A stretch of 64,000 nt of DNA, taken from Heterotrichella gracilis. Lineage: Eukaryota; Sar; Xanthophyceae; Tribonematales; Xanthonemataceae. Position numbers and translations under genes: made by a program. Positions 1-64,000 of this stretch are shown piece by piece. The notes under the pieces were generated by a model that was not told where the DNA came from, made no database searches, and worked only from the letters and a program-made list of their open reading frames with translations. The first letter of the stretch is position 1, and each line of letters begins with the position of its first letter. The stretch covers positions 1 through 64,000 of the forward strand of contig JAULBX010020743.1 in the NCBI GenBank assembly GCA_032358255.1, in the 5' to 3' direction.

Positions 1-269
1 CACTGGAAACAGTGTCAGTTAAGCCTTGGCTCTAGGACTGGGGTGAGGCATACCCAGACATGCTAACCTGGCTTCAACAGCTGGAATGCATATATACTAC
101 TTATACTTATACAGGTCCAGGTTGCAAAGATGCCTACATGGGCGATGTGTCCGTCAACATTGGCCACTGGCCATGCACCCTGTCTTTCACAAGGTGCTGC
201 CGAGGTCCACCCCCACATGACTTGATTGGTGTCTGTTGTTGCCATCCCCTTACCAATCAGTGTCACCAC

Positions 270-325
270 CACCTCCCTTGCAATCCCTAAACCCTAAACA
301 CCTCCCTTGCAATCCCTAAACCTTT
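270..325. repeat. Telomere-like CCCTAAA motifs with a short tandem duplication
   Basis: Two nearly identical copies of about 24 bases (CACCTCCCTTGCAATCCCTA) stand head to tail, with CCCTAAACCCTAAA between them. Similar TTTAGGG/CCCTAAA motifs recur near 16745, 19726, 35690, 53273, 57520-58110, 58510, 59190 and 59330. These are interstitial copies of the plant-type telomere motif, mostly inside introns, and do not show that the window is near a chromosome end. Confidence 0.6.
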
Positions 326-400
326 AAACCCTTACCAACCCATGGCCAAGCCCCCGCGTGCTCACCAGTTGCACCACACACCCCCTTGCAGCACTTGGCC

Positions 401-2461
401 ATGGCCAAAGACCCCCTATTTTTCGGTATGATGGGCCCCATGGAGCCCTCTGTTCGAAGGACAGCCTCCCGCCGGGGCTTGCGCACAGGCCCCCCCACCA
501 CTCCCACCTCCCCTCCTCCCCGGCACCCCAGCGACCCCCTGGCCAGTGACGACAGCTCGGACAAGGGGGACATGTCAGCCATCAGCATGGACGGTGCTGG
601 GGAGGAAAAGGGGGAGAAGGTTGTTGGGCATCAAGGGGATGTCCCTGGGGCCCAAAATGGGGAGTTGCCTGGAGAGGAAGGTATGGTCTAAGATTTCCAA
701 CAGAGCATCAACAATATGCAGACAGTACCCGTGTCCATGTGTTTCCACCACCACATGGAGAGTCAGCAACCATACGCGGCAATGCAATACCCCATCCCTG
801 CCGATCCAGCCACCATGCATGCTTCGCCAGCAACCACACGCTGCGACCCATACCAAAGCCCCCCGCCCCCCACCCGCAGCCCCCACCCGCCAGCCCCCTA
901 CCCGCGCTCCCCCCCAACGAGGCCCCAGTACCCACCGGGGGATGCTGCGAGACCAAACAGCCACCACGACATCCAGCCGCCGCTCCCTGCGCCGCACCTC
1001 CCCCCCTGTGGCGATGATGGGGATGGTGGATCCAGCCATGCGGCGGGCCATGTCCATGCCGCGGGTGGCTGCGGCCAGTGAGGGGGCGCAAGAGGCAAGG
1101 GGACATAAAAATGACATCCCCTTAAGTTGTAGTATATTTTTAGGATGAAGCGGGAGCTGAGAGATACTGTTATGGATTTATAGTTGTAGAATTGAATATA
1201 TAATTATAAAACTATAAAAGTATCTTTCAGCCCTCACTGTGCCCTCACGATAATGGAGTAATTCATTCCCGTAATATTAGGTAAAAGATACTTTAATACT
1301 TCTTACATTTATACTTTTATGCCCCTTGCCACAGGTGCCAGCTGGCATGTCCTGCCAGCCTTCAACTCGAGGTGGGGCGACTGCCATGAGCCAGTCGCAC
1401 AGCCAAGTGGGGGATGGGGGGCTGCCCAGCGGGGATGCAAGGGGGAACGTGCGGTGGGATGTGTACGTCCCTGCAACTTTTGCTAGCTCATTGATACTGC
1501 AAAAGTTAACCTTGCCAGATAGATCCAGCACATGAAGTGAATGGGTAGTTGTGCTCAAGTAATCCCGCTCATTCCTCCTGATCCCATTAAATTTTGTTCA
1601 CTTTAGTGAGTAGCTTTACCATTTTTATTTTATTTTAATAGTTTGACTTTTATGAGCTTTCTGTTTTATCACCCTTCTGACAGAAACTGAAGCTTCTCCC
1701 ACCACAGAGCTCAATGGCCAGCCTTGAACCCATTCCTGGCCCCACCTCCTGTGGGGCCCTGTTATCTCCCCATATAATGCTGATTTATCCACCTGCAGGG
1801 AGGACCAGGTGGAAAATGGTAGTGACGTGTCAGAGGGGGAGTTGCGGCATGTCTCTGGCCTACCTGGGTTCATGGAGATGTTTGTTGCTTGCATGAAGGC
1901 CACCCCCTCATGTGCGGCGGAGAAGGGCAGGGTAAGTTGGGGCTCCAGAAAGAGAGCCATGTGGATGCCATGGGTGGATGTCTGTATCCATGCGAGTAGG
2001 GAAGGAAGTTTGCCATTCACCAGCCCGCCCACCACTGCTAATAGAAAAGCAGGACGCAGACATTTGATTACTTCACTGTTGCTTATAGTGAGGGTATTCT
2101 TCTGTGGTAGTTGTAGCTTTATATCCTTTCACTTGCACGTTGATTTGTAGTCTGATCTAGACCAAAAATGGCACAAAGCTCCAGGCCGGAAATTCCCAAC
2201 CAAAAATGGTCATCACTACATGTTTGTTATCATTATTATCATGTTTATATTATAAAACATTCTTCAACAAACATTCGTCACATTTGTGCCCTGCAGGAGC
2301 TGCACTCCCAGTGGCGCCTGCTTCAAACCATCTCGGAGGACGCTGACCTGGCAGAGTACGTGGGTTATGTGCTGGACAACTGGGCCATGTACTGCCTGTT
2401 CATCGCATACAACGCAGGGGTGGTGCTCATTCTGATGCTCAACGCGCTGCTGGGCCAATGA
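401..2461 (+). CDS. Putative tail-anchored membrane protein, five exons
   Basis: I do not recognise the family. A consistent model has exons 401-680, 922-1064, 1335-1462, 1799-1931 and 2297-2461. Phases agree and the sum (849 bases) gives 282 aa. The N-terminal part is basic and Ser/Pro/Thr-rich and looks disordered. The fourth exon is acidic (EDQVENGSDVSEGELRH) and runs into the last exon. The last exon ends in one hydrophobic helix, WAMYCLFIAYNAGVVLILML, followed by only a few residues before TGA, which is the arrangement of a tail-anchored protein. The ATG at 401 is chosen because it opens the first coherent exon; an acceptor-like CAG lies just upstream, so an earlier non-coding or coding exon is possible. 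The donor of exon 2 is the weakest point: a better-looking GTGAGG at 1078 would break the frame of exon 3. The last two exons are the most secure. Confidence 0.45.
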
Positions 2462-3684
2462 CACAGGGCCAGCTGGCGCCATGGCTGGGATGCAGCATTT
2501 GGCTGGGATGCGGCACTTTAAATTTGAAATGGGTTGCAGCGTTTCCAAACCGCGGGGGTGCAATTGGTATGCGCTCTTTCAAAGGTGGCGATTAGCATGT
2601 ACGTCGGGAGGTTGGCAGGTAATGGTGCAGCAGAATGGTACGGGGCCAACTTTTCCCGCAAATTTGACTCCCTCGTCTCTCATTTCCAACCTATGCTTTT
2701 CCGGTACTTTTTTATACATTGGGGTATGCTACATGTTCCTAATTGACAGCAGCATATTATTATGGTTTTATTACATTTGTGGATATGATACTGTACACTA
2801 GTGTCGATATGGTATCAGAATTGGAGAACAGCTGTACTGCCATATTGTGAAAGGTGTCTCATCGCCAATCGACAATCAATTGTCAGTGCAGAGGGGACAT
2901 CAGGTTTCCTGGCTGTCGCGCTGATAAGGATTGTAGATTAGTCCCTCTAGGTAGTAATTTGAGTTGTGTTGCGCTTACATTCTTCATGCCTGTGCCATTG
3001 GCCAGCCGGTCTGGCTGGTGCAGGTGCCCTGGTACGAGCCAGTGGCCCCCTAACTACGGCTCTGTGCGTCCCCTTTCTTTCATTCATGATATTGGCAATT
3101 CAATTTAGGTTCTGTTACAGTGGCAAATCAATCCATGATGATTCATCGTGCACTCGTGACGATAAGACTGCTCAGCGCTCAGCGCGGGCGGTTGCGCTCA
3201 TTGTGCACTGTAATGCGGTTACTAAGCAATGTGAAATTGCTGCCGGCCACGGTAAACCCTGACAGGGTACGGTACTACTAGCGCTACTAGTACTATTGCT
3301 GAGCAGCGCGCAAGCGCTTGCAAGATTAAATCAAAGTTTGATCATGTCTGATTGGCCAAGGCTTGAGGGTCATGGCAGCCTGCGGCTGCATGACCGGGCC
3401 GGTCATGCCACTGTGGCTGTGACAAAAACTACGAGGCGAATTCAGCAGTGGCCGTCATATCAGAGGCTGAAAAAGCAGAAAATTTTCGTTTCTTATTTGT
3501 GAAAATAAAAGAGGCGATGGCTGAATAGCAATACTACAATGTGTGTTGGGGTTAAATAGTAATAATGTCCCTTTGCATTATCCCTCAGAGTACTGAGTAA
3601 GGCCAGGTTCCAATAGTGCCACTTGCAGGAGCAGTGGGTGCACCACATGCCCAGGACACCATGCTTATAGGCGTCCCGTTGCTC
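2462..3684. other. Intergenic, AT-richer, no gene seen
   Basis: No open frame here has coding character. It holds one copy of a dispersed repeat (3023-3077) shared with an intron near 17.48 kb, listed separately. The 3' ends of the flanking convergent genes face each other across this stretch. Confidence 0.5.
3023..3077. repeat. Dispersed repeat, copy 1
   Basis: About 55 bases that match 17479-17534 with a handful of substitutions and one indel. Both begin GGTGCCCTGGT and end in CGTCCCCT. This copy is intergenic. The match is too long for chance and suggests a small mobile-element remnant. Confidence 0.55.
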
Positions 3685-5742
3685 TCACTTGGCCCCACCC
3701 CTCACTAGCTCCGCAAGCAGCCCAGCATCATTCTCCACCCCAGAGCCGCGCTGGGGATCCTCCTCAAGGTCTCCCAGGGATTGCGTAGCCCTGGCGCCAG
3801 CCAGCTGGCTGGTTCTGGCATACATGCGGTAGCACCCCACCCACAGGCTGCGCCGCTTCACCATGCCTGTCGTGGCATTGCCCCACCCGCCGCCCCCAAT
3901 GCCCTTGTACATGCCATGGGCGAAGAACGGCACCGGCGCGATTTCTGTCGGGCTGGTGGTGGGTCTTGTCTCATTCACCACCAGTTTGTTGTTCATGTAG
4001 AGGCGCAGGTAGGCATCCGCTCGCCAGGTCCACTTCACTTCCTTCCGAAAATGGATCCATTTCCCTAGGTAGGGTTTCATGTCGGGGATCACCTCGTACA
4101 GCTCAAATGGTGGGGTGAGCTGGCTTGTTGGATCCAGGGGGTTGTAATAGTAGAAGCCAAAGTGAAGAGAGCCGTACGGTGTGGTCCCATTTGTGGCATT
4201 GGTTGAGTGCACTATGTAGTTGCCCACACAGCCTCGGGTGAACTTCCGGTTGCTGATGAAATGCTTCCACTGCCCGATGACGGTGAACGCATCCTGGTCC
4301 GGTGCTGAAACTGGCTGCCACTTTGGGGGGAAGTAATAGCTCCACTCGTAGACCAGGTCGGTGTCTGAGGGGGGCCGCTGGCCCCGGATCTCCGCTCGGT
4401 AGCTGTACCGTGTGGCATTCTGCCACCGTACCGCCATGTTGTAGGTGGATGTGCAGCCGTTTACCGGCAGGGGTGGGGGCGGTGTGTCAGTGACATTCCT
4501 GTTGGGGGTGTAGGGGTTGGTGGTGGGGGAGAAGAGTGGGTAGAGCCCCCTATTATCTGGCAGCTCGCGCCATATGCGGGGGTCCAGGGGGTTGCCAACC
4601 ACCTTCTCCCAGACTGAGAACCCCTTCGGAATGGAGAGGGTGCCCTTGCCTGCCGGCGGTGGCGCCTTGCGCACTGGCTGCGTGCGGGGTGGCGGCGGCA
4701 GGTGGCGTGGTGGTGGGTGTGGTTTCCGGCGCGGCGGCGGTGGCTTGCGCACCAGCAGCGGCGGCAGGCGGGGCGGCGGTGGGCGCTGTTTGCGCTGTGG
4801 GGGTGGCGCCTTGCATCGTATTTGTGCCCGCACGCGTGTGTGGCTACCGCCTGAGGCGGTGATGGTGTCTGTCTTGTAGCATTTGGTTTCAAAGCATGGG
4901 CGAGGAACCTGCACACAAGGCAGGTGTTAAACACCAGGGTTAGAGTGCCCTGTTGATGCAGACTGAGAGTAAAAACTGAGAAGGGTGCACCATTTTTGTG
5001 GCCTTCAAGGGGTCAGCTGTCGCTCCAGGAGGGAACCACAGGGATATGTACACATGCATTGATCTGACAGCATCACAAAGTGACGTACCAGGCGTTTGGC
5101 AATCTTCTTCAGCTTGGTGTCATACGAGGATTTCCATTCATAGCAGGGCAAGCTGCTGGTGTGTTTTGGCGGCGGGGGGCGCTTGTGTCGCGGCGGTGGG
5201 TGGCCGTGGGGTACCACTGTGAGGGGAACGTTGCTGCCACTGTGGGGAGATGCCAGGGCTGCCAACCGGCGGCTTTGGCTCCCGCCGAACTGGCTGCGGA
5301 TGTCCCCTGCGGTAACAACTACCCAACTGGTGGTGAAGGTGGGTGGCAGGGCTGCAAGGGCTGTACAAGGGGTGGGCACGGGGCCACCGCCCACTGCCAG
5401 GTGGGGCCCAGCATTTACCCTTACTAACCACACCACGTCAACGTGGCAACTGCTCACACTGGTGTGCCCCAGGGACCACTCTATTCCAAGACAAAACGTG
5501 GTCGAGGTGGGTTGAATGAGCCTTGGGGAAAGAAGGTGCGCCAATCGGGGCGTACCTTGGGTTGAACATTTATGGCGGGAGCCCGTGCACTCCAAGGGCA
5601 GTGCGCCGCTGGCCGCCACATGCTGGGGCAGGTTCCCATACCACTGCAGCATAAACGTAACCCATAGTAGTTGGGGAATGCGCTTGCTGACGGATCCTCG
5701 TGGGTGGAGCCCCCCGAGCGCGCTGTGCCTGCTGACTGTCAT
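3685..5742 (-). CDS. Secreted polysaccharide-lyase-like protein, copy A
   Basis: Three exons on the minus strand (5742-5556, 5306-5089, 4908-3685) give 542 aa with consistent phases 1 and 0. The order is: a basic start followed by a hydrophobic signal segment (around LLWVTFMLQW), a short conserved stretch GDIRSQFGGSQSRRL, a Pro/Lys linker, a Cys-containing stretch LPCYEWKSSYDTKLKK, a second long Pro/Arg/His linker, and a C-terminal domain of about 300 residues. That domain has YRAEIRGQRP, YEWSYYFP, GQWKHF, LGKWIHFRKEVKW, LRLYMNNKLVVNE and FFAHGMYKG. This motif order is what I expect of the heparin-lyase-I/glucuronan-lyase jelly-roll fold (Pfam Polysacc_lyase type), so a role in cleaving uronic-acid polysaccharide in the cell wall or matrix is inferred, not shown. 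The paralogue just upstream has the same intron positions. The MTV start is chosen because it aligns between the copies. Confidence 0.7.
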
Positions 5743-6464
5743 GGGTGCATGCACACAATTGCAAGGCCTGGCCCCATATCTATATAAATTACGGGAGGTC
5801 GGAGTCGATCAAGGTTAGCGTCCACGGGCGTAAGGAGGTACGGCCACAGTGAGTAAAGTGAGGCCTGGTGAAGCACTATAAGAGTTACAGCCTCAAAGAT
5901 GAGTCATGGCCCAGATAGAGGACCGCGTCTGGGGATGGGCCCAGCCCCCAGAAAACCTCTGAGAATTGACACCTAAAACTGAGAGAAATTCTTAATGGCA
6001 GTTTTAAGTCAATAGCATTATTCAGGATGTGGTATTTAGGCAGATTCATTCCGAGTCAGTGCCATCCAAAACGGAGAAAAAATGTTTGATGGCCACCAGT
6101 GCCACAGACTTGCAGAAATGGGTTGTGTTGTAATAGCTAACCATGCTGCCGACAGGCTACAACTTCATTATAAAGTAGTAAACAAAATACTGATAAAAGT
6201 AAAGCTAAAAGAAATCATAGTCATAACAAAAAATGGTAAATAAAATGCTGAATGATATTCTGCAAACAAATGTAAGGCGTTGCATCAAGCACGCACCCCA
6301 CATCCCATATGATCACCGATATGAATCAATTATAGGCAGAAGCTGTTTGAGGCATACCGTACCCACCACCCCTCCAGCAGCGCTTCCAAATCAGTCTGCT
6401 GGCACCCACCAGTGGGTGCACCACATGCCCAGGGCCCCTGCCCACCCGTTGCCAGAGGCCCTCA
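5743..6464. other. Spacer between the tandem lyase-like genes
   Basis: About 720 bases between the two paralogues. It must hold the promoter of copy A and the 3' end of copy B. The stretch 6000-6260 is AT-rich. No open frame with coding character was seen. Confidence 0.5.
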
Positions 6465-8616
6465 CTAGATTCCACCCCTGGCTAGCTCCGCAAGCAGCCC
6501 AGCATCATTCTCCACCCCAGAGCCACGCTGGGGATCCTCCACCATGCCTCCCAGGGATTGTGTAGCCCTGGCGCCATCCAGCTGGCTGGTCCTGGCATAC
6601 ATGCGGTAGCACCCCACCCACAGGCTGCGCCGCTTCACCATGCCTGTCGTGGCATTGCCCCACCCGCCGCCCCCAATGCCCTTGTACATGCCATGGGCAA
6701 AGAATGGCACCTTTGAAAGTTCTGTTGGGCTGGTGTTGGGCCGCGTCTCGTTCACCACCAGTTTGTCGTTCACGTAGAGGCGCAGGTAGGCATCCTCCTT
6801 CCAGGTCCACTTGACCTCCTTCCGGAAATGGATCCATTTCCCCAGGTAGGGTTTCATGTCAGGGACAATCACGTATGGTTCAAATGGTGGGGTGACCTGG
6901 CTTGCTGGATCCAGGGGGTTGTAGTAGTAGAACCCAAAACCGAGGGAGCCGTATGGTGTGGTCCCATTTGGCCCCCCCGCCCGGTGGCCCACGTAGTTGC
7001 CTATGCAGCCACGGGTGAACTCCCGGTTGCTAATGTAGTGCTTCCATTGCGCAATGATGGTGAATACGTCCTGGCGAGATGTATCTGATGGCGAGGTTGG
7101 CTGCCACTCAGGGGGGAAGTAATAGCTCCACTCGTAGACCAGATCGGTGTGGACGGGGGGGCGCTGGCCCCGGATCTCTGCCCGGTAGCTGTACCGTGTG
7201 GAATTCTGCCACCTAACCGCCAGGTTGTAGGTGGATGTGCAGCCAGGTACCAGTAGAGGAGGGGGCGGCGTGTCAGTGATGTTGCTGTTGGGGGTGTAGG
7301 GGTTGGTGGTGGGGGAGAAGAGTGGGTAGAGCCCCCGGTTGTCTGGCAGCTCGCGCCATATGCGGGGGTCCAGGGGGTTGCCAACCACCTTCTCAAAAAG
7401 GGAGAACCCCTCAGGGATGGAGAGGGTGTGCTTGCCTGCTGGCGGTGGAGCCTTGCGCACTGGCTGCGTGCGGGGTGGTGGTGGGTGTGGCTTATGGTGT
7501 GGTGGCGGTGGCCTGCGTACTGGCCTGAGGGGTGGGCGTGGCAGGCGGTGTGGCGGTGGGTGTGGTTTGCGGTGTGGGGGTGGTGGCCTGCGCACTGCCG
7601 GTGGGCATTTGACCTCCACCCGCACGCTTGTGTGACTCCTGTCTAAGGCAGTGAAGGTCTTGGCACTTGTTTTGTAGCACTTGGTTCCAGAGCAAGGGCG
7701 AGGAACCTGCACACAAGCACAAGTGTCAAACTTCATGGCGCAGTGCTATGACGGCAGACTGACAGAAATATTGGCAGATGAGAATGTTCTCGTGCTCCAA
7801 GGTGGGTAACTCAAGGGGTGACAGCTTTTGGCTCCTGACCCTTGGCAAGGGTGAGTGCACCCACTCAACAGCTGGCACTGTGGGCAGTTGCATGACATGC
7901 CATGACTCATGTACAGGTGCCACCGAACAAAGCACAGCAGCTCGTGACCTACCAAGCGCCTGACAGCCTTCTTTAGTTTGGTGTCGTAGTACGCCGACCA
8001 CGCGTAGCAGGGCAAGCTCGTGCGGTGTGGTGGCGGCTTGTGTGATGGGGTCCGCTTGTGTGGTGGGGATTTGGCATGGGGTACAGCCACTTTGGGAGCG
8101 GTTTGCGCTGCCAACAGGCGACGCTGGTTACCACCAAAGTGGTCGCGTGTGTTACCTGCGTTGCAAAGCACCAGTTGGTGGGATGGAGGGATGACACAGC
8201 TGCAACAGCGCAAGGCCGGGCGGTGGGTCACCACGTGGACATGCACGAATGCTGCAAGCCATGGGTGCACTTTATGCCTGGGTTGCACTTTATTGCTGCC
8301 ATCGCCACCTAGCAAATGCTCTATGGTACCATCGCTGTACTTCAAGGACGGGCGCATGCGGGGTGGCTGTGCCAAACGTGCGTGCGTGGTCCCCACTTGT
8401 GAGGATGCAGGATGGAGGCGTACCTTGCGGGTTGCAGTTTTGGCGGGCATCGGAGCATGCCGACAATACGTTGACGTTGACGGCCGCCACTGGCTGAGGC
8501 TGAAGCCCATCCCACTGCAGCAGCAACCCCACCCATAAAGCTTGCAAAAGGTACTTGCGGGTGGACCCTCGTAGGTTGAGCGCCCCGCCGGTGACCGCTT
8601 TGTGCCTGACTGTCAT
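6465..8616 (-). CDS. Secreted polysaccharide-lyase-like protein, copy B
   Basis: This paralogue of the gene at 3685-5742 has the same three-exon plan: 8616-8424, 8155-7953 and 7706-6465, phases 1 and 0, 545 aa. The signal segment (LLQALWVGLLLQW), the GNTRDHFGGNQ stretch, the Cys stretch LPCYAWSAYYDTKLKK, the Pro-rich linkers and the lyase-like domain (YRAEIRGQRPP, AQWKHYISNREFTRGC, LGKWIHFRKEVKWTW, FFAHGMYKGIGGGGWGN) all line up. Differences concentrate in the Pro-rich linkers, which differ in repeat number, and in the lyase core near the substrate-facing region (DTSRQDVFTIIAQ versus DQDAFTVIGQ). Conserved splice sites and phases show that the pair arose by tandem duplication of an intron-containing gene. 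The lyase assignment rests on motif order only; a non-catalytic carbohydrate-binding role remains possible. Confidence 0.7.
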
Positions 8617-9406
8617 GGGTGCACGCCTAGCCACTGTGACCGACACACCGTCACGGGGTTTCACGGGAGGTGGAGAGGGTAGCCAGCAGCGGTGGATGGC
8701 TTCCACGTGCATGTGCCTAGTGTACTTATGTGGTTTAACCTCACCGGCAAAGCTCAGCCTCCAAGGTTGTTCTGTGTGCACTGCCAGGCACTGTGGAACG
8801 CCCGACATTTGGTGTTTTGTTCTCCAGCATCCTCTACCAGGCTGGCCAACTGGTTGATGCAGGTATTGGTTGACTAGAAATATTAGGTAGCGGAGACAGA
8901 GCGGAGATCAACAAGGAGGTAGGCTTCGGATGGGACATAAGGACAAGGATTCCCTTCAAGTGCATACTCCCTCCCCTTCTGACATTACCTGCCTACGAAT
9001 GCACGGCAAATACTGGGGTTGCTGTAACAACATCCCTGAGCAGGAATGCAAGAATAGAACTGCTGCATATCCACTGCCTTCAAGTTGGTTCAATAAGGCA
9101 GAACGCGGCGAACAGAACACGGCGAATTAATAATAGGGACCATTACTTGGGGGTTGGGGTCCCAGGTCAATGGGACTCTCAACTTATCAGGTGGTGGACG
9201 CTCTCCTGCCCAGGTTATTTAAATTTACTGATACTCTATGGAATTTCTGAAATCTATGGATCAGAAGTAAGATCAACTTAGTAGGCATATACCGTACACA
9301 TTAAACAAAAGGCTGCTGTTATTGCACCACTGTACACCACCGATCCGTTCCACCTACCACCCGTACTAATGCTAGCCTATTCCCCACAAGGGCATGCGCA
9401 TGCCTG
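8617..9406. other. Intergenic; upstream region of lyase-like copy B
   Basis: No coding frame was recognised. It lies between the start of the lyase-like gene and the 3' end of the EF-hand gene, both on the minus strand. The region 9120-9360 is AT-rich. Confidence 0.45.
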
Positions 9407-12400
9407 TCATTGCTCCCCGTGCAGAAGCCCCCCATCACCCGACCTAGCTACCCTGTTGTGCCCCCCAACCCCCCACGCCCGCGGCTCTGGCGTGCGCCGC
9501 GCCAGCTCCCGCATCACCCTGTCATGCGCCCAGCTGGTGCAGGCCGCCTCCTCTTGCACACTCAAGCCCGCACCTGAAAACACATGCGCGAGATGAGGAA
9601 GCAGAACTTATATAATTTAAGAAAATTGAATAAAACTTTCAAAGTTGGCATCATCCTGATCCTCATCCACTTCCACATCCAGCCAGGGTCCTCATTGCAA
9701 GCAAGAGAACGTCTGATGAGGAAGAGACAAATTTAGGGAGATCTCTACTAACCAAGCTTCAGAGGCTGGTTATTCCCTGACATGTCCCTATCATTCTACT
9801 CACTGAGCGACAAAGCAAAGGGACTGGAGCGGTAGCCAGAAACAGACCAGAGTCAGTGACACACCCGCACCTGGTGGACCTGCGCGTGTCCCTGGGGTGT
9901 CACCAGGAGCCGGGTGCCAGAGGCTGCCTGGGAAGCCGTCTGCGGGTGCGGGGCGCGCCAGTCGGTGCTGCAGGTCGAGCAGCAGCTGGCGAGACTCCTC
10001 CTGCAGGTGGGAAACATTGATAAGTGATCACTGATGTCATTGACTGATGGATCATTGACTCTTGGTCGTCATGTGATCGCAGGGGTGCTTGGCAGGTCGA
10101 GCATCAGCTGGGGAGACTCCTTCTGGGGAGACAGTGAGGGAGCATATTACTGGCCAATCATGTGATGACTGGTGGATCATGTAATGTCAATTTGACATGG
10201 CAGCATATCTGTTGCAAATGCGTGTGCAGTCGAGGGGATGCGTGTCACAAGTGGGCTTGTTTTTTGCATGGTGTGCATGCATGCGTTACACAAGGGTGGT
10301 GAAAGGGTTGCCCATCCGGTGTATTAAAGTTAGGGCCTGTGGCCTGCTGCTGCCAATCAGGATCTTGCAATTGCAACAGCGATCGCCGCCTGATGAACAA
10401 CATGTTGTCCCTACTGTTAGCATGTGGCACATGGACTGAGTGCAGCTGCCCCTGGAAGGGTTGCCACGATCTCATGCAGTGCGGTCTCCTCACCTTTGAC
10501 CGCAGCTGCGCCAGAGCGTCGTAGTTGAGGCTGGTGGGCAGGCTGGAGCGACGGCGCCGCAGCGGTGGCCGGCCCATATTCACATTCGTATTGGTGTGCG
10601 TCCACTGCGCTGCTGCTGTTGCTGCGACAGGGGAGCGGCGCTGGGCATGTTGCACCCCTTGCTGTAGCATAGGAGGGGAGGAGGCGGCGTGGGGGGAGGC
10701 ACGGGCCATGGGTGTGGGTATGCAGTGCGTATGAGACGATCCGTTGCAAGGGAAGGATCATACACAAGGAAAACTGGCTGCAGCTAGCTGGTGGGAGACG
10801 TTGTGACTGATGATCAGTTTTGATTGGAATGATCAATTGTAAATAATGATCAATTTGGGCAAAAGTTAGGTGGGAGGGTGCAGCATATGAGGCTATGCCC
10901 ATGATGGCCTTCCGGCACTTGGCAGTGCAAGGCAGTGTCCCACCTTCAGTGCTGCCCTGCATCATGCCCCCCCTCTCTCGCCCCATCTCTTGTGTCACCC
11001 CAGCCTCAAAACCTGCCAGCTGGCGCAGCGCCTCCTGCGCAGCGCCTGATTTGGGGCCCCAGCTGATCGACTTCTTCCTCCCCCCTGGCGTGGCACGCAC
11101 CCGGGAAGGACCCCGGCTGGCGGCGGTGGGTGATGATGAGGTGCCTAGGTTGGCTGGGAAGGGGGTGCGGTGCTTGATGTACACGATGGAGCCCTTGGTG
11201 GGCAGGGTGATGGTGGCAGGGCCGTGGTCTGCAGGGAGTCGGGAGAATGAGTGGCGGGATGACCGCATGGCATGTGTGTGAAAGCTGGCCACCTCGGTGG
11301 TTGCGCTACAGGTACACAGGGTAGCACCCTACAAGTATAGCCCCCGTATCAAATGCATCTTATTTATTCTAATAGATATAACAAGCATGGATTTGAAAAA
11401 TATTCACCATTGTTTTACAGGACGTCATGCCATATGCTGATACGTGTGTTGTCTCCAGACTGACACAACCGACCTCCATGCTTGGCATGGTGCAAGCATG
11501 AGGGCAGCATTGGCCACGCACCTTCCACCACCGGACCTGCCTTGCTTGCCGCTGCAGCTTGCTGTGCCTGTACCTGCTGCTTCAGCACCAGCAGGAGAGC
11601 ACTACACAACACAGCATACAGCAGCCTTCAGATATGGATGCACACAAGGTACTGGTCTCCAACATAGGGAGTCAAGACCTGATAGAAAGGTATGCTGCAG
11701 TGGGCGGCGCGCGTGAGCTAGATTGACGTGGTCAGGTCATGCATGAATACGTGTATGCCACCGAGCATTAACGAGGGTTTAAAAAAAAACAATTGACGTC
11801 AAATCACCTTGATTGATGAGCACAGCCTATCAAAAGCAGTTTAGGTGATGTGTATGCCCCGTACCTGTTGCTCTCCTTTAGTGCCTTGATCAGCTTCTTT
11901 CTCCGGTAAGCCCCTGCAACAATGTCAAATGGCAGGGTTGCAGCGGGCAGGGCGGCCCCTTTGCCTGCCGCCACATGCCTCCCACCCGCATCATCCCCAC
12001 TGCCTTCATCACTGTCATCATCAGAGCTGGAATCGCTGCTGCCAGGACCGATTGCACCGCGGCTTTCTTGCGCATCTTGGGCTTTGGCGGCGGCATCTGA
12101 CGCACCTTGCATCTCTGCCTGCTGCTGAGCTGCAATTCTGGCAAGGGTGGTAGTCATGATTTCAACAAACTCGGGGTACTCCACCTCCCCCGATCCGTCT
12201 CGATCCACCTCATTCAGCACGTCGTCGATCTCTCGCCTGCTCATCCTGATGCCCAGCATCTGCAAGTTGGAATAATCTGAGATTTGTCAATTTTTTTATG
12301 GAAATGAAGTGGGCAAACGCAAGCCTTGTTCATTCCAGTTGATGGTTAAGCAGGAGCTGCCATGACAGGGCACAAGCTGTGCAAGGTTGGCTGCAAAGCA

Positions 12401-13330
12401 GCCCTGTAGTACAATATTGCTGGAATTCCTGCCGCTGTGCATAGATTGTATGCTTGAATTACCCGGAACGCAGCCCCAAGCTCGTCTGCATCAATTGCCC
12501 CTGATCCGTCCTCATCCATCATTGTGAAGCACTGCTGCAGGTTGTTGGCCTGCTCATCAGTCAACTTAGGGCGCACAGCCTGCACAAACAAGCCGACACA
12601 CGTTTCAATTGTGGAGGTTAAAATCCTGCACCCACTGGACGCCATAACAATACACACCGTTTTTTCTCCAAGCAGCACATGGCATGATGGCGTGCCAGGG
12701 ACTTCTTTGGCCATAGAGCTTCAAAAGCTCACTAAGGGTGAGGTACAGTTTGATAATCTTAAGCTGATTTAGTGGTTCACTTGCCTTGCCATGCTTGGTG
12801 AGCCACCTGGCCAGCGACATTGACAGCTGGATGTTGACCTTGTCCAGAGGAAGCTTGAGGTTGCGCAGGCCAGGTTGCCGCAACCCAGAAGTACTCAGGG
12901 TGTGCAGCTCCTCGTCGTCCCACAGGTGGGTGGGACTGGCTGCCGGAGGACGGCCCACAGGGCGCTCGCTCTGGGAAGTCAAGTTGAGAGACTCTTCCGA
13001 GATGGGGTGGATGTCCAAAGCAGAGCCTGGTTGTGGGCTGTATGCCCTGCTGCCAGGTCTTTGTCTGGAAGGGCTGCTAGACCTGCTTGGACTCCTTGAA
13101 TCGCTTGGGCTTTGGTCCCGGTACGGGGAGGCCCTTCCTGGTGAGGTTCTCCCTTGTTGGGCAAGCTGGTCTGATGTCTGGTATGTGATGCTAGATTTCC
13201 TTGTTGGGTCTGGATTCCTTTGCTCCTCTTGGGTGGCCATGCTTGACTTCCATAAGGAAGTGAGTGAGCCCTCGTTTGCCATTGCGTGGTGCTTTGGCTG
13301 ACCTGTGGAGTTCATGCATGGTGAGACCAT
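9407..13330 (-). CDS. EF-hand calcium-binding protein, multi-exon
   Basis: Exons read on the minus strand are 13330-12785, 12579-12463, 12259-11865, 11601-11522, about 11310-10930, about 10700-10494, 10000-9871 and 9573-9407. Splicing exon 2 to 3 joins two EF-hands in the calmodulin/centrin manner: loops DEDGSGAIDADE and DRDGSGEVEYPE, each 12 residues with acidic residues at positions 1, 3 and 12, linked by LGAAFRMLGIRMSRREID. The N-terminal exon is Ser/Arg/Pro-rich and ends SLARWLTKHGK. Exon 3 ends in a Ser/Asp-rich acidic run. Later exons are basic and low complexity. The first intron uses a GC donor (AAG then GCAAGT), the only choice I found that keeps frame. The boundaries of the fifth exon and the 5' edge of the sixth are unresolved. 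In-frame ATGs at 13315, 13282 and 13240 are alternative starts. It is a probable calcium sensor; its partner is unknown. Confidence 0.65.
10085..10132 (-). repeat. Degenerate copy of an EF-hand-gene exon edge
   Basis: About 45 bases in the intron upstream of exon 10000-9871 resemble the 5' edge of that exon (AGGTCGAGCATCAGCTGGGG here versus AGGTCGAGCAGCAGCTGGCG in the exon). The acceptor AG has decayed, so this is best read as an exon-edge duplication that is no longer usable. Confidence 0.55.
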
Positions 13331-16041
13331 TGCAGGGAATAAAAAGGGAGAAGCGTAAGAAGAGTTCAGACACGCTGAGGGACTATATCAGTATGCGTTA
13401 CATATCGTCACCCACTGCTTTTCCTGGCAGCATAGGCTCAAAACAGAGGGTTCACGCGGAGAGTGCTGGCAAAACTTCCAATGGGTGCAGTCACGGCATG
13501 CAAGTCACATGCCGTTTTGTTGTGGTTGCCCTTGTACGAGCACGCAGGAAGTTGCGGCCTCATGATTATAAGGCTGCCCGCTTTCCTAAGTTCACTTGCA
13601 TATGCACGTATGAAGGTTACCAGGGCTTGGCCCGTACCCTCTTGTTGCCCCCTATAATGACCTCTTGATTGCCCCTCGGGTACAGCAATCAGTAGCCACC
13701 TGGCCCTGCGAACGTTTTAAAACCCGGGCGTCCGCGAAATTGGACGTCCAACTTTTTGCCAAAGTGGGCAATGGGTGTTCGTCCTTCCACCTCCTCTGTC
13801 CCGTTGGAAGTGCCTGTCCCTCATGCCGTCCAGGTTTCTTTGAATGCAACGCTGGGTATGTGATTGGAGCAAGTGTGTGGCCCTTTTTAGAGACAAGCTC
13901 TTTTCTCTGCGATCAATTACAGATATCAGCAGCGGGTTCTCTCACGATATTTGCATATATGCATGCCCGGGTTCCACAGGTGTGACACAGGACCCTAGAG
14001 GGCAATATAGGGAAGCATTGCTGCACAAAGCGAATGCACTTGTCAGGCAGCGAGTCTTCACATACTTGTTACCCTTTGTAATGTTTTATTTTCCGTTGTT
14101 AAACCGTATTTGTTCCTGAAGGGCGCAGACTAGGTCTAGGGGACCCAGTGTATGGCTTCAACCCCCATCAAATAAACGGTCGTTACATATTGCAAGATGC
14201 TCATGCGCACATACGAACGCCAAACCTACCTTGCATGATCAAAGCAGAGGTGCAAGTACCAACATAACCCTTTTCTGGCTTGGTGTTTCAGGTGGTCTAT
14301 GTGCCGCATATGCTTGAGGCAGCAGTGTACCTAGTGCATGACGCAGGACACAGCGGGCCCTTGAAATGCTAGTGTTTGCTATGTATACATATTGAAGGAA
14401 TATGCTGTGCAATATAGTTTCAAAAGCTCAATTGTGAGCACTTGCCTGCCATGTCCACTAGTGGGCACCCGTCAAAGGGTTTAGGCTTTAGAATAGCATG
14501 GCAGACACAGGTTATCCTTGCAAACTGAAGCCATGTGATGGTTGAAAAATACTCGTCGGCCATCCATCAAAAGATACTCGTTATGTTGTGCTAGGAAACA
14601 GTCAGTTGCAAACCCAAGTTGCAAAGTTGCTGAAGTGCAGGTTTTGAGCAGGAATATTGCCCGCCTTAAACCCACCACCATTACGCACGCCACCCACAAT
14701 GGCGCGGGTGGAGTGTCATCATGATGCAGTGACATATTGTTTCAGCATCCACAATTTCCTCAGATGGGGCATCCATGCCATAACGTGATGCCATGACGGG
14801 ATGCCTGGCTGATGTCTGGCCCAGTCATGGCACTGTGTTGTGATGGCGCAAGCCTGGGCGCTGCCAAGTGCTTTTTCAAGAAGGCTCCAGCAAAGAGCCA
14901 TAGATAGGGATGCCTGCACCAGGTGCAGGCTCTTGAATTCTGCCCATGGTGCCCATGGTGCCAATCATATGTGATATATCATTCATTATGCTCCACCCTT
15001 CAATGTGCGGTGGTTGCCATACATGCCATGATGATCCATATGAGCAACACGAGGTATACCATGCGGACATGCTGATGCATCACTGCCAGTTTGCATCAAC
15101 TCGTGCTCCTAAATTCAACCTGCCCTCATTTAAAGTTTAACTTACTGGAAGGGACCCCTCTGTAGTGTGTTTGTCTACTAGGTTGAACTTGTTACCTGAA
15201 ACAAGTGCTTTGGCCAAGTGGCAGTGATTGGCAGTGCTTTGGCAAATTGGCCAACCCGCCATTAATGGCCAGGGCCCCGCATGGCGGGTACCACCGGCCC
15301 CCTAGGAGGGTGGGGATCACATGGATCCGGGCATGTGATCATGCCCACCATGTGGCTCACGGGATGTGCCGTGCCGATGTCGTGGATCATGACTCACGGG
15401 TTCGCGACACCTGCCTAATGGCTTCACACCGACTCGCACATGAATTCAGGATCGGAATCGATCTGGGAAGACCAGCAACTCGAAGCTTATGCAACCTCAT
15501 AGCCTTTAAACAAGTTGGTGGGGGTTGTTGCCAACAATCGGATTTTATAGCCTGTCGTATGGCCAAGCACTTGCGTATACCCTACCATTCTGCTGAAGAT
15601 CGAGCAAAGCATTCAGGCACAGTTGCAGCAAGGGCCTAGCACTGTTGGCAACGTACTCAGTGAGGTCAGTGGGCATCGTCTGGCATTCTTGCACACGCTT
15701 AGGTACCACCCATGCCATGCATTGCAGGGTTCTGAGTGAGTGTGAAAATGCACAGATTAATGCACTTCTAAGACTAGATTAATGCACTTCTAAGCCCCTT
15801 TCAATACATGTTGAAAAGACTTTCCCGAAAGTAGATAGGGTCTCCTGTCAGTGTGGTTTTGCTTTGAACATCCTGATATCAGTTGACCACCTTATTTGGA
15901 ACCTTTCCTCTGTTCTTGCAGCTGTTGGTTGTGGCACAGGACTGCTTCCATAACAGCACACTGTCAGCACCTATCAACCCTCGAGGTATCCCCTATTTCA
16001 CCCTGAAAGGCCACTGCAGCACCTGTTGACTTGGAGCCACC
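13331..16041. other. Long intergenic region, no gene recognised
   Basis: About 2.7 kb with low coding character in all frames and many ATGCATG-type words. It separates the divergent EF-hand gene (-) and the four-helix membrane protein (+), so promoters of both should lie at its ends. It contains a short tandem duplication at 15754-15794. Confidence 0.45.
15754..15794. repeat. Short tandem duplication
   Basis: The 19-mer AGATTAATGCACTTCTAAG occurs twice, separated by three bases. No function is apparent. Confidence 0.7.
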
Positions 16042-17739
16042 ATGGCAAACATCAAAGGTGGCATGGCCATGGCCCTGGTGTGGCTGACGTGGCTCATCGC
16101 CTTCTGTGGATGGGTCATCCTGTTGGGGGGAGTATCAGCGCTGCAGGCAGACTGCAGCAGCACCCAAGCCAACCAGCTGCTGGCAGGGTCAGGCAACCTG
16201 CCTACTGGGGTGTCCTGCGGCAAGTTTTACAGGTGCCACCATATGCACCCACAGCGTCACGCACAGGGTGAATTTACCCTAAGGGGCTGAGCCTCAGCGT
16301 CACCCGTGAGGCCATGGCATGCGCAGCATACGTTGTAGGCCATGACTATGACAATGTGGGAGGTCGCTGGCCTACATTACCAGCATGCATGTAAAGTACC
16401 ATGCGTTGGGTCCAACGGGGGCCACAGCACCTGTCTTAGGTAAATTAAACGTGGCAGTGATGTGCAAGCACCGTGACAGCGCCCACCGAGTACCACAACA
16501 TAGATATGCACAGCGTATCATTAGCATATAGTAGCATGGACCACTTCTAAGTATACTCCACTACTGGAATGTTTTTTCAAATATTTTTGTGTGTGTGCGC
16601 AGCTGGGCATGGTGGACAACGTGGCTCCAATTCTTCATCCTCTTTGTCGCCCTGTGGTTCCTCATTTCAGGGAAGGTGCACACCTTCAGGTGAGGAGGGG
16701 AGGGGGTGGTTGTTGAGGAGAGGGGAGAGCTTTGCACAAGAATAGGGTTTAGGGTTTAGGGTTCAGGCCAGCTCCGGATGGCCTATCAGGAAGTACGATC
16801 CACAAATTGGCATCCCAGGAGGCCCATGACAGTAATCCAGCTCTGTGGCCTGCCCGTCACTTCCCCTCACTCTTCCCCTCCTACTCCAGGCTGGGTCTCG
16901 TTGGCCTGCTGGCCACTGTGGTGTACCTGTTGATGGACAACGCCAACACCTTCATGTACGCCAACAACCTCAACATCACCTACCCGGGCAGCCTGCACGC
17001 GCGCATCAGGTGCGGAAGGACCTCATAGGACATCACCACTTTGTGTACAGCCTAGGGCTCAGTCTGAGACAGCAACAAAGATAATTGTGCAGTGACTAGG
17101 CTAGAATGGGCGTGTGCATCACACCAGGGTGCGCATGCGCTTAGCACAGTAGCCAGCGGTGCACTAGTTCCACATGCTTTAAGCCAGGGGTATGGTGCGA
17201 TCGCCTCCAAAGGCAGGACCTGTCAGGTTGTCTCCACCCTTCTACGTTCACCTCCCTGTTGTCTGCGCATGGTCAGCAATGTTGGTTTCATCAAGCCATA
17301 ATAAGCTGCTTTATGAGAATGCATTTGGGCAATCAATATGGCAGGCAGGAGTGGCTTATCCTGACTCTGCCTGCGCCTCTTTATCCCCCTTGACCAACAA
17401 ACTCATATTTGCTCAGACTGCTTGAAGCTTCAGACATCAATTATATCATAAATGCTGTTACATAAGTTACTATAAAGTGGTGCCCTGGTGCGAGTCAGTG
17501 CCCCACTAACTCCGCCTCTGTTCGTCCCCTCCTTGCTTTATTTCCTGTGGAAGTACATACCCCTTGCTGTGCTCGTCAGGTGCTTCCTGTCTGGCTGCAT
17601 CATCAAGGCGGTTGCTGACTTCTGCTTCATCCTGGCGCTGGGGGTGCATGATGAAACCAAGATGACGGGGGAGGAAGTGGGCCAGGGGAGGAGCAAGGGT
17701 GGGGTGGGGGAGCAGGCACAGCCAGGCCTGGCTACTTGA
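16042..17739 (+). CDS. Four-helix integral membrane protein
   Basis: Four exons (16042-16232, 16603-16689, 16890-17009, 17580-17739) with matching phase-2 junctions give 185 aa. Helix 1 is in exon 1 (MALVWLTWLIAFCGWVILLG), followed by a loop with two cysteines. Helix 2 is FFILFVALWFLI in exon 2. Helix 3 is LGLVGLLATVVYLLM in exon 3, followed by a loop with a potential N-glycosylation site (NIT). Helix 4 is in exon 4 (IIKAVADFCFILALGV). A hydrophilic Gly/Gln-rich tail follows. Size and topology (both ends inside, two-cysteine first loop) resemble MARVEL-like or tetraspan proteins, but I see no diagnostic motif and assign no family. The ATG at 16042 has context CACCATGGC. A telomere-like TTTAGGG cluster lies in intron 2 at about 16745-16768. 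Confidence 0.75.
17479..17534. repeat. Dispersed repeat, copy 2
   Basis: Matches the intergenic copy at 3023-3077. This copy lies in the last intron of the four-helix protein, ending about 45 bases before the acceptor, and supplies part of the pyrimidine-rich stretch there. Confidence 0.55.
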
Positions 17740-19850
17740 ATGCTGGGCAGCAAGGGGCATGTGCAGGTGCTGGTATGACACCTGGCGACATGGGTGCAAG
17801 GGGCATGCAGCTGTTGAAATAGCCAATCACTGACTCAAGAGCTGCCATCTTGCCGCAACAGGTTGCATTGTTGAAAACACTGTCATCTAGGTACGCGTAC
17901 GTCCTCATGGCGCCCCGCTGCAGTTGCTGGGTGCAGCAACAAGGCTGCCGCAGTGTGCAGGGTTGGCTGGGGCAGCGTGTGTACCATAGCAGTGGAAACC
18001 AACTTGGACGTTTGACATGTGTACTCAGTAGTCTGCATAATATGCATCCCCTTCTATGCACAAATTTTGGACGCAGTATAACGCATTGTTTACTATCTCA
18101 AGGTTGCATGTGCGCACGTGTTTAGTCTTTAACGACATTGAATGCATGTGGGTCTGCAATTAGCAGATTACTGGGCAAGGCACTGACAGTCATGATAACA
18201 AACGGGATTTTGATGACAGCGTAGTCCATATTTGTCATGGTGATTACACCTCTCATTGTTGTGTCCCCTGTAGTTGCTGTCAGGATGATTACATGCGGTT
18301 CAACCGTTAGGTAAATGGTCCATGGTCCGGGCCCCGGAGTCCACGTTCAATGTTGTACTCTGAGGTAGCACGTGTAAACAAAAATAATTCCATTGAAATT
18401 ATGGGATGCACCATGCATATATAATATTCCATTAGTAATTGACAATGAGAAGAAATTGACAATGTGCAAAAAAAAAAAAAAAGGTAAAGCCCTACGCGAG
18501 ACGCGTAATTTTGGGGACGAACCCGAGGAGGCATCAGCCGCGAAACTGTGCACCCTTTAGCTAAGCGACCCATCCAGAAAGTGACCCTACGTCATTCCCA
18601 GGTGAGCAGTCGAGCGGGCACTAATCCCACCAACTATACCTGAAGGGCCAATTAAATGGCCTTGGTGCTCGTGAACTCGCGCTACAAAGCTCTCTAAAAA
18701 AAGGCGCAACGCTATTAAAGCGTACTTAAGGTTTTCCTGAGTCCATGGAGATATAAGAGATTTTTTCACTCCGTGCTCCCAAACTCGGCCTGTATTTGTT
18801 GGTCACCTGAAAAGGGCTTCGGGAGGCCGAGTGCCGTGACTCTAGACCTCGAACCAGCGACCTTTCGCCTGTGGGGCGTCCCCCGGTACCACTGAAGGTA
18901 CTCCGGCTGACCGGTTAGAGTACTTGACACTGTCACAACCATGTCACCGTGGCAGGCTGATAACTCCACCCAGTGGCAATATATGTTGCAGATTGATTGA
19001 ATCGTGAGCCGGACGCCCTGCAGGGCAGACACTGAGTGCCACTGCTGTAAAGGGATTGCCTGTGACATATTCATGTCACAAGCCCTGCCACAGTGGCGGT
19101 AACATTTGATTGATCATTAAATTAAAGCTCTCATGCTGTGTATTCCTACACCTCGTCAAGAGGCGACCTTGCGCTTTTGCATTCGTGGCTAGTAGCGGCT
19201 AGCAGCCATGCCAAGCCCTGGTGCCCAATGAATGGGCTGCAGAGACTAAGGTCAACCTGAGACTAAGGCCACCCTTGTGCAAAGGTTCGCAAATAAGGTT
19301 AGAAGCCTGTAGGTAGCAGGCTAGGATTGCACGTGATGCCCTCGACTTTGCATTCTCTCAGAAAGCCCAACCCAGCACGTGCACCCTCTACACGCATTGC
19401 GATAAAAAGGCAGCTACACAAAGCAGGTAAACAAAAGGGTACTGTACAGAAACTGTAGATGATGTATGGAGTCGCGAGTGCATGTGGATGTGGGTCACGT
19501 GCTCATCGTAGCACAGCTCCAGCAATGGCACCCCCTTATATGCATGCACTGCCGTGATGCGATGCAAGTCAGGACAAGGGGGGTGGGTGGTTTTGTTTTT
19601 GCTGTGTTGACTAGGTGATACGTTCAATGCTGTGGAAAACTGGTAAAAGGGGTGGGCGTTTAAGCGCGTTCACTGGACCCAGATCCAACACATGGAGACT
19701 GGGCTAGTGGAGCGGATTGGGTGAAACCCTAAACCCTAAACATAATCATATGCTTGCGGTGTGCGCTGCGGTGTGCGACTGCCGTCAACGCCCCACGGGC
19801 TTTCCCTCGACTACTGACCCAAGCCCTACAGGGTTTCAGCCAGGGCTTGC
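17740..19850. other. Intergenic between convergent genes
   Basis: About 2.1 kb without a recognisable protein gene. It contains a 16-base A-run and tRNA-promoter-like words (listed as a possible SINE) and a CCCTAAACCCTAAA motif at 19726. The genes on both sides point into it. Confidence 0.45.
18467..18905 (-). repeat. Possible tRNA-derived SINE or Pol III transcript remnant
   Basis: Read on the minus strand, the stretch carries two words close to the Pol III B box: GGTTCGAGGTC near 18850 and GGGTTCGTCCC near 18525. The second is preceded, at tRNA-like spacing of about 45 bases, by the A-box-like TTAGCTAAAGGGT. The unit ends in a run of 16 T (the A-run at 18467-18482 on the plus strand), which would terminate Pol III. 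I could not fold a proper cloverleaf from either half, so this is not called a tRNA gene. A 7SL- or tRNA-like SINE, or chance, are the alternatives. Confidence 0.25.
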
Positions 19851-22800
19851 TCATAGCGGGTCCTCAAAAATCTCCTGCTGACCGCTGCCGCTGGTGCTCG
19901 CACCGTCGCCGCTGGGGCGTGCGCCCTGGGCTCCCTGCTCTGCCGCAATCAGCGCGGCCATGGCAGCAACAGACGTTTCCCCAGCGCCCTGGAAGTGGCG
20001 CCTGTCCATGGTGCCGCTGTTCACCCCACTGCCGCCGCCGCCACCGCTCCCGCTGGCGCCCATCCCCAGCCGCCCGCTGTCCAACTCCCGACTGGCTACC
20101 GGGTCGGAGGGTCTGCTGGGCACTGGCAGGGGGCCACTGGCTAGGGGGCTGCTGGCTAAGGGGCCGCTGGCTAGGGGGCTGCTGGTTAGGGGCCCGCTGT
20201 CATTATTGAAGGCGGAAGGCCCCGCCACAAAAGCAGATGCGCCGCTGGTACTGGGCCCCGCCCCCGCTGCCGCACTGGTGCTTGCGCCCCCGCTGGTGCT
20301 GGCGACCATGCCCCCGCTGTGCATGCTCCCGGTGTGGAACATGTCTGCGCCAGATGACTCCGAGTCGTCGGCGATGTCGGCAAACGGCGTGGTGATGTCG
20401 GTGGTCATGTGCGCAAACGGCGTGATGATGTCGATGACGTCCTTGGCGGTGGGCCGCTGCTTGGGGTTGTCGTCCATGCAGTACTCGATGAGCGTGGCCA
20501 CCACGGAGGGGCACTCGTCGGGAACCCTAGGGTAAGCAAGGGACAGGGTCAGGGGCAAGCACTGGGAACAGGAGGTGTAGGTGTAGTGCAAGGGAACCAA
20601 CAGTGGACTTGTGCAGGAAGCAAATGAGTAAAAATAGGCAAATGCCATGCGGAATAAGCCTGGAGGCAATTCCAGAACAAGCAGTGTCTAATGGCAGTGC
20701 GCATCATGTAGGTTGCCCCCCGGACTCCAGACTGGGGCGGCCAGCCAGCGATCACAGCCCATTGGCCCACACCACAGCAAAAATCTGGCCCATACCATGC
20801 AACAATCTACCCCCTACCCCTACACAGCCCGCTGCCCTGCCCTCAAGGCATGCCACTCACTCTATCCTCCTGAGCGCCCCCCGCACAGGCCGCTCCCCCG
20901 TGACGATCTCCCACATGACCACCCCAAAGGAGTAGATGTCAACCTTCTCAGTGCAGCGGTGGCCCCACAGCACCTCGGGCGCAACCCAGGCCCACGACCC
21001 AAGGGACTCAACCTTGGTGATGTAGTCGTCACGCAGCACCTGGGACATAAAGGGAGCTTCAGGAAATGGAGAGGTTGGCAGACGGGTGGTATGTACCCGA
21101 GACGTGGCTGTGCAGGGTGTTTTTACTTGGGCTGCACGGAATGGGCAACATGAGGCTCAGTTTACCCCCCCCACCCACCACACACACACACATGCTGCCC
21201 ACCGCCCCTCCCCTCCCCCACCACACAGGTAGGCATGTGCCTCACCTTTGCAAGCCCCACATCCGCAATCTTGGCCCGTCCGTCCCTGGCCAGCAGGATG
21301 TTTGGGCTCTTGAGGTCAAAGTGCACCACCCGCTTGAGATGCAGGAAGTGCAGGCCGCGAGCTGTGTCCAGCGCTACCTGCGCGCCGCTGTGGGGAGGGG
21401 AAGGGCAAGGGGCGTGAGTCACGGGCCGGAAAGGGGAGGAGGGTCGTGAGGTGCGAGGAATTTCACTCCACCATGGAAATGGACATTAGGCTGCCACCAA
21501 GAGCACTTATCAATACACCTAGATGTAGCTCCCCGCATGTAACACACACACATCCTCAGTGACACCTTCAGTGACAAGCAGGCTCCAAGGTGGGCCCCCC
21601 TCCCCTCCCCTTTATCCCATCCCCTCTCCTCACCCCTTGCGCCAATGTATGTCCCCCGCCTTGAGCGCGTTGTACAGGTCCCCCCCCTCCATGTACTCGG
21701 TGAGCAGCATGATCTTGTCAAAGGAGATGTACATGCCCATGAACTGCACGATGTTCACGTGGTGCAGGCCCTTGAGGATGGCCACCTCCCGCAGGAAGTC
21801 CTGCACCTTCTGCTTGGACTCGGGCTTGATGGTTTTGATGGCGGCGGGGGTGCCGGAGGACAGGTGGCCCTTGTACACCTGTGGGCACAGGGTGGGGAAT
21901 GGGTGAGTGGGGTGGAGCTGGCACTTACGTTATGGTGTGCATCTGTGTGGCATGCTTGGAAGTGGTGGCTTGTGCAGGGGCAGGCACAGCGGCGGCGTGA
22001 CCATTCTGTGCTGGCCGGGTGCACATGGGATCGCACCAGAGCGATACTGCATGCACTATGGAATGTGCTAAAACCACGTTGGAGCCAGTGCCAGGGGCAG
22101 CACCCCAGATGCATGCATGAGAGCACGCCGATCGCCACTGCCCAGTCCCCTTCCCCCTCCTGCCACTCACGTTCCCGTATCCTCCTGACCCAATGATCCA
22201 GTCGTTGCCCGCCCCGTCCTTGTCGATCACAAAGTCCTCAGCCTTGACCTCCCACTCGGCCCACGGCACATCCGGCAGCATGGCCTTGAGCGCCTGCGTC
22301 TTCATGGCCAGCGGGTCCAGTTTCAGGCTCTTGTCAGCCTGCTGGATCTGCACATCAGAGTCCTTGGAGGTGGTGTCGCTGCCCTCGCCACCGCCCCTGA
22401 AGTGCTGCCAGCCGGCGATGAAGGCCAGGACCCCGACCAGTGCGGCCACCAGCGCGCCCATGACGATGCCCACCACGGCGCCGGTGGAGAGGCCCTGGCT
22501 GGGCGCGGGGGGTGGCGGGGAGGCGGGCGGGGCCTGCGCAAGGGTCTGCAGCGTGGTTGGTGGGTGGAAGGCAAGTGGCAGAAAAACAGCATATTTTTCA
22601 AGAAAGGCCGGCAGTCATTTTGCTCTGGGTTTCCTGAACATTTACTTTTGCGGATTAATGGTTTTTAATTCCTTGCATACAGGGTGCGGAGCTGGTCTTG
22701 CGTGCCATTCCAGGAAATAGAATAGCCGCCCTGTCCGACAATGCCAAAATACTGCGGCGGGTGTTCCAAACATTTAAACCATTTAACATTTTGAAAACAT

Positions 22801-25800
22801 TTAATTCCTTGCCAAGGTGTTCCCGGCACAGGCAAGCGTTCTGCCCCATGCGGCTCCCCCCAACGAAACTAGCAGCAGCCCACAGTGCACCCTGTCCCCC
22901 GCGAGGCGCACCATGCTTGCAGGCGACGCCTGCGGCGGTGGCGGGCTCGGCGACGGTGGCGGGGGGCTGGGCGGCGGCGGCGCGCCCCTGGGCCACTGCA
23001 GGTCGTAGATGCGGTAGCACACCGAGTTGGGCGCGGTCCACTCGCACACCGAGAAGCGCGTGTCTGGCGGCACCACCCCAGTCAGGTTGTCGTTCCCCGG
23101 CTTGAGGTAGAACGAGTCCAGGCTGGGGAAGGAGTCGTTGCCGGCCCAGGAGGCGGGGATGCTGCCGCTGAGCTGGTTGTCGTACAGGATGCTGCAGAAG
23201 GGGTGGGGCAGGGAGGGTGTCAGGGCGCAGCAGTTGTGGATATGTGCCATGGCACCTTCAGGCAATGGCCAGGCTTGGTGACTATGGGCTTCTGCTGTGG
23301 CGTGTCCCGCACATGCATGCATATATAATGCGCGGTTGGTAGGTGAAATAATGGGCGTATGCAAAACCCAGCCACAGGTATGTCAGCAGAGGCCACTCCA
23401 GATATGCGCGGGTCAAGCGCCCCAGGAGATATGCATGCGTCGGCTGCTGCACCCTGCCGACATGGACCCCCACTATGCTGCGCCGCCGCACCGCCCCTCT
23501 CCACCAACTCACATGAACTTGGCGGCCGCAAACGCGTTGGGATTGCCCCAGCTCTCCGGCAGCGTCCCCGTCAGGCTGTTGCTCTGCAGCGCCAGCAGGT
23601 ACATGCTCTGGAAGGACCCGTCCCCGCCCCACGCCGCAGGCAGCGTACCCGTCAGCGCATTGTCCTCCAGCCGCAGCACAAACAGCGCCTCAAAGGACGA
23701 GTAGTTGCCCCACACCTCCGGCAACGGGCCCGACAGCTTGTTGTCGTGGAGCCACAGGTAGGAAAGGGCGGGCAGCGCCTGGCCGTAGGTGGCGGGGAGC
23801 GTCCCCACTAGCTGGTTTGAGTCCAGGAGCAGCTTGAGCAGGCGCGGGAATGCGGTGCCGTCGCCCCAGGCGGTGGGCAGGGAGCCGGTGAGGCTGCAGG
23901 CGGACAACTGGAGCACCTGGGGGGGTGGCAGGGGCGGCGGTGGGCGGCGCGCAAACGGTGGCGGTGTGGTGTGGGCGCACACACCGAAGCCCATGTGGTC
24001 TGGCACATAAGAAGCGTGCTGGCAAAATGCCACCCCCCAAAGTTGACCTAGTATGCATCTGCCAACCCCCACTCTGCAGCAGCGCTCATCCCATCCCACT
24101 GAGCCAATGCCATGCACAGCACCTCCCGGTACAACCCCAGGTGGCAACCTGGCAGCCCACTCTGCCTGGGAGCTGACTACACCTCTCTCCGCCTAACAGG
24201 CTTCGACCAGAACTCTCCCATCAATGCACTACTCTGCGTATGCCCCCCACAATATTCTGTTCTGTGACCTTGCAAGAGGGAACTCACTACACAGCAACAT
24301 CCCGCGGCACGCACCTGGAGCATAGGGAAGGCGCCCGTCCCGCCCCAGTCCCCCGGCAGCGGCCCTGTAATCCCTGTGTTTGAGCCCAGCCACAGATACT
24401 CAAGCTCCTGGAAAGCGCTGGGACCACCCCAGGTGGGGGGCAGCGGGCTGGACAGCAGGTTGTGGCTCAAGTCCCTGGGGTAGGGTACGGGAGGGATGCA
24501 AGGTAAGGTTCGTAGGCATGGTAGTGGGGCTGCGCGCAAGCAAGGCGGCTGGGATGACCTCCCAGGGCAGTGCCACAAGCGAGGGATGCAATGGGAGGTG
24601 CAGTAAACAGGTGCATGCGCGTCAGAGCTGGGGCGCAACCGCCAATAGTGGGCACACCCATATTGCACTACTGCCTTTCAAAAGCCCACTGCCAAGTGCC
24701 AGCCCCATACAACCCCCTGTCATGTGCGAGGCACAGAGGCCAAGGTGCGTGTGCGTGTGCGTGTGTGGTGCATGTGTGTGTACGTACAGGAACTTGAGGG
24801 CGGGTGTGATGGTGTCCGTGCCCCACACGCTGGGCAGCAGGCCGGTCAGCTGGTTGTTGGACAGGTCCCTGCGGGGAGGCGAAGGGGTTCAGTGGCGGCG
24901 CGGTGGCATTGCGGCCCTATGACAGTGCGCAGGAGTGCAAGGCACTAGGCTAGTTAAACGCTTGTTTTACAAACTAGTGCAAGATTTAAGCTGGCACGAC
25001 CACCAGGTGAGTGTGCTCTGAAGACTCGGCACTGCTTGCACACGCTGATCTTGCAAGCTGTGTGTTGGTAGCTGCACGTGCTACCAGCTCCTTTGAGTAG
25101 AGTTGCATGTGGGCAATGCCAGGACACTGATAAATGGTGCTAGTGCAAGGCTGGAATGCACATAATAAACAGTACGATGAGTAATATGGATGTGCGCTCC
25201 AAAGAGTTTGGTGGAGCTGCAGCCCCAGGATCCAAGGCACTTACAGAACTTTGAGCACTGAGAAGCTGCCGGGGCTGTGCCACAGCGGGGGTATGCCGCC
25301 CGTGAAGTTGTTCTGCTCCAGGCTCCTGCAAGGCGCAAGTGTGTGAGTTGCGCAGGCAGGTGATAGTACCGGGTGGTGGTGGGGGGTATGTGGAGGGTGC
25401 GCAGGAGTCCAGACAGTAGAACTCCCGCCGCAGCAGCGGATGGTCAGGTTAAGGCCACGCGACACTGCGCGTGCCAGGAATGCAACAGGGCTAGGCACCA
25501 TAGCCAGGGAACCCTCCTCACAAACGCTGCCCCAGCACCGGGATGGTACTAGGTGCCAAGATCTCAGGAGGGCTCCCTCTCTGGTGTTGTGGTTGCAGCA
25601 ACAGCAGTAAACTCCTTGCTGTCACTCCCAACCCCGTTCCTGCCCCATGCAGACAGCTCTATGCAGGGTGCCGTGAATGACAGCAGTGTAAGCAACCTTT
25701 CCCCTCCCCCAGCCCCTTCCACGTACAGTATGATGAGGTTTGGGAAGGCTGTCACTGCGCCCCAGCTGTTTGGCAGCGTCCCCGTGATCAGGTTCACACT

Positions 25801-26513
25801 GGCGTTCAGCACCACCAGGCTGTTGAACCCCCCCACGTCGCCCCACTCCGGCGGCAGCGTGCCCTCAAACATGTTATCGGCAACCAGCAACTGCTGGAGC
25901 GATGTCAGCTGGCTGAGCTCGGGCGCCAGCAAGCCCTGCAGCCCCGCCCCCGTGGCGTCCAGCCCCTGTATGAGCCCCTTGTTGCAGGTGGTGACCCAGC
26001 TCCAGCCAGGGACCTCGCACGGGTAGGTGGCGTTGTCCCACCCCCGCAGAGACTCGCTGGCTTCCACATCCTCCCAGTTGGTTATTGACTCCTTGAACTT
26101 AAGGAGGATGTCTCCTGCAGGACGAAAGCGAGCAGGGGGGTGGGCAAGTGGGCCACTGCGGGTCACTTTGCCATTGGGTATGAGTCTGTATCATGTGCAC
26201 TATTTTGTGAACTTTGTGTAAGGCTATGAGACCACCAGCACAGGCTTCCTTGCACGGCCTCGCCACTGTAAGTCCTATTGGGTGGTTTACATACTTGAGC
26301 AACTTAGTGGGTGGGACACAACCACCTTGCTCAAGTGTCCACAGTAAGATCAACGCACGAGGGGTGCTCGTCAGGTGAACAGTGCTGCTTACGTTGTTGG
26401 TCGGGCGTCTGGAGCGCACTAGTTGGCAGGGGATCTGCCCCAAAAGCTAAGCAGATCCAGCTACATGCGAGTAATCGCAGGGGTAGCTGGACTGGTGTGG
26501 ACTTCCGTCGCAT
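19851..26513 (-). CDS. Leucine-rich-repeat receptor-like protein kinase
   Basis: Twelve exons (26513-26393, 26114-25727, 25325-25245, 24868-24788, 24474-24315, 23916-23513, 23191-22912, 22545-22171, 21878-21634, 21387-21246, 21039-20861, 20526-19851) agree in phase and give 1043 aa. The order is: signal peptide (LPLRLLACSWICLAFG); an LRR N-cap (DILLKFKESITNWED); about twelve LRRs of plant type with PxxWG (LTGTLPNSWG, LSGSIPASWAG); two Pro-rich runs; one membrane helix (GAVVGIVMGALVAALVGVLA, near residue 535); and a kinase domain from about 612 to 860. The kinase has glycine loop IGSGGYGNV, lysine in AAIKTIK, catalytic loop HFDLKSPN (HRD replaced by HFD, Asp kept), ADVGLAK (DFG replaced by DVG), VAPE and DIYSFGVVMWE. 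The closest kinase style is TKL/RAF-like. A Ser/Gly/Pro tail follows. Two consecutive LRR exons are exactly 81 bases with phase-2 ends, showing growth by exon duplication. It should sit in the plasma membrane; the ligand is unknown. Confidence 0.92.
20125..20205 (-). repeat. In-frame 15/18-bp repeats in the kinase tail
   Basis: A GGGGCTGCTGGCTA-like unit recurs about five times in the last exon of the receptor kinase. It encodes SGPLASSPLASGPLASSPLA. Length variation between strains would be expected and would stay in frame. Confidence 0.7.
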
Positions 26514-29008
26514 CCCACACCACGCCCTGGCTACACTCCTGCAACCAACAGCCATAAGCTTAGATAAGAGCACCTTGCATGCTTGCTGAGTGAACAGCAC
26601 GTAGCATACAAATCGTTGCAGGCACTGGGCACCTCCATTCCCACCCACCAGAGTCAGTGATCGGCTGTGACCCTCCAAGTAAACCTCTTCACAAACGCTT
26701 TCCACTTCAGGTATTCAGGTCGTGCCATCCAGTGTGCTGGCCTGCAAGCACAACTACCGGGGTCAGGTGTATGCCTGCAACAACCCAAGTCCCAAACTGC
26801 ATAGGATCTGTGTCAACCTGCATAGGCCTTGTAAGGAACAACAGCAGGCAGAAGCCAAACAACCAGGACAAACGACCCTTCAAAGCTATAGAAAATACCT
26901 ATCTGGGCCTTGCAGGGCTAGTGGTGAGCACGTACATACACCAACGCTAGCAATGGAACAAGAGGTGCTGGCTTGCTGTTCCCATCACAATAGCACCACC
27001 AGTTTACAGCAAACGGTTCCAAAAGCACAACCTGGAATAGAACCTACGCAACCAAGTTCGTGACACAAGCACAATTGGGCTGTTGCTTGATGTCGTCCAG
27101 ACCAGTGACCCAAGTCTTTGGGCAAAGGTTGCCAAAGATGGGTGCATACTGGCAAAACACGGTAACAACGTCAGGAAGGTGTGTACTCGAGCGACCTGAG
27201 CCCCGAAAAGGTCACAGCCTTCTGTAGGCAACACCAAGTGCCAGTGAAGCAAGCAATGCGTTTCACGTCTAGCCGAAAAGAGTCCATCTCTCCCACACAC
27301 TGAAGTGACTTGCATACAGCTATTAGCTCTAACTTTGGACCCATGCTACGCCACAACACCCAGCAAAACATCCCTTGCAAAAGCATAATAGACATGCTCC
27401 AGTGCCTTATTACACAACAGAGGCTCCAAAAAAAGTGCCACCAACTGAAGCGGTTTAGCCCCCTAGAAAGTGTGTGCCGCAATGGGACTACGACACCTGT
27501 GAGGAAACTGTGGATGTTCTGACACTGGCACAACGGTTCAGCGAGAACAAACAGCGGCGCACCACCTGCATAGCCCACGAAAAACGAAGACGACTACCAC
27601 TAAAAATTGCTGGCAGCTTGGGCTAATCGTATATTGGGTGCTTGTTTGCACTGAGCCACCTCGAAGGGCAAGGCAGGCGCTCGCACCGGGGCTAAGATCC
27701 ACACCATCTGCAACACGTTACCTGCCATGCAAGGCCTCCTGAGGTTGACGGCCAGCTCCCCACTCCCAGCTGGTGTGGATGCGTGGGGGGTGTCCAGGTG
27801 CAGGCAATTGTGTCCAGGTGGCCCCACGCAACTCCAGACGAGGACGCTCAGGCGCCGAGGTTGACCCCCTTGCCCTGCCCGGGTGCAGGCTATGTCAAGT
27901 GGGGACACAATAACGCAAACCAGTAAGCCGTCTTGTAGGCGGTTGGCGCGTGGCCTTCATGATTTGTACAGCCGAGTCAAAGCCTTGGCCCAACTGCTCT
28001 CGCCGGGACCGACCTGGCTCACCGGTTACAGACACCTCACCAACGCGACCAGCAGGGCAGGAATGAGACGCAACAGCTTTGAGATTGCCAGAGGGAGAGA
28101 CTCGCTTTGTGTGCTACAACCAGCTGATTAAATGACCTTGAGCGTAGCCAAACTGTCTGACTACGGGAAGTCGGTGACATACTGCCAAGTCTGAAGGGAA
28201 CGAGGATGGGATTAAACCCCCTGTAATAAATAAAAAGACAAATTGGTTTTTTTATTGAATAATTAAAATAAAGCGCTTTTTGGTAGCACTTGATAACAAG
28301 GACTTAATAAAACTTGAGTTTGTCCTGGCGGAAGGGTCCTACTAGGTATGTATGCCAGCCAGCATACGAATAAACTGGCAATAGTATGCGTTAATGTGTC
28401 TCCGGTGCCATCTGGGCATTTGCATGCACACATACCACAACATGAATGCATGCATGCAGAGGTAGTCCAGTTGAGCTGGAGCAGAGCACTATTACAATCA
28501 GAGGCGCGAGTGCCTTCTTGGTATTCATATATTGATAAATACGAGGTCAAGTCGCCTGTGGGAAACTGCAACCCGGGTGTATAGACTTGAGAGGTCAGCA
28601 TAGCCCCTCGCTCCGTCGGTGGAAAAGGTTGAGGAGGGGACTTTACAGGAGGTACGTGTTTCTGGGACAGTGTTCTGCATGCTGCCACCAATGGTCATCA
28701 TGAAGCAATGGCTTACCAATACCCTGAACTGAGGAGCTAGGACCAAGTACTAGATTTCTGCTTGATGTCCTGTGTAATAGCGCTGGTACCGCTGCAGCCT
28801 TTCTGTAATGTTGTCAGAATGTTGTCTAACGTAACGATGCTGTGCAGGGGGAAGCGGCACAGAAATGTTGAGGAGCAATGTTGGGCACCCTGCAGCCTGC
28901 CGAAAAGGGTGGGCAGCACTCCCGTTTCCACGCCAGGTCAGTTGCGTGGGTGTGGCTTTGCTCTTTGGAGTATAGAAGTGCCTGTCTCCACCCCGCTCTT
29001 GAAGTTTT
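26514..29008. other. Intergenic, no gene recognised
   Basis: About 2.5 kb. Reading frames are broken by stops on both strands and none shows a family I recognise. The stretch 26700-28100 is A/C-rich with a composition unlike its neighbours, and 28200-28270 is very AT-rich. A decayed mobile element cannot be excluded, but I find no reverse transcriptase, integrase or terminal repeats. It must hold the promoters of the divergent kinase (-) and the membrane protein (+). Confidence 0.4.
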
Positions 29009-29269
29009 ATGATGATCAACCAGTACTGGTTTGCTTCGGATACGGCGCCTGAAAGGAACGTTGGCATGTGTGCACATGCCGGAGGGTATGCTGCTAGGCA
29101 ACGTACCACGCTCTCTCTTTACTCGGATAGTGATAGTAGTGTGGAACCCTGGTGCCGGTGGGGGTCATGCATCAAGGACGGCCTAGCTGGCAAACGGCTC
29201 ATAAGAAACTGGCAACGGCAACGGCAGTGGCCTTTGTCACACTTGGTGGGGGCATGTCACCTGACAGGC

Positions 29270-32200
29270 ATGCAGTTTGTGACTGCATCTGTGATAAACG
29301 TTGTGCAGGCTCTAAATAGAAAGCAGCACTCTCCTCGGGCTGTGGCCTCTTTGCAGCCACAGCTGGATGGGCCAACGCCAATGGCAAATGCCCTGATTGC
29401 TGAACAGCTGGAGAACACAACGGGCTATTGGCAGAGGCTGGCCACCGGGGCACAAGAATTCATAGCTAATCCAGGAGAGACGATAGCTGTTATGCGCGAA
29501 GTGCGTGCACCCCTATTCAACCATTTTTTTTGCTTTAGTACTGACCTATTACCCAAAATGAATCAACGCGAAAGGCTAACCATTCCCTTGCTGTCTACGT
29601 CAGGGGGGTGAAGACCAGGGAGCTGTTCTACAACGCGCCCTCCACAACATTGGATCTCCTTTCCAGATCTTTGGGGAAGACTGGTTGTTGAACTTCACGT
29701 TCATTGCCGTTGTGCTGTTTTTGACAACTACCCTTTTGCTTCAGGCACCCCGTCAGTAGCTAGGTGAAACATACTGGCATTTGTCCACCCTTTTCATGCA
29801 CTAGCACAGGTTCTCAGTTTTGACCATTTTGCCCCGCAACTTTAGCTTTGTACCACCAGCAACCTACCTACGGACAGCAAATTGGGCCAAACCATGATGA
29901 GTTGAACCTCAGTCGGCCTGCATTCATTAATGAGTTTGATAGAGTTATTTTCATTGTGGTGTGTCACACAGTGTGTGGACAGCCATATTGGACTTTGTTG
30001 ACACGCGACCAAAGATAGCTGGGAATGTTGGGTACCTCCGGGCCGGCGCTGTAGCTTCTTTGCTTCTCGCATGGTTGCCATTCACTGGTCAGACCATTTC
30101 CCTTACAAGAAACTTTACAAGCTGTGAGAGGGAAATATGGTTGGCGCCTGTAACCCCCCGCTAGGGCCCGGTAGGGTAATAGATTAGGGTTAAATCTAGG
30201 GTTCCAGCCTGTTTATGGGACCCTCGCCTCGAGGGGCCTCGCCTCGCCGTTTGAAAAGCGCTCCTGTACATGCATGCACGCATATGTTGCTGTATTGTCA
30301 CGGTGCGGTTGAAGTTTGGCATATGTGACACCCGTGAAGCACAGCTGCGCGGACGATCACTGCTATTACGACGTGTGGCAGACACGGCAGCGGACAGGAA
30401 GGGTCCTTTGAAATTCAGGTATACCAGTATATCAACCTATCTCGGAGGCGGTTGCACACCGACGTAAACCTGCATAGCATAGCTTACAGCGCCTTTGTGC
30501 CACGGCCGTTGTGCGCTTTCTGCAATTTTGCCCACTTTTTTCAACGGCGCAATCACAAATCTCTGAGGCTTGGTACAGTGTTTCATGTGGAAGAGTTTTG
30601 CGTCTTCTTGATGCCCTCAAGACCCAAGCACTCCCTACCTGTTTGCCACCTTGCATAACTGTTGACTGCTGTTCCATTGCTGGCATAACCGTGTCATGCT
30701 GTTGCAGGGTTGCTTCCCTGCATACCTGAAGGTCAGACCTACTCCACCTAGAAAAGATGCTTGTGTTGGGCGTGCACAACGTGGCTTCGGTCACGGCAAA
30801 GGTGCCTTTCTGTATGGTCATGCTGCTGGACTTCGCCAAGCAGAAGAATATGCCTCCAGAGCTCAAGCTGCGCATGGTACGCGTGATCTTGGCCTGCATG
30901 TGCCCTTCTTGGACCATGGGCTGGCAGCTGACTCCAGCAGTGGGGTGCAGGTGCTGCCAACGTCTGGTGAACGGTCTGTGTCACTCTGGGATGCGCCTAA
31001 CAAGGAGGATGTGCTGGCATGGCTGACAGAGTTTGTTGACATTGAGGTGACACATGAGACATTCGAGGTAATCCAGAAGTCCCGCCAGTGCACCAGGTGG
31101 ACCTCCGGCGACACCGTTCTGTCACAAGGCACTTTGTTACCAGCCAGGAGTGTTAGATGTGGCTGCATATAGTACAACTCAGGACTGGCCAGGTGCAGTG
31201 GGGCAGGTGCTGCACCAGGGAAGCTACACAGGTCCAACAGCTTGTGCCATATCACAAAACTGTATGCGCACAGCAACTAAACCAAAGCCCTGTTCCATGG
31301 CATATGTAGGTTCAAGAAGACTTTGCTTTTGGTATGGCAACAGAGCTCTCCAGAGTGCGCGGGATGGAAACGGTATGGTCAACAGCTGTTTGGCTTGCCT
31401 TACCATACCTGCTGTTTCTGTAGTAAGTAGTACACATGGAAAAAGGAGCATACAAAAATATTGTGAGTTGTATGCAGGTGACAAAGAAGACGCGTGAAAC
31501 CATGGTGGCAGCGTCTGCTGCTATGGGTGCTGGGGTACGTGTTCAGGCTGTGTTTTGGTGGCATGGGAATATCATCTTGCTACCATACTTCAGTAGCGAC
31601 ATGGCGGGTCCTCATGCAACTACCTTGCCATGGCTGCAGATGAACGAGCTGGATTCGAAGCTCCACGTGAGCGTTGGCGCTGCAAAGGCGTATCAGGTTG
31701 GGCCTGCGTTGCCTGACCCATGCCGTGCAGCACAGGCTGTTTTGAACCGGTCCCCATGTCCTGCAGATGTCCGGTGCGGATACAATGGTTGCTGCTGGTG
31801 TGCAGGGCATGAAGGAGGCCGGCGGCGTGGTGGGGCGCAACACCGCTGCTGTGTTCTCAAAGGCCTCACAGTCTTTCAAGAAGGTTGTAGACAACGAGCG
31901 GATGACAGCGGCAACCAGTGTTGTGGGTGATGGGTTCAGGAAATTTGGCACCAGCCTGTCCATGCTGACGTCAAAGAGCTTTGGGGGGCGGTCAGATGGC
32001 AGCCGCATGTACATTGACCCAAACGCGTTTGGCGGAACCTTGCCAGCGGACTCATTTGCGCGGCATAGTGCTTCAGAACCGCCCTCCACCTCCACCACCA
32101 GCTCAGAACCGTGAGTGACATCCTATCTGTGCATGCAGGATTGCTTCATATGTGTTAGATTCCTAATGCAATCACTCTGTGACTCATCGTGCTTGCGTCT

Positions 32201-32605
32201 CCATCGCATGGTGCATCGTATTTTGGTGCAGGACAAACTGGACACGCTACAGCTTGACCAATTCAAATTATCTGCCCAGGACGCCTGCTGCCTCCGCCTC
32301 CCCTTCCGCTGATGCCGAGCTTGCTCCCAGCCCCCCTGCAATTGCCACTCCTTTGGAAGCCGCCGCGGTGCCGTCAAATTCCCCTGTACCCACGGCCGAG
32401 CCAGTCTCCTCGCCCCCGCCTGCCCGAGCAGGGCCACCCCAGCAGGCCATGTTTACGCTAGGTATGTCTGGGTTGCCAGGACGTGCTCACTGGCTTGCAA
32501 TCATTCATGTCACTCATTATGTGCGATATTTGTGTACTTTCTGCAGTGATATTGCAGCAGAAAGTGGCTAATATCGATTGCGGGTATATTGCAGATGATG
32601 AGTGA
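29270..32605 (+). CDS. Unrecognised membrane protein with amphipathic Ala-rich half
   Basis: Exons 29357-29500, 29604-29755, 29972-30087, 30752-30876, 30951-31067, 31478-31534, 31640-31696, 31767-32110, 32280-32461 and 32547-32605 fit each other in phase and sum to 1353 bases. The frame is open upstream of 29357, so the first exon may start at the ATG at 29270 or 29009. Two hydrophobic segments occur early: LLNFTFIAVVLFLTTTLLL and VGYLRAGAVASLLLAWLPF. Then come LDFAKQKNMPPELKLRM, SVSLWDAPNKEDVLAWLTEF and a Lys/Ala-rich helical part (ELDSKLHVSVGAAKAY, FSKASQSFKKVVDNERMT). The helical part is loosely reminiscent of the C-terminal half of plant ACD11-binding (BPA1-like) proteins; this is weak. 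The tail is Pro/Ser/Ala-rich. Splitting into two genes at a stop just before the ATG at 30757 is the alternative. An alternative last acceptor at 32595 uses the same stop. Confidence 0.45.
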
Positions 32606-33899
32606 GCGGCGCGAGCATGCCAGAGTTCGAAGTGACGCACTTCGTGTGCTTATGCGGGAAGTGGCTGTCATTTATCACAAGACTTGAGTCTGGCGCAGCT
32701 GCAGTTCAGTATCTTGATTGCCAGCTTTCTTTCATGGAGTTTAGTAATAGCAATGGCGTTGCTCTGCAAGCCACAGTGGGCAGCATGTATTTAATTATTG
32801 GTAGCCTTTTATCCACAGAAGTTTGGACAGCATACCGCTGCCAGGGCACTACGGTGTTGTTGTAACCTTTTCTTTCCTGCAAATCTCACTGGCAGTGGAC
32901 CCCCTTGACATTTCCCCGTCCACGCATCCAATTCCCCCTGATCACTGCCCTGATCAGGCAACAGGAACGCCACAGATCACTGCAACTTGTTGTCTATAGT
33001 TTAACCACTAGAGTGTAGAAGAACAGAACGCCAGCCAAAACTTTGGCAAAAAAGGCTGTGGCCTAGTCAAATAATTCATGGGAACCAAGGGAGTGACAGG
33101 GGCCAGGGAAGCGGGGGGGCGCCAGAGCATGACCAGCTGGAATTAGAAAATATATTTTGGCAAACATGGCTCTCAAATACCGTACATCGCTAAGACCAGC
33201 GTCAATCAGCACCCCATACTGTGTCGTGTTCTTATCAGGCTGATGATACTCTGACCCACTGCAAGCTTACGTGCAAGGTACGCAAACCATGCCACCCATG
33301 CCAATTCATGCCTTAGACATCCGTTGCAAACCAGCACATTGGTCTCGATGGCTTGCTCAATTTCTGTGTTTCTTGTGTGGTACATTCTGTGAACTCTTGC
33401 AACGCGTCGGTACCTGTCTTCAATGCTACCGGTACTCGTCTCACAAACCAGTTCTAATTTAGCAAGACGATGCCCGTGTTTATCCTGGACGCAGCTAACA
33501 TAACACCCAGTGAATAGCTGTGATCTGCTGCCCAATGAAAAGGGGTTGTCAGCCTAGATCAGGGTATAGGTGTAGGTCAATGTGATTGAGGTGAACATGC
33601 TGGGTGATGCAAACCCACCAGGGAACTAGCTGAGTCCGTCCCTTCCCGTCGTCCCTTGCTGCTTGTACCGTAACGGTTTTTCTTCTACTACTTGTTGGCA
33701 TACCACGTTGCCCTTAAACCAGTTGGCTTATGACTTACATCATTGAATTTGAGCTGTTTGGCCAGCTGTTCTTGGCCACAGGCATGTCCCAGCCTGCTTA
33801 AAATCTCACAGAGGGCTTCATAATTCATACCTCTGTGTGTTGATCATATCTCCACCTGCTCACAGTTACCCATAGGCAAGACCTTGAAGGCAAGCAGCC
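32606..33899. other. Intergenic, no gene seen
   Basis: About 1.3 kb between two plus-strand genes. A TGTAA word, the usual green-algal polyadenylation signal, occurs near 32862 and could end the upstream transcript. The promoter of the coiled-coil gene should lie near 33.7-33.9 kb. Confidence 0.4.
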
Positions 33900-36800
33900 A
33901 TGGCGAACGTATTCAACAGCTTTGATCTGCTTGAGCTGGGGGACAACCTGCCCAAGACCACAGGCACCAAGAAGAAGAAGAACAAGTCCAAACCCAAGCC
34001 TGCTGCCACTGAGCCTGAGGCCAGTGCAGCCTCTGATGCAGCTACATCAGCACCGTCAGGTCCTGCTCCCAGCGCACCCAAGCCTCAGCAGGCACCAGCA
34101 GCGGCCGGTGCAGCACCTGCAGCTGAGGCAGCTCCCTCCACCTCTGTGGCAACTGTCACTCAAGCAGCAGCAGCTATCAACAGTGCTGACTCGCTGCTGC
34201 AAGTGTTGAAGTCCTGGGAGCAGCAGGTACTCATGGCATAGGCTGTGTTTCAAACCCCTGATTGCTTTGTGGCAGTATTCCCTAACCTATCATTGCAATG
34301 TCTAATAAGTTGTGGTGGTGCGTGTGCAGATAAGCAAGGAGGGGAGCACAGCAGCAGCCTTGAAAGAGGTGAGCGCACATGCCGTCACAATTTCGTCAAT
34401 TTACTATTCACCTTGGGGCAGGCACAGGGCTCAGCGTAGTCTGATGACAGAAAACTGCCTAGCAAAATGTGCATTGCATGCCTCCATTGACCCACTGCGC
34501 AACCCTGCACAGTGCCTCTCACTGCCTCACCCTGCACCTGCCTCAGGCGCTGCTGAAGAGCACAGCGCTTGAGCAAGCAGTGGCCAGCTGCTTCTCGTTC
34601 CCCGTCACACCCCAACACGAGGCCGCCCTCCAGTCCATCCTGGCGCACCTCATCAGCAGTGAACCAGAGCCCTCCCTGCCCTCCCTGCTGTCCTCCAGCA
34701 TCGGGAACCTGTCCCGCCTGGGACCCAGCCTGTCCCCAGACATCGTAGAGAAGTCGCGAGGCGCAGCCGCGGCAGTGGTTGAAGCTCTCAAGGGGGATGG
34801 CCATGTGGGCGATGCCGCAGCAAGCGCCGGCCTGGAGGCCAAGGTGCACAAGCTGGATGCAGACATCGCGGCAAAGGAGGGGAGGGTGCAGAAGGCTGGC
34901 ACGCCAAGGTGGGTGATTGGGGGGAGGGAGATGGCGTGGGAGGGGCATGGCGATGCATCCTGCCCATGGCATGCGGTGCACCAGCAGTTGTGGCATGGAG
35001 AATGGAGGATGTGGCCTAGGCGCATGCCACATGTAACGGATGCGATGTCCTGTGTGGTTCGCCACTAGGCTAGGAACTGGGTGTCCATCACCACATTGCA
35101 ATCTCGCATGCTGACAAAGCCACCCACACCGTCCTCGCCTCCCATGCATCACCGGCCCCGCTCCCCATGCCTCCAGGGACGAGTGCCGCCTGAGTGAGGA
35201 GCTGGTGGGTGCGCTGCGATCCAAGCTGGAGCTGCTAGCTGCACTGAGTGGGGGCCCAGGGGGTGCGGCCATCCACCGGGCGCTGCAGCGCCTGGGGGAG
35301 CTGGCGGCGGTGGGAGCGGACCAGCTCAGGGTGAGTGTGCGGGTGGGGCGGGTGGAGAGTGGATGGCAGCCATGGTGGTATGTGGGGGGCGTGCTGGGTG
35401 TGGGAGGGGGGAGGGGGGGGGCTGGGCCTGGGGGGGGGCATGCTGGGTGGCGGTGATGTATGTAAGATGGCTGGTGGTGCCTGCATGTGCGCATCATGGC
35501 GCTGGCTCTGAACCAGGCGACACGAGTCTGACATGGATAGCAGGGACACTGGTCCCTTGGGCCGCAATGGCCTGCCTTGGCACCCCATTGGCCTGGCATC
35601 TGCAATTACATGCATTTCAGCAACACACCCAGAGCAGTCAGCCTGGCACAGCCCTTGCCCCCCCTGTTCACACCATGCGTTGACCTTGCAAAACCCTAAA
35701 CCCTCTCCCTTCCCTCCTCCAGGAGCTGCAGCTGCTTGAGGCCAGCCTGCAGGGCCGCGCCGCCAGCCAGGAGTCCCAGCAGGCGCAGGCGCTGGCTGGC
35801 ATGAAGCACGAGGAGGCGGTGCTGGGGCAGAGGGAGGCGGAGCTGCAGGGGCAGCTAAGGGTAGGTGAAGCGGGGGAGGGGGCACTATTGAAGGGGGTGG
35901 AAGTGTGTGGGGCAGGTGTCGGCAACGCGGGGTTAGGGCGAAGGGGGGATGGCTGCATCGCGCAGCGGGGGGTAGTTTGCATCATGATGGGGAGGGCAGG
36001 ATCCAAGCAGGGCGGTGGGGTGTACAACAAAAGGAGCAACTTGGATGCACATGCATTGTGCTTCAAGCTGGTTGCGCCATGCATGCATGTCCTCCTCTGC
36101 GTGTAGCTCACCCCCCACCCTCCCCTTGCGCAGGCGCTTGAGGCCCAGCTTGGCGCAGTTCGTCAGCAGGCAGAGGAGGTGGCCTCGCGCCGGGCCCAAG
36201 TGGTGCACAGGCACAGGACGCTGCTGGACTCACTCAAGGTAAGCGGGGCAAGCATACTGTGAAACTGAGTCATGGGCTTCCTGCTGCTGCACATGGCCTT
36301 TGCACGAATGGGTGTCCTGCCTGTGGCAACAGCGTCTAGTGATGATTGCTTAAATACTAACGTTCGACATTTTCAAGAAAAAGAATTTATTTTGTGTTTG
36401 TATTCTTGTTTGCTTATTTCTTTCTATATTATCTAACCATATTTCCTTTCCTCCTGCAGTCCGGAGGCTCGTCTGGCCCTGCGGTGAACCCCGCCCCCTA
36501 CGCGCACCACCTACAGCTGGTGCAGGCGCTGCAGGGGGCGGTGGTGGGCCGCGCGCCGCAAGCGGGTGCGGCAGGCGCGGAGGGTGCGCGGGCCACGGGG
36601 GGCGCATACCTACACCATGCACGCGCACAGATGGCCAGGGGCCTGCAGGTCCAAGCAGAGGTGGGTGCCTGTCATTGGAGGGACAAGGGGGTCTACACCT
36701 TGAAATCGTGTCGTTCGAGGAAAACATTGTGCACAACCTTGGCATCTCTTCCCCATGCGGCAGCGCCCTAGTCGTTGTTACATGTGCCGTGCGCCGCCCG

Positions 36801-38191
36801 TGTGCTGATGTCAACAGATGCACTGGTGAATGGACGTTGGAGATAACTGGTCCCCTTGACGCTTCCTGTGTGTTTTCTGCTTGCAGTCGCTTGAGAAGGT
36901 GCGGTTCTGCAAGGACAAGCTTGCTGCCAACGTGCGCCAGAGTGAGCAGCTCAAGATGCTGGGGGGCAAGGAGGCGCTGCTGGAGAATCTGCGCAAGGAC
37001 AAGGACAGGCTGGAGGCTAAGCTAAAGGTAAGGCAGTGGGCCACAACCCTAGGCGAGGGTGTGGCACCCCTAACCCTTAGGGACATGAACCTGTGCCTGC
37101 ATCGCATGCCTGCTGGTTCCAAGAGCAGGATTCCCTTGCTCACGAGGGGCACCATTGTCGCCGTGGCAGGAAGCTGCCCATGCCTGCAATGCCACCCACT
37201 GGCGGAGCGGGTTGCAACGTTAGAGGTGACGGGTGACCTCAGCATAGTCTGGGGCGGCCAACTATAGGCCGGTGGAGCGCCAATGCCAAATGCCCTCCAC
37301 CAACCTCCCACCACACCCGCATCCCCCACCACCTGCAGGAGGCGCTGCAGGCTGGCGAGGAGGTGGCTCGCGGCGCCGCCTCCACCATCTCAGGCCTGCG
37401 CGCCCACGCCCCGCTGCTGCAGCCGCTGCTGGCCGACCCAGCGGCGCACGCTCTGGTCATGGACATTGAAGCAGCGGCGGCGCAGCTGGCGCAGGCACAG
37501 GAGGCGCTGGTGGAGGCGGCAAACAGCACCGCTCAGGTGCGCGGACCCCGAAACTGCGGCAATCATCCGTCGACAGAATGCATTAAATATTCAGGGAAAG
37601 CGTTGGAAAAAACATGGAAATTATGGAATACATTTCAAATCAATGGTAAAACAATAAATAAAATCTCTGTAATTCTGTCTTCAGGGGCACACAGGACAGT
37701 AAGCCGATGACGGCTTGGAACGCCTTTTGTTTGTTTGTTTGTTTGTAATTCTGTCTTTCATTCGCCACTGCCAAAGTACCAATTCCCAACTTGGTGCCCG
37801 TGTATCTCCCCTCCTGCAGCCCGAGCGGCGCGCCCCAGTGGTGCCCGAACCACCACAGCACCACCACCACCACCAGCCGCCAGCGGCCTTCCAAGGCCCC
37901 CCACCGGCCGGTCCCCCTCCCCCCGCCCCCCCACCACAGCCCCAGGGCCCATCAGTGGAGGAGCTTGAGCAGCGGGTGGCCGCCCTTGAGGAGGACAACA
38001 GGCGCAAGGATGCACAGATAGCGGAGCTCCTAGCCAGCACCAGCGGCCAGGGGGTGGCACACCCTGGGGCCCCACCCCCGGTGATCTTCCCAAATGTGAT
38101 TGCCTGGCAGCCAGTGGGTAACGAGCCGCAGTTGATTGACAACGGGGATGGCCAGGGCAAGGGCAACAAGCCGCGGCCCAGGCAGGCATGA
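33900..38191 (+). CDS. Coiled-coil protein of 678 aa
   Basis: Ten exons (33900-34226, 34330-34368, 34547-34908, 35177-35330, 35723-35860, 36134-36238, 36460-36660, 36887-37027, 37339-37536, 37820-38191) with matching phases give 678 aa. The start MANVFNSFDLLELGDN is followed by a Lys cluster (KKKKNKSKPK) and an Ala/Pro/Ser-rich stretch. The middle is heptad-rich: LLEASLQGRAASQESQQAQA, LEAQLGAVRQQAEEVASRRA and LRKDKDRLEAKLK. A His/Pro-rich stretch (HHHHHQPP) follows, then a last coiled coil (EELEQRVAALEEDNRRKDAQ) and a basic C-terminus. I do not recognise the family; the architecture suits a structural or scaffold protein. Most exons are multiples of three with phase 0, which allows exon skipping without frameshift. 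A TGTAA word near 38535 is a possible polyadenylation signal. Confidence 0.8.
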
Positions 38192-39193
38192 GGAGCTGGG
38201 TGGGCGCCGAGGGAAGGTTGTGTCTGCTTTACAACCTCACCCCAGGTGAATGTGGGGAAACGCTATTGAAGACAGTACTATCGTCTTTTTTTCCAAAAGT
38301 ACACTTTTGTGGAGGTTTGCTCAGGGCAAGGGCGGCGCAGCGATACCAGTGCATTTAAGCGCCTTTTGCACTCCTTGAGAAATGAGAATTGCACATTGTA
38401 GATTCTAAACAGCTCTGAACAGTTTACTGCAAATGCCTGCCTGTCCCAGGTCTGTAGGCACCTCTGATTCACAATTCACTGGGACTGTCCACTGGCAGTA
38501 GTAGAGTGCTGTGGGATTCCAATGAAAGAAAGCAGATGTAACACTTTACAGTCAGCACTACCGTAGTGTACGGTCATTCTTTATCATTATGATCATTTTT
38601 GTGGTGTGGCCAGGGCATGCACTTTTTAGTGCCCGCATTAATCATTATTCATGAATATTGTGCGCATGTTTATGCCAGACTGGGCCTGTAAGCACATCTA
38701 TGTTGGTAAACCAGTACTACCACAGACTGTAATCATTGCGGCATGGGTGCTTAACTAGTCACAACCAGCTAAGCTGACTCAGGAGCCCATATGGGGCTCG
38801 ACCGGCCCGGGACAAATATATATAAGGGCCTGACCTTCCATTGGAGGAAACCGGGCATGCCATGATTGAATCACTATGGCAGTGGAAACCCGGTTGGCAA
38901 TGGCTTTATGGTCCAGGGCACTTGAGCGCATCGGACATTAATTTTCCGATTAAATCAGGCAATTTGCCAAAGTGGGTTAAAGGTTGGATCCACTAGCAGG
39001 CCAATTGTTGAACAGGATCCATGACAGTGTCAAATGAAAATCAGATTCAAGTGCTTGCACTGGCAATGAACTCATTCAATGCAGTGCATGCCACTCTCAG
39101 TGACCAATACAAAATGATCGAGTTGAACACAATGGATTGGAATATCCCGCATGTGCTGAAATTTTGATATTGATTCAGATTGATTGCCCACGG
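38192..39193. other. Intergenic between convergent genes
   Basis: About 1 kb, AT-rich, with no coding frame recognised. Confidence 0.45.
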
Positions 39194-40906
39194 CTATAGG
39201 TGATCAGCAACATCCAGCTGCCTCATCAGGTGGAGAAGTCCTGCAGCATTCACGGATGGCCCCGGCCTAGGCCTGCGTACGCGCTGCCCAGGGCTGCTGG
39301 CCCCCTCGCTGCCTTGGACCATCTCCCACGCCTCTGCAGAGTCTGACGCGCTCGCACCTACAAGGACACATGTGTGGCCTGGATGCTGTGGCGCTGCCAG
39401 GAAAGGGACTGAACACAGTTGTGTAGACAAAAGAACAGCTACACATGGCATTAGTACATGGCCATCATAAAATCTTGTCGCAGAACCTATTTCTGGCAAT
39501 GGGGCGTCAGCAGTGGCAGGTGGAATGGCAATTGAAGGACAGACTACATCTTGAAGCTTAGTGGTGGTAGGGTAAGGAGTGGGAGCAAGAACTTTTACCA
39601 ATGGATCCAGCCCTACGGGGCTCTTCAGAGTTGCCTGCAATGCGGCGCGCAATGGCGTTGTGCACCTCCCTGCAGCTGTCCCTGCAGTGCGTCCAGGGGC
39701 CCATGGCATGTGCAAAGATTTGGTCCCGGCTTGGGGTGATATCTCCACCACAGCCTGCGCATGTGCCAGGGAACCGCGCAAGCAACCTGCCCAGGCCACA
39801 CATCCAGTGATTGCTGCACACACATTTGCCTGATAGCTCAGCTGGAGGCGCGTCAAGCAATGTGATGCAAATGCAGTAGATATCATTCTTGTCTGCAGTG
39901 TACGCATGTGCAGGGATGCTCAGAGGAAAGCATAGTGTATTGACAACAATGCAATGGCACATTGTTGAACGTACTGCATGTGCAAGGATAATCGTTGCAA
40001 ATTCAGCAGCAACAATTCCCAATCAGGCATGTAGTATCCACTGACTGCGTGAATCTGCGCAGATGCCTGCACGCGCAAGGTGCCACTGCCACTACTGCAA
40101 AAGGACTTTATTCTAAGGCGTGGCGTGGGCATTTTTAACCGCAGGAAAGGCAAATGGACGATGCATTCTGTGCCTCCTCACCTGCGCCTGGTGCAGTCAT
40201 GAGACAGCAGCCTCGACACATTGCCCTCCCCAAAGTCCTGCAACCTGCCACACTTGAGGTGCATCCAACCACCGCCACCGCTGGCTGGGCTGAAGATCTG
40301 CTGTCCCTGCATGAGCCTGGCATGGCACCTGGGGCACTCCTCCCCTTGGAATCCTGATTTGCAGCATGAGATCAGGAGGGTGTTGGATTGGTCGGAGCGA
40401 TTGGCTGGGTATCTGGAATTGAGGCTGTGTGCTTGCTGGATGATGGTACCACCGGTGTAGCTGGGAGGCCGGTACTTGCTGGATGTGAATGTGGATGTGG
40501 ACGAGCATTGGGATGAAGAAGAGGCTCTGGTCGTGGTTGTGGTTGTGGATGTGGCTGAGGATGTGGATATGGCTGAGGATGTGGCTGTGGCGATAGATGT
40601 GGCTGTGGCTGTGGCTGTGGCAGTGGCAGTGGATGTGAACGTGGCTCAAGATCGCCAGCTGCTGCTGCTGTTGCTGTCACTGTGCTTTAATGTTTGCACC
40701 AGCTCATTGAGGGAGTGTATGCAGCGCGGAGCGTTGTGGATCCAGCAGCCCAGCTTGTGGCCAATGATTGGCTGGCCAAGCTCAATGGCATGCTTGCACC
40801 CGGGGCAGGTACCAGTGTAGCGCGCAGTCAGCCTGCATGCATTGGCGTCGCGTGTCAAACACATCACCACAAGGATGCCACCCGTTGGCCAATCCCAATG
40901 GTCCAT
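39194..40906 (-). CDS. Protein with three CxxC...H..C zinc-binding modules
   Basis: Minus-strand exons 40832-40681, 40353-40182, 39786-39599 and 39357-39194 agree in phase (1, 2, 1). Each of the first three carries one module: GTCPGCKHAIELGQPIIGHK then WIHNAPRC; CPRCHARLMQGQQIFSP then WMHLKC; TCAGCGGDITPSRDQIFAHA then WTHCRDSC. The pattern (CxxC, hydrophobic I/L, a G/S-x-Q-I turn, then W-x-H and a last Cys) resembles zf-PARP-type or other treble-clef zinc fingers; metal binding is inferred from spacing. The last exon is a Ser/Arg/Pro-rich tail ending LLHLMRQLDVADHL. The frame is open upstream of the first exon, so the start may be the ATG at 40906 or 40864, or an unseen 5' exon. Plus-strand genes at 42.6-43.8 kb carry the same module. 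Confidence 0.6.
40480..40640. repeat. GTGGCT/GTGGAT hexanucleotide repeat
   Basis: A degenerate six-base repeat (GATGTGGCTGAGGATGTGG and relatives) fills the middle of the 327-base intron between the first two zinc-module exons. It would encode His/Pro or Val/Asp dipeptides if translated, but the splice phases place it in the intron. Confidence 0.7.
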
Positions 40907-41107
40907 GCCATTGCCATGTGAGGGAATCCCTTCAGAATTTATTCCTTTAGAAATCCTTCACAATTTAAAGTTGTAGGATATCTCGATGTACATTGCAATA
41001 CCAGGTCCATCATGGGTATGGTCACAAATCGGGTAATGTCTTATCATATGTGAATCGTGGGGATCATCATCATGTCTTATCATCAACATTTATCCATCTA
41101 ACACCTC

Positions 41108-41141
41108 ATTTACACACAACATTATAATGTTGTGTGTAAAT
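41108..41141. repeat. 34-bp perfect palindrome
   Basis: The arm ATTTACACACAACATTA is followed at once by its exact reverse complement, with no spacer. It lies between the two divergent zinc-module genes. It could extrude as a cruciform, act as a dimeric protein-binding site, or be the trace of a small inverted-repeat element. Confidence 0.9.
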
Positions 41142-41304
41142 TGTCAGTTGCCAGTCTAGTGTTATAAATCGCTGACCCAAGGGTAAAACTTTCGCTGACA
41201 CAGGTTAACCTGCAAAACCCCTGCCCTTCAAGCCCTGCCGGGGTGGGAGCGTAACCAAATATCGTCATGGGCGTACTCCAGTAAATGCTAAAACCGAGTC
41301 TTTT

Positions 41305-41673
41305 TTAAAGGCGATCGAGAAAGGCAACCGCTTTCATTGTGGGCCACAGCCCCTTGCCAACCGGGTTACAAGCCAATACATATGATACCCAAACTTCCCG
41401 TCGGTTATCGCAGTTGGGGGAAACAAGATCAGCCGCAGACACAGTGACTGCCCGATACGCATACAATACGAAGAGCTGCTGTGCACATCCTGGAGAAAAA
41501 TGCCTCCAGCGTTTGTCGGCCTCTGTGGCGGGGGTCCTGTCACGGGCTGCAACAGTGGTGTAAATGATGTCTCCAAGTACCACTTTCTCATTGCATCCTT
41601 CGCAAATTGTGTCAATCGAGTCGAAACTGCACGGGGTGATTTCGATCTGGTTGACGTGATTGGGGAACAGCAT
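41305..41673 (-). other. Possible isolated zinc-module exon
   Basis: An open frame on the minus strand carries ICEGCNEKVVLGDIIYT followed by RWRHFSPGC, the same CxxC and W-x-H...C layout as the neighbouring modules. I could not join it in phase to the gene at 39194-40906. It may be an upstream exon, a separate small gene, or a decayed module. Confidence 0.35.
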
Positions 41674-42569
41674 GGCTGCAAGTTACAGTGTCACCCGTGG
41701 GAGCTCAGAGGCCCCTAGGGCGAAAGTTGGCTAATACAGACTCTGTCTGGCAAGCCTCAGGCCAGGCTCTACAAGGACGAAGCTGAAGATAGCAGGGTCT
41801 ATGCGACAATTAGCGCTGCGCAGTTGGGCAGCTGCTAGAAGGCACTCTTAGACATGCCAACGCACCTTTACTATATGCTGGCGAGCACTTGTGAAAGCTT
41901 TCCAGCAGCCGAGCATTGCTCAGCTGCATCAAACCGGCGGTTTGCCAAACCGTTTGATGCCCCGGTTATCAAACATAAAATCAGGGGCCATGCTGACCTT
42001 GCAAAAATTCAGTGCAGTCACACGAAGTGCCTGGTGCTCATTGCAAGGGCCCTAGCGACCTTGCCCGGGCCTGGATTTACAAGGTCGCCCCAGAAACGGT
42101 AGTGACTCCAGCCAGGCAGGACACATACCACGCGCGGAGGCAGTCACTGTTCACATGACCAGTTTAACTTACTAACTTCTTGTATCATTTACGATGCAAG
42201 GTCAGCCGGCTTCTGAGTGTAAATACTAAAATTATTCAGGGAACAGAAGTTAACTCGCGATTGCCCGGTGTACACACATTAATTGCTTAACAGTTTTCAA
42301 AGTGTCGAGATGCAAAATACCGTGCATCTGCAGATCCATTGAAGGTGTGAACTCGTATTGAATACGGAATTTCCCAAACAGTTTTACTAGAACCTGGGGC
42401 CAATCCTCGAAGAAATCCAATGGAAGACCATGATGAACCGCTGCATACTCCTCCTCGGAGGCTTCCTGCGCCCAGCTTTGCCCATGACTGCACTTCCCCA
42501 TGCAAACTGTGTAGCAACCCCAGCCCAGCACCATCACCACAAACATACTTTGTCCCTGGAGCCAACCCC

Positions 42570-43771
42570 ATGGCCACCCCCCTCACCAGTGCCAACAGCC
42601 CCCAGTTTCGCCACTCCATGCGCAACAGCCTCATGGTGACAATCAGCACATGCAGCGGGAACAAGCGCTGCACACGCTGTGGCAAGAGGCTCATGCGGGG
42701 CACCAGGATGTTCTCCCCCCTGGCAAACCCTGCAGACCCTGAGGGTGCACTTTCTGACAGTGCTCCCCTTGGCGGTGGTGATGGGGAGGATGACATGGCA
42801 GCGCCACGTGGTTCACATGACATGGTGCTGTGGGTGCACCTGGCATGCGCCACTCTTGAAGACTTTGGCGCTGTGGCTGTGGGGGAGCTGGTGCTGCAAG
42901 AGGATGACATCAATGCGCCCAGGCAAGTGGCGAATTGCACCATGTCACGTTATTGCATGCCCATTGGCAAGATTGGAGTGCCAGGGTGATTGGTTTGACG
43001 TCATGCCAGTACTGCGCTTTATGGCTTGTGTCATGGGCCATGTGCCCGCCGGGGCCGCATGGCACTAAAACGTCACATGATTACATACCATGCTTGAATG
43101 TGATTGATATGCGCGTTTATATACATGCACTCAACGTTTTTGATCAAAGTGGTTGCTGTTTACAGTGCATGCTGCCAATATGGTGCAATGCCATATGGTC
43201 TATGGTGCAGCATCGATTAGCTGTAATGCACGCAACATTTGCAATCCCTGCAGCAGTCATTTTGAGCTTTACATACTTTTCAACTTGAAAAGCATACTGA
43301 AGAGTTGCATATATTTGCATTGCAGAAATTAATAAATTGATAATAGAGATAATAATTACGCTCCTCTTTGCATTGCAGGATGTCTGCAAATTTTGGGGGT
43401 ACAGGATGCATAGGCTGCAGGGGACGTATCCAGCGTCGGCAAACCATTTTCCAACACAAAATGGCATGGATGCATGCTGATGACGAATGCAGACTGAACG
43501 CAAACAACCTCATCAGGAGTGTCATCCCAGACCAGTTCCTCAGGAGGCAGTGGCGCCAGTGGTGCTGGAGGCACCAGAGGCGGCAGAGGCGGCAGAGGTG
43601 GCAGCGGTACCAGTGGCGCCAGTGGTGCTGGAGGCGCCAGTTGGGCCAGGTTGGCCCGATCTGGACTCTGATGCAGAGTCAGCACCACAACCATCTGAGT
43701 CAGATTCAGACGCTGCCGCCACGTCCAAGCCTGAGATTGATACCCTGGTGGAAGACTTTGTATTGCTGTGA
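42570..43771 (+). CDS. Two-module zinc-binding protein, partly resolved
   Basis: Exon 1 runs to 42922 and carries RCTRCGKRLMRGTRMFSP followed, after an acidic insert, by WVHLACA. Exon 2 begins at 43379 and carries GCIGCRGRIQRRQTIFQHK then WMHADDEC. The first module is strikingly close to CPRCHARLMQGQQIFSP of the minus-strand gene at 39.2-40.9 kb, so the two genes are divergent relatives. The intron has a GC donor (AG then GCAAGT) and keeps frame. The likely start is MATPLTSANS at 42570; the frame is open further upstream to 42420. After the second module the frame is unclear: a C-terminal acidic tail (DLDSDAESAP, DTLVEDFVLL, stop at 43771) is convincing but in another frame, so a short intron or a frameshift lies near 43500-43550. 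Confidence 0.5.
43545..43655 (+). repeat. GGCGCC/GGCAGA-rich low-complexity exon segment
   Basis: A degenerate repeat in which the unit AGTGGCGCCAGTGGTGCTGG occurs twice. It is Ala/Pro/Val/Glu-rich in the frame that leads to the acidic tail, Gly/Ser-rich in the next and Trp/Arg/Gln-rich in the third, which is why the correct frame is hard to choose. Confidence 0.6.
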
Positions 43772-44923
43772 GGACTTGCAACCTGAGTGAGTGGCACAGG
43801 GTGTGCACGCATGCGGGAGACGTTTGAAATTTTCTGAGAAAGAAAAGAAAGAAAGGGAATACACAAAGGTGGAGTTTTGGGTCCGGGCCACAGGCAGATG
43901 CCAGGGCACCACAGCACGGCTGAGCCAGAATGGCTGGTCAAGCCAATTCAGTTGATGATTCGAATGAGAACCTGAGGCTGCCTGGCAGCCAACCGTTGTG
44001 GCATCATGGTGCACACATTGTGCAGCTAGGTGGTGAATGCAATAGTCCATGATGATGTGTTGTGTTATTGCAATTTGGCTGGGCTTTGGCATTGCTGTTG
44101 GCCCACCGGGTGCAGCTGGTTGAACTTGATATGGCATTGCCATTGGGTGTGAGTTGCTGATCAGGTAATCAAGGTGCACTTAGGTTTAGCACTGCCATGT
44201 GTCCTTTCTTACATCTGTTCCTGTAACAGACGTTTATTGAATTATTCACTTTGACAAATCAGATGCCGCAGCCGCTGCTATCACTGACTGAGTATACAAT
44301 GTTAACACAATGTCATCTGATGCAGTATCACTTGTTGCATTAACGATCAAAATAGGAGTGTGAAACTTTCTCAAAATGGATGTGGGTACTGCGTTGTGAC
44401 CCAATGGGACCTAATTAGTTGACAAGGTTAATTACCAATTTGTACATTAGCACTGTACAATTCATTGTAATAAACTACAAGGAACTTCTTGAAGACCCTC
44501 AAACCGAGCACGTGCCAGAACCATATTGCAATACTGAACACCCAGCTGGATCACTCGCTGGATCACAGTGGGTCGAGGCAACTGCGGCCCGTACAGCAAC
44601 TCATAAAAGGTTCAATATTGGCATGCATGCATTCATGCATCAATTGTCATGATGATCACAGCTCAGTCCTGGAGGGAAATTCCGATTGCGCATTTGGAAG
44701 CAAGCAACCATAATAGTCCTTACTGGGGAATTGCAACCTTACGTTGGCACACCCATTCAAGCTCTATGGCCCATTATGCCCATATATAGGTCGTCTGAGC
44801 ACTCCATCTAACACACGGGTGACAACCGCACTGTTGCTGTTCCTCCCGTTGTTGCCTCCTGCTGTGAAACTGCTAGGTGAATGCAACAGTGCACCTTGCC
44901 CCAGGCTAGGCTTGCACCGTGAT
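43772..44923. other. Intergenic between convergent genes
   Basis: About 1.15 kb, AT-rich, with no coding frame recognised. It holds the 3' ends of the plus-strand zinc-module gene and the minus-strand PRKRIP1 gene. Confidence 0.45.
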
Positions 44924-47267
44924 TTAGTCCAGCGCTGGCTGTTCCAGCTGGCTGTCGCTGTCACTCCCCTCTCCATCGCTTTCCCCACCCCCCCCTGTCG
45001 CCCCAGCCCCCTCCCGCCGCGCCTTGGCAGCACGCTTTTTGCCCTGGGAGGTTCAAGGGAGAAACCATCGTTGGATAATGTGGAGTGACACAAATACATA
45101 TGCTATGTGCGGAGCGTCCTCTGGCAAGGCTGAGTAGACTTGACGTATGAATGGTGCAAGATGACCCCCAGGTCTCATACGGAAATACATTTGCATACGC
45201 TGCATCACAATAAATATGCACACTTGTGGCATAGATCCTTGGACAGCCTCATACATGCCCTAAGCCACGAAGGTTCGAGGGTGAGTGCGCCATGCTTGGG
45301 ATTCTTGTTCATTGTAATTGTGCGCTCGGAGTAGGCCAAACTGCTCACCTTTTTCTTTTGCCTTTTTGCGCGCTTCTTTGCTGTCTTTGCAATCTCCAGC
45401 GCCTCAAGAGTGGCCTTCTTCTCCTGCACACACCACACACCACACGTCAATTGCTGGATGGGGTATGTGATTCATGGCCCTGCCGCGCTGCCGTCCTCAT
45501 ATTGGCTGTGCAACCTTATTCCCGCAACAGCAGGTGGTGTAACTCTAGAGAAGCATGCCCCAGGCCATCGACAGTCCAACCAGGGTTGGACCCGACCACA
45601 TGATCAGCATCCAATCAGAATTTATGCTGATACACGATCATCATATCATCAGGATCCACTTAACATCATTACCAGCTGCATGGCAGACAGACACCTCTGG
45701 CAAGAAAATGTTTTCCACCCAGTTCTCTGGAACCACCACCACCCAATGCCGACAGATAGGCATTGTGTAACCATGTGACGTATCAATACGCGCATGTGAC
45801 GCACATATGTGCAGATGCAATTTTGATTGTGTGTATGCCTGCCTACCTCAAACTCCTGCTGTTTTGCGTTGCGCAGGTCGTCCTCCTCTATCCGCTGCAA
45901 CCGCATCTGCTCGCGTCGCCGGGCCTGGGGGCGAGTGCGAGGAACGATGGTGGATGGGTGGGTGGGATACCTCGTGGGTGAAGTGGGTAGCGGCAGTGAT
46001 TCATGGTGACATGTGGGGGACGTGGACGTGGGTAGCGGCAGTGATTCATGGTGACATGTGGGGGGTGTGGATGAGGCTCCACGGCAATGATAGAGACCAA
46101 TTTGCAATCTGGCTGGCGGAGGTACGTGCAGCAGGGTCAGCTTAGCAGCCTTCCCTCGTAAGTTATACATGCACACCACCCATGGGCTGTGGGGTGTGGT
46201 GCATCTGCTCGTGACGCCTGGCCTGGGGGATGTGCATAGGTGGTGGGCTGTGGCGTGGATAATTTGGCGAAGTCAGTAGTCAATGGTGCTGATGCGATAG
46301 AGGGATGTGCAGCTCGTGCTGAGCATGGAAGCCTGTGAGGGAGTGTACAGCGGGAGTCGGGTGGGGGTGCCAGATGGGAAGGGTGCAGGTGCCAAGGCCT
46401 TGGGTTTTTGTACACCTTGGGTTTTTGTACGGGCATTGCTCTTGCTGACATGGCACATGCACATGCTGCTGACGTGGCACCCCCTTTGCGGTACATGCAC
46501 GCATCCCCGACACCCTGTCATGGCGCGTACACATGCTGACATGGCACCCACCTGGCGGTACATGTGGAACTCCCCTGAGCCCGCGCCTGCATTGCTGCCC
46601 GAGATGTTCATCACCCGTGAGGGCACGTTGTCCAGGATGGCCTGAAGCTTCTCACCCAGGACCTCGGCCTGGCAGGTGGGGGGGGGGATTGGGTGTGAGA
46701 TGAAGCAGGCTGGGGCGAGGTGCAGAATGCGTGGAGGCAAACGCGCACAAGCACACCAGAATTAACAGCCGTCATGGGAATTGCTTGTGTCATTCCGGCG
46801 TGGCGGGCAACTAAGCACTTTTCATTTGATCAGCCCACCGCAAGGGCATGCAGCTGATGCTTGCCTCATAACCTTTTTCTAACTATACTGGTGAAATAAT
46901 GCACAAATTGTCTTGCTATACAGAAGCAATGCTTCCCGAGCTGAGGTGCAGACATTTTGAACACGCGCAGTATGTGGAACCTGAGCAGGTATCTTTTGTG
47001 GAAGCAATAATGCAATTGCTCCACATGCAATTGCCCATTGCATGCACATGCCAACTTGCATGCAGAACGCTGCGAAGCCACATAGGCACTGCAAGCCCCC
47101 ACTGGCCGCACAGGTAATTTCCACTAGGTCGGACATCCTCCGGTGCTCATGAAAAACGTGCTCACCTCCTCCACCCGCCTGGCGCGCTCCTCTTCAGACA
47201 CCTCCGGCCCATGGGCGCACAGGGCCAGCGCCCTGCTGCTAGGGTCTACGTAGGGTTGTATGCTCAT
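44924..47267 (-). CDS. PRKRIP1: PRKRIP1-family spliceosomal protein
   Basis: Five exons (47267-47166, 46668-46552, 45924-45847, 45423-45349, 45043-44924), every one a multiple of three with phase-0 joins, give 163 aa. Diagnostic is AGAGSGEFHMYRQ in exon 2, matching the family core (SSAGAGSGEFHVYR in the animal protein). It is followed by the charged helix RRREQMRLQRIEEDDL, then EALEIAKTAKKRAKRQKKK, and a Ser/Asp/Glu tail. In animals this protein is a component of the catalytic spliceosome, where its long helix bridges U2 snRNP and Prp17/Cwc-type factors; a nuclear splicing role is therefore expected here. At 163 aa it is slightly shorter than the animal protein, mainly at the N-terminus and the tail. 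The start MSIQPYVDP at 47267 is the first in-frame ATG of the first exon. Confidence 0.87.
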
Positions 47268-49480
47268 CGTGGGAACCCTGCCAATACCCTATATACTGGA
47301 GCCTGCTCCCGTGCTGGTGCAGGGCTGCGTATCCGGGTTGAAGTATGGCACTGGTGGCTGGTGGCGAGAGAGGCCGTTCCAATACTGCAATTGTGGGTGG
47401 ACACTGCCAGGTGGGTGGATGACATCGGGGAAAATGCCAAGGAATGGCAGCGTGACCACTGTCAATAACCTCACACACAACATGCATATCACCCCCCAAC
47501 AAGGGCTGCGGAGCTGTGCTGGGTGGTGGAGCAGCCTGGGGCCGCGCCCGGCACCTAAGTGCAGCAGACCGCTGCCATGTGAGGTGCAAATGAGCTGTGG
47601 ATAACTGCGATGCTGAGCTGGTAATGGTGGCTACAGGTGGCACCGTACTTGACAAAGTGCAAACGGTGCAGCCATTGGCGCAGGGGTCGTGCGCTAGTAG
47701 TATGGGGCATGGTGCATGAGAATAGGACCTGCTGCTTACCTGGTACTATCTGCTGGCACCCAATGTAGGCCTTGCCACAGCAGACGTTGGTATGCAGGCC
47801 GCACTATGCTCTGGGTCGTGTATCGTTTAGAACTCTGGGATAGACTGGGGAAACGTCCAGAAACGTCCAGACAGCATCCACTGTGCAGGGGCTTCTACTG
47901 GGTGCTGTTCCCAGCACGGATTGCCTACCGAAGTCAAGGGAGAACGTATCTAATAACTGGCAGTCGAATAAAGCAGCTTGTTATGCTACTTGGTGCGGTG
48001 CAAGCAGGTGAGGGGTGGCCAATGCATGCATATAATAGCACTTGTGTGATACAACTCCCCTTCGCTTTAAGGCAAAGCAGTGGACGTGTTCGCGAAACAG
48101 ATGCATCACCAAAGCTTGAATCAGGTTGTAGTTGCGCTGTTTCTGCTGCCAAATGTGTGCATTGGCCTCACAAGTTGTCCCAACCCAAACTAGGGACTGC
48201 AAGCACGGCCGTCATCCCAAGCAAAAAAACAGAATTGGAAAAAAAGTCGAAGCAATGAAATCGCCCACCTGCATGGCCAAACTGAGACTGGCAACGTGTC
48301 CACCGTAGACACGTTGTGATGCGCCACGTTCATGAGCGTGGGTTCCTGACGGTTGCTGACGTCTGAAAGAGTAGAACCGGGACACGTCGAAGGATTTATG
48401 CAAGGCTTTAGCCACGGCATGCACATGGTTGTGTTTGAGCCTCCAACATCGGACATTGCAACTGGCAGACTCAGTCCTTAAAGCTTCAAACTTGTGACAC
48501 TCACGTACTCGCCATTGCCAAGACTTTGACGTTTGACTAGTTGCAAGCAGTCACCACAGGAGGACACTGTGCCACAGGTGGTCCACTGGCAGCAAGACCC
48601 ATGTTTTCACTCCTTCCAGTTGCGAAGTAGACTAAGCGGAAGTTTCGCGATTCTAGTCCTGTTACAAGTTGCAATTATGGGCATAAGAGGGCAATGAGCA
48701 TTGGTGGAAGGCTTAGAGCTGTTTGAAAGCTTTCAAGGGACAGGAGCACCTCCTCTTAAGGGCATGAAGTGTTCCAAGGCACCTGGTGACCATTGGTGAA
48801 GCCATGGCCATTGCTGTGTCTGCATGAACCAACGGTGGCCAATGCCAGCAACACAACAGCCTCCACAGCCTACATTGACAACCACAGTGTTATCTGTCCT
48901 TCTGACAGCATGGCTCAAGCGTGGCTGTCAGGAGCGCTGCCTCCCCATGTTGCTGCCTGCATCGTGATCTTCAATGCCTTCTCCACACTAAGCAATGGTG
49001 CGCCATGCTCCTCAGCGATTGAGATTTGATCAGCCATGGCAGCTTTGTGCCCTGCCCTGCCGTGTAGCATGGCTCCATGCAATGCAAGGAATGACGTGCA
49101 CCAAATCCATGCACGTAGTGTATTTCATGTGCCAAGTCTTGCTCCCAGAGTCTGCCTAGGGACACCCACATCATAGCGCTATCTGAAAATGGGTTAATAA
49201 TTATGTTTTGAATTTGCATGCATTCCAGCACCGCTAAATGCAAAATAGCAGCCGCCCTTGGCATTGCACAGCTTGCACCACCCCGCACGGCGGCGCCACC
49301 TAACCATTAGGGCTGCTTGTATTGGTATTATTCCGCCAGCCGCATTGAGATCTGGTATCCCAGCATGTAGGCTGTCAATGGCAACTGGGGCCAATTTTAG
49401 GCAGTCGCAAGCGGTAATGTTGCACAAATCTGTGTTTTTAGTGTGAACTGGTTGCTAAATTGGATTGCAATCATGTGTGC
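47268..49480. other. Intergenic, no gene recognised
   Basis: About 2.2 kb with frames broken by stops. A hydrophobic open frame at 48793-49029 is the best candidate exon but has no recognisable motif. The upstream region of PRKRIP1 lies at its left end. Confidence 0.35.
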
Positions 49481-49481
49481 A

Positions 49482-50810
49482 GGCGTTGGAGCATTTGTGA
49501 TCCAGCCTGACACAGCAGGCAACTCCACTCCTCCTTCCAGCACTGCCTCCCTCCCTGTGTGGGTGCTGTGTATCATACCCGCCTTGGCAACCGCTGACCT
49601 GGTGTTTACATGCTGCGCACAAGGGACTGTGAACTACACGCATTTGGGACAAGGTGATTTATGCCGTAAACTTCTTGTTCCTGTTGGATTAAATTGCAAT
49701 TCAATATTGTCACGCTGGATCATGCATGGCACAACTGCACATGACAGCATGGCGCCATTCTGCGCAGTAAATTTAGAGCAAAGCCGGGGCCGCCACTGTA
49801 AGGTGCTCCTCCCTCCCAGGATCATGCCATGCATGACATTGTGTGCTTTTTTTTATCATGTAGGGTCTTGGACACTGGTAGGCCCTGGCGCTGGGTGCCT
49901 GGCCTCGTGCTCCGATGACAATGACACCGGCCTGGTGCTGGACATACTTTGGCCAAGGCCTGCGGGGTCAAGTGAGTACATTGGCAGAGGAGTAAATTAT
50001 GTAATTGCCGACTGCAACTCACTCAGGTGCGAGCTTAAATTTGCATTGTGCAGGACCTGGTGTTGCTTGCATGCACATGGCAACAAATGCCAGTGATAGC
50101 TCTTGACAATGTGAAAGCTCATGGCATGCACTGCTTGGACCTTACAGTTCTGTCACAGCAACGGCAGTTATTTTGCATGAATAAATGTCAACCTTCGGAG
50201 CGTTAGGTAGGTTGATTATTTGTGAGGTTTGTCAAGCCATACCTGTGGCGCGGCACCAAGCAAAGCAAGGCCTTTTTACCTTCACTAAATTGTCCTTACT
50301 CGTTTCCTGCAGCTCCTTCAGCGGCCCCCCTACTGGTCCCCTTGACCTGCCTGAGGAGGTCCTCGCAGTGACCCAGGCAGGGGGGTATGTCCAGGGGGTG
50401 CATTTTGTGGTCAGGCTGCAACCAAAAGGTGGGACCCACCCCCTCACCGCCAAGATTCAATTTGAGCAAAAAACTCAGGCCTTGGCCAAAATGGTCAATG
50501 TATTTCATGGATACATTAATAATGTTGCTTCCACACTTCGCAGGTGGTGCGCCGCCCGCTCCAGACCACCCCTGCCCCTCCCTCCCCTCCCCAGGGAGTC
50601 CCGCCACCTCCCCTGAAGTGGCAGAATCTGACCCAGTCCAGAGCCATGCCCTCCCCCCCCCTCCCGCGCCTCAACCCTCACCTGATTTCGTTGGGCAACT
50701 GTGCGTGGTCCCGTACACAGCCATTTACACGTTCTGGCAGCTACAACCAGCAGATGTTGGCCCGGGGTTTGGGGGTTACTAATAGGCCGGAGGGCGGTTG
50801 CGGCCAGTGA
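49482..50810 (+). other. Possible unresolved plus-strand gene
   Basis: Several GC-rich islands with splice-like borders stand out of AT-rich DNA: about 49482-49557, 49864-49972 (CSDDNDTGLVLDILWPRP, donor GTGAGT), 50311-50386 (LPEEVLAVTQAGG, donor GTATGT) and 50545 onward (SRTQPFTRSGSYNQQMLARG, stop near 50810). I could not join them in one frame and do not recognise a product. They may be exons of a small gene or chance islands. Confidence 0.25.
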
Positions 50811-50929
50811 TTACCCCTTTCAGGCCCTAAGATGGGGTCCGGGCACAGAGGGCTGCTACCAATATCTTTGGAGGAACGCATCGAGTCCCTTGGGGGGCTT
50901 CGGCGTGGTGTTCCGGGGGCTCGTTTGAT

Positions 50930-52604
50930 TCAATAGTATGTATAATATCCATAATATGTATGTTGGCATAGCTAACCCACCATCATGACAGACCAGCTTC
51001 CCCGGATCAGCGTAGGCCATCAGGCAGGGGTTCACTGTACTCACCGACTCGGTGCTGGACTGCAGCAGTGCACATTGTGAGACTTCCCCCCTTGAAACTT
51101 TCAAGTGTTGGGCGCCGTCTCAATTACACATGGATGTAGGCCAGTGTAGGCATTGACTTGTCAAGACAGTCTCAGAGAAAATGATTGTCTGGTCCAACTG
51201 TGACACCGGGTAGCAGCTACCAGAAGCGACCTTCTCAGATCATTCTGTAATACTACCTGTTTAATTGTAATATATAGCAATGAATAACCGTTATTAATTA
51301 GTTATGGCTGAAACTTTAAGCTGGAATGCGTACAAATCAATCAGTGCAATCGATGCCGCGATGGCGTTGCTCCAATTTTGTGTCATGACACCATGATGAC
51401 ACACACATCACAATGAAGCCACAAGTAAGCTCGACCCATGATGGCAATAATTACATTGGAAACTCTACAACGATGACGCACAACAGTCAGGCATCCCCGG
51501 GCATTACTGCCGCAGAATTGTTGCGCGAAATGCGAATGTAAAGTAACGTCACCATAGCTACAAAACGATCATCATGATAAACCAGCTGCGCAAGTTCAGC
51601 TGCTAACAGTGTTTACATAACAGGAATAGGGTTGAAATTTGCGCATGTCTACTGAAACATCCAACGAAAAGATGAAACTAGGAATGATCAACGTGGGAAG
51701 AGCATGGATCTCAGATGGCTTGAAGTGGAGATAAAACGGGAGAGAGGAGGAGATGTTGATGATACCATTACGCCACATCACAGCTGCCCACATTCAGGGT
51801 AATTTACCACCCTGCTGCACCACCTTAGGCTGGGTGGACACCAATCTACCAAGCTGTCCTGGAATCATGCCCCCACGTACACCGTGCCGGGCCCCATAAA
51901 TGTACACTGCAGGCTACTGTCAAAAATCACCCCCGGGAACAGCCGTGTACGCTACACTACTGGTCATGCATTACCAATGAAATCCCAGCAGGCACTGTAT
52001 GGCAGCGGCCTTGACTCAACCAAAAATGGAGAAAAGCTCGCCGCCTCTGATGCACACATGTACGCAGCATGCTTCTTGCTCCTGTGGAGCCATGTCATTG
52101 ACACCCGTGGCCAGGGGGTGCGGCAGGGTTTGGGGACATGCACCTAGCTGCGCAGCGCCCACATGGCATATTTAACATGGCAAAACATCGTGCTGAAGCA
52201 CTCTTCCCGCCGTAGTAACGCATCAATGCACAGTGGCACTACACACGGCTATGGTATGCACACTCCATAAAATACTCTGGGTGCTGCAACTGAAAGGCGC
52301 ACCGTACAAGTTCGTGCGATCTAATGATTGAAAAACACCCCTACCTGGTCTCCTGATAGAGGACAACAAGATGGAGAAATTTGAAGTAAAAAAAGTACAC
52401 TACATCAAGGCCTGGGTCCCGCACACCCGTCTGTGCCCCAGGCCCTGTCCCCCCTCTTAACCCCTGCACTAAGGCAACACCATGCCCATGTACCCCACCC
52501 CGCCATTGATGCCCCCTCACCCCTGCCATGGACCCCAGCAGCGCACCCCATAGCACCCGCATGGACACCCTCCCACATGCCGCCAAGTGCGCCACCCCTC
52601 CCCT
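50930..52604. other. Intergenic, AT-rich, no gene seen
   Basis: About 1.7 kb downstream of the potassium transporter. No coding frame was recognised. The stretch from about 51240 to 51340 is especially AT-rich. Confidence 0.45.
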
Positions 52605-55600
52605 TCACACGTCGTATATTACTCCCACCTGCACCAGGTCCTCTGAGGGCACCTTGTAGGTGTCGTGGGGATCCGCCTGCATGAGCGACACCATGGTGCG
52701 GAAGGCGTAGTTGATCATCAGGCGCTTGAAGAAGGTGCTGCCCTGGGAGCACACAACCTGCGGGAGGGGAAGGGGGGGTGAGGGTGCAGGGTAGGAATGG
52801 AATGCCAAGGAAGGGGAATTGAGGGTGCAGGGTAGGAATGGAATGCCAAGGAAGGGACAGGATTGGTACTTGACTCAGGGGGGCCCACTCCTCCTGGATA
52901 GTCCTGTGCTACTCTCACTCCCTGGTTTGGGATCGTCGCTGAGTTATGGGCCAACACATGCCTCCCAAGGCGCATTCCCAGGACTTCTTGTTAACCAAAC
53001 CCCCCACCCCCCACCCTACACCCTCACCTGTGACTTGCCCAAGACGTACATCATCAGCTCATTCTCCCTCGCCCTAACCCCAAACCCTGCCATAGTACCC
53101 TACACCCTCACCTGTGACTTGCCCATGACGTACACCACCAGCTCGCTCTCCCTGGCTGTGCTCACAAGCTGCACCTCCTTGGCCAGGCGCTGCACGCGGT
53201 TGGCATTCAGGGACAGGGGCTCATCATCTGGGTCGTCGCCAAACGCTTGGAGCACCTGGAAACCACAAGGGAGGGTTTAGGGTTTCTATATTAGGGTTTG
53301 TGGTTGGCGTTCAGGGACAGGGCTCGTCGTCGGGGTCGTCCCCAAAGGCCTGGAGCACCTGGGAACCACAACGGAGGGTTTCGAGTTCGGAATCAGCCCA
53401 CAACGCCTGGAGGGCCCGGGAACCACAGCGAAGGGTTTTTGGTCATTGCCGAAGACCTGGCAAGACTTGAGATCCACACCCAACAAGGCAGGGTTGGAGA
53501 GTTGTGCCAGGCAAAATTACACTTGCAGGTCCTGAAAGCTAGCAAGCTGACTTCAAGCAAGGTTACGCAGCGGCCTCAGCCCCAAATGACCCACTTCTGG
53601 TATAAGCAGTGTCAAACAGAACTTGCCACCACAAAATCCTTCCGCACACCCACCTTGATGGACATCCTCTTTGCCTGGCGGACCGACGGGGTTTCCCTGA
53701 GTTGACCGCGCTGCATCCCCGGGAGTGGGGGCAAGGGGGGGAGGGGGGAGTGGCTCTCGGATGCCGCGTGCACTGATGCGGGGGTGGAGGGGGTTTTCTG
53801 CCAGAAGTGGGGGTGGGGGGTTAAGGGCTGGGACAAGGGGCAGGAATTAAAGGTTTTGTTTTACGTCTTAAGGTAGGTGGCCCTCGCAGCAGCAGGCAAG
53901 GGTAAAAAACACAATTGGATTCTAGTGAGAGAGTGTTGTCCCACCATCCCACACCACGAGATATATGCACTGACTCTTCCCTCCACCAATAACATCGCTT
54001 TGGGCTTTAAAGTTCAACAGGATACCGCCACACGTGCCATCGCCATGCCAGCAGCCGCACCACCAACCCATGCACCCAAAAGCATGGTCCAATAATAGCC
54101 CTCCACCCACCCACCCACCCACCCAGCCCCCAACCCGCACCTGCCCTGTCCCCAGCCCCTTCTCCACATCATCATCATCCCCATTCCCCCTGGTAGTGGC
54201 CAAATACACCCGCTCCAGGTCGCGGATGTTGAACACCACACCAGGACCCCCGCCCTGGCTGCCCACGCTGCGCATGGTGGGCATGCTGTGGAGGGTGCTC
54301 CCCGGGCTGGAGGAGTGGAGCTTCTGGATGACTGCGGGTGGGGGGGGTGGGAGGGGATGAGCGGGTGTTGCCAGTGGGTAGCGGGGGTGGGGAAATGCTG
54401 AAGGGGGGTTGGTTTATGCACTGGCAGGGGGCATGGTGAGGGGAAGGGGCGCAGCGCGAGGTGAAAGATTGCAAGATGAGTGGCCTGTGCATCGGGGTTG
54501 ACGGGAGGCAACAGGCACACACTCGCACGCTAACCACCGCCACCATCAGGAGCGTTCATACTACAAACCAGTAGTCCTGGCAGTCTTGATTATAGTATTG
54601 ACTAGATTGTACTTAAAGTTCAGGGTTTAGGATTGGAAAAATAACAGCCCTACCACCTTTGCAACCCCACCCCACCACCACCCCTAGGCTAGGGACCCAC
54701 ATTTGCGCATATGTGGGGGCAGGTTTAGGTCCCTGGCCGCCTTGTCCAGTGCAACTGGATCGGACCCGGGGTCCGGCCGGGGGGTAGGCACCGCGGGGGG
54801 GAGGGGTGGGGGGCGGGGTGGGGGAGCGGCTGGTGGTGTGTCGACCTTGCCAGTCCTGCAGCGATCAAAGGGGGGTGCGTGGGAGACCAGGTGCGCTCCT
54901 GGCACTGGGATTGGGCTGCAACCAATCATTGGTGGCGGAAGGGGTGCGACGGAAATCAGGATGAGAATGGTGACGGGGTGGCTTGTTGATGGTGGCAGGC
55001 CTCCCTGCATGGGAACAGGCAATAGCCATGTCCTGCCATGCCATGCAGTGCCCTGCACATATCTACAGCACTGTGCATAGTATGCCCCAACAAGGAAGCG
55101 ACCAGTCATGCGCCTACATGTGCCCCCCTGCCTCCCAACCCCCACAAAGACAATTGTGCCCTTTGCATGGCCGGTGAAGCTCACCGCAAGTGCACATTTA
55201 TGCGCCCCCATCTCTCCCACCCCCACCCACCTTCCCTCCTCCAACGTGGCCAGGTACACCCTCTCCAGGTCCCGTATGTTGAACACCACCCCCTTGCCCT
55301 GGCTGCCCACGCTGTGCATGGTGGGCATGCTGTGAAGGCTGTTGCCGGGGCTGGACGAGTGGAGCTTCTGGATGACTGCGGGTGGGAGTAGGAGGGGATG
55401 TCAGTGGGTGTGGCCAGGGTATTTCTAGAATGCACGGACAAACACTATGGCTGCAGGCGGAGTGGGGTGTGCGGTGTGTGGGCACAGCTACTGATGCTGC
55501 AATGCATGTACCCAATGGTGACCCTAAACCTTTGAACCAAGGCCACTAGGAGGTGCTCTTCAATGCCAGGCACATGGGTAAATTTACTTAACATTTTTTA

Positions 55601-58600
55601 ATGAAAATTTAGCCATGCATCTTAAATAATACAGCCAACAACAAGCAGCTGCAGGATGCACAGGCAACCCCAAGGTGGAAGAAAGTCAAGGACCCACATT
55701 TTCGCATGTGTGGCGGCATGTTGAGGCTCTTGGCCGCCCTATCCAGTGCAGCGGGGTCTGCAGTGGGGTCTGGCTGGGGGGAGGGGGGCGCGGGCAGGCT
55801 GGCCACATCACCCACGCTTGCACTCCTGTAGGGGGTGGGGACGAGTCAGACTTGGTGGGGATGGGGGGCAGTGGGCAGACAGTGCATGCACCCTGAATTG
55901 CGCAGCGAGGGTCCAGGCATTGGTGTGGTGACGACAGCCGTGCAGCATGCTGTGTTGGGTTGGGATTGTTGAGTTTGGAGGGCAAGATGTATCCCCCTAC
56001 ACTGTGATCACCAACCAAACACAGCTGTGGAGGATCTCCTCGCCTTGCATTGCTGACAAAAACCACAACACCCTCCCCCCTGCCACGGCACACAGGTGAC
56101 GATGTCCCCAAGCCTCCATAATCCCAGGGTCCACATACCTTTTTGGGGATGGCACATCCGTGGAACCAAAGTTTCCGTAAAACGAGCTGCGGCTGATTGT
56201 GTCCTGCATCTGCTGGAACAGCTTGCGGCTCAGGTGGTCAGTCATCTCAGTCACAAAGTCTGTACCCTGCGTAGGGTATTCCATGTAGCCGTAGCGGGCG
56301 ATGACGTGGTAGAAGCCAGAGGCCGACAGCTGGCTGGCCAGGAAACGCTCTCGGGGATCCACTTCGGGGATGGGGACGAACCTGGGGATTGAACACAAAG
56401 AAACTGTGTTATGGGCACAGCGTTTCATCTTGTTGTGAACCCAACCCATCCGAATAATCCATCCCATTATTTAAATCTCTACATGCATTGGCACTGGAGG
56501 ACTTCCAGGAAGTTAATGCAACCCAAAAAGGGCAGCAAAATGGGTCTATGCATACTCGAGCCAAGGCTCACGGCTTACCCAGGATGTGATCATGCCCACT
56601 GAACACCGCTTGCCAGCCAAGACAAAAACCAGACTTCTTCCCTTATGACTCACCTGATGGTTAGAATGACCACCACATCGTGCAGCACAGGGAATTTGGC
56701 CAGGAATTTTGACACCGTGGGGGGCAGCCCATCCAGCTCGCTGCTGTAGTAGATGCCCATCCCGGGGGTGCGGTAGATCTTGGTGCCCTTGTTCTTGAAA
56801 ACCAGGTCCCCGTCGTTCTCTGAAGTTTTGTCCACAGAGAAGAGGTCCTTGACCTGCACAGGGTTTTGAGCAACGGCGTGAAGTTGTGCATAGCGAGAAT
56901 TTAGGGGTTAGGGTTTACGGTCCTGGGCAACGGCGTGAAGTTGTGCACAGAAAGCAGGGAGCACTGCAGCATCATGCTTGCCAAAATGCACACTGATGCC
57001 CAAAGTACACAAGGAAGTGCACACTGGGTGGCCCCCAGGTATGTATACCGTGTGTGGCAACGGACTCCCTCCACAACATTTCAGAAGAAGAACACACATT
57101 CAAAAATGAATTAAAGTAGCATCAGGACAGATTTAAGTGGCGCATAAGGCCTGACTGTAACTGAAATGCAGGTCTCTTAGCAAAATCTAATTGACGCACA
57201 CCCCAGGCAAGGGTTTTCGTCAAGGTTTCCGGCCCTCACCCTGAGCACGTTGCGCATGTGGAATTCCTTCTTCTTGGTGGAGCCATACCACCAGGTGAGC
57301 ATGATACTCGAGTAGATGAGCGCCATCATGATGGAGAACCAACCCCCCTTGGGGATCTTCTCCACCGCGGATGACAGGAACAGGCCCTCGATGGCGGCGA
57401 ATACTACGAAGAAGATTGCGGGGAGGTACCAGGGGAGTATCCACACGGTGATCATGACCAGGGAGGTGAGGAAGGTGGTGAACAGCATGTCGCAGATGAC
57501 GGCCAGGCCTGTGGGGGGGGGACACTAACCCTTGAACCCTAAATATATACCCTAAAACCTACAGGTGGTGAACAGCATGTCGCAGATGACGGCCAGGCCT
57601 GTGGGGGGGAGATGCAAACCCTTAAACCCTAAACATAGACCCTTAAACCTACAGGTGGTGAACAGCATGTCACAGATGACGGGCAGGCCTGTGGGGGGGG
57701 GACACAAACCCTTAAATCCTACACATTGACCCTAAAACCAAAGGGTGGTGAACAGCATGTCGCAGATGACGGTCAGGCCTGTGGGGGGGGGGACACAAAC
57801 CCTTAAACCCTACACATTGACCCTAAAACCTACAGGTGGTGAACAGCATGTCGCAGATGACGGCCAGGCCTGTTGGGGGGGGACACTAACCCTTAAACCC
57901 TATATATATACCCTAAAACCTAAAGGTGGTGAACAGCATGTCGCAGTCGACGGCCAGGCCTGTGGGGGGGGAACACAAACCCTTAAACCCTACACATAGA
58001 CCCTTAAACCTACAGGTGGTGAACAGCATGTCGCAGATGACGGCCAGGCCTGCGGGGTGGAGATGCAAACCCTTAAACCCTAAACCCAGAAACCCTAAGC
58101 CCTAGGTAGCATGTCCCAAATTTGTCATTAATGACTGCCAGGCCTGCAAGTGGGGTGGTTTCAGACCTGTGGAGAGCAACTACCCAAACCCTTCCGCGGT
58201 GATGGGCTTTGATTGGCCGATACACAGCATGGCACATGGTGGTGTGCAATGATCCCACATGCGCCCTGGTCCACAACCATAGCAAACCCACTGTGGATAT
58301 GCGCTGTGCACCCAGCCCTACATTGAACAAGTGCACCTTCCCTAGAGTGCAAGCTCTTATCACCATCCAACCATTGCCCCACAACCCATCCATTATACTG
58401 TACCGTATGCGTTCCCCAGCTTGGTTGATGTCTGGAAAATGAGCACCACCACGATGGTGAGCACCAGCAGCATCCAGTTGATCAGCGGGATGTACACCTG
58501 GGACATGACAAGGGTTTAGGGTTTAAGAGTAGACAGGGGATGAACACTATGTCAGGGTGGAAGGGATGAGGGACAATGGTTTAGTCAGGACCAGCAGAGG

Positions 58601-61600
58601 AACCATAATATGATGGATACCAAGGCTAGACTGTGACATGGGTGCTCATGCAAGCAGGGGAGGCATGCAAGGCACCAACGACAAGCAACTGACAGGCAAC
58701 TTGAACTGCCCTTGGATGACAAACGCAGTCCCAGTCAAAGCCTGCATGGAAGGGAAAACACCCACCTGGCCATGCTGGGTACGCGAGGTGTGCTTGATCA
58801 CAAACTTTTAGAATTAATTTATTAATTTTCATATTTGGTTTTCTGTATTCTACCTGGCCGTGCTGTGTGTGGGAGGGTGTGCTTGATCACAAACTTTTCG
58901 ACTTTATTTATTAATTTTTATATTTGCTTTTCTGTTTTTTACCTGGCCGTGCTGTGTACGGGAGGTGTGCTTGATCACAAACTTGGGGAAGAAGCCGCTC
59001 TTGATGGCCTGGCTGACGATCGAGAACACCGCCGATATGAGCGCCTGGGAAGCCACGATGGAAGCCAGGGTGGCCAGCACCAGCATGATCCAGTAGAGGG
59101 AGGAGGGGGTGGCTGCCCAGTATGCGTTCTCCACCTGGTCCAGGTGGCGGGTGAGGAAGGCGGCTTGGCCTGGGGGCAAGGGGGGGAGGGGGTTTAGGGT
59201 TTAGGGTTTAGGTTGAGCAGTGAGGGGTGAGGAAGGCGGCTTGGGCCGGGGACAGGTGGAAGGGCTTTAGGGTGTGAGGTGGTGAGTGAGAAAGGCGGCT
59301 TGGCCTGGGGGCAAGGGGAAGAGGGGGTTTAGGGTTCAGGGTTTAGGGTGAGCAGTGAGGGGTGAGGGAGGCGGTTTGGCCCGGGGGCAAAGGGGGGGGG
59401 GTGGAGCGGGGTTGGTGGGGAGGCGAATGGAAGAGGGGAGGAGAGGAGAGGGAAGGGGTCACATGGTTGGAGGCCGCATGCGAGCTGGTGCAGCAACACG
59501 CATGGCACACATAGCGTTTCCCTGGAGCCATAGCCCAGGGTTCCCCACACCCCACAGAAGGCTTCCCCAACCCCTATCCAAGAATCCAGTCCCTTACCCA
59601 GGTTTGTCAATACCCAGGCAGGAAAGTACACCAGGCAAATTCCCACACCCTGCCGAGGGTTGACCTTAACCCTAACCAGGGTTTCCCTACACCCTCGCCA
59701 GGGGTCCCCAGTCCCTTACCCAGGTATGTGAACACCAGGCACGGGTACACCAGGATTGTGGCAGACATCTGGATGGAAAGGCGCGAGAAGTGGCCCATGT
59801 CGGCAAACAGGGCCTCAGTGCCTGCGCAACAAGGGAGAGGGCAGGTGTCAAGTACGATCCATGGCAGTGAAAAACCCTCATGCCTGGGCAAGGGGAAGGA
59901 AGCAGGTGTGGCGTGACGGGTGATTTCACAGACAAAAAGCACCTGTGTCTGCCCGAGGGGCAAAAAGCTGTCACATGTGGCAAGTGGCAGCAAACACGGC
60001 CTCCATGCCCAATGGCCTTTTTGGCGTGCCGTATCAGGCGAGCGGGCGGCGGGCACCGGCGGCCGCTAGCCTGAAAGGCTACGGCACAGCAATAGCAAAG
60101 TTAGAACCGCGATTTTCCTGAGTAGCGGTTTCTTGATTATTGCGTCCCCGTATGGATCATCCCTGGGATCCAACGCGCCGATTTGTATCCCCAGTGCATG
60201 AAACCTGAAGAGACCTCGCACGGCACGCCCCCCCTCGCTCCCGCGGAGCAGGTTATCTTCCTAAACAGCCCCATAGTCAGCCATGCACAGCACCTGGCAC
60301 ACAGGGCAACCCAAAACCCTAATCCCAGACCCTAATACCCACCTGTGACGCACAGCACGATCCCCGACAGCATCTGCCACCCCGCTGTGCCGTTTCTGGT
60401 GAAGAAGGTTATAAACTCCGCCGGATTTATGGCCTTGAAGACCCCCGGGTAGTAGTGGAAGATGTTGTACGCGCCAATGGAGGCGTTGAACAGCAACCAG
60501 AAAAACACGATGGGTGCAAACACAGTGGAGATCTTCCCGGTTCCAAACTGCTGCACATAGAATAGGCAGATGAGGATGCCGATGGTGATCCCGATGACGG
60601 TGTCTGCGGGTAGAGGGGGGCACAGGAGATATTAGAAACGATTGGAGGCGTAGAGGCGTGAAGTGGAGACCACTGCACATGGAATTGGTAAGGGGGATAC
60701 GGAGAATGGGGGCAAAAAAGGAGGTGATGAGGAGTATGGCAGAACTTGGGAAGCAGTAAGCATGCAAAGTGGGAATGGGACATTGTCACAGCAGGGGAGG
60801 GTGCACAGCCACAAGGGTTGTCGGGCACGAGAAGCGGCAAGGCCCTGTGGCGGCGTGTTTACCTCGTGTGATGCTTGGGAACTTGCTCTGTATTCCTTCC
60901 ACCGCTGACAGCACAGAGATGGCTGGGGTGAGGACGCCATCGCCCATGATCATGCCTGCGATCGGCACAGACACAAATGTTGACCTCAGTAATCAAACCA
61001 GTACGTGCCCATGACCAGCAGCTCAGCCACACAAAAGAGGGCCAACATCATACCCTATTCTAGGGTCCCTCGCTGCCGCCATATCGTCTCGCATATTGAC
61101 AATTTCCATGTATGTATTGCAACCATGGCCTGGCTGCAGACCCAATGCCCGTGTCATTTCCCCCCCTGTAGTTCTTCAATCCACCCTGTCCCACATGAAA
61201 CGCGGGACACCCCCTTGATCCCCCCTGCTTCCCCCCGTTATAATTCTTACCCACTCCAATGACCACGATGAAGCGCAGCGCGTTCTGCAGCCGCCTGTTG
61301 GTGCGCAGCCGGTCCCTCCAGGTCTCGCCCATGCTGCCCTTCTGGGATTGGCGCCCCATGCTGTAGCGGGTCAGCGCCATCTCCTGGGGAAGGCTTGGGT
61401 TGGGGCTCAGCCGGCCCTCCACGGAGCGGGAGAGGAGGGAGTAGAGCGCAAAGGTGCCGCCTGCAGTTGGGATAGGGCGGGTGGGCGCAAATAGGGAGTG
61501 AGGAGGTGGGCAACATCTCAAAGTGCGCGCAATTATCATCCTGGTAGGCTTAGGATAATAAGTTGTAACGCAGCAGGGGAATATGGTCCTGGCAGGGTTT

Positions 61601-62905
61601 ATGGTGTAGGGTAATGAGTAGTAACGTAGCCGGGGAAATACACGGGGTACTCCTTCCAGGGTCAGGTACAGACACATGCATGACCAGATGCAATGGGATC
61701 CACCACACCGTCATCACACAGCAAGAGCCCCTACCTTGGCCATGGTCATCTGCCCACAGCACTATGAAGCAGTACTTGACCAGCACCAGGGAGGTGAGGG
61801 ACCAGAAGATGCAGGACGCCACCCCTATGATGTCCTCCTGGGTGGGCGTGTGGTTCTCAAAGGTTGAGGCAAACACGTAGAGGGGGGAGGTGCCGATGTC
61901 GCCATACACGGCGCCCAGGGTGGCGAAGGAGAGGAGGAGGAGGGCGCGCCAGTTCTGGGGGAAAAAGGAAGGGGGGCGGGGTGAGGGGATGGGAGTGTGT
62001 GGGAAGCTGTGGCGAGCAGTGTGCTGGCATGTAAACGGTGGCGTGTACGTGCAGGGTGGAGCAGAGGGGGTGGAAAAGGTGACCTGTGTGTTGGGTGCAA
62101 GCTGTTGTCCACAGGTTGCGTGACACCTGTATTCAGGTTTCAAACCACAGCCTTGGACCCAGTGGGCCAATAGGACCCACTGTCACTTGGGGTACGAAGC
62201 CAACGCCGCAGCTAAGCCTGACGACGTGCTTGTAACCCTACAGTGGTTCCATCCGCCGCCTCGATCTATTCTCCCCAAGAGGGAAGCAGCAAGGGTTTGT
62301 GGCCAGACGGAACCGTGCCACATGGTAAACTGTACACAGCGACACTTTCCTACGATAGGGGTCTGCTGTGGAATGTGCATAACGGAAATTAGCCTGAAGC
62401 TAAGCCCTCGCGTGCTTTCAGTGGCGTGGATACGTCGTCAATGCGATGCATGCATGGGAGCTGTTTGAAATGCATGCATATGGATCATGGCAGCCAGAAA
62501 CAAAACAGGGCAGTTGGAGTGACACACAAGGTAAAAGTCTGCATGAGTTACGACTCAGTAGACTAGCGAGTACGGCGGGTGTGTCTTTCTGCCACGCAAA
62601 ACGCCACGCCGGCTGACTTCTGCATACCCTCGCAGCGAATGCACATGGGCACCAGGCTTGCAAACAAGGAACACGGGGCGCTTGCATCCACATGCATCAC
62701 TGCGTGTTTCGAGCAGCGAGAAACGCACCAGCTTCTTGGAGTGCTCGTCCTCTATCCCCAGGTCCTCGTCGTTCAACCAGGCCGAGATGCTGATCTTGTC
62801 CAGCAGCGTCGATGGGGCCAAGCTGGGCCGTGTGAGGTTAGGCTTGCCATCTTCGCTCGCTCGGCCGTCCACCGAGTTGGCAGCCTCTACCTCGGATGGC
62901 TCCAT
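52605..62905 (-). CDS. KUP/HAK/KT potassium transporter, 18 exons
   Basis: Exons are 62905-62729, 61954-61735, 61460-61251, 60955-60863, 60603-60343, 59821-59720, 59169-58943, 58497-58404, 57508-57240, 56853-56654, 56381-56139, 55825-55698, 55375-55231, 54855-54701, 54331-54141, 53797-53654, 53255-53112 and 52757-52605. All phases agree, giving 1051 aa. Family marks: GAVYGDIGTSPLYVF at about residue 73, GGTFALYSLLSRS, MGDGVLTPAISVLSAVEG, ALFADMGHFSRLSIQ, SQALISAVFSIVSQAIK, YGLAVICDMLFTTFLTSLVM and the C-terminal LVQVGVIYDV. KUP proteins are K+:H+ symporters of about twelve helices in the plasma membrane. At 1051 aa it exceeds the usual 750-850, because the cytoplasmic tail holds a tandemly duplicated exon pair and Pro-rich exons. 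Introns carry repeated copies of adjoining exon edges, listed separately. The start ATG at 62905 opens MEPSEVEAANS; an upstream in-frame GTG is not used. Confidence 0.95.
52775..52860 (-). repeat. Tandem duplication in the last KUP intron
   Basis: The block GGGTGCAGGGTAGGAATGGA followed by ATGCCAAGGAAGGG occurs twice, about 43 bases apart, just upstream of the acceptor of the final exon. Confidence 0.7.
53025..53075 (-). repeat. Partial copy of the 3' edge of KUP exon 17
   Basis: The sequence CTCACCTGTGACTTGCCCA and the following bases repeat the edge of exon 17 at 53107-53150 with its donor GTGAGG. The copy lies downstream of the real exon in transcript order, so it offers a decoy donor. 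Confidence 0.7.
53290..53440 (-). repeat. Two partial copies of the 5' edge of KUP exon 17
   Basis: 53298-53378 repeats exon 17 bases 53198-53278 (GGCGTTCAGGGACAGGGCTC versus GGCATTCAGGGACAGGGGCT), including the acceptor. 53400-53440 is a shorter, more diverged copy. The first copy keeps the acceptor CAG. Confidence 0.65.
54141..55825 (-). repeat. Tandem duplication of a two-exon cassette in KUP
   Basis: Exons 55825-55698 and 55375-55231 are duplicated as 54855-54701 and 54331-54141. The shared peptides are LPPHMRKC versus MPPHMRKC, FIQKLHSSSPG, LHSMPTM then SVGSQG, and VVFNIRDLERVYLAT. The first three junctions have matching phases (2, 1, 2), so the cassette inserts without frameshift. The downstream copy has drifted to end in phase 0 after a DDDD insert. 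Spacing between copies is about 1 kb. Confidence 0.9.
57474..58104 (-). repeat. 90-bp exon-edge/intron array, seven copies
   Basis: Units start at 57474, 57564, 57654, 57744, 57835, 57925 and 58015. The first contains the real 5' edge of KUP exon 9; the other six lie in the preceding intron. On the minus strand each unit has a C-rich tract, acceptor CAG (CCCACAG in most units), 35 coding bases (LAVICDMLFTT) and intron-like DNA with CCCTAAA motifs. In the units at 57564, 57654, 57835 and 58015 the coding part is followed by T then GTAGGT, a donor. The potential mini-exon is then 36 bases, phase 1 at both ends. A more diverged fragment follows at about 58107-58150. Confidence 0.93.
58765..58990 (-). 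repeat. Three tandem copies of the 3' edge of KUP exon 7
   Basis: The real edge is at about 58943-58985. Two copies follow downstream in transcript order, at about 58853 and 58766, with a period of 87-88 bases. All share GTGTGCTTGATCACAAACTT and a CCAG|GT donor (GTAAAA, GTAGAA, GTGGGT). The AT-rich spacer is also shared. Confidence 0.85.
59150..59390 (-). repeat. Four copies of the 5' edge of KUP exon 7
   Basis: AAGGCGGCTTGGCCTGGGGG recurs at about 59158, 59233, 59291 and 59367 with substitutions. The first is the real acceptor region; the others lie upstream in the intron, separated by TTTAGGG-rich or GTGAGG-rich DNA. Most keep an acceptor-like CAG or CGG. Confidence 0.8.
59590..59735 (-). 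repeat. Partial copy of the 3' edge of KUP exon 6
   Basis: CCCTTACCCAGGTNTGTNAA, followed by an ACACCAGGCA word, occurs at the real edge (59714-59745) and again near 59592-59640 in the following intron. The copy keeps the donor G|GTAAGG. Confidence 0.7.
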
Positions 62906-63406
62906 GGCTGCTGTCGAAACCCGCACCACAGCACGATTCAGTGCTGGCTACCCCGCAGCACCACTACCCTGGCCAATCCTACAGCCCAAGCCGCACGCAG
63001 ACTATGACGGCACTTTGTGTCCAACGCCGTCCAACAGAATGTCCTCGCTGGGACAACGAACAGGGCTGTCTGAGCGTGATGCAGGCTTTGTATAGAGTTT
63101 CTGGGTCGCACGTGCAGGTTTTCACTTGCAAGCACGTGAGTCTGGCTGGCGGTTTTGCAGGTGCTCTGGCACTCAGGCCAGCCCACCACCCTTCAAGCGC
63201 TGACAGAACCTGGACAGCTTCAGGTTTCAACGTGGGTGACAGCAGGCAGCCAAGCCGAACACCACCTGGCAGCACTGGAGGGCTGTCCGTGCCTGTAGTA
63301 ACGCCACCCAACCTGCGTGAGCCACGCACACACCCTCGGGCAATTGCAAGGTCGCACGATGTAACAAAGCTAGCACTGAGCTCGTGTATTGCTCGTTGGG
63401 TCCCTC
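62906..63406. promoter_or_regulatory. Divergent intergenic promoter region
   Basis: About 500 bases separate the start codons of the potassium transporter (-) and the mitochondrial carrier (+), which are transcribed away from each other. Both promoters must fit here. No TATA box or known operator was identified. Confidence 0.5.
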
Positions 63407-64000
63407 ATGGGCGGTGCGATTCCCGCCAAAGGGGACAAGAAAAAGGGCCGGGTGGCGGTGGACGCAGCGGCAGGGGCGATTGCCGGGGCGGTGGCTCGGT
63501 TCGTGGTCGGGCCGCTGGACGTGCTGAAAATCCGGTTTCAGGTCCAATTGGAGCCCGTCAGTGCCACAGATGCAGCAGCGGCGGGTATAAAATCCAAGTA
63601 CACGGGACTGCGGCAGGCGTTCCGCACGATCTTGAAGGAGGAAGGTGTTGTGGTGCGTGGAATAGGGTTAGGGTTACATATGCATGCATTGCCTCCGCAT
63701 GCCTGCACATGCCTGACACCTGCAGGTTTCAACCCTATACTGCTGCTGTATACCACACCTTGCAAGTTTTCAACATCGTTAGTTGAGCTTCTTCCAACTC
63801 AGTGGTGACGGATAGACCTATGCTATGTCAGATCAAACCCAGGGGCCGTGAGCCAGCCACCAGCGCCATACCTGTGACCCACACGCCTAATTCCACACAA
63901 ACTTCAAATGCAGTGCTTCTAAACCCTTACTATGGACCCCTCTCACACCTCACCTCACCACCAGCCCCGGCTGGCCTTCACACCCACACCACTACTCCTC
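63407..64000 (+). CDS. Mitochondrial carrier, thiamine-pyrophosphate type, first exon
   Basis: Exon 1 (63407-63652, 82 codons) ends at donor GTGCGT; the rest of the gene lies beyond the window. It reads AAAGAIAGAVARFVVGPLDV then LKIRFQVQLEP, with the mitochondrial carrier signature PxDxxK (PLDVLK), and continues to KYTGLRQAFRTILKEEG, the end of the first repeat. The RFQVQLEP stretch is typical of the SLC25A19/TPC1 group, which imports thiamine pyrophosphate through the inner mitochondrial membrane in exchange for nucleotides. About one third of the first of three repeats plus helix 2 is missing here. The ATG at 63407 opens MGGAIPAKGDKKKG. 63653-64000 is intron; it holds a TAGGGTTAGGGTT motif near 63663. 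Confidence 0.82.

Follow-up and report, generated by a model that had tools for sequence, protein, structure and literature searches.

A tandem array of exon-start copies in intron 8 of a KUP potassium transporter gene of Heterotrichella gracilis, with comparable copies at other exon edges

The question raised by this locus is what the copies of an exon start that lie, acceptor included, in the intron upstream of that exon are: small exons, competing splice sites or a device that regulates the gene. The window, i.e., the whole stretch of 64,000 nucleotides of contig JAULBX010020743.1 (assembly GCA_032358255.1) that was analysed, carries on its minus strand a KUP-type potassium transporter gene, recognized by the Pfam family K_trans (PF02705) with 117.9 bits against a cut-off of 24.8. 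Thirteen exons were read within 62905-55231 and join into an open frame of 789 residues, and the gene extends past them. Exon 8 (58404-58497, minus strand), identified by its reading frame and the Pfam match, ends in phase 1 (TAC G/gtacag), and exon 9 (57240-57508, minus strand), the source of the repeated edge, is an open frame conserved in 22 aligned homologues. Between them lies intron 8 (57509-58403, minus strand; 895 nt), which carries the array and is recognized from the common frame of its flanking exons and from a paralogous intron that matches it in codon and phase. In the KUP tree, the rows nearest to the window gene by path were Coccomyxa, Apatococcus and Myrmecia, and none of the starred sets comprising at most half of the rows contained the window gene, which the tree thus did not assign to a genus.

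Tandem Repeats Finder placed the array at 57473-58085 with a period of 90, 6.8 copies, 89% matches and a score of 972. Six intronic copies begin at 58049, 57959, 57869, 57778, 57688 and 57598, and the true exon 9 at 57508; five of the spacings are 90 bp and one is 91 bp, and the units fill the 3' 60% of intron 8. Each unit consists of the 35 bases that start exon 9 and 55-56 intron-like bases, in which a C-run is followed by the acceptor CAG, and CAG precedes every one of the six copies. All 35 exon-like bases are identical to exon 9 in copy 1 (58015-58049), copy 3 (57835-57869) and copy 6 (57564-57598), 34 are in copy 4 (57744-57778), and 33 are in copies 2 (57925-57959) and 5 (57654-57688), all on the minus strand. 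At the frame-keeping 36-nt position, T followed by GTAGGT stands after copies 1, 3, 5 and 6, and the GT is missing at copies 2 and 4. As exon 8 ends in phase 1, a 36-nt insert keeps the frame, and a copy identical to exon 9 adds LAVICDMLFTTC. The sequence-only reading from which this work set out had the coordinates of the array, its 90/91-bp units, the donors in four of six copies and the phase right, and its description of the array as recent or homogenised fits the identity of 33-35 of 35 bases to exon 9. A probable further copy, more decayed, follows a CAG at 58108-58143 (minus strand); its alignment to the exon-like 36 bases is gapped (shuffle p 0.0055) and its acceptor scores 11.8 bits.

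Among the six copies, nucleotide diversity (pi) is 0.046 in the exon-like part versus 0.126 in the intron-like part, and 4 of 35 exon-like versus 16 of 56 intron-like columns are variable (Fisher p 0.07). The codon changes relative to exon 9 are I>D, A>T, A>P and one synonymous change. The intron-like parts show a higher-order structure, in that copies 1-2 resemble copies 5-6 and copy 3 resembles copy 4, which points to the duplication of blocks of units. With head-to-tail units in the range of 10-100 bp and multi-unit rearrangement (period 90, 6.8 copies), the array has the layout of a minisatellite. When the whole assembly was searched with its DNA, it matched at its own locus only, apart from two matches that fall in a CCCTAAA repeat tract close to the beginning of another contig (C712). 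A dispersed element or introner, with copies at many loci, was rejected on this basis, and so was a second KUP locus on C712, where the matches are CCCTAAA repeats.

Splice-site strength was judged with weight matrices derived from 117 introns, which were inferred via a small codon-based gene model seeded with the KUP exons and trained on algal sequence totalling 178,245 bp on nine contigs; the exon edges are predictions of this model, which overlaps 11 of the 13 KUP exons. The true exon 9 has an acceptor of 13.3 bits (62nd percentile of the 117) and a donor of 10.9 bits. The acceptors of copies 1 to 6 score 14.3, 12.3, 10.4, 15.1, 13.0 and 13.8 bits, i.e., they lie between the 36th and the 76th percentile, and use of any of them without a mini-donor leads to a premature stop. 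The suggestion of a splice-competing minisatellite agrees with these six extra acceptors of 10.4-15.1 bits next to the true one. By contrast with the acceptors, the four 36-nt donors score 2.7 bits each, at the 5th percentile of the inferred donors, and introns contain, per kb, 14.35 GT sites that score as high or higher, so that no selection is needed to account for these donors. Use of the copies as mini-exons would imply introns of 54-55 nt, whereas the shortest of the 117 inferred introns has 61 nt and the next 92 nt. Inserts of one or four copies stay open in frame. The proposal that the array is a source of protein isoforms is thus possible as far as the frame goes, but the weak donors and the very short implied introns make the isoform-exon reading weak; the competing-decoy reading is plausible.

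The age of the intron relative to the array can be judged from the paralog. The KUP paralog on contig C365 has an intron of 237 nt at the same codon and in the same phase, which lacks the array, so that intron 8 predates the array. The 22 aligned homologues, picked from 120 listed of 7515 matches and not close relatives of the alga, have no insert at the joint AYG-LAV or its like. Among the matches listed, identity to exon 9 is at most 57%, which indicates that they include neither the species' own proteins nor proteins of close kin.

Copies of exon edges are found elsewhere in the same transcription unit, always on the minus strand; comparable copies, in KUP or in other genes, were absent from the sequence-only reading. 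In intron 7, a second ladder (58764-58984) repeats the end of exon 7 and its donor in three copies with a unit of 88-89 bp; the donors score 4.9, 3.9 and 13.0 bits, and the first of them is read as the donor in use. By eye, the third copy differs from the first over 14 codons by only three synonymous changes. A third array (59142-59386) repeats the acceptor and the start of exon 7 upstream of that exon with a unit of 135 bp, and its spacers are rich in CCCTAAA. In the 3' part of the transcription unit, an acceptor-type copy with a unit of 103 bp (53217-53387) adjoins a donor-type copy with a unit of 84 bp (53013-53156). Also by eye, exons 12-13 seem to be tandemly duplicated about 1 kb downstream (around 54800-54701 and 54331-54141, in the region 54141-55825).

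Such edge copies, here termed echoes, were sought on eight contigs by comparing a 50-bp query from each of the 319 exon edges that the model predicts with the adjacent noncoding flank; segments below 80 bp yield no edges, and the ninth contig (C9) contributes none. Kept out of the counts were C1, C111 and C442 (120 kb, bacterial in appearance) and C6 (10 kb, which reads N). The stretches read of C1, C111 and C442 have a GC content of 0.35-0.41 and long open frames, compared with a GC content of 0.55 in the window, and the assembly therefore probably includes bacterial contigs; intron-less KUP frames of 651-664 amino acids are present on C442, C111 and C589.

At a score of at least 18, direct copies were found for 22 of the 319 edges, 17 of them among the 176 edges outside the window's contig, compared with none for reverse-complement queries, two for mid-exon queries, and 0.05 per 319 edges when the flanks of other edges were searched (20 shuffles; 0.5 when self-pairs were allowed). 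At a score of at least 15 there were 27 echoes, at 12 of 161 acceptor and 15 of 158 donor edges, distributed over seven of the eight contigs (C4, 0 of 10 edges; C7, 6 of 19). The first 10 kb of C7, with these six edges and 24 exact TTTAGGG/CCCTAAA motifs, is the densest echo region sampled. The units measure 64-397 bp, 13 of the 27 falling at 81-96 bp, and nine of the 27 lengths are multiples of three; there is no preference for frame, and selection for frame across the set was rejected on this ground. Matches by depth numbered 22 of 319 at the edge, 23 of 312 straddling it, 14 of 299 just outside it and 24 of 968, pooled, at 100-400 bp away, where the frequency is thus about one third of that at the edges. 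If a copy decays more slowly when its partner is under selection, this could explain an excess of up to about twofold, and as the threefold excess is more than slower decay alone should give, something specific to the edges may act. A scan for direct duplications found 45, of which 21 have one copy in coding sequence (12.0 expected under random placement), 20 are noncoding (28.0 expected) and four are of other kinds (5.0 expected); two of the noncoding ones belong to KUP, namely the arrays at 57512 and 58786, for which the alignment stopped a little outside the predicted exon.

Whether the echoes are functional in general can be assessed from their sites and codons, and the evidence is mixed. 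The echoes contain two in-frame stops, and eight of the 27 alignments are gapped. Splice sites could be projected for 23 of the 27, the four without a paired intron being left out: GT was lost in five of 13 donor echoes, AG was kept in all ten acceptor echoes, and the echo sites were weaker than their partners (median 6.7 vs. 11.8 bits, n = 23, p 0.0006). The pooled nonsynonymous/synonymous ratio of the 27 echoes is 0.28 (61 and 61 changes over 787 and 254 sites, respectively), which would be below the value of about 0.5 expected if one copy were free and the other constrained.

The heptamer CCCTAAA/TTTAGGG, which we take to be the telomere repeat from what is known of green plants, was present in several of these regions; the CCCTAAA run near the start of C712 gives further ground for calling it the presumed telomere repeat. 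In 125 introns it was the commonest class of 7-mers among classes built from at least three letters. In the first 60 bp of introns there were 117 matches of the G form (median of classes of the same composition 3.5), and in the last 60 bp there were 208 of the C form (median 5.5), compared with 87 (median 28.5) and 27 (median 27) in other noncoding DNA, respectively; coding segments contained 13 heptamer matches in 40.7 kb. With refined splice sites, 21 of the 111 introns of at least 160 nt carry the G form within their first 80 nt and 6 within their last 80 nt, while the C form is present in 30 at the last and in 12 at the first 80 nt; among the 62 introns outside the window's contig, the corresponding numbers of introns were 13 and 2 for the G form and 17 and 8 for the C form. 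CCCTAA is densest 15-25 nt upstream of the 3' ends of introns, which is where a branch site would lie, with 8.1 per kb versus 0.45 per kb at 60-100 nt. Concentration and polarity of the heptamer were seen in introns of the window's contig (C208), C365, C2, C3, C5, C7 and C8. In the paralogous KUP intron on C365 (4941-5177 of the stretch read), CCCTAAACCCTAAACCCTAA, made of CCCTAAA repeats, directly follows the donor, against the usual polarity.

Telomere-like sequence, with one mismatch allowed, covers 0.30 of the adjacent 60 bp at 23 echo edges versus 0.13 at 220 others (p 0.0006); taken separately, the donor side gives p 0.005 and the acceptor side p 0.16. When exact telomere motifs were counted over 250 bp, the two groups were not clearly split (10 of 27 echo edges vs. 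82 of 292 others). Joint occurrence in one intron of the G form (5' end) and the C form (3' end) showed a trend only (8 of 19 vs. 20 of 95, p 0.077). Head-to-head telomere fusion as the origin of whole introns was rejected because the C365 paralog also has intron 8 and the co-occurrence is no more than this trend. We read the telomere-like sequence as serving as, or being tolerated near, splicing signals, and by analogy with known break repair a link of the repeats to the duplications is possible. A broader proposal would be that break repair near splice junctions leaves both edge duplications and telomere-like repeats, that UUUAGGG after donors and CCCUAAA before acceptors act as splicing signals, and that the KUP array is the extreme outcome; CCCUAAA upstream of acceptors would then supply the branch-site A and a C-rich tract, and telomere-type repair tied to splice sites would keep yielding decoy or new exon edges. 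We regard this proposal as unlikely. Among the papers listed from an open-licence library, none on telomere repeats as intron signals in algae was found, which is not proof of absence.

Taken together, these data favour, with a probability that we put at roughly 65%, an array that arose as a tandem duplication straddling the splice junction and expanded into a minisatellite of decoy acceptors, as the extreme case of the echoes. A short tandem duplication across the intron 8/exon 9 junction would have been the start, followed by expansion through exchange or slippage that spanned several units. The copy joined to the complete exon would have remained the functional edge and the intronic copies would have become decoy acceptors of nearly true strength, which the spliceosome must bypass, a failure resulting in a transcript with a premature stop. 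The decoys would be bypassed because presumably only the last acceptor precedes a complete exon with a good donor, in line with exon definition, and occasional inclusion of in-frame 36-nt pieces would be noise rather than purpose. From the clean direct units, the older intron, the recurrence of echoes at both edge types and their lack of frame preference, the combination of poor donors with acceptors of native strength, the stops after upstream acceptors and a precedent in plants, the potato RdRp gene (PMC4974935), we infer that the array arose by duplication, that splicing has this outcome and that no function has been selected. Against this reading stand the lower variability of the exon-like parts, the echo ratio of 0.28, the retention of AG in all ten acceptor echoes, the excess at edges and the fact that the edges are predicted.

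The lower variability of the exon-like parts would suit genuine 36-nt mini-exons with phase 1 at both ends, which would give KUP isoforms with one to four extra blocks of 12 residues at a transmembrane helix. Such exons would profit from the kept frame and T followed by GTAGGT in four of six copies and from the open one- or four-copy inserts, and in potato RdRp one such duplication has acquired a donor and undergoes splicing (PMC4974935). Nevertheless, we consider them improbable, as the donors lie at the 5th percentile among abundant equal sites, no inferred intron is as short as the implied ones, no donor follows copies 2 and 4, three of the four changed codons are non-synonymous and none of the 22 homologues has an insert. 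The stops that follow all six native-strength acceptors when no mini-donor is used would also be expected of a regulatory 'poison' device, in which use of an upstream acceptor lowers KUP output in a manner tuned by copy number; the intron 7 ladder, whose third donor is strong (13.0 bits) compared with the 4.9-bit donor read as used, points in the same direction. This is a rather unlikely explanation, though, since the echoes in other genes show no sign of a common function, the C365 paralog lacks the array and no conservation could be shown. That the array is an artefact of assembly is very improbable: it is known here from the assembled sequence, yet the differences among the units, at 20 columns of the alignment, form an ordered pattern, and six other contigs carry comparable echoes.

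The echoes and the intron-polarised telomere-like repeats are the more interesting result, on the basis of 178 kb of one assembly and of predicted edges. Seven nearly identical acceptors, only one of which is followed by a full exon, constitute a natural test of 3' splice site choice by scanning, exon definition or chance. If echoes were as common across the genome as the 22 in 319 edges, they would represent raw material for new exons and introns that could be observed arising and decaying, and the polarised telomere repeats offer a concrete hypothesis for breakage or duplication at edges.

Arrays of alternative cassette exons consist of repeated exon-like units of symmetrical phase, and so do the KUP copies, which have a frame-keeping length; they differ from such arrays in that their donors are weak or, in two of the six copies, lack the GT, their implied introns are tiny and no inclusion is known, and we do not count the array among them. 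Among the papers listed from an open-licence library, no repeat array that competes for splicing was found, which is not proof of absence. In the model of Rogers (1989), as given in PMC4974935, an intron is gained by tandem duplication of an exonic segment with AGGT; this shares with the KUP array a within-gene tandem duplication involving splice signals, but the KUP unit is more than half intron and intron 8 already existed, as the array-free paralogous intron on C365 indicates, so that such a gain does not apply. Small tandem duplications form in the repair of staggered breaks (PMC8355091), some telomere-repeat insertions in the horse sit in direct duplications of the break site, and the intronic share of human telomere insertions fits random insertion (PMC7215372). 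The short direct duplications of like size and the richer telomere-like sequence beside echo edges are reminiscent of these processes; in contrast to the human insertions, the repeat is concentrated and polarised in the introns of the alga, and a repair mechanism is only proposed here.

The closest case is the potato RdRp gene (Ma, Lan and Niu 2016; PMC4974935), for which the paper describes a tandem duplication of an intron tail and an exon head that recruited a donor and is spliced as a new intron and exon, as shown by RNA-Seq reads and dated via relatives; the gene also carries a second, 83-bp tandem duplication within an intron. In both genes, the direct tandem repeat takes in the end of an intron, acceptor included, and the beginning of the exon that follows. 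The potato donor was supplied from sequence at the new joint; in KUP, four of the six copies have GTAGGT as a candidate donor, at the 5th percentile of the inferred donors. The two cases differ in that potato has one such duplication, whereas the KUP array has six or seven units with weak donors, is accompanied by many echoes across the genome sample and is known from DNA alone. On the layout of its units, the KUP array looks like a potato RdRp-type event that has been expanded.
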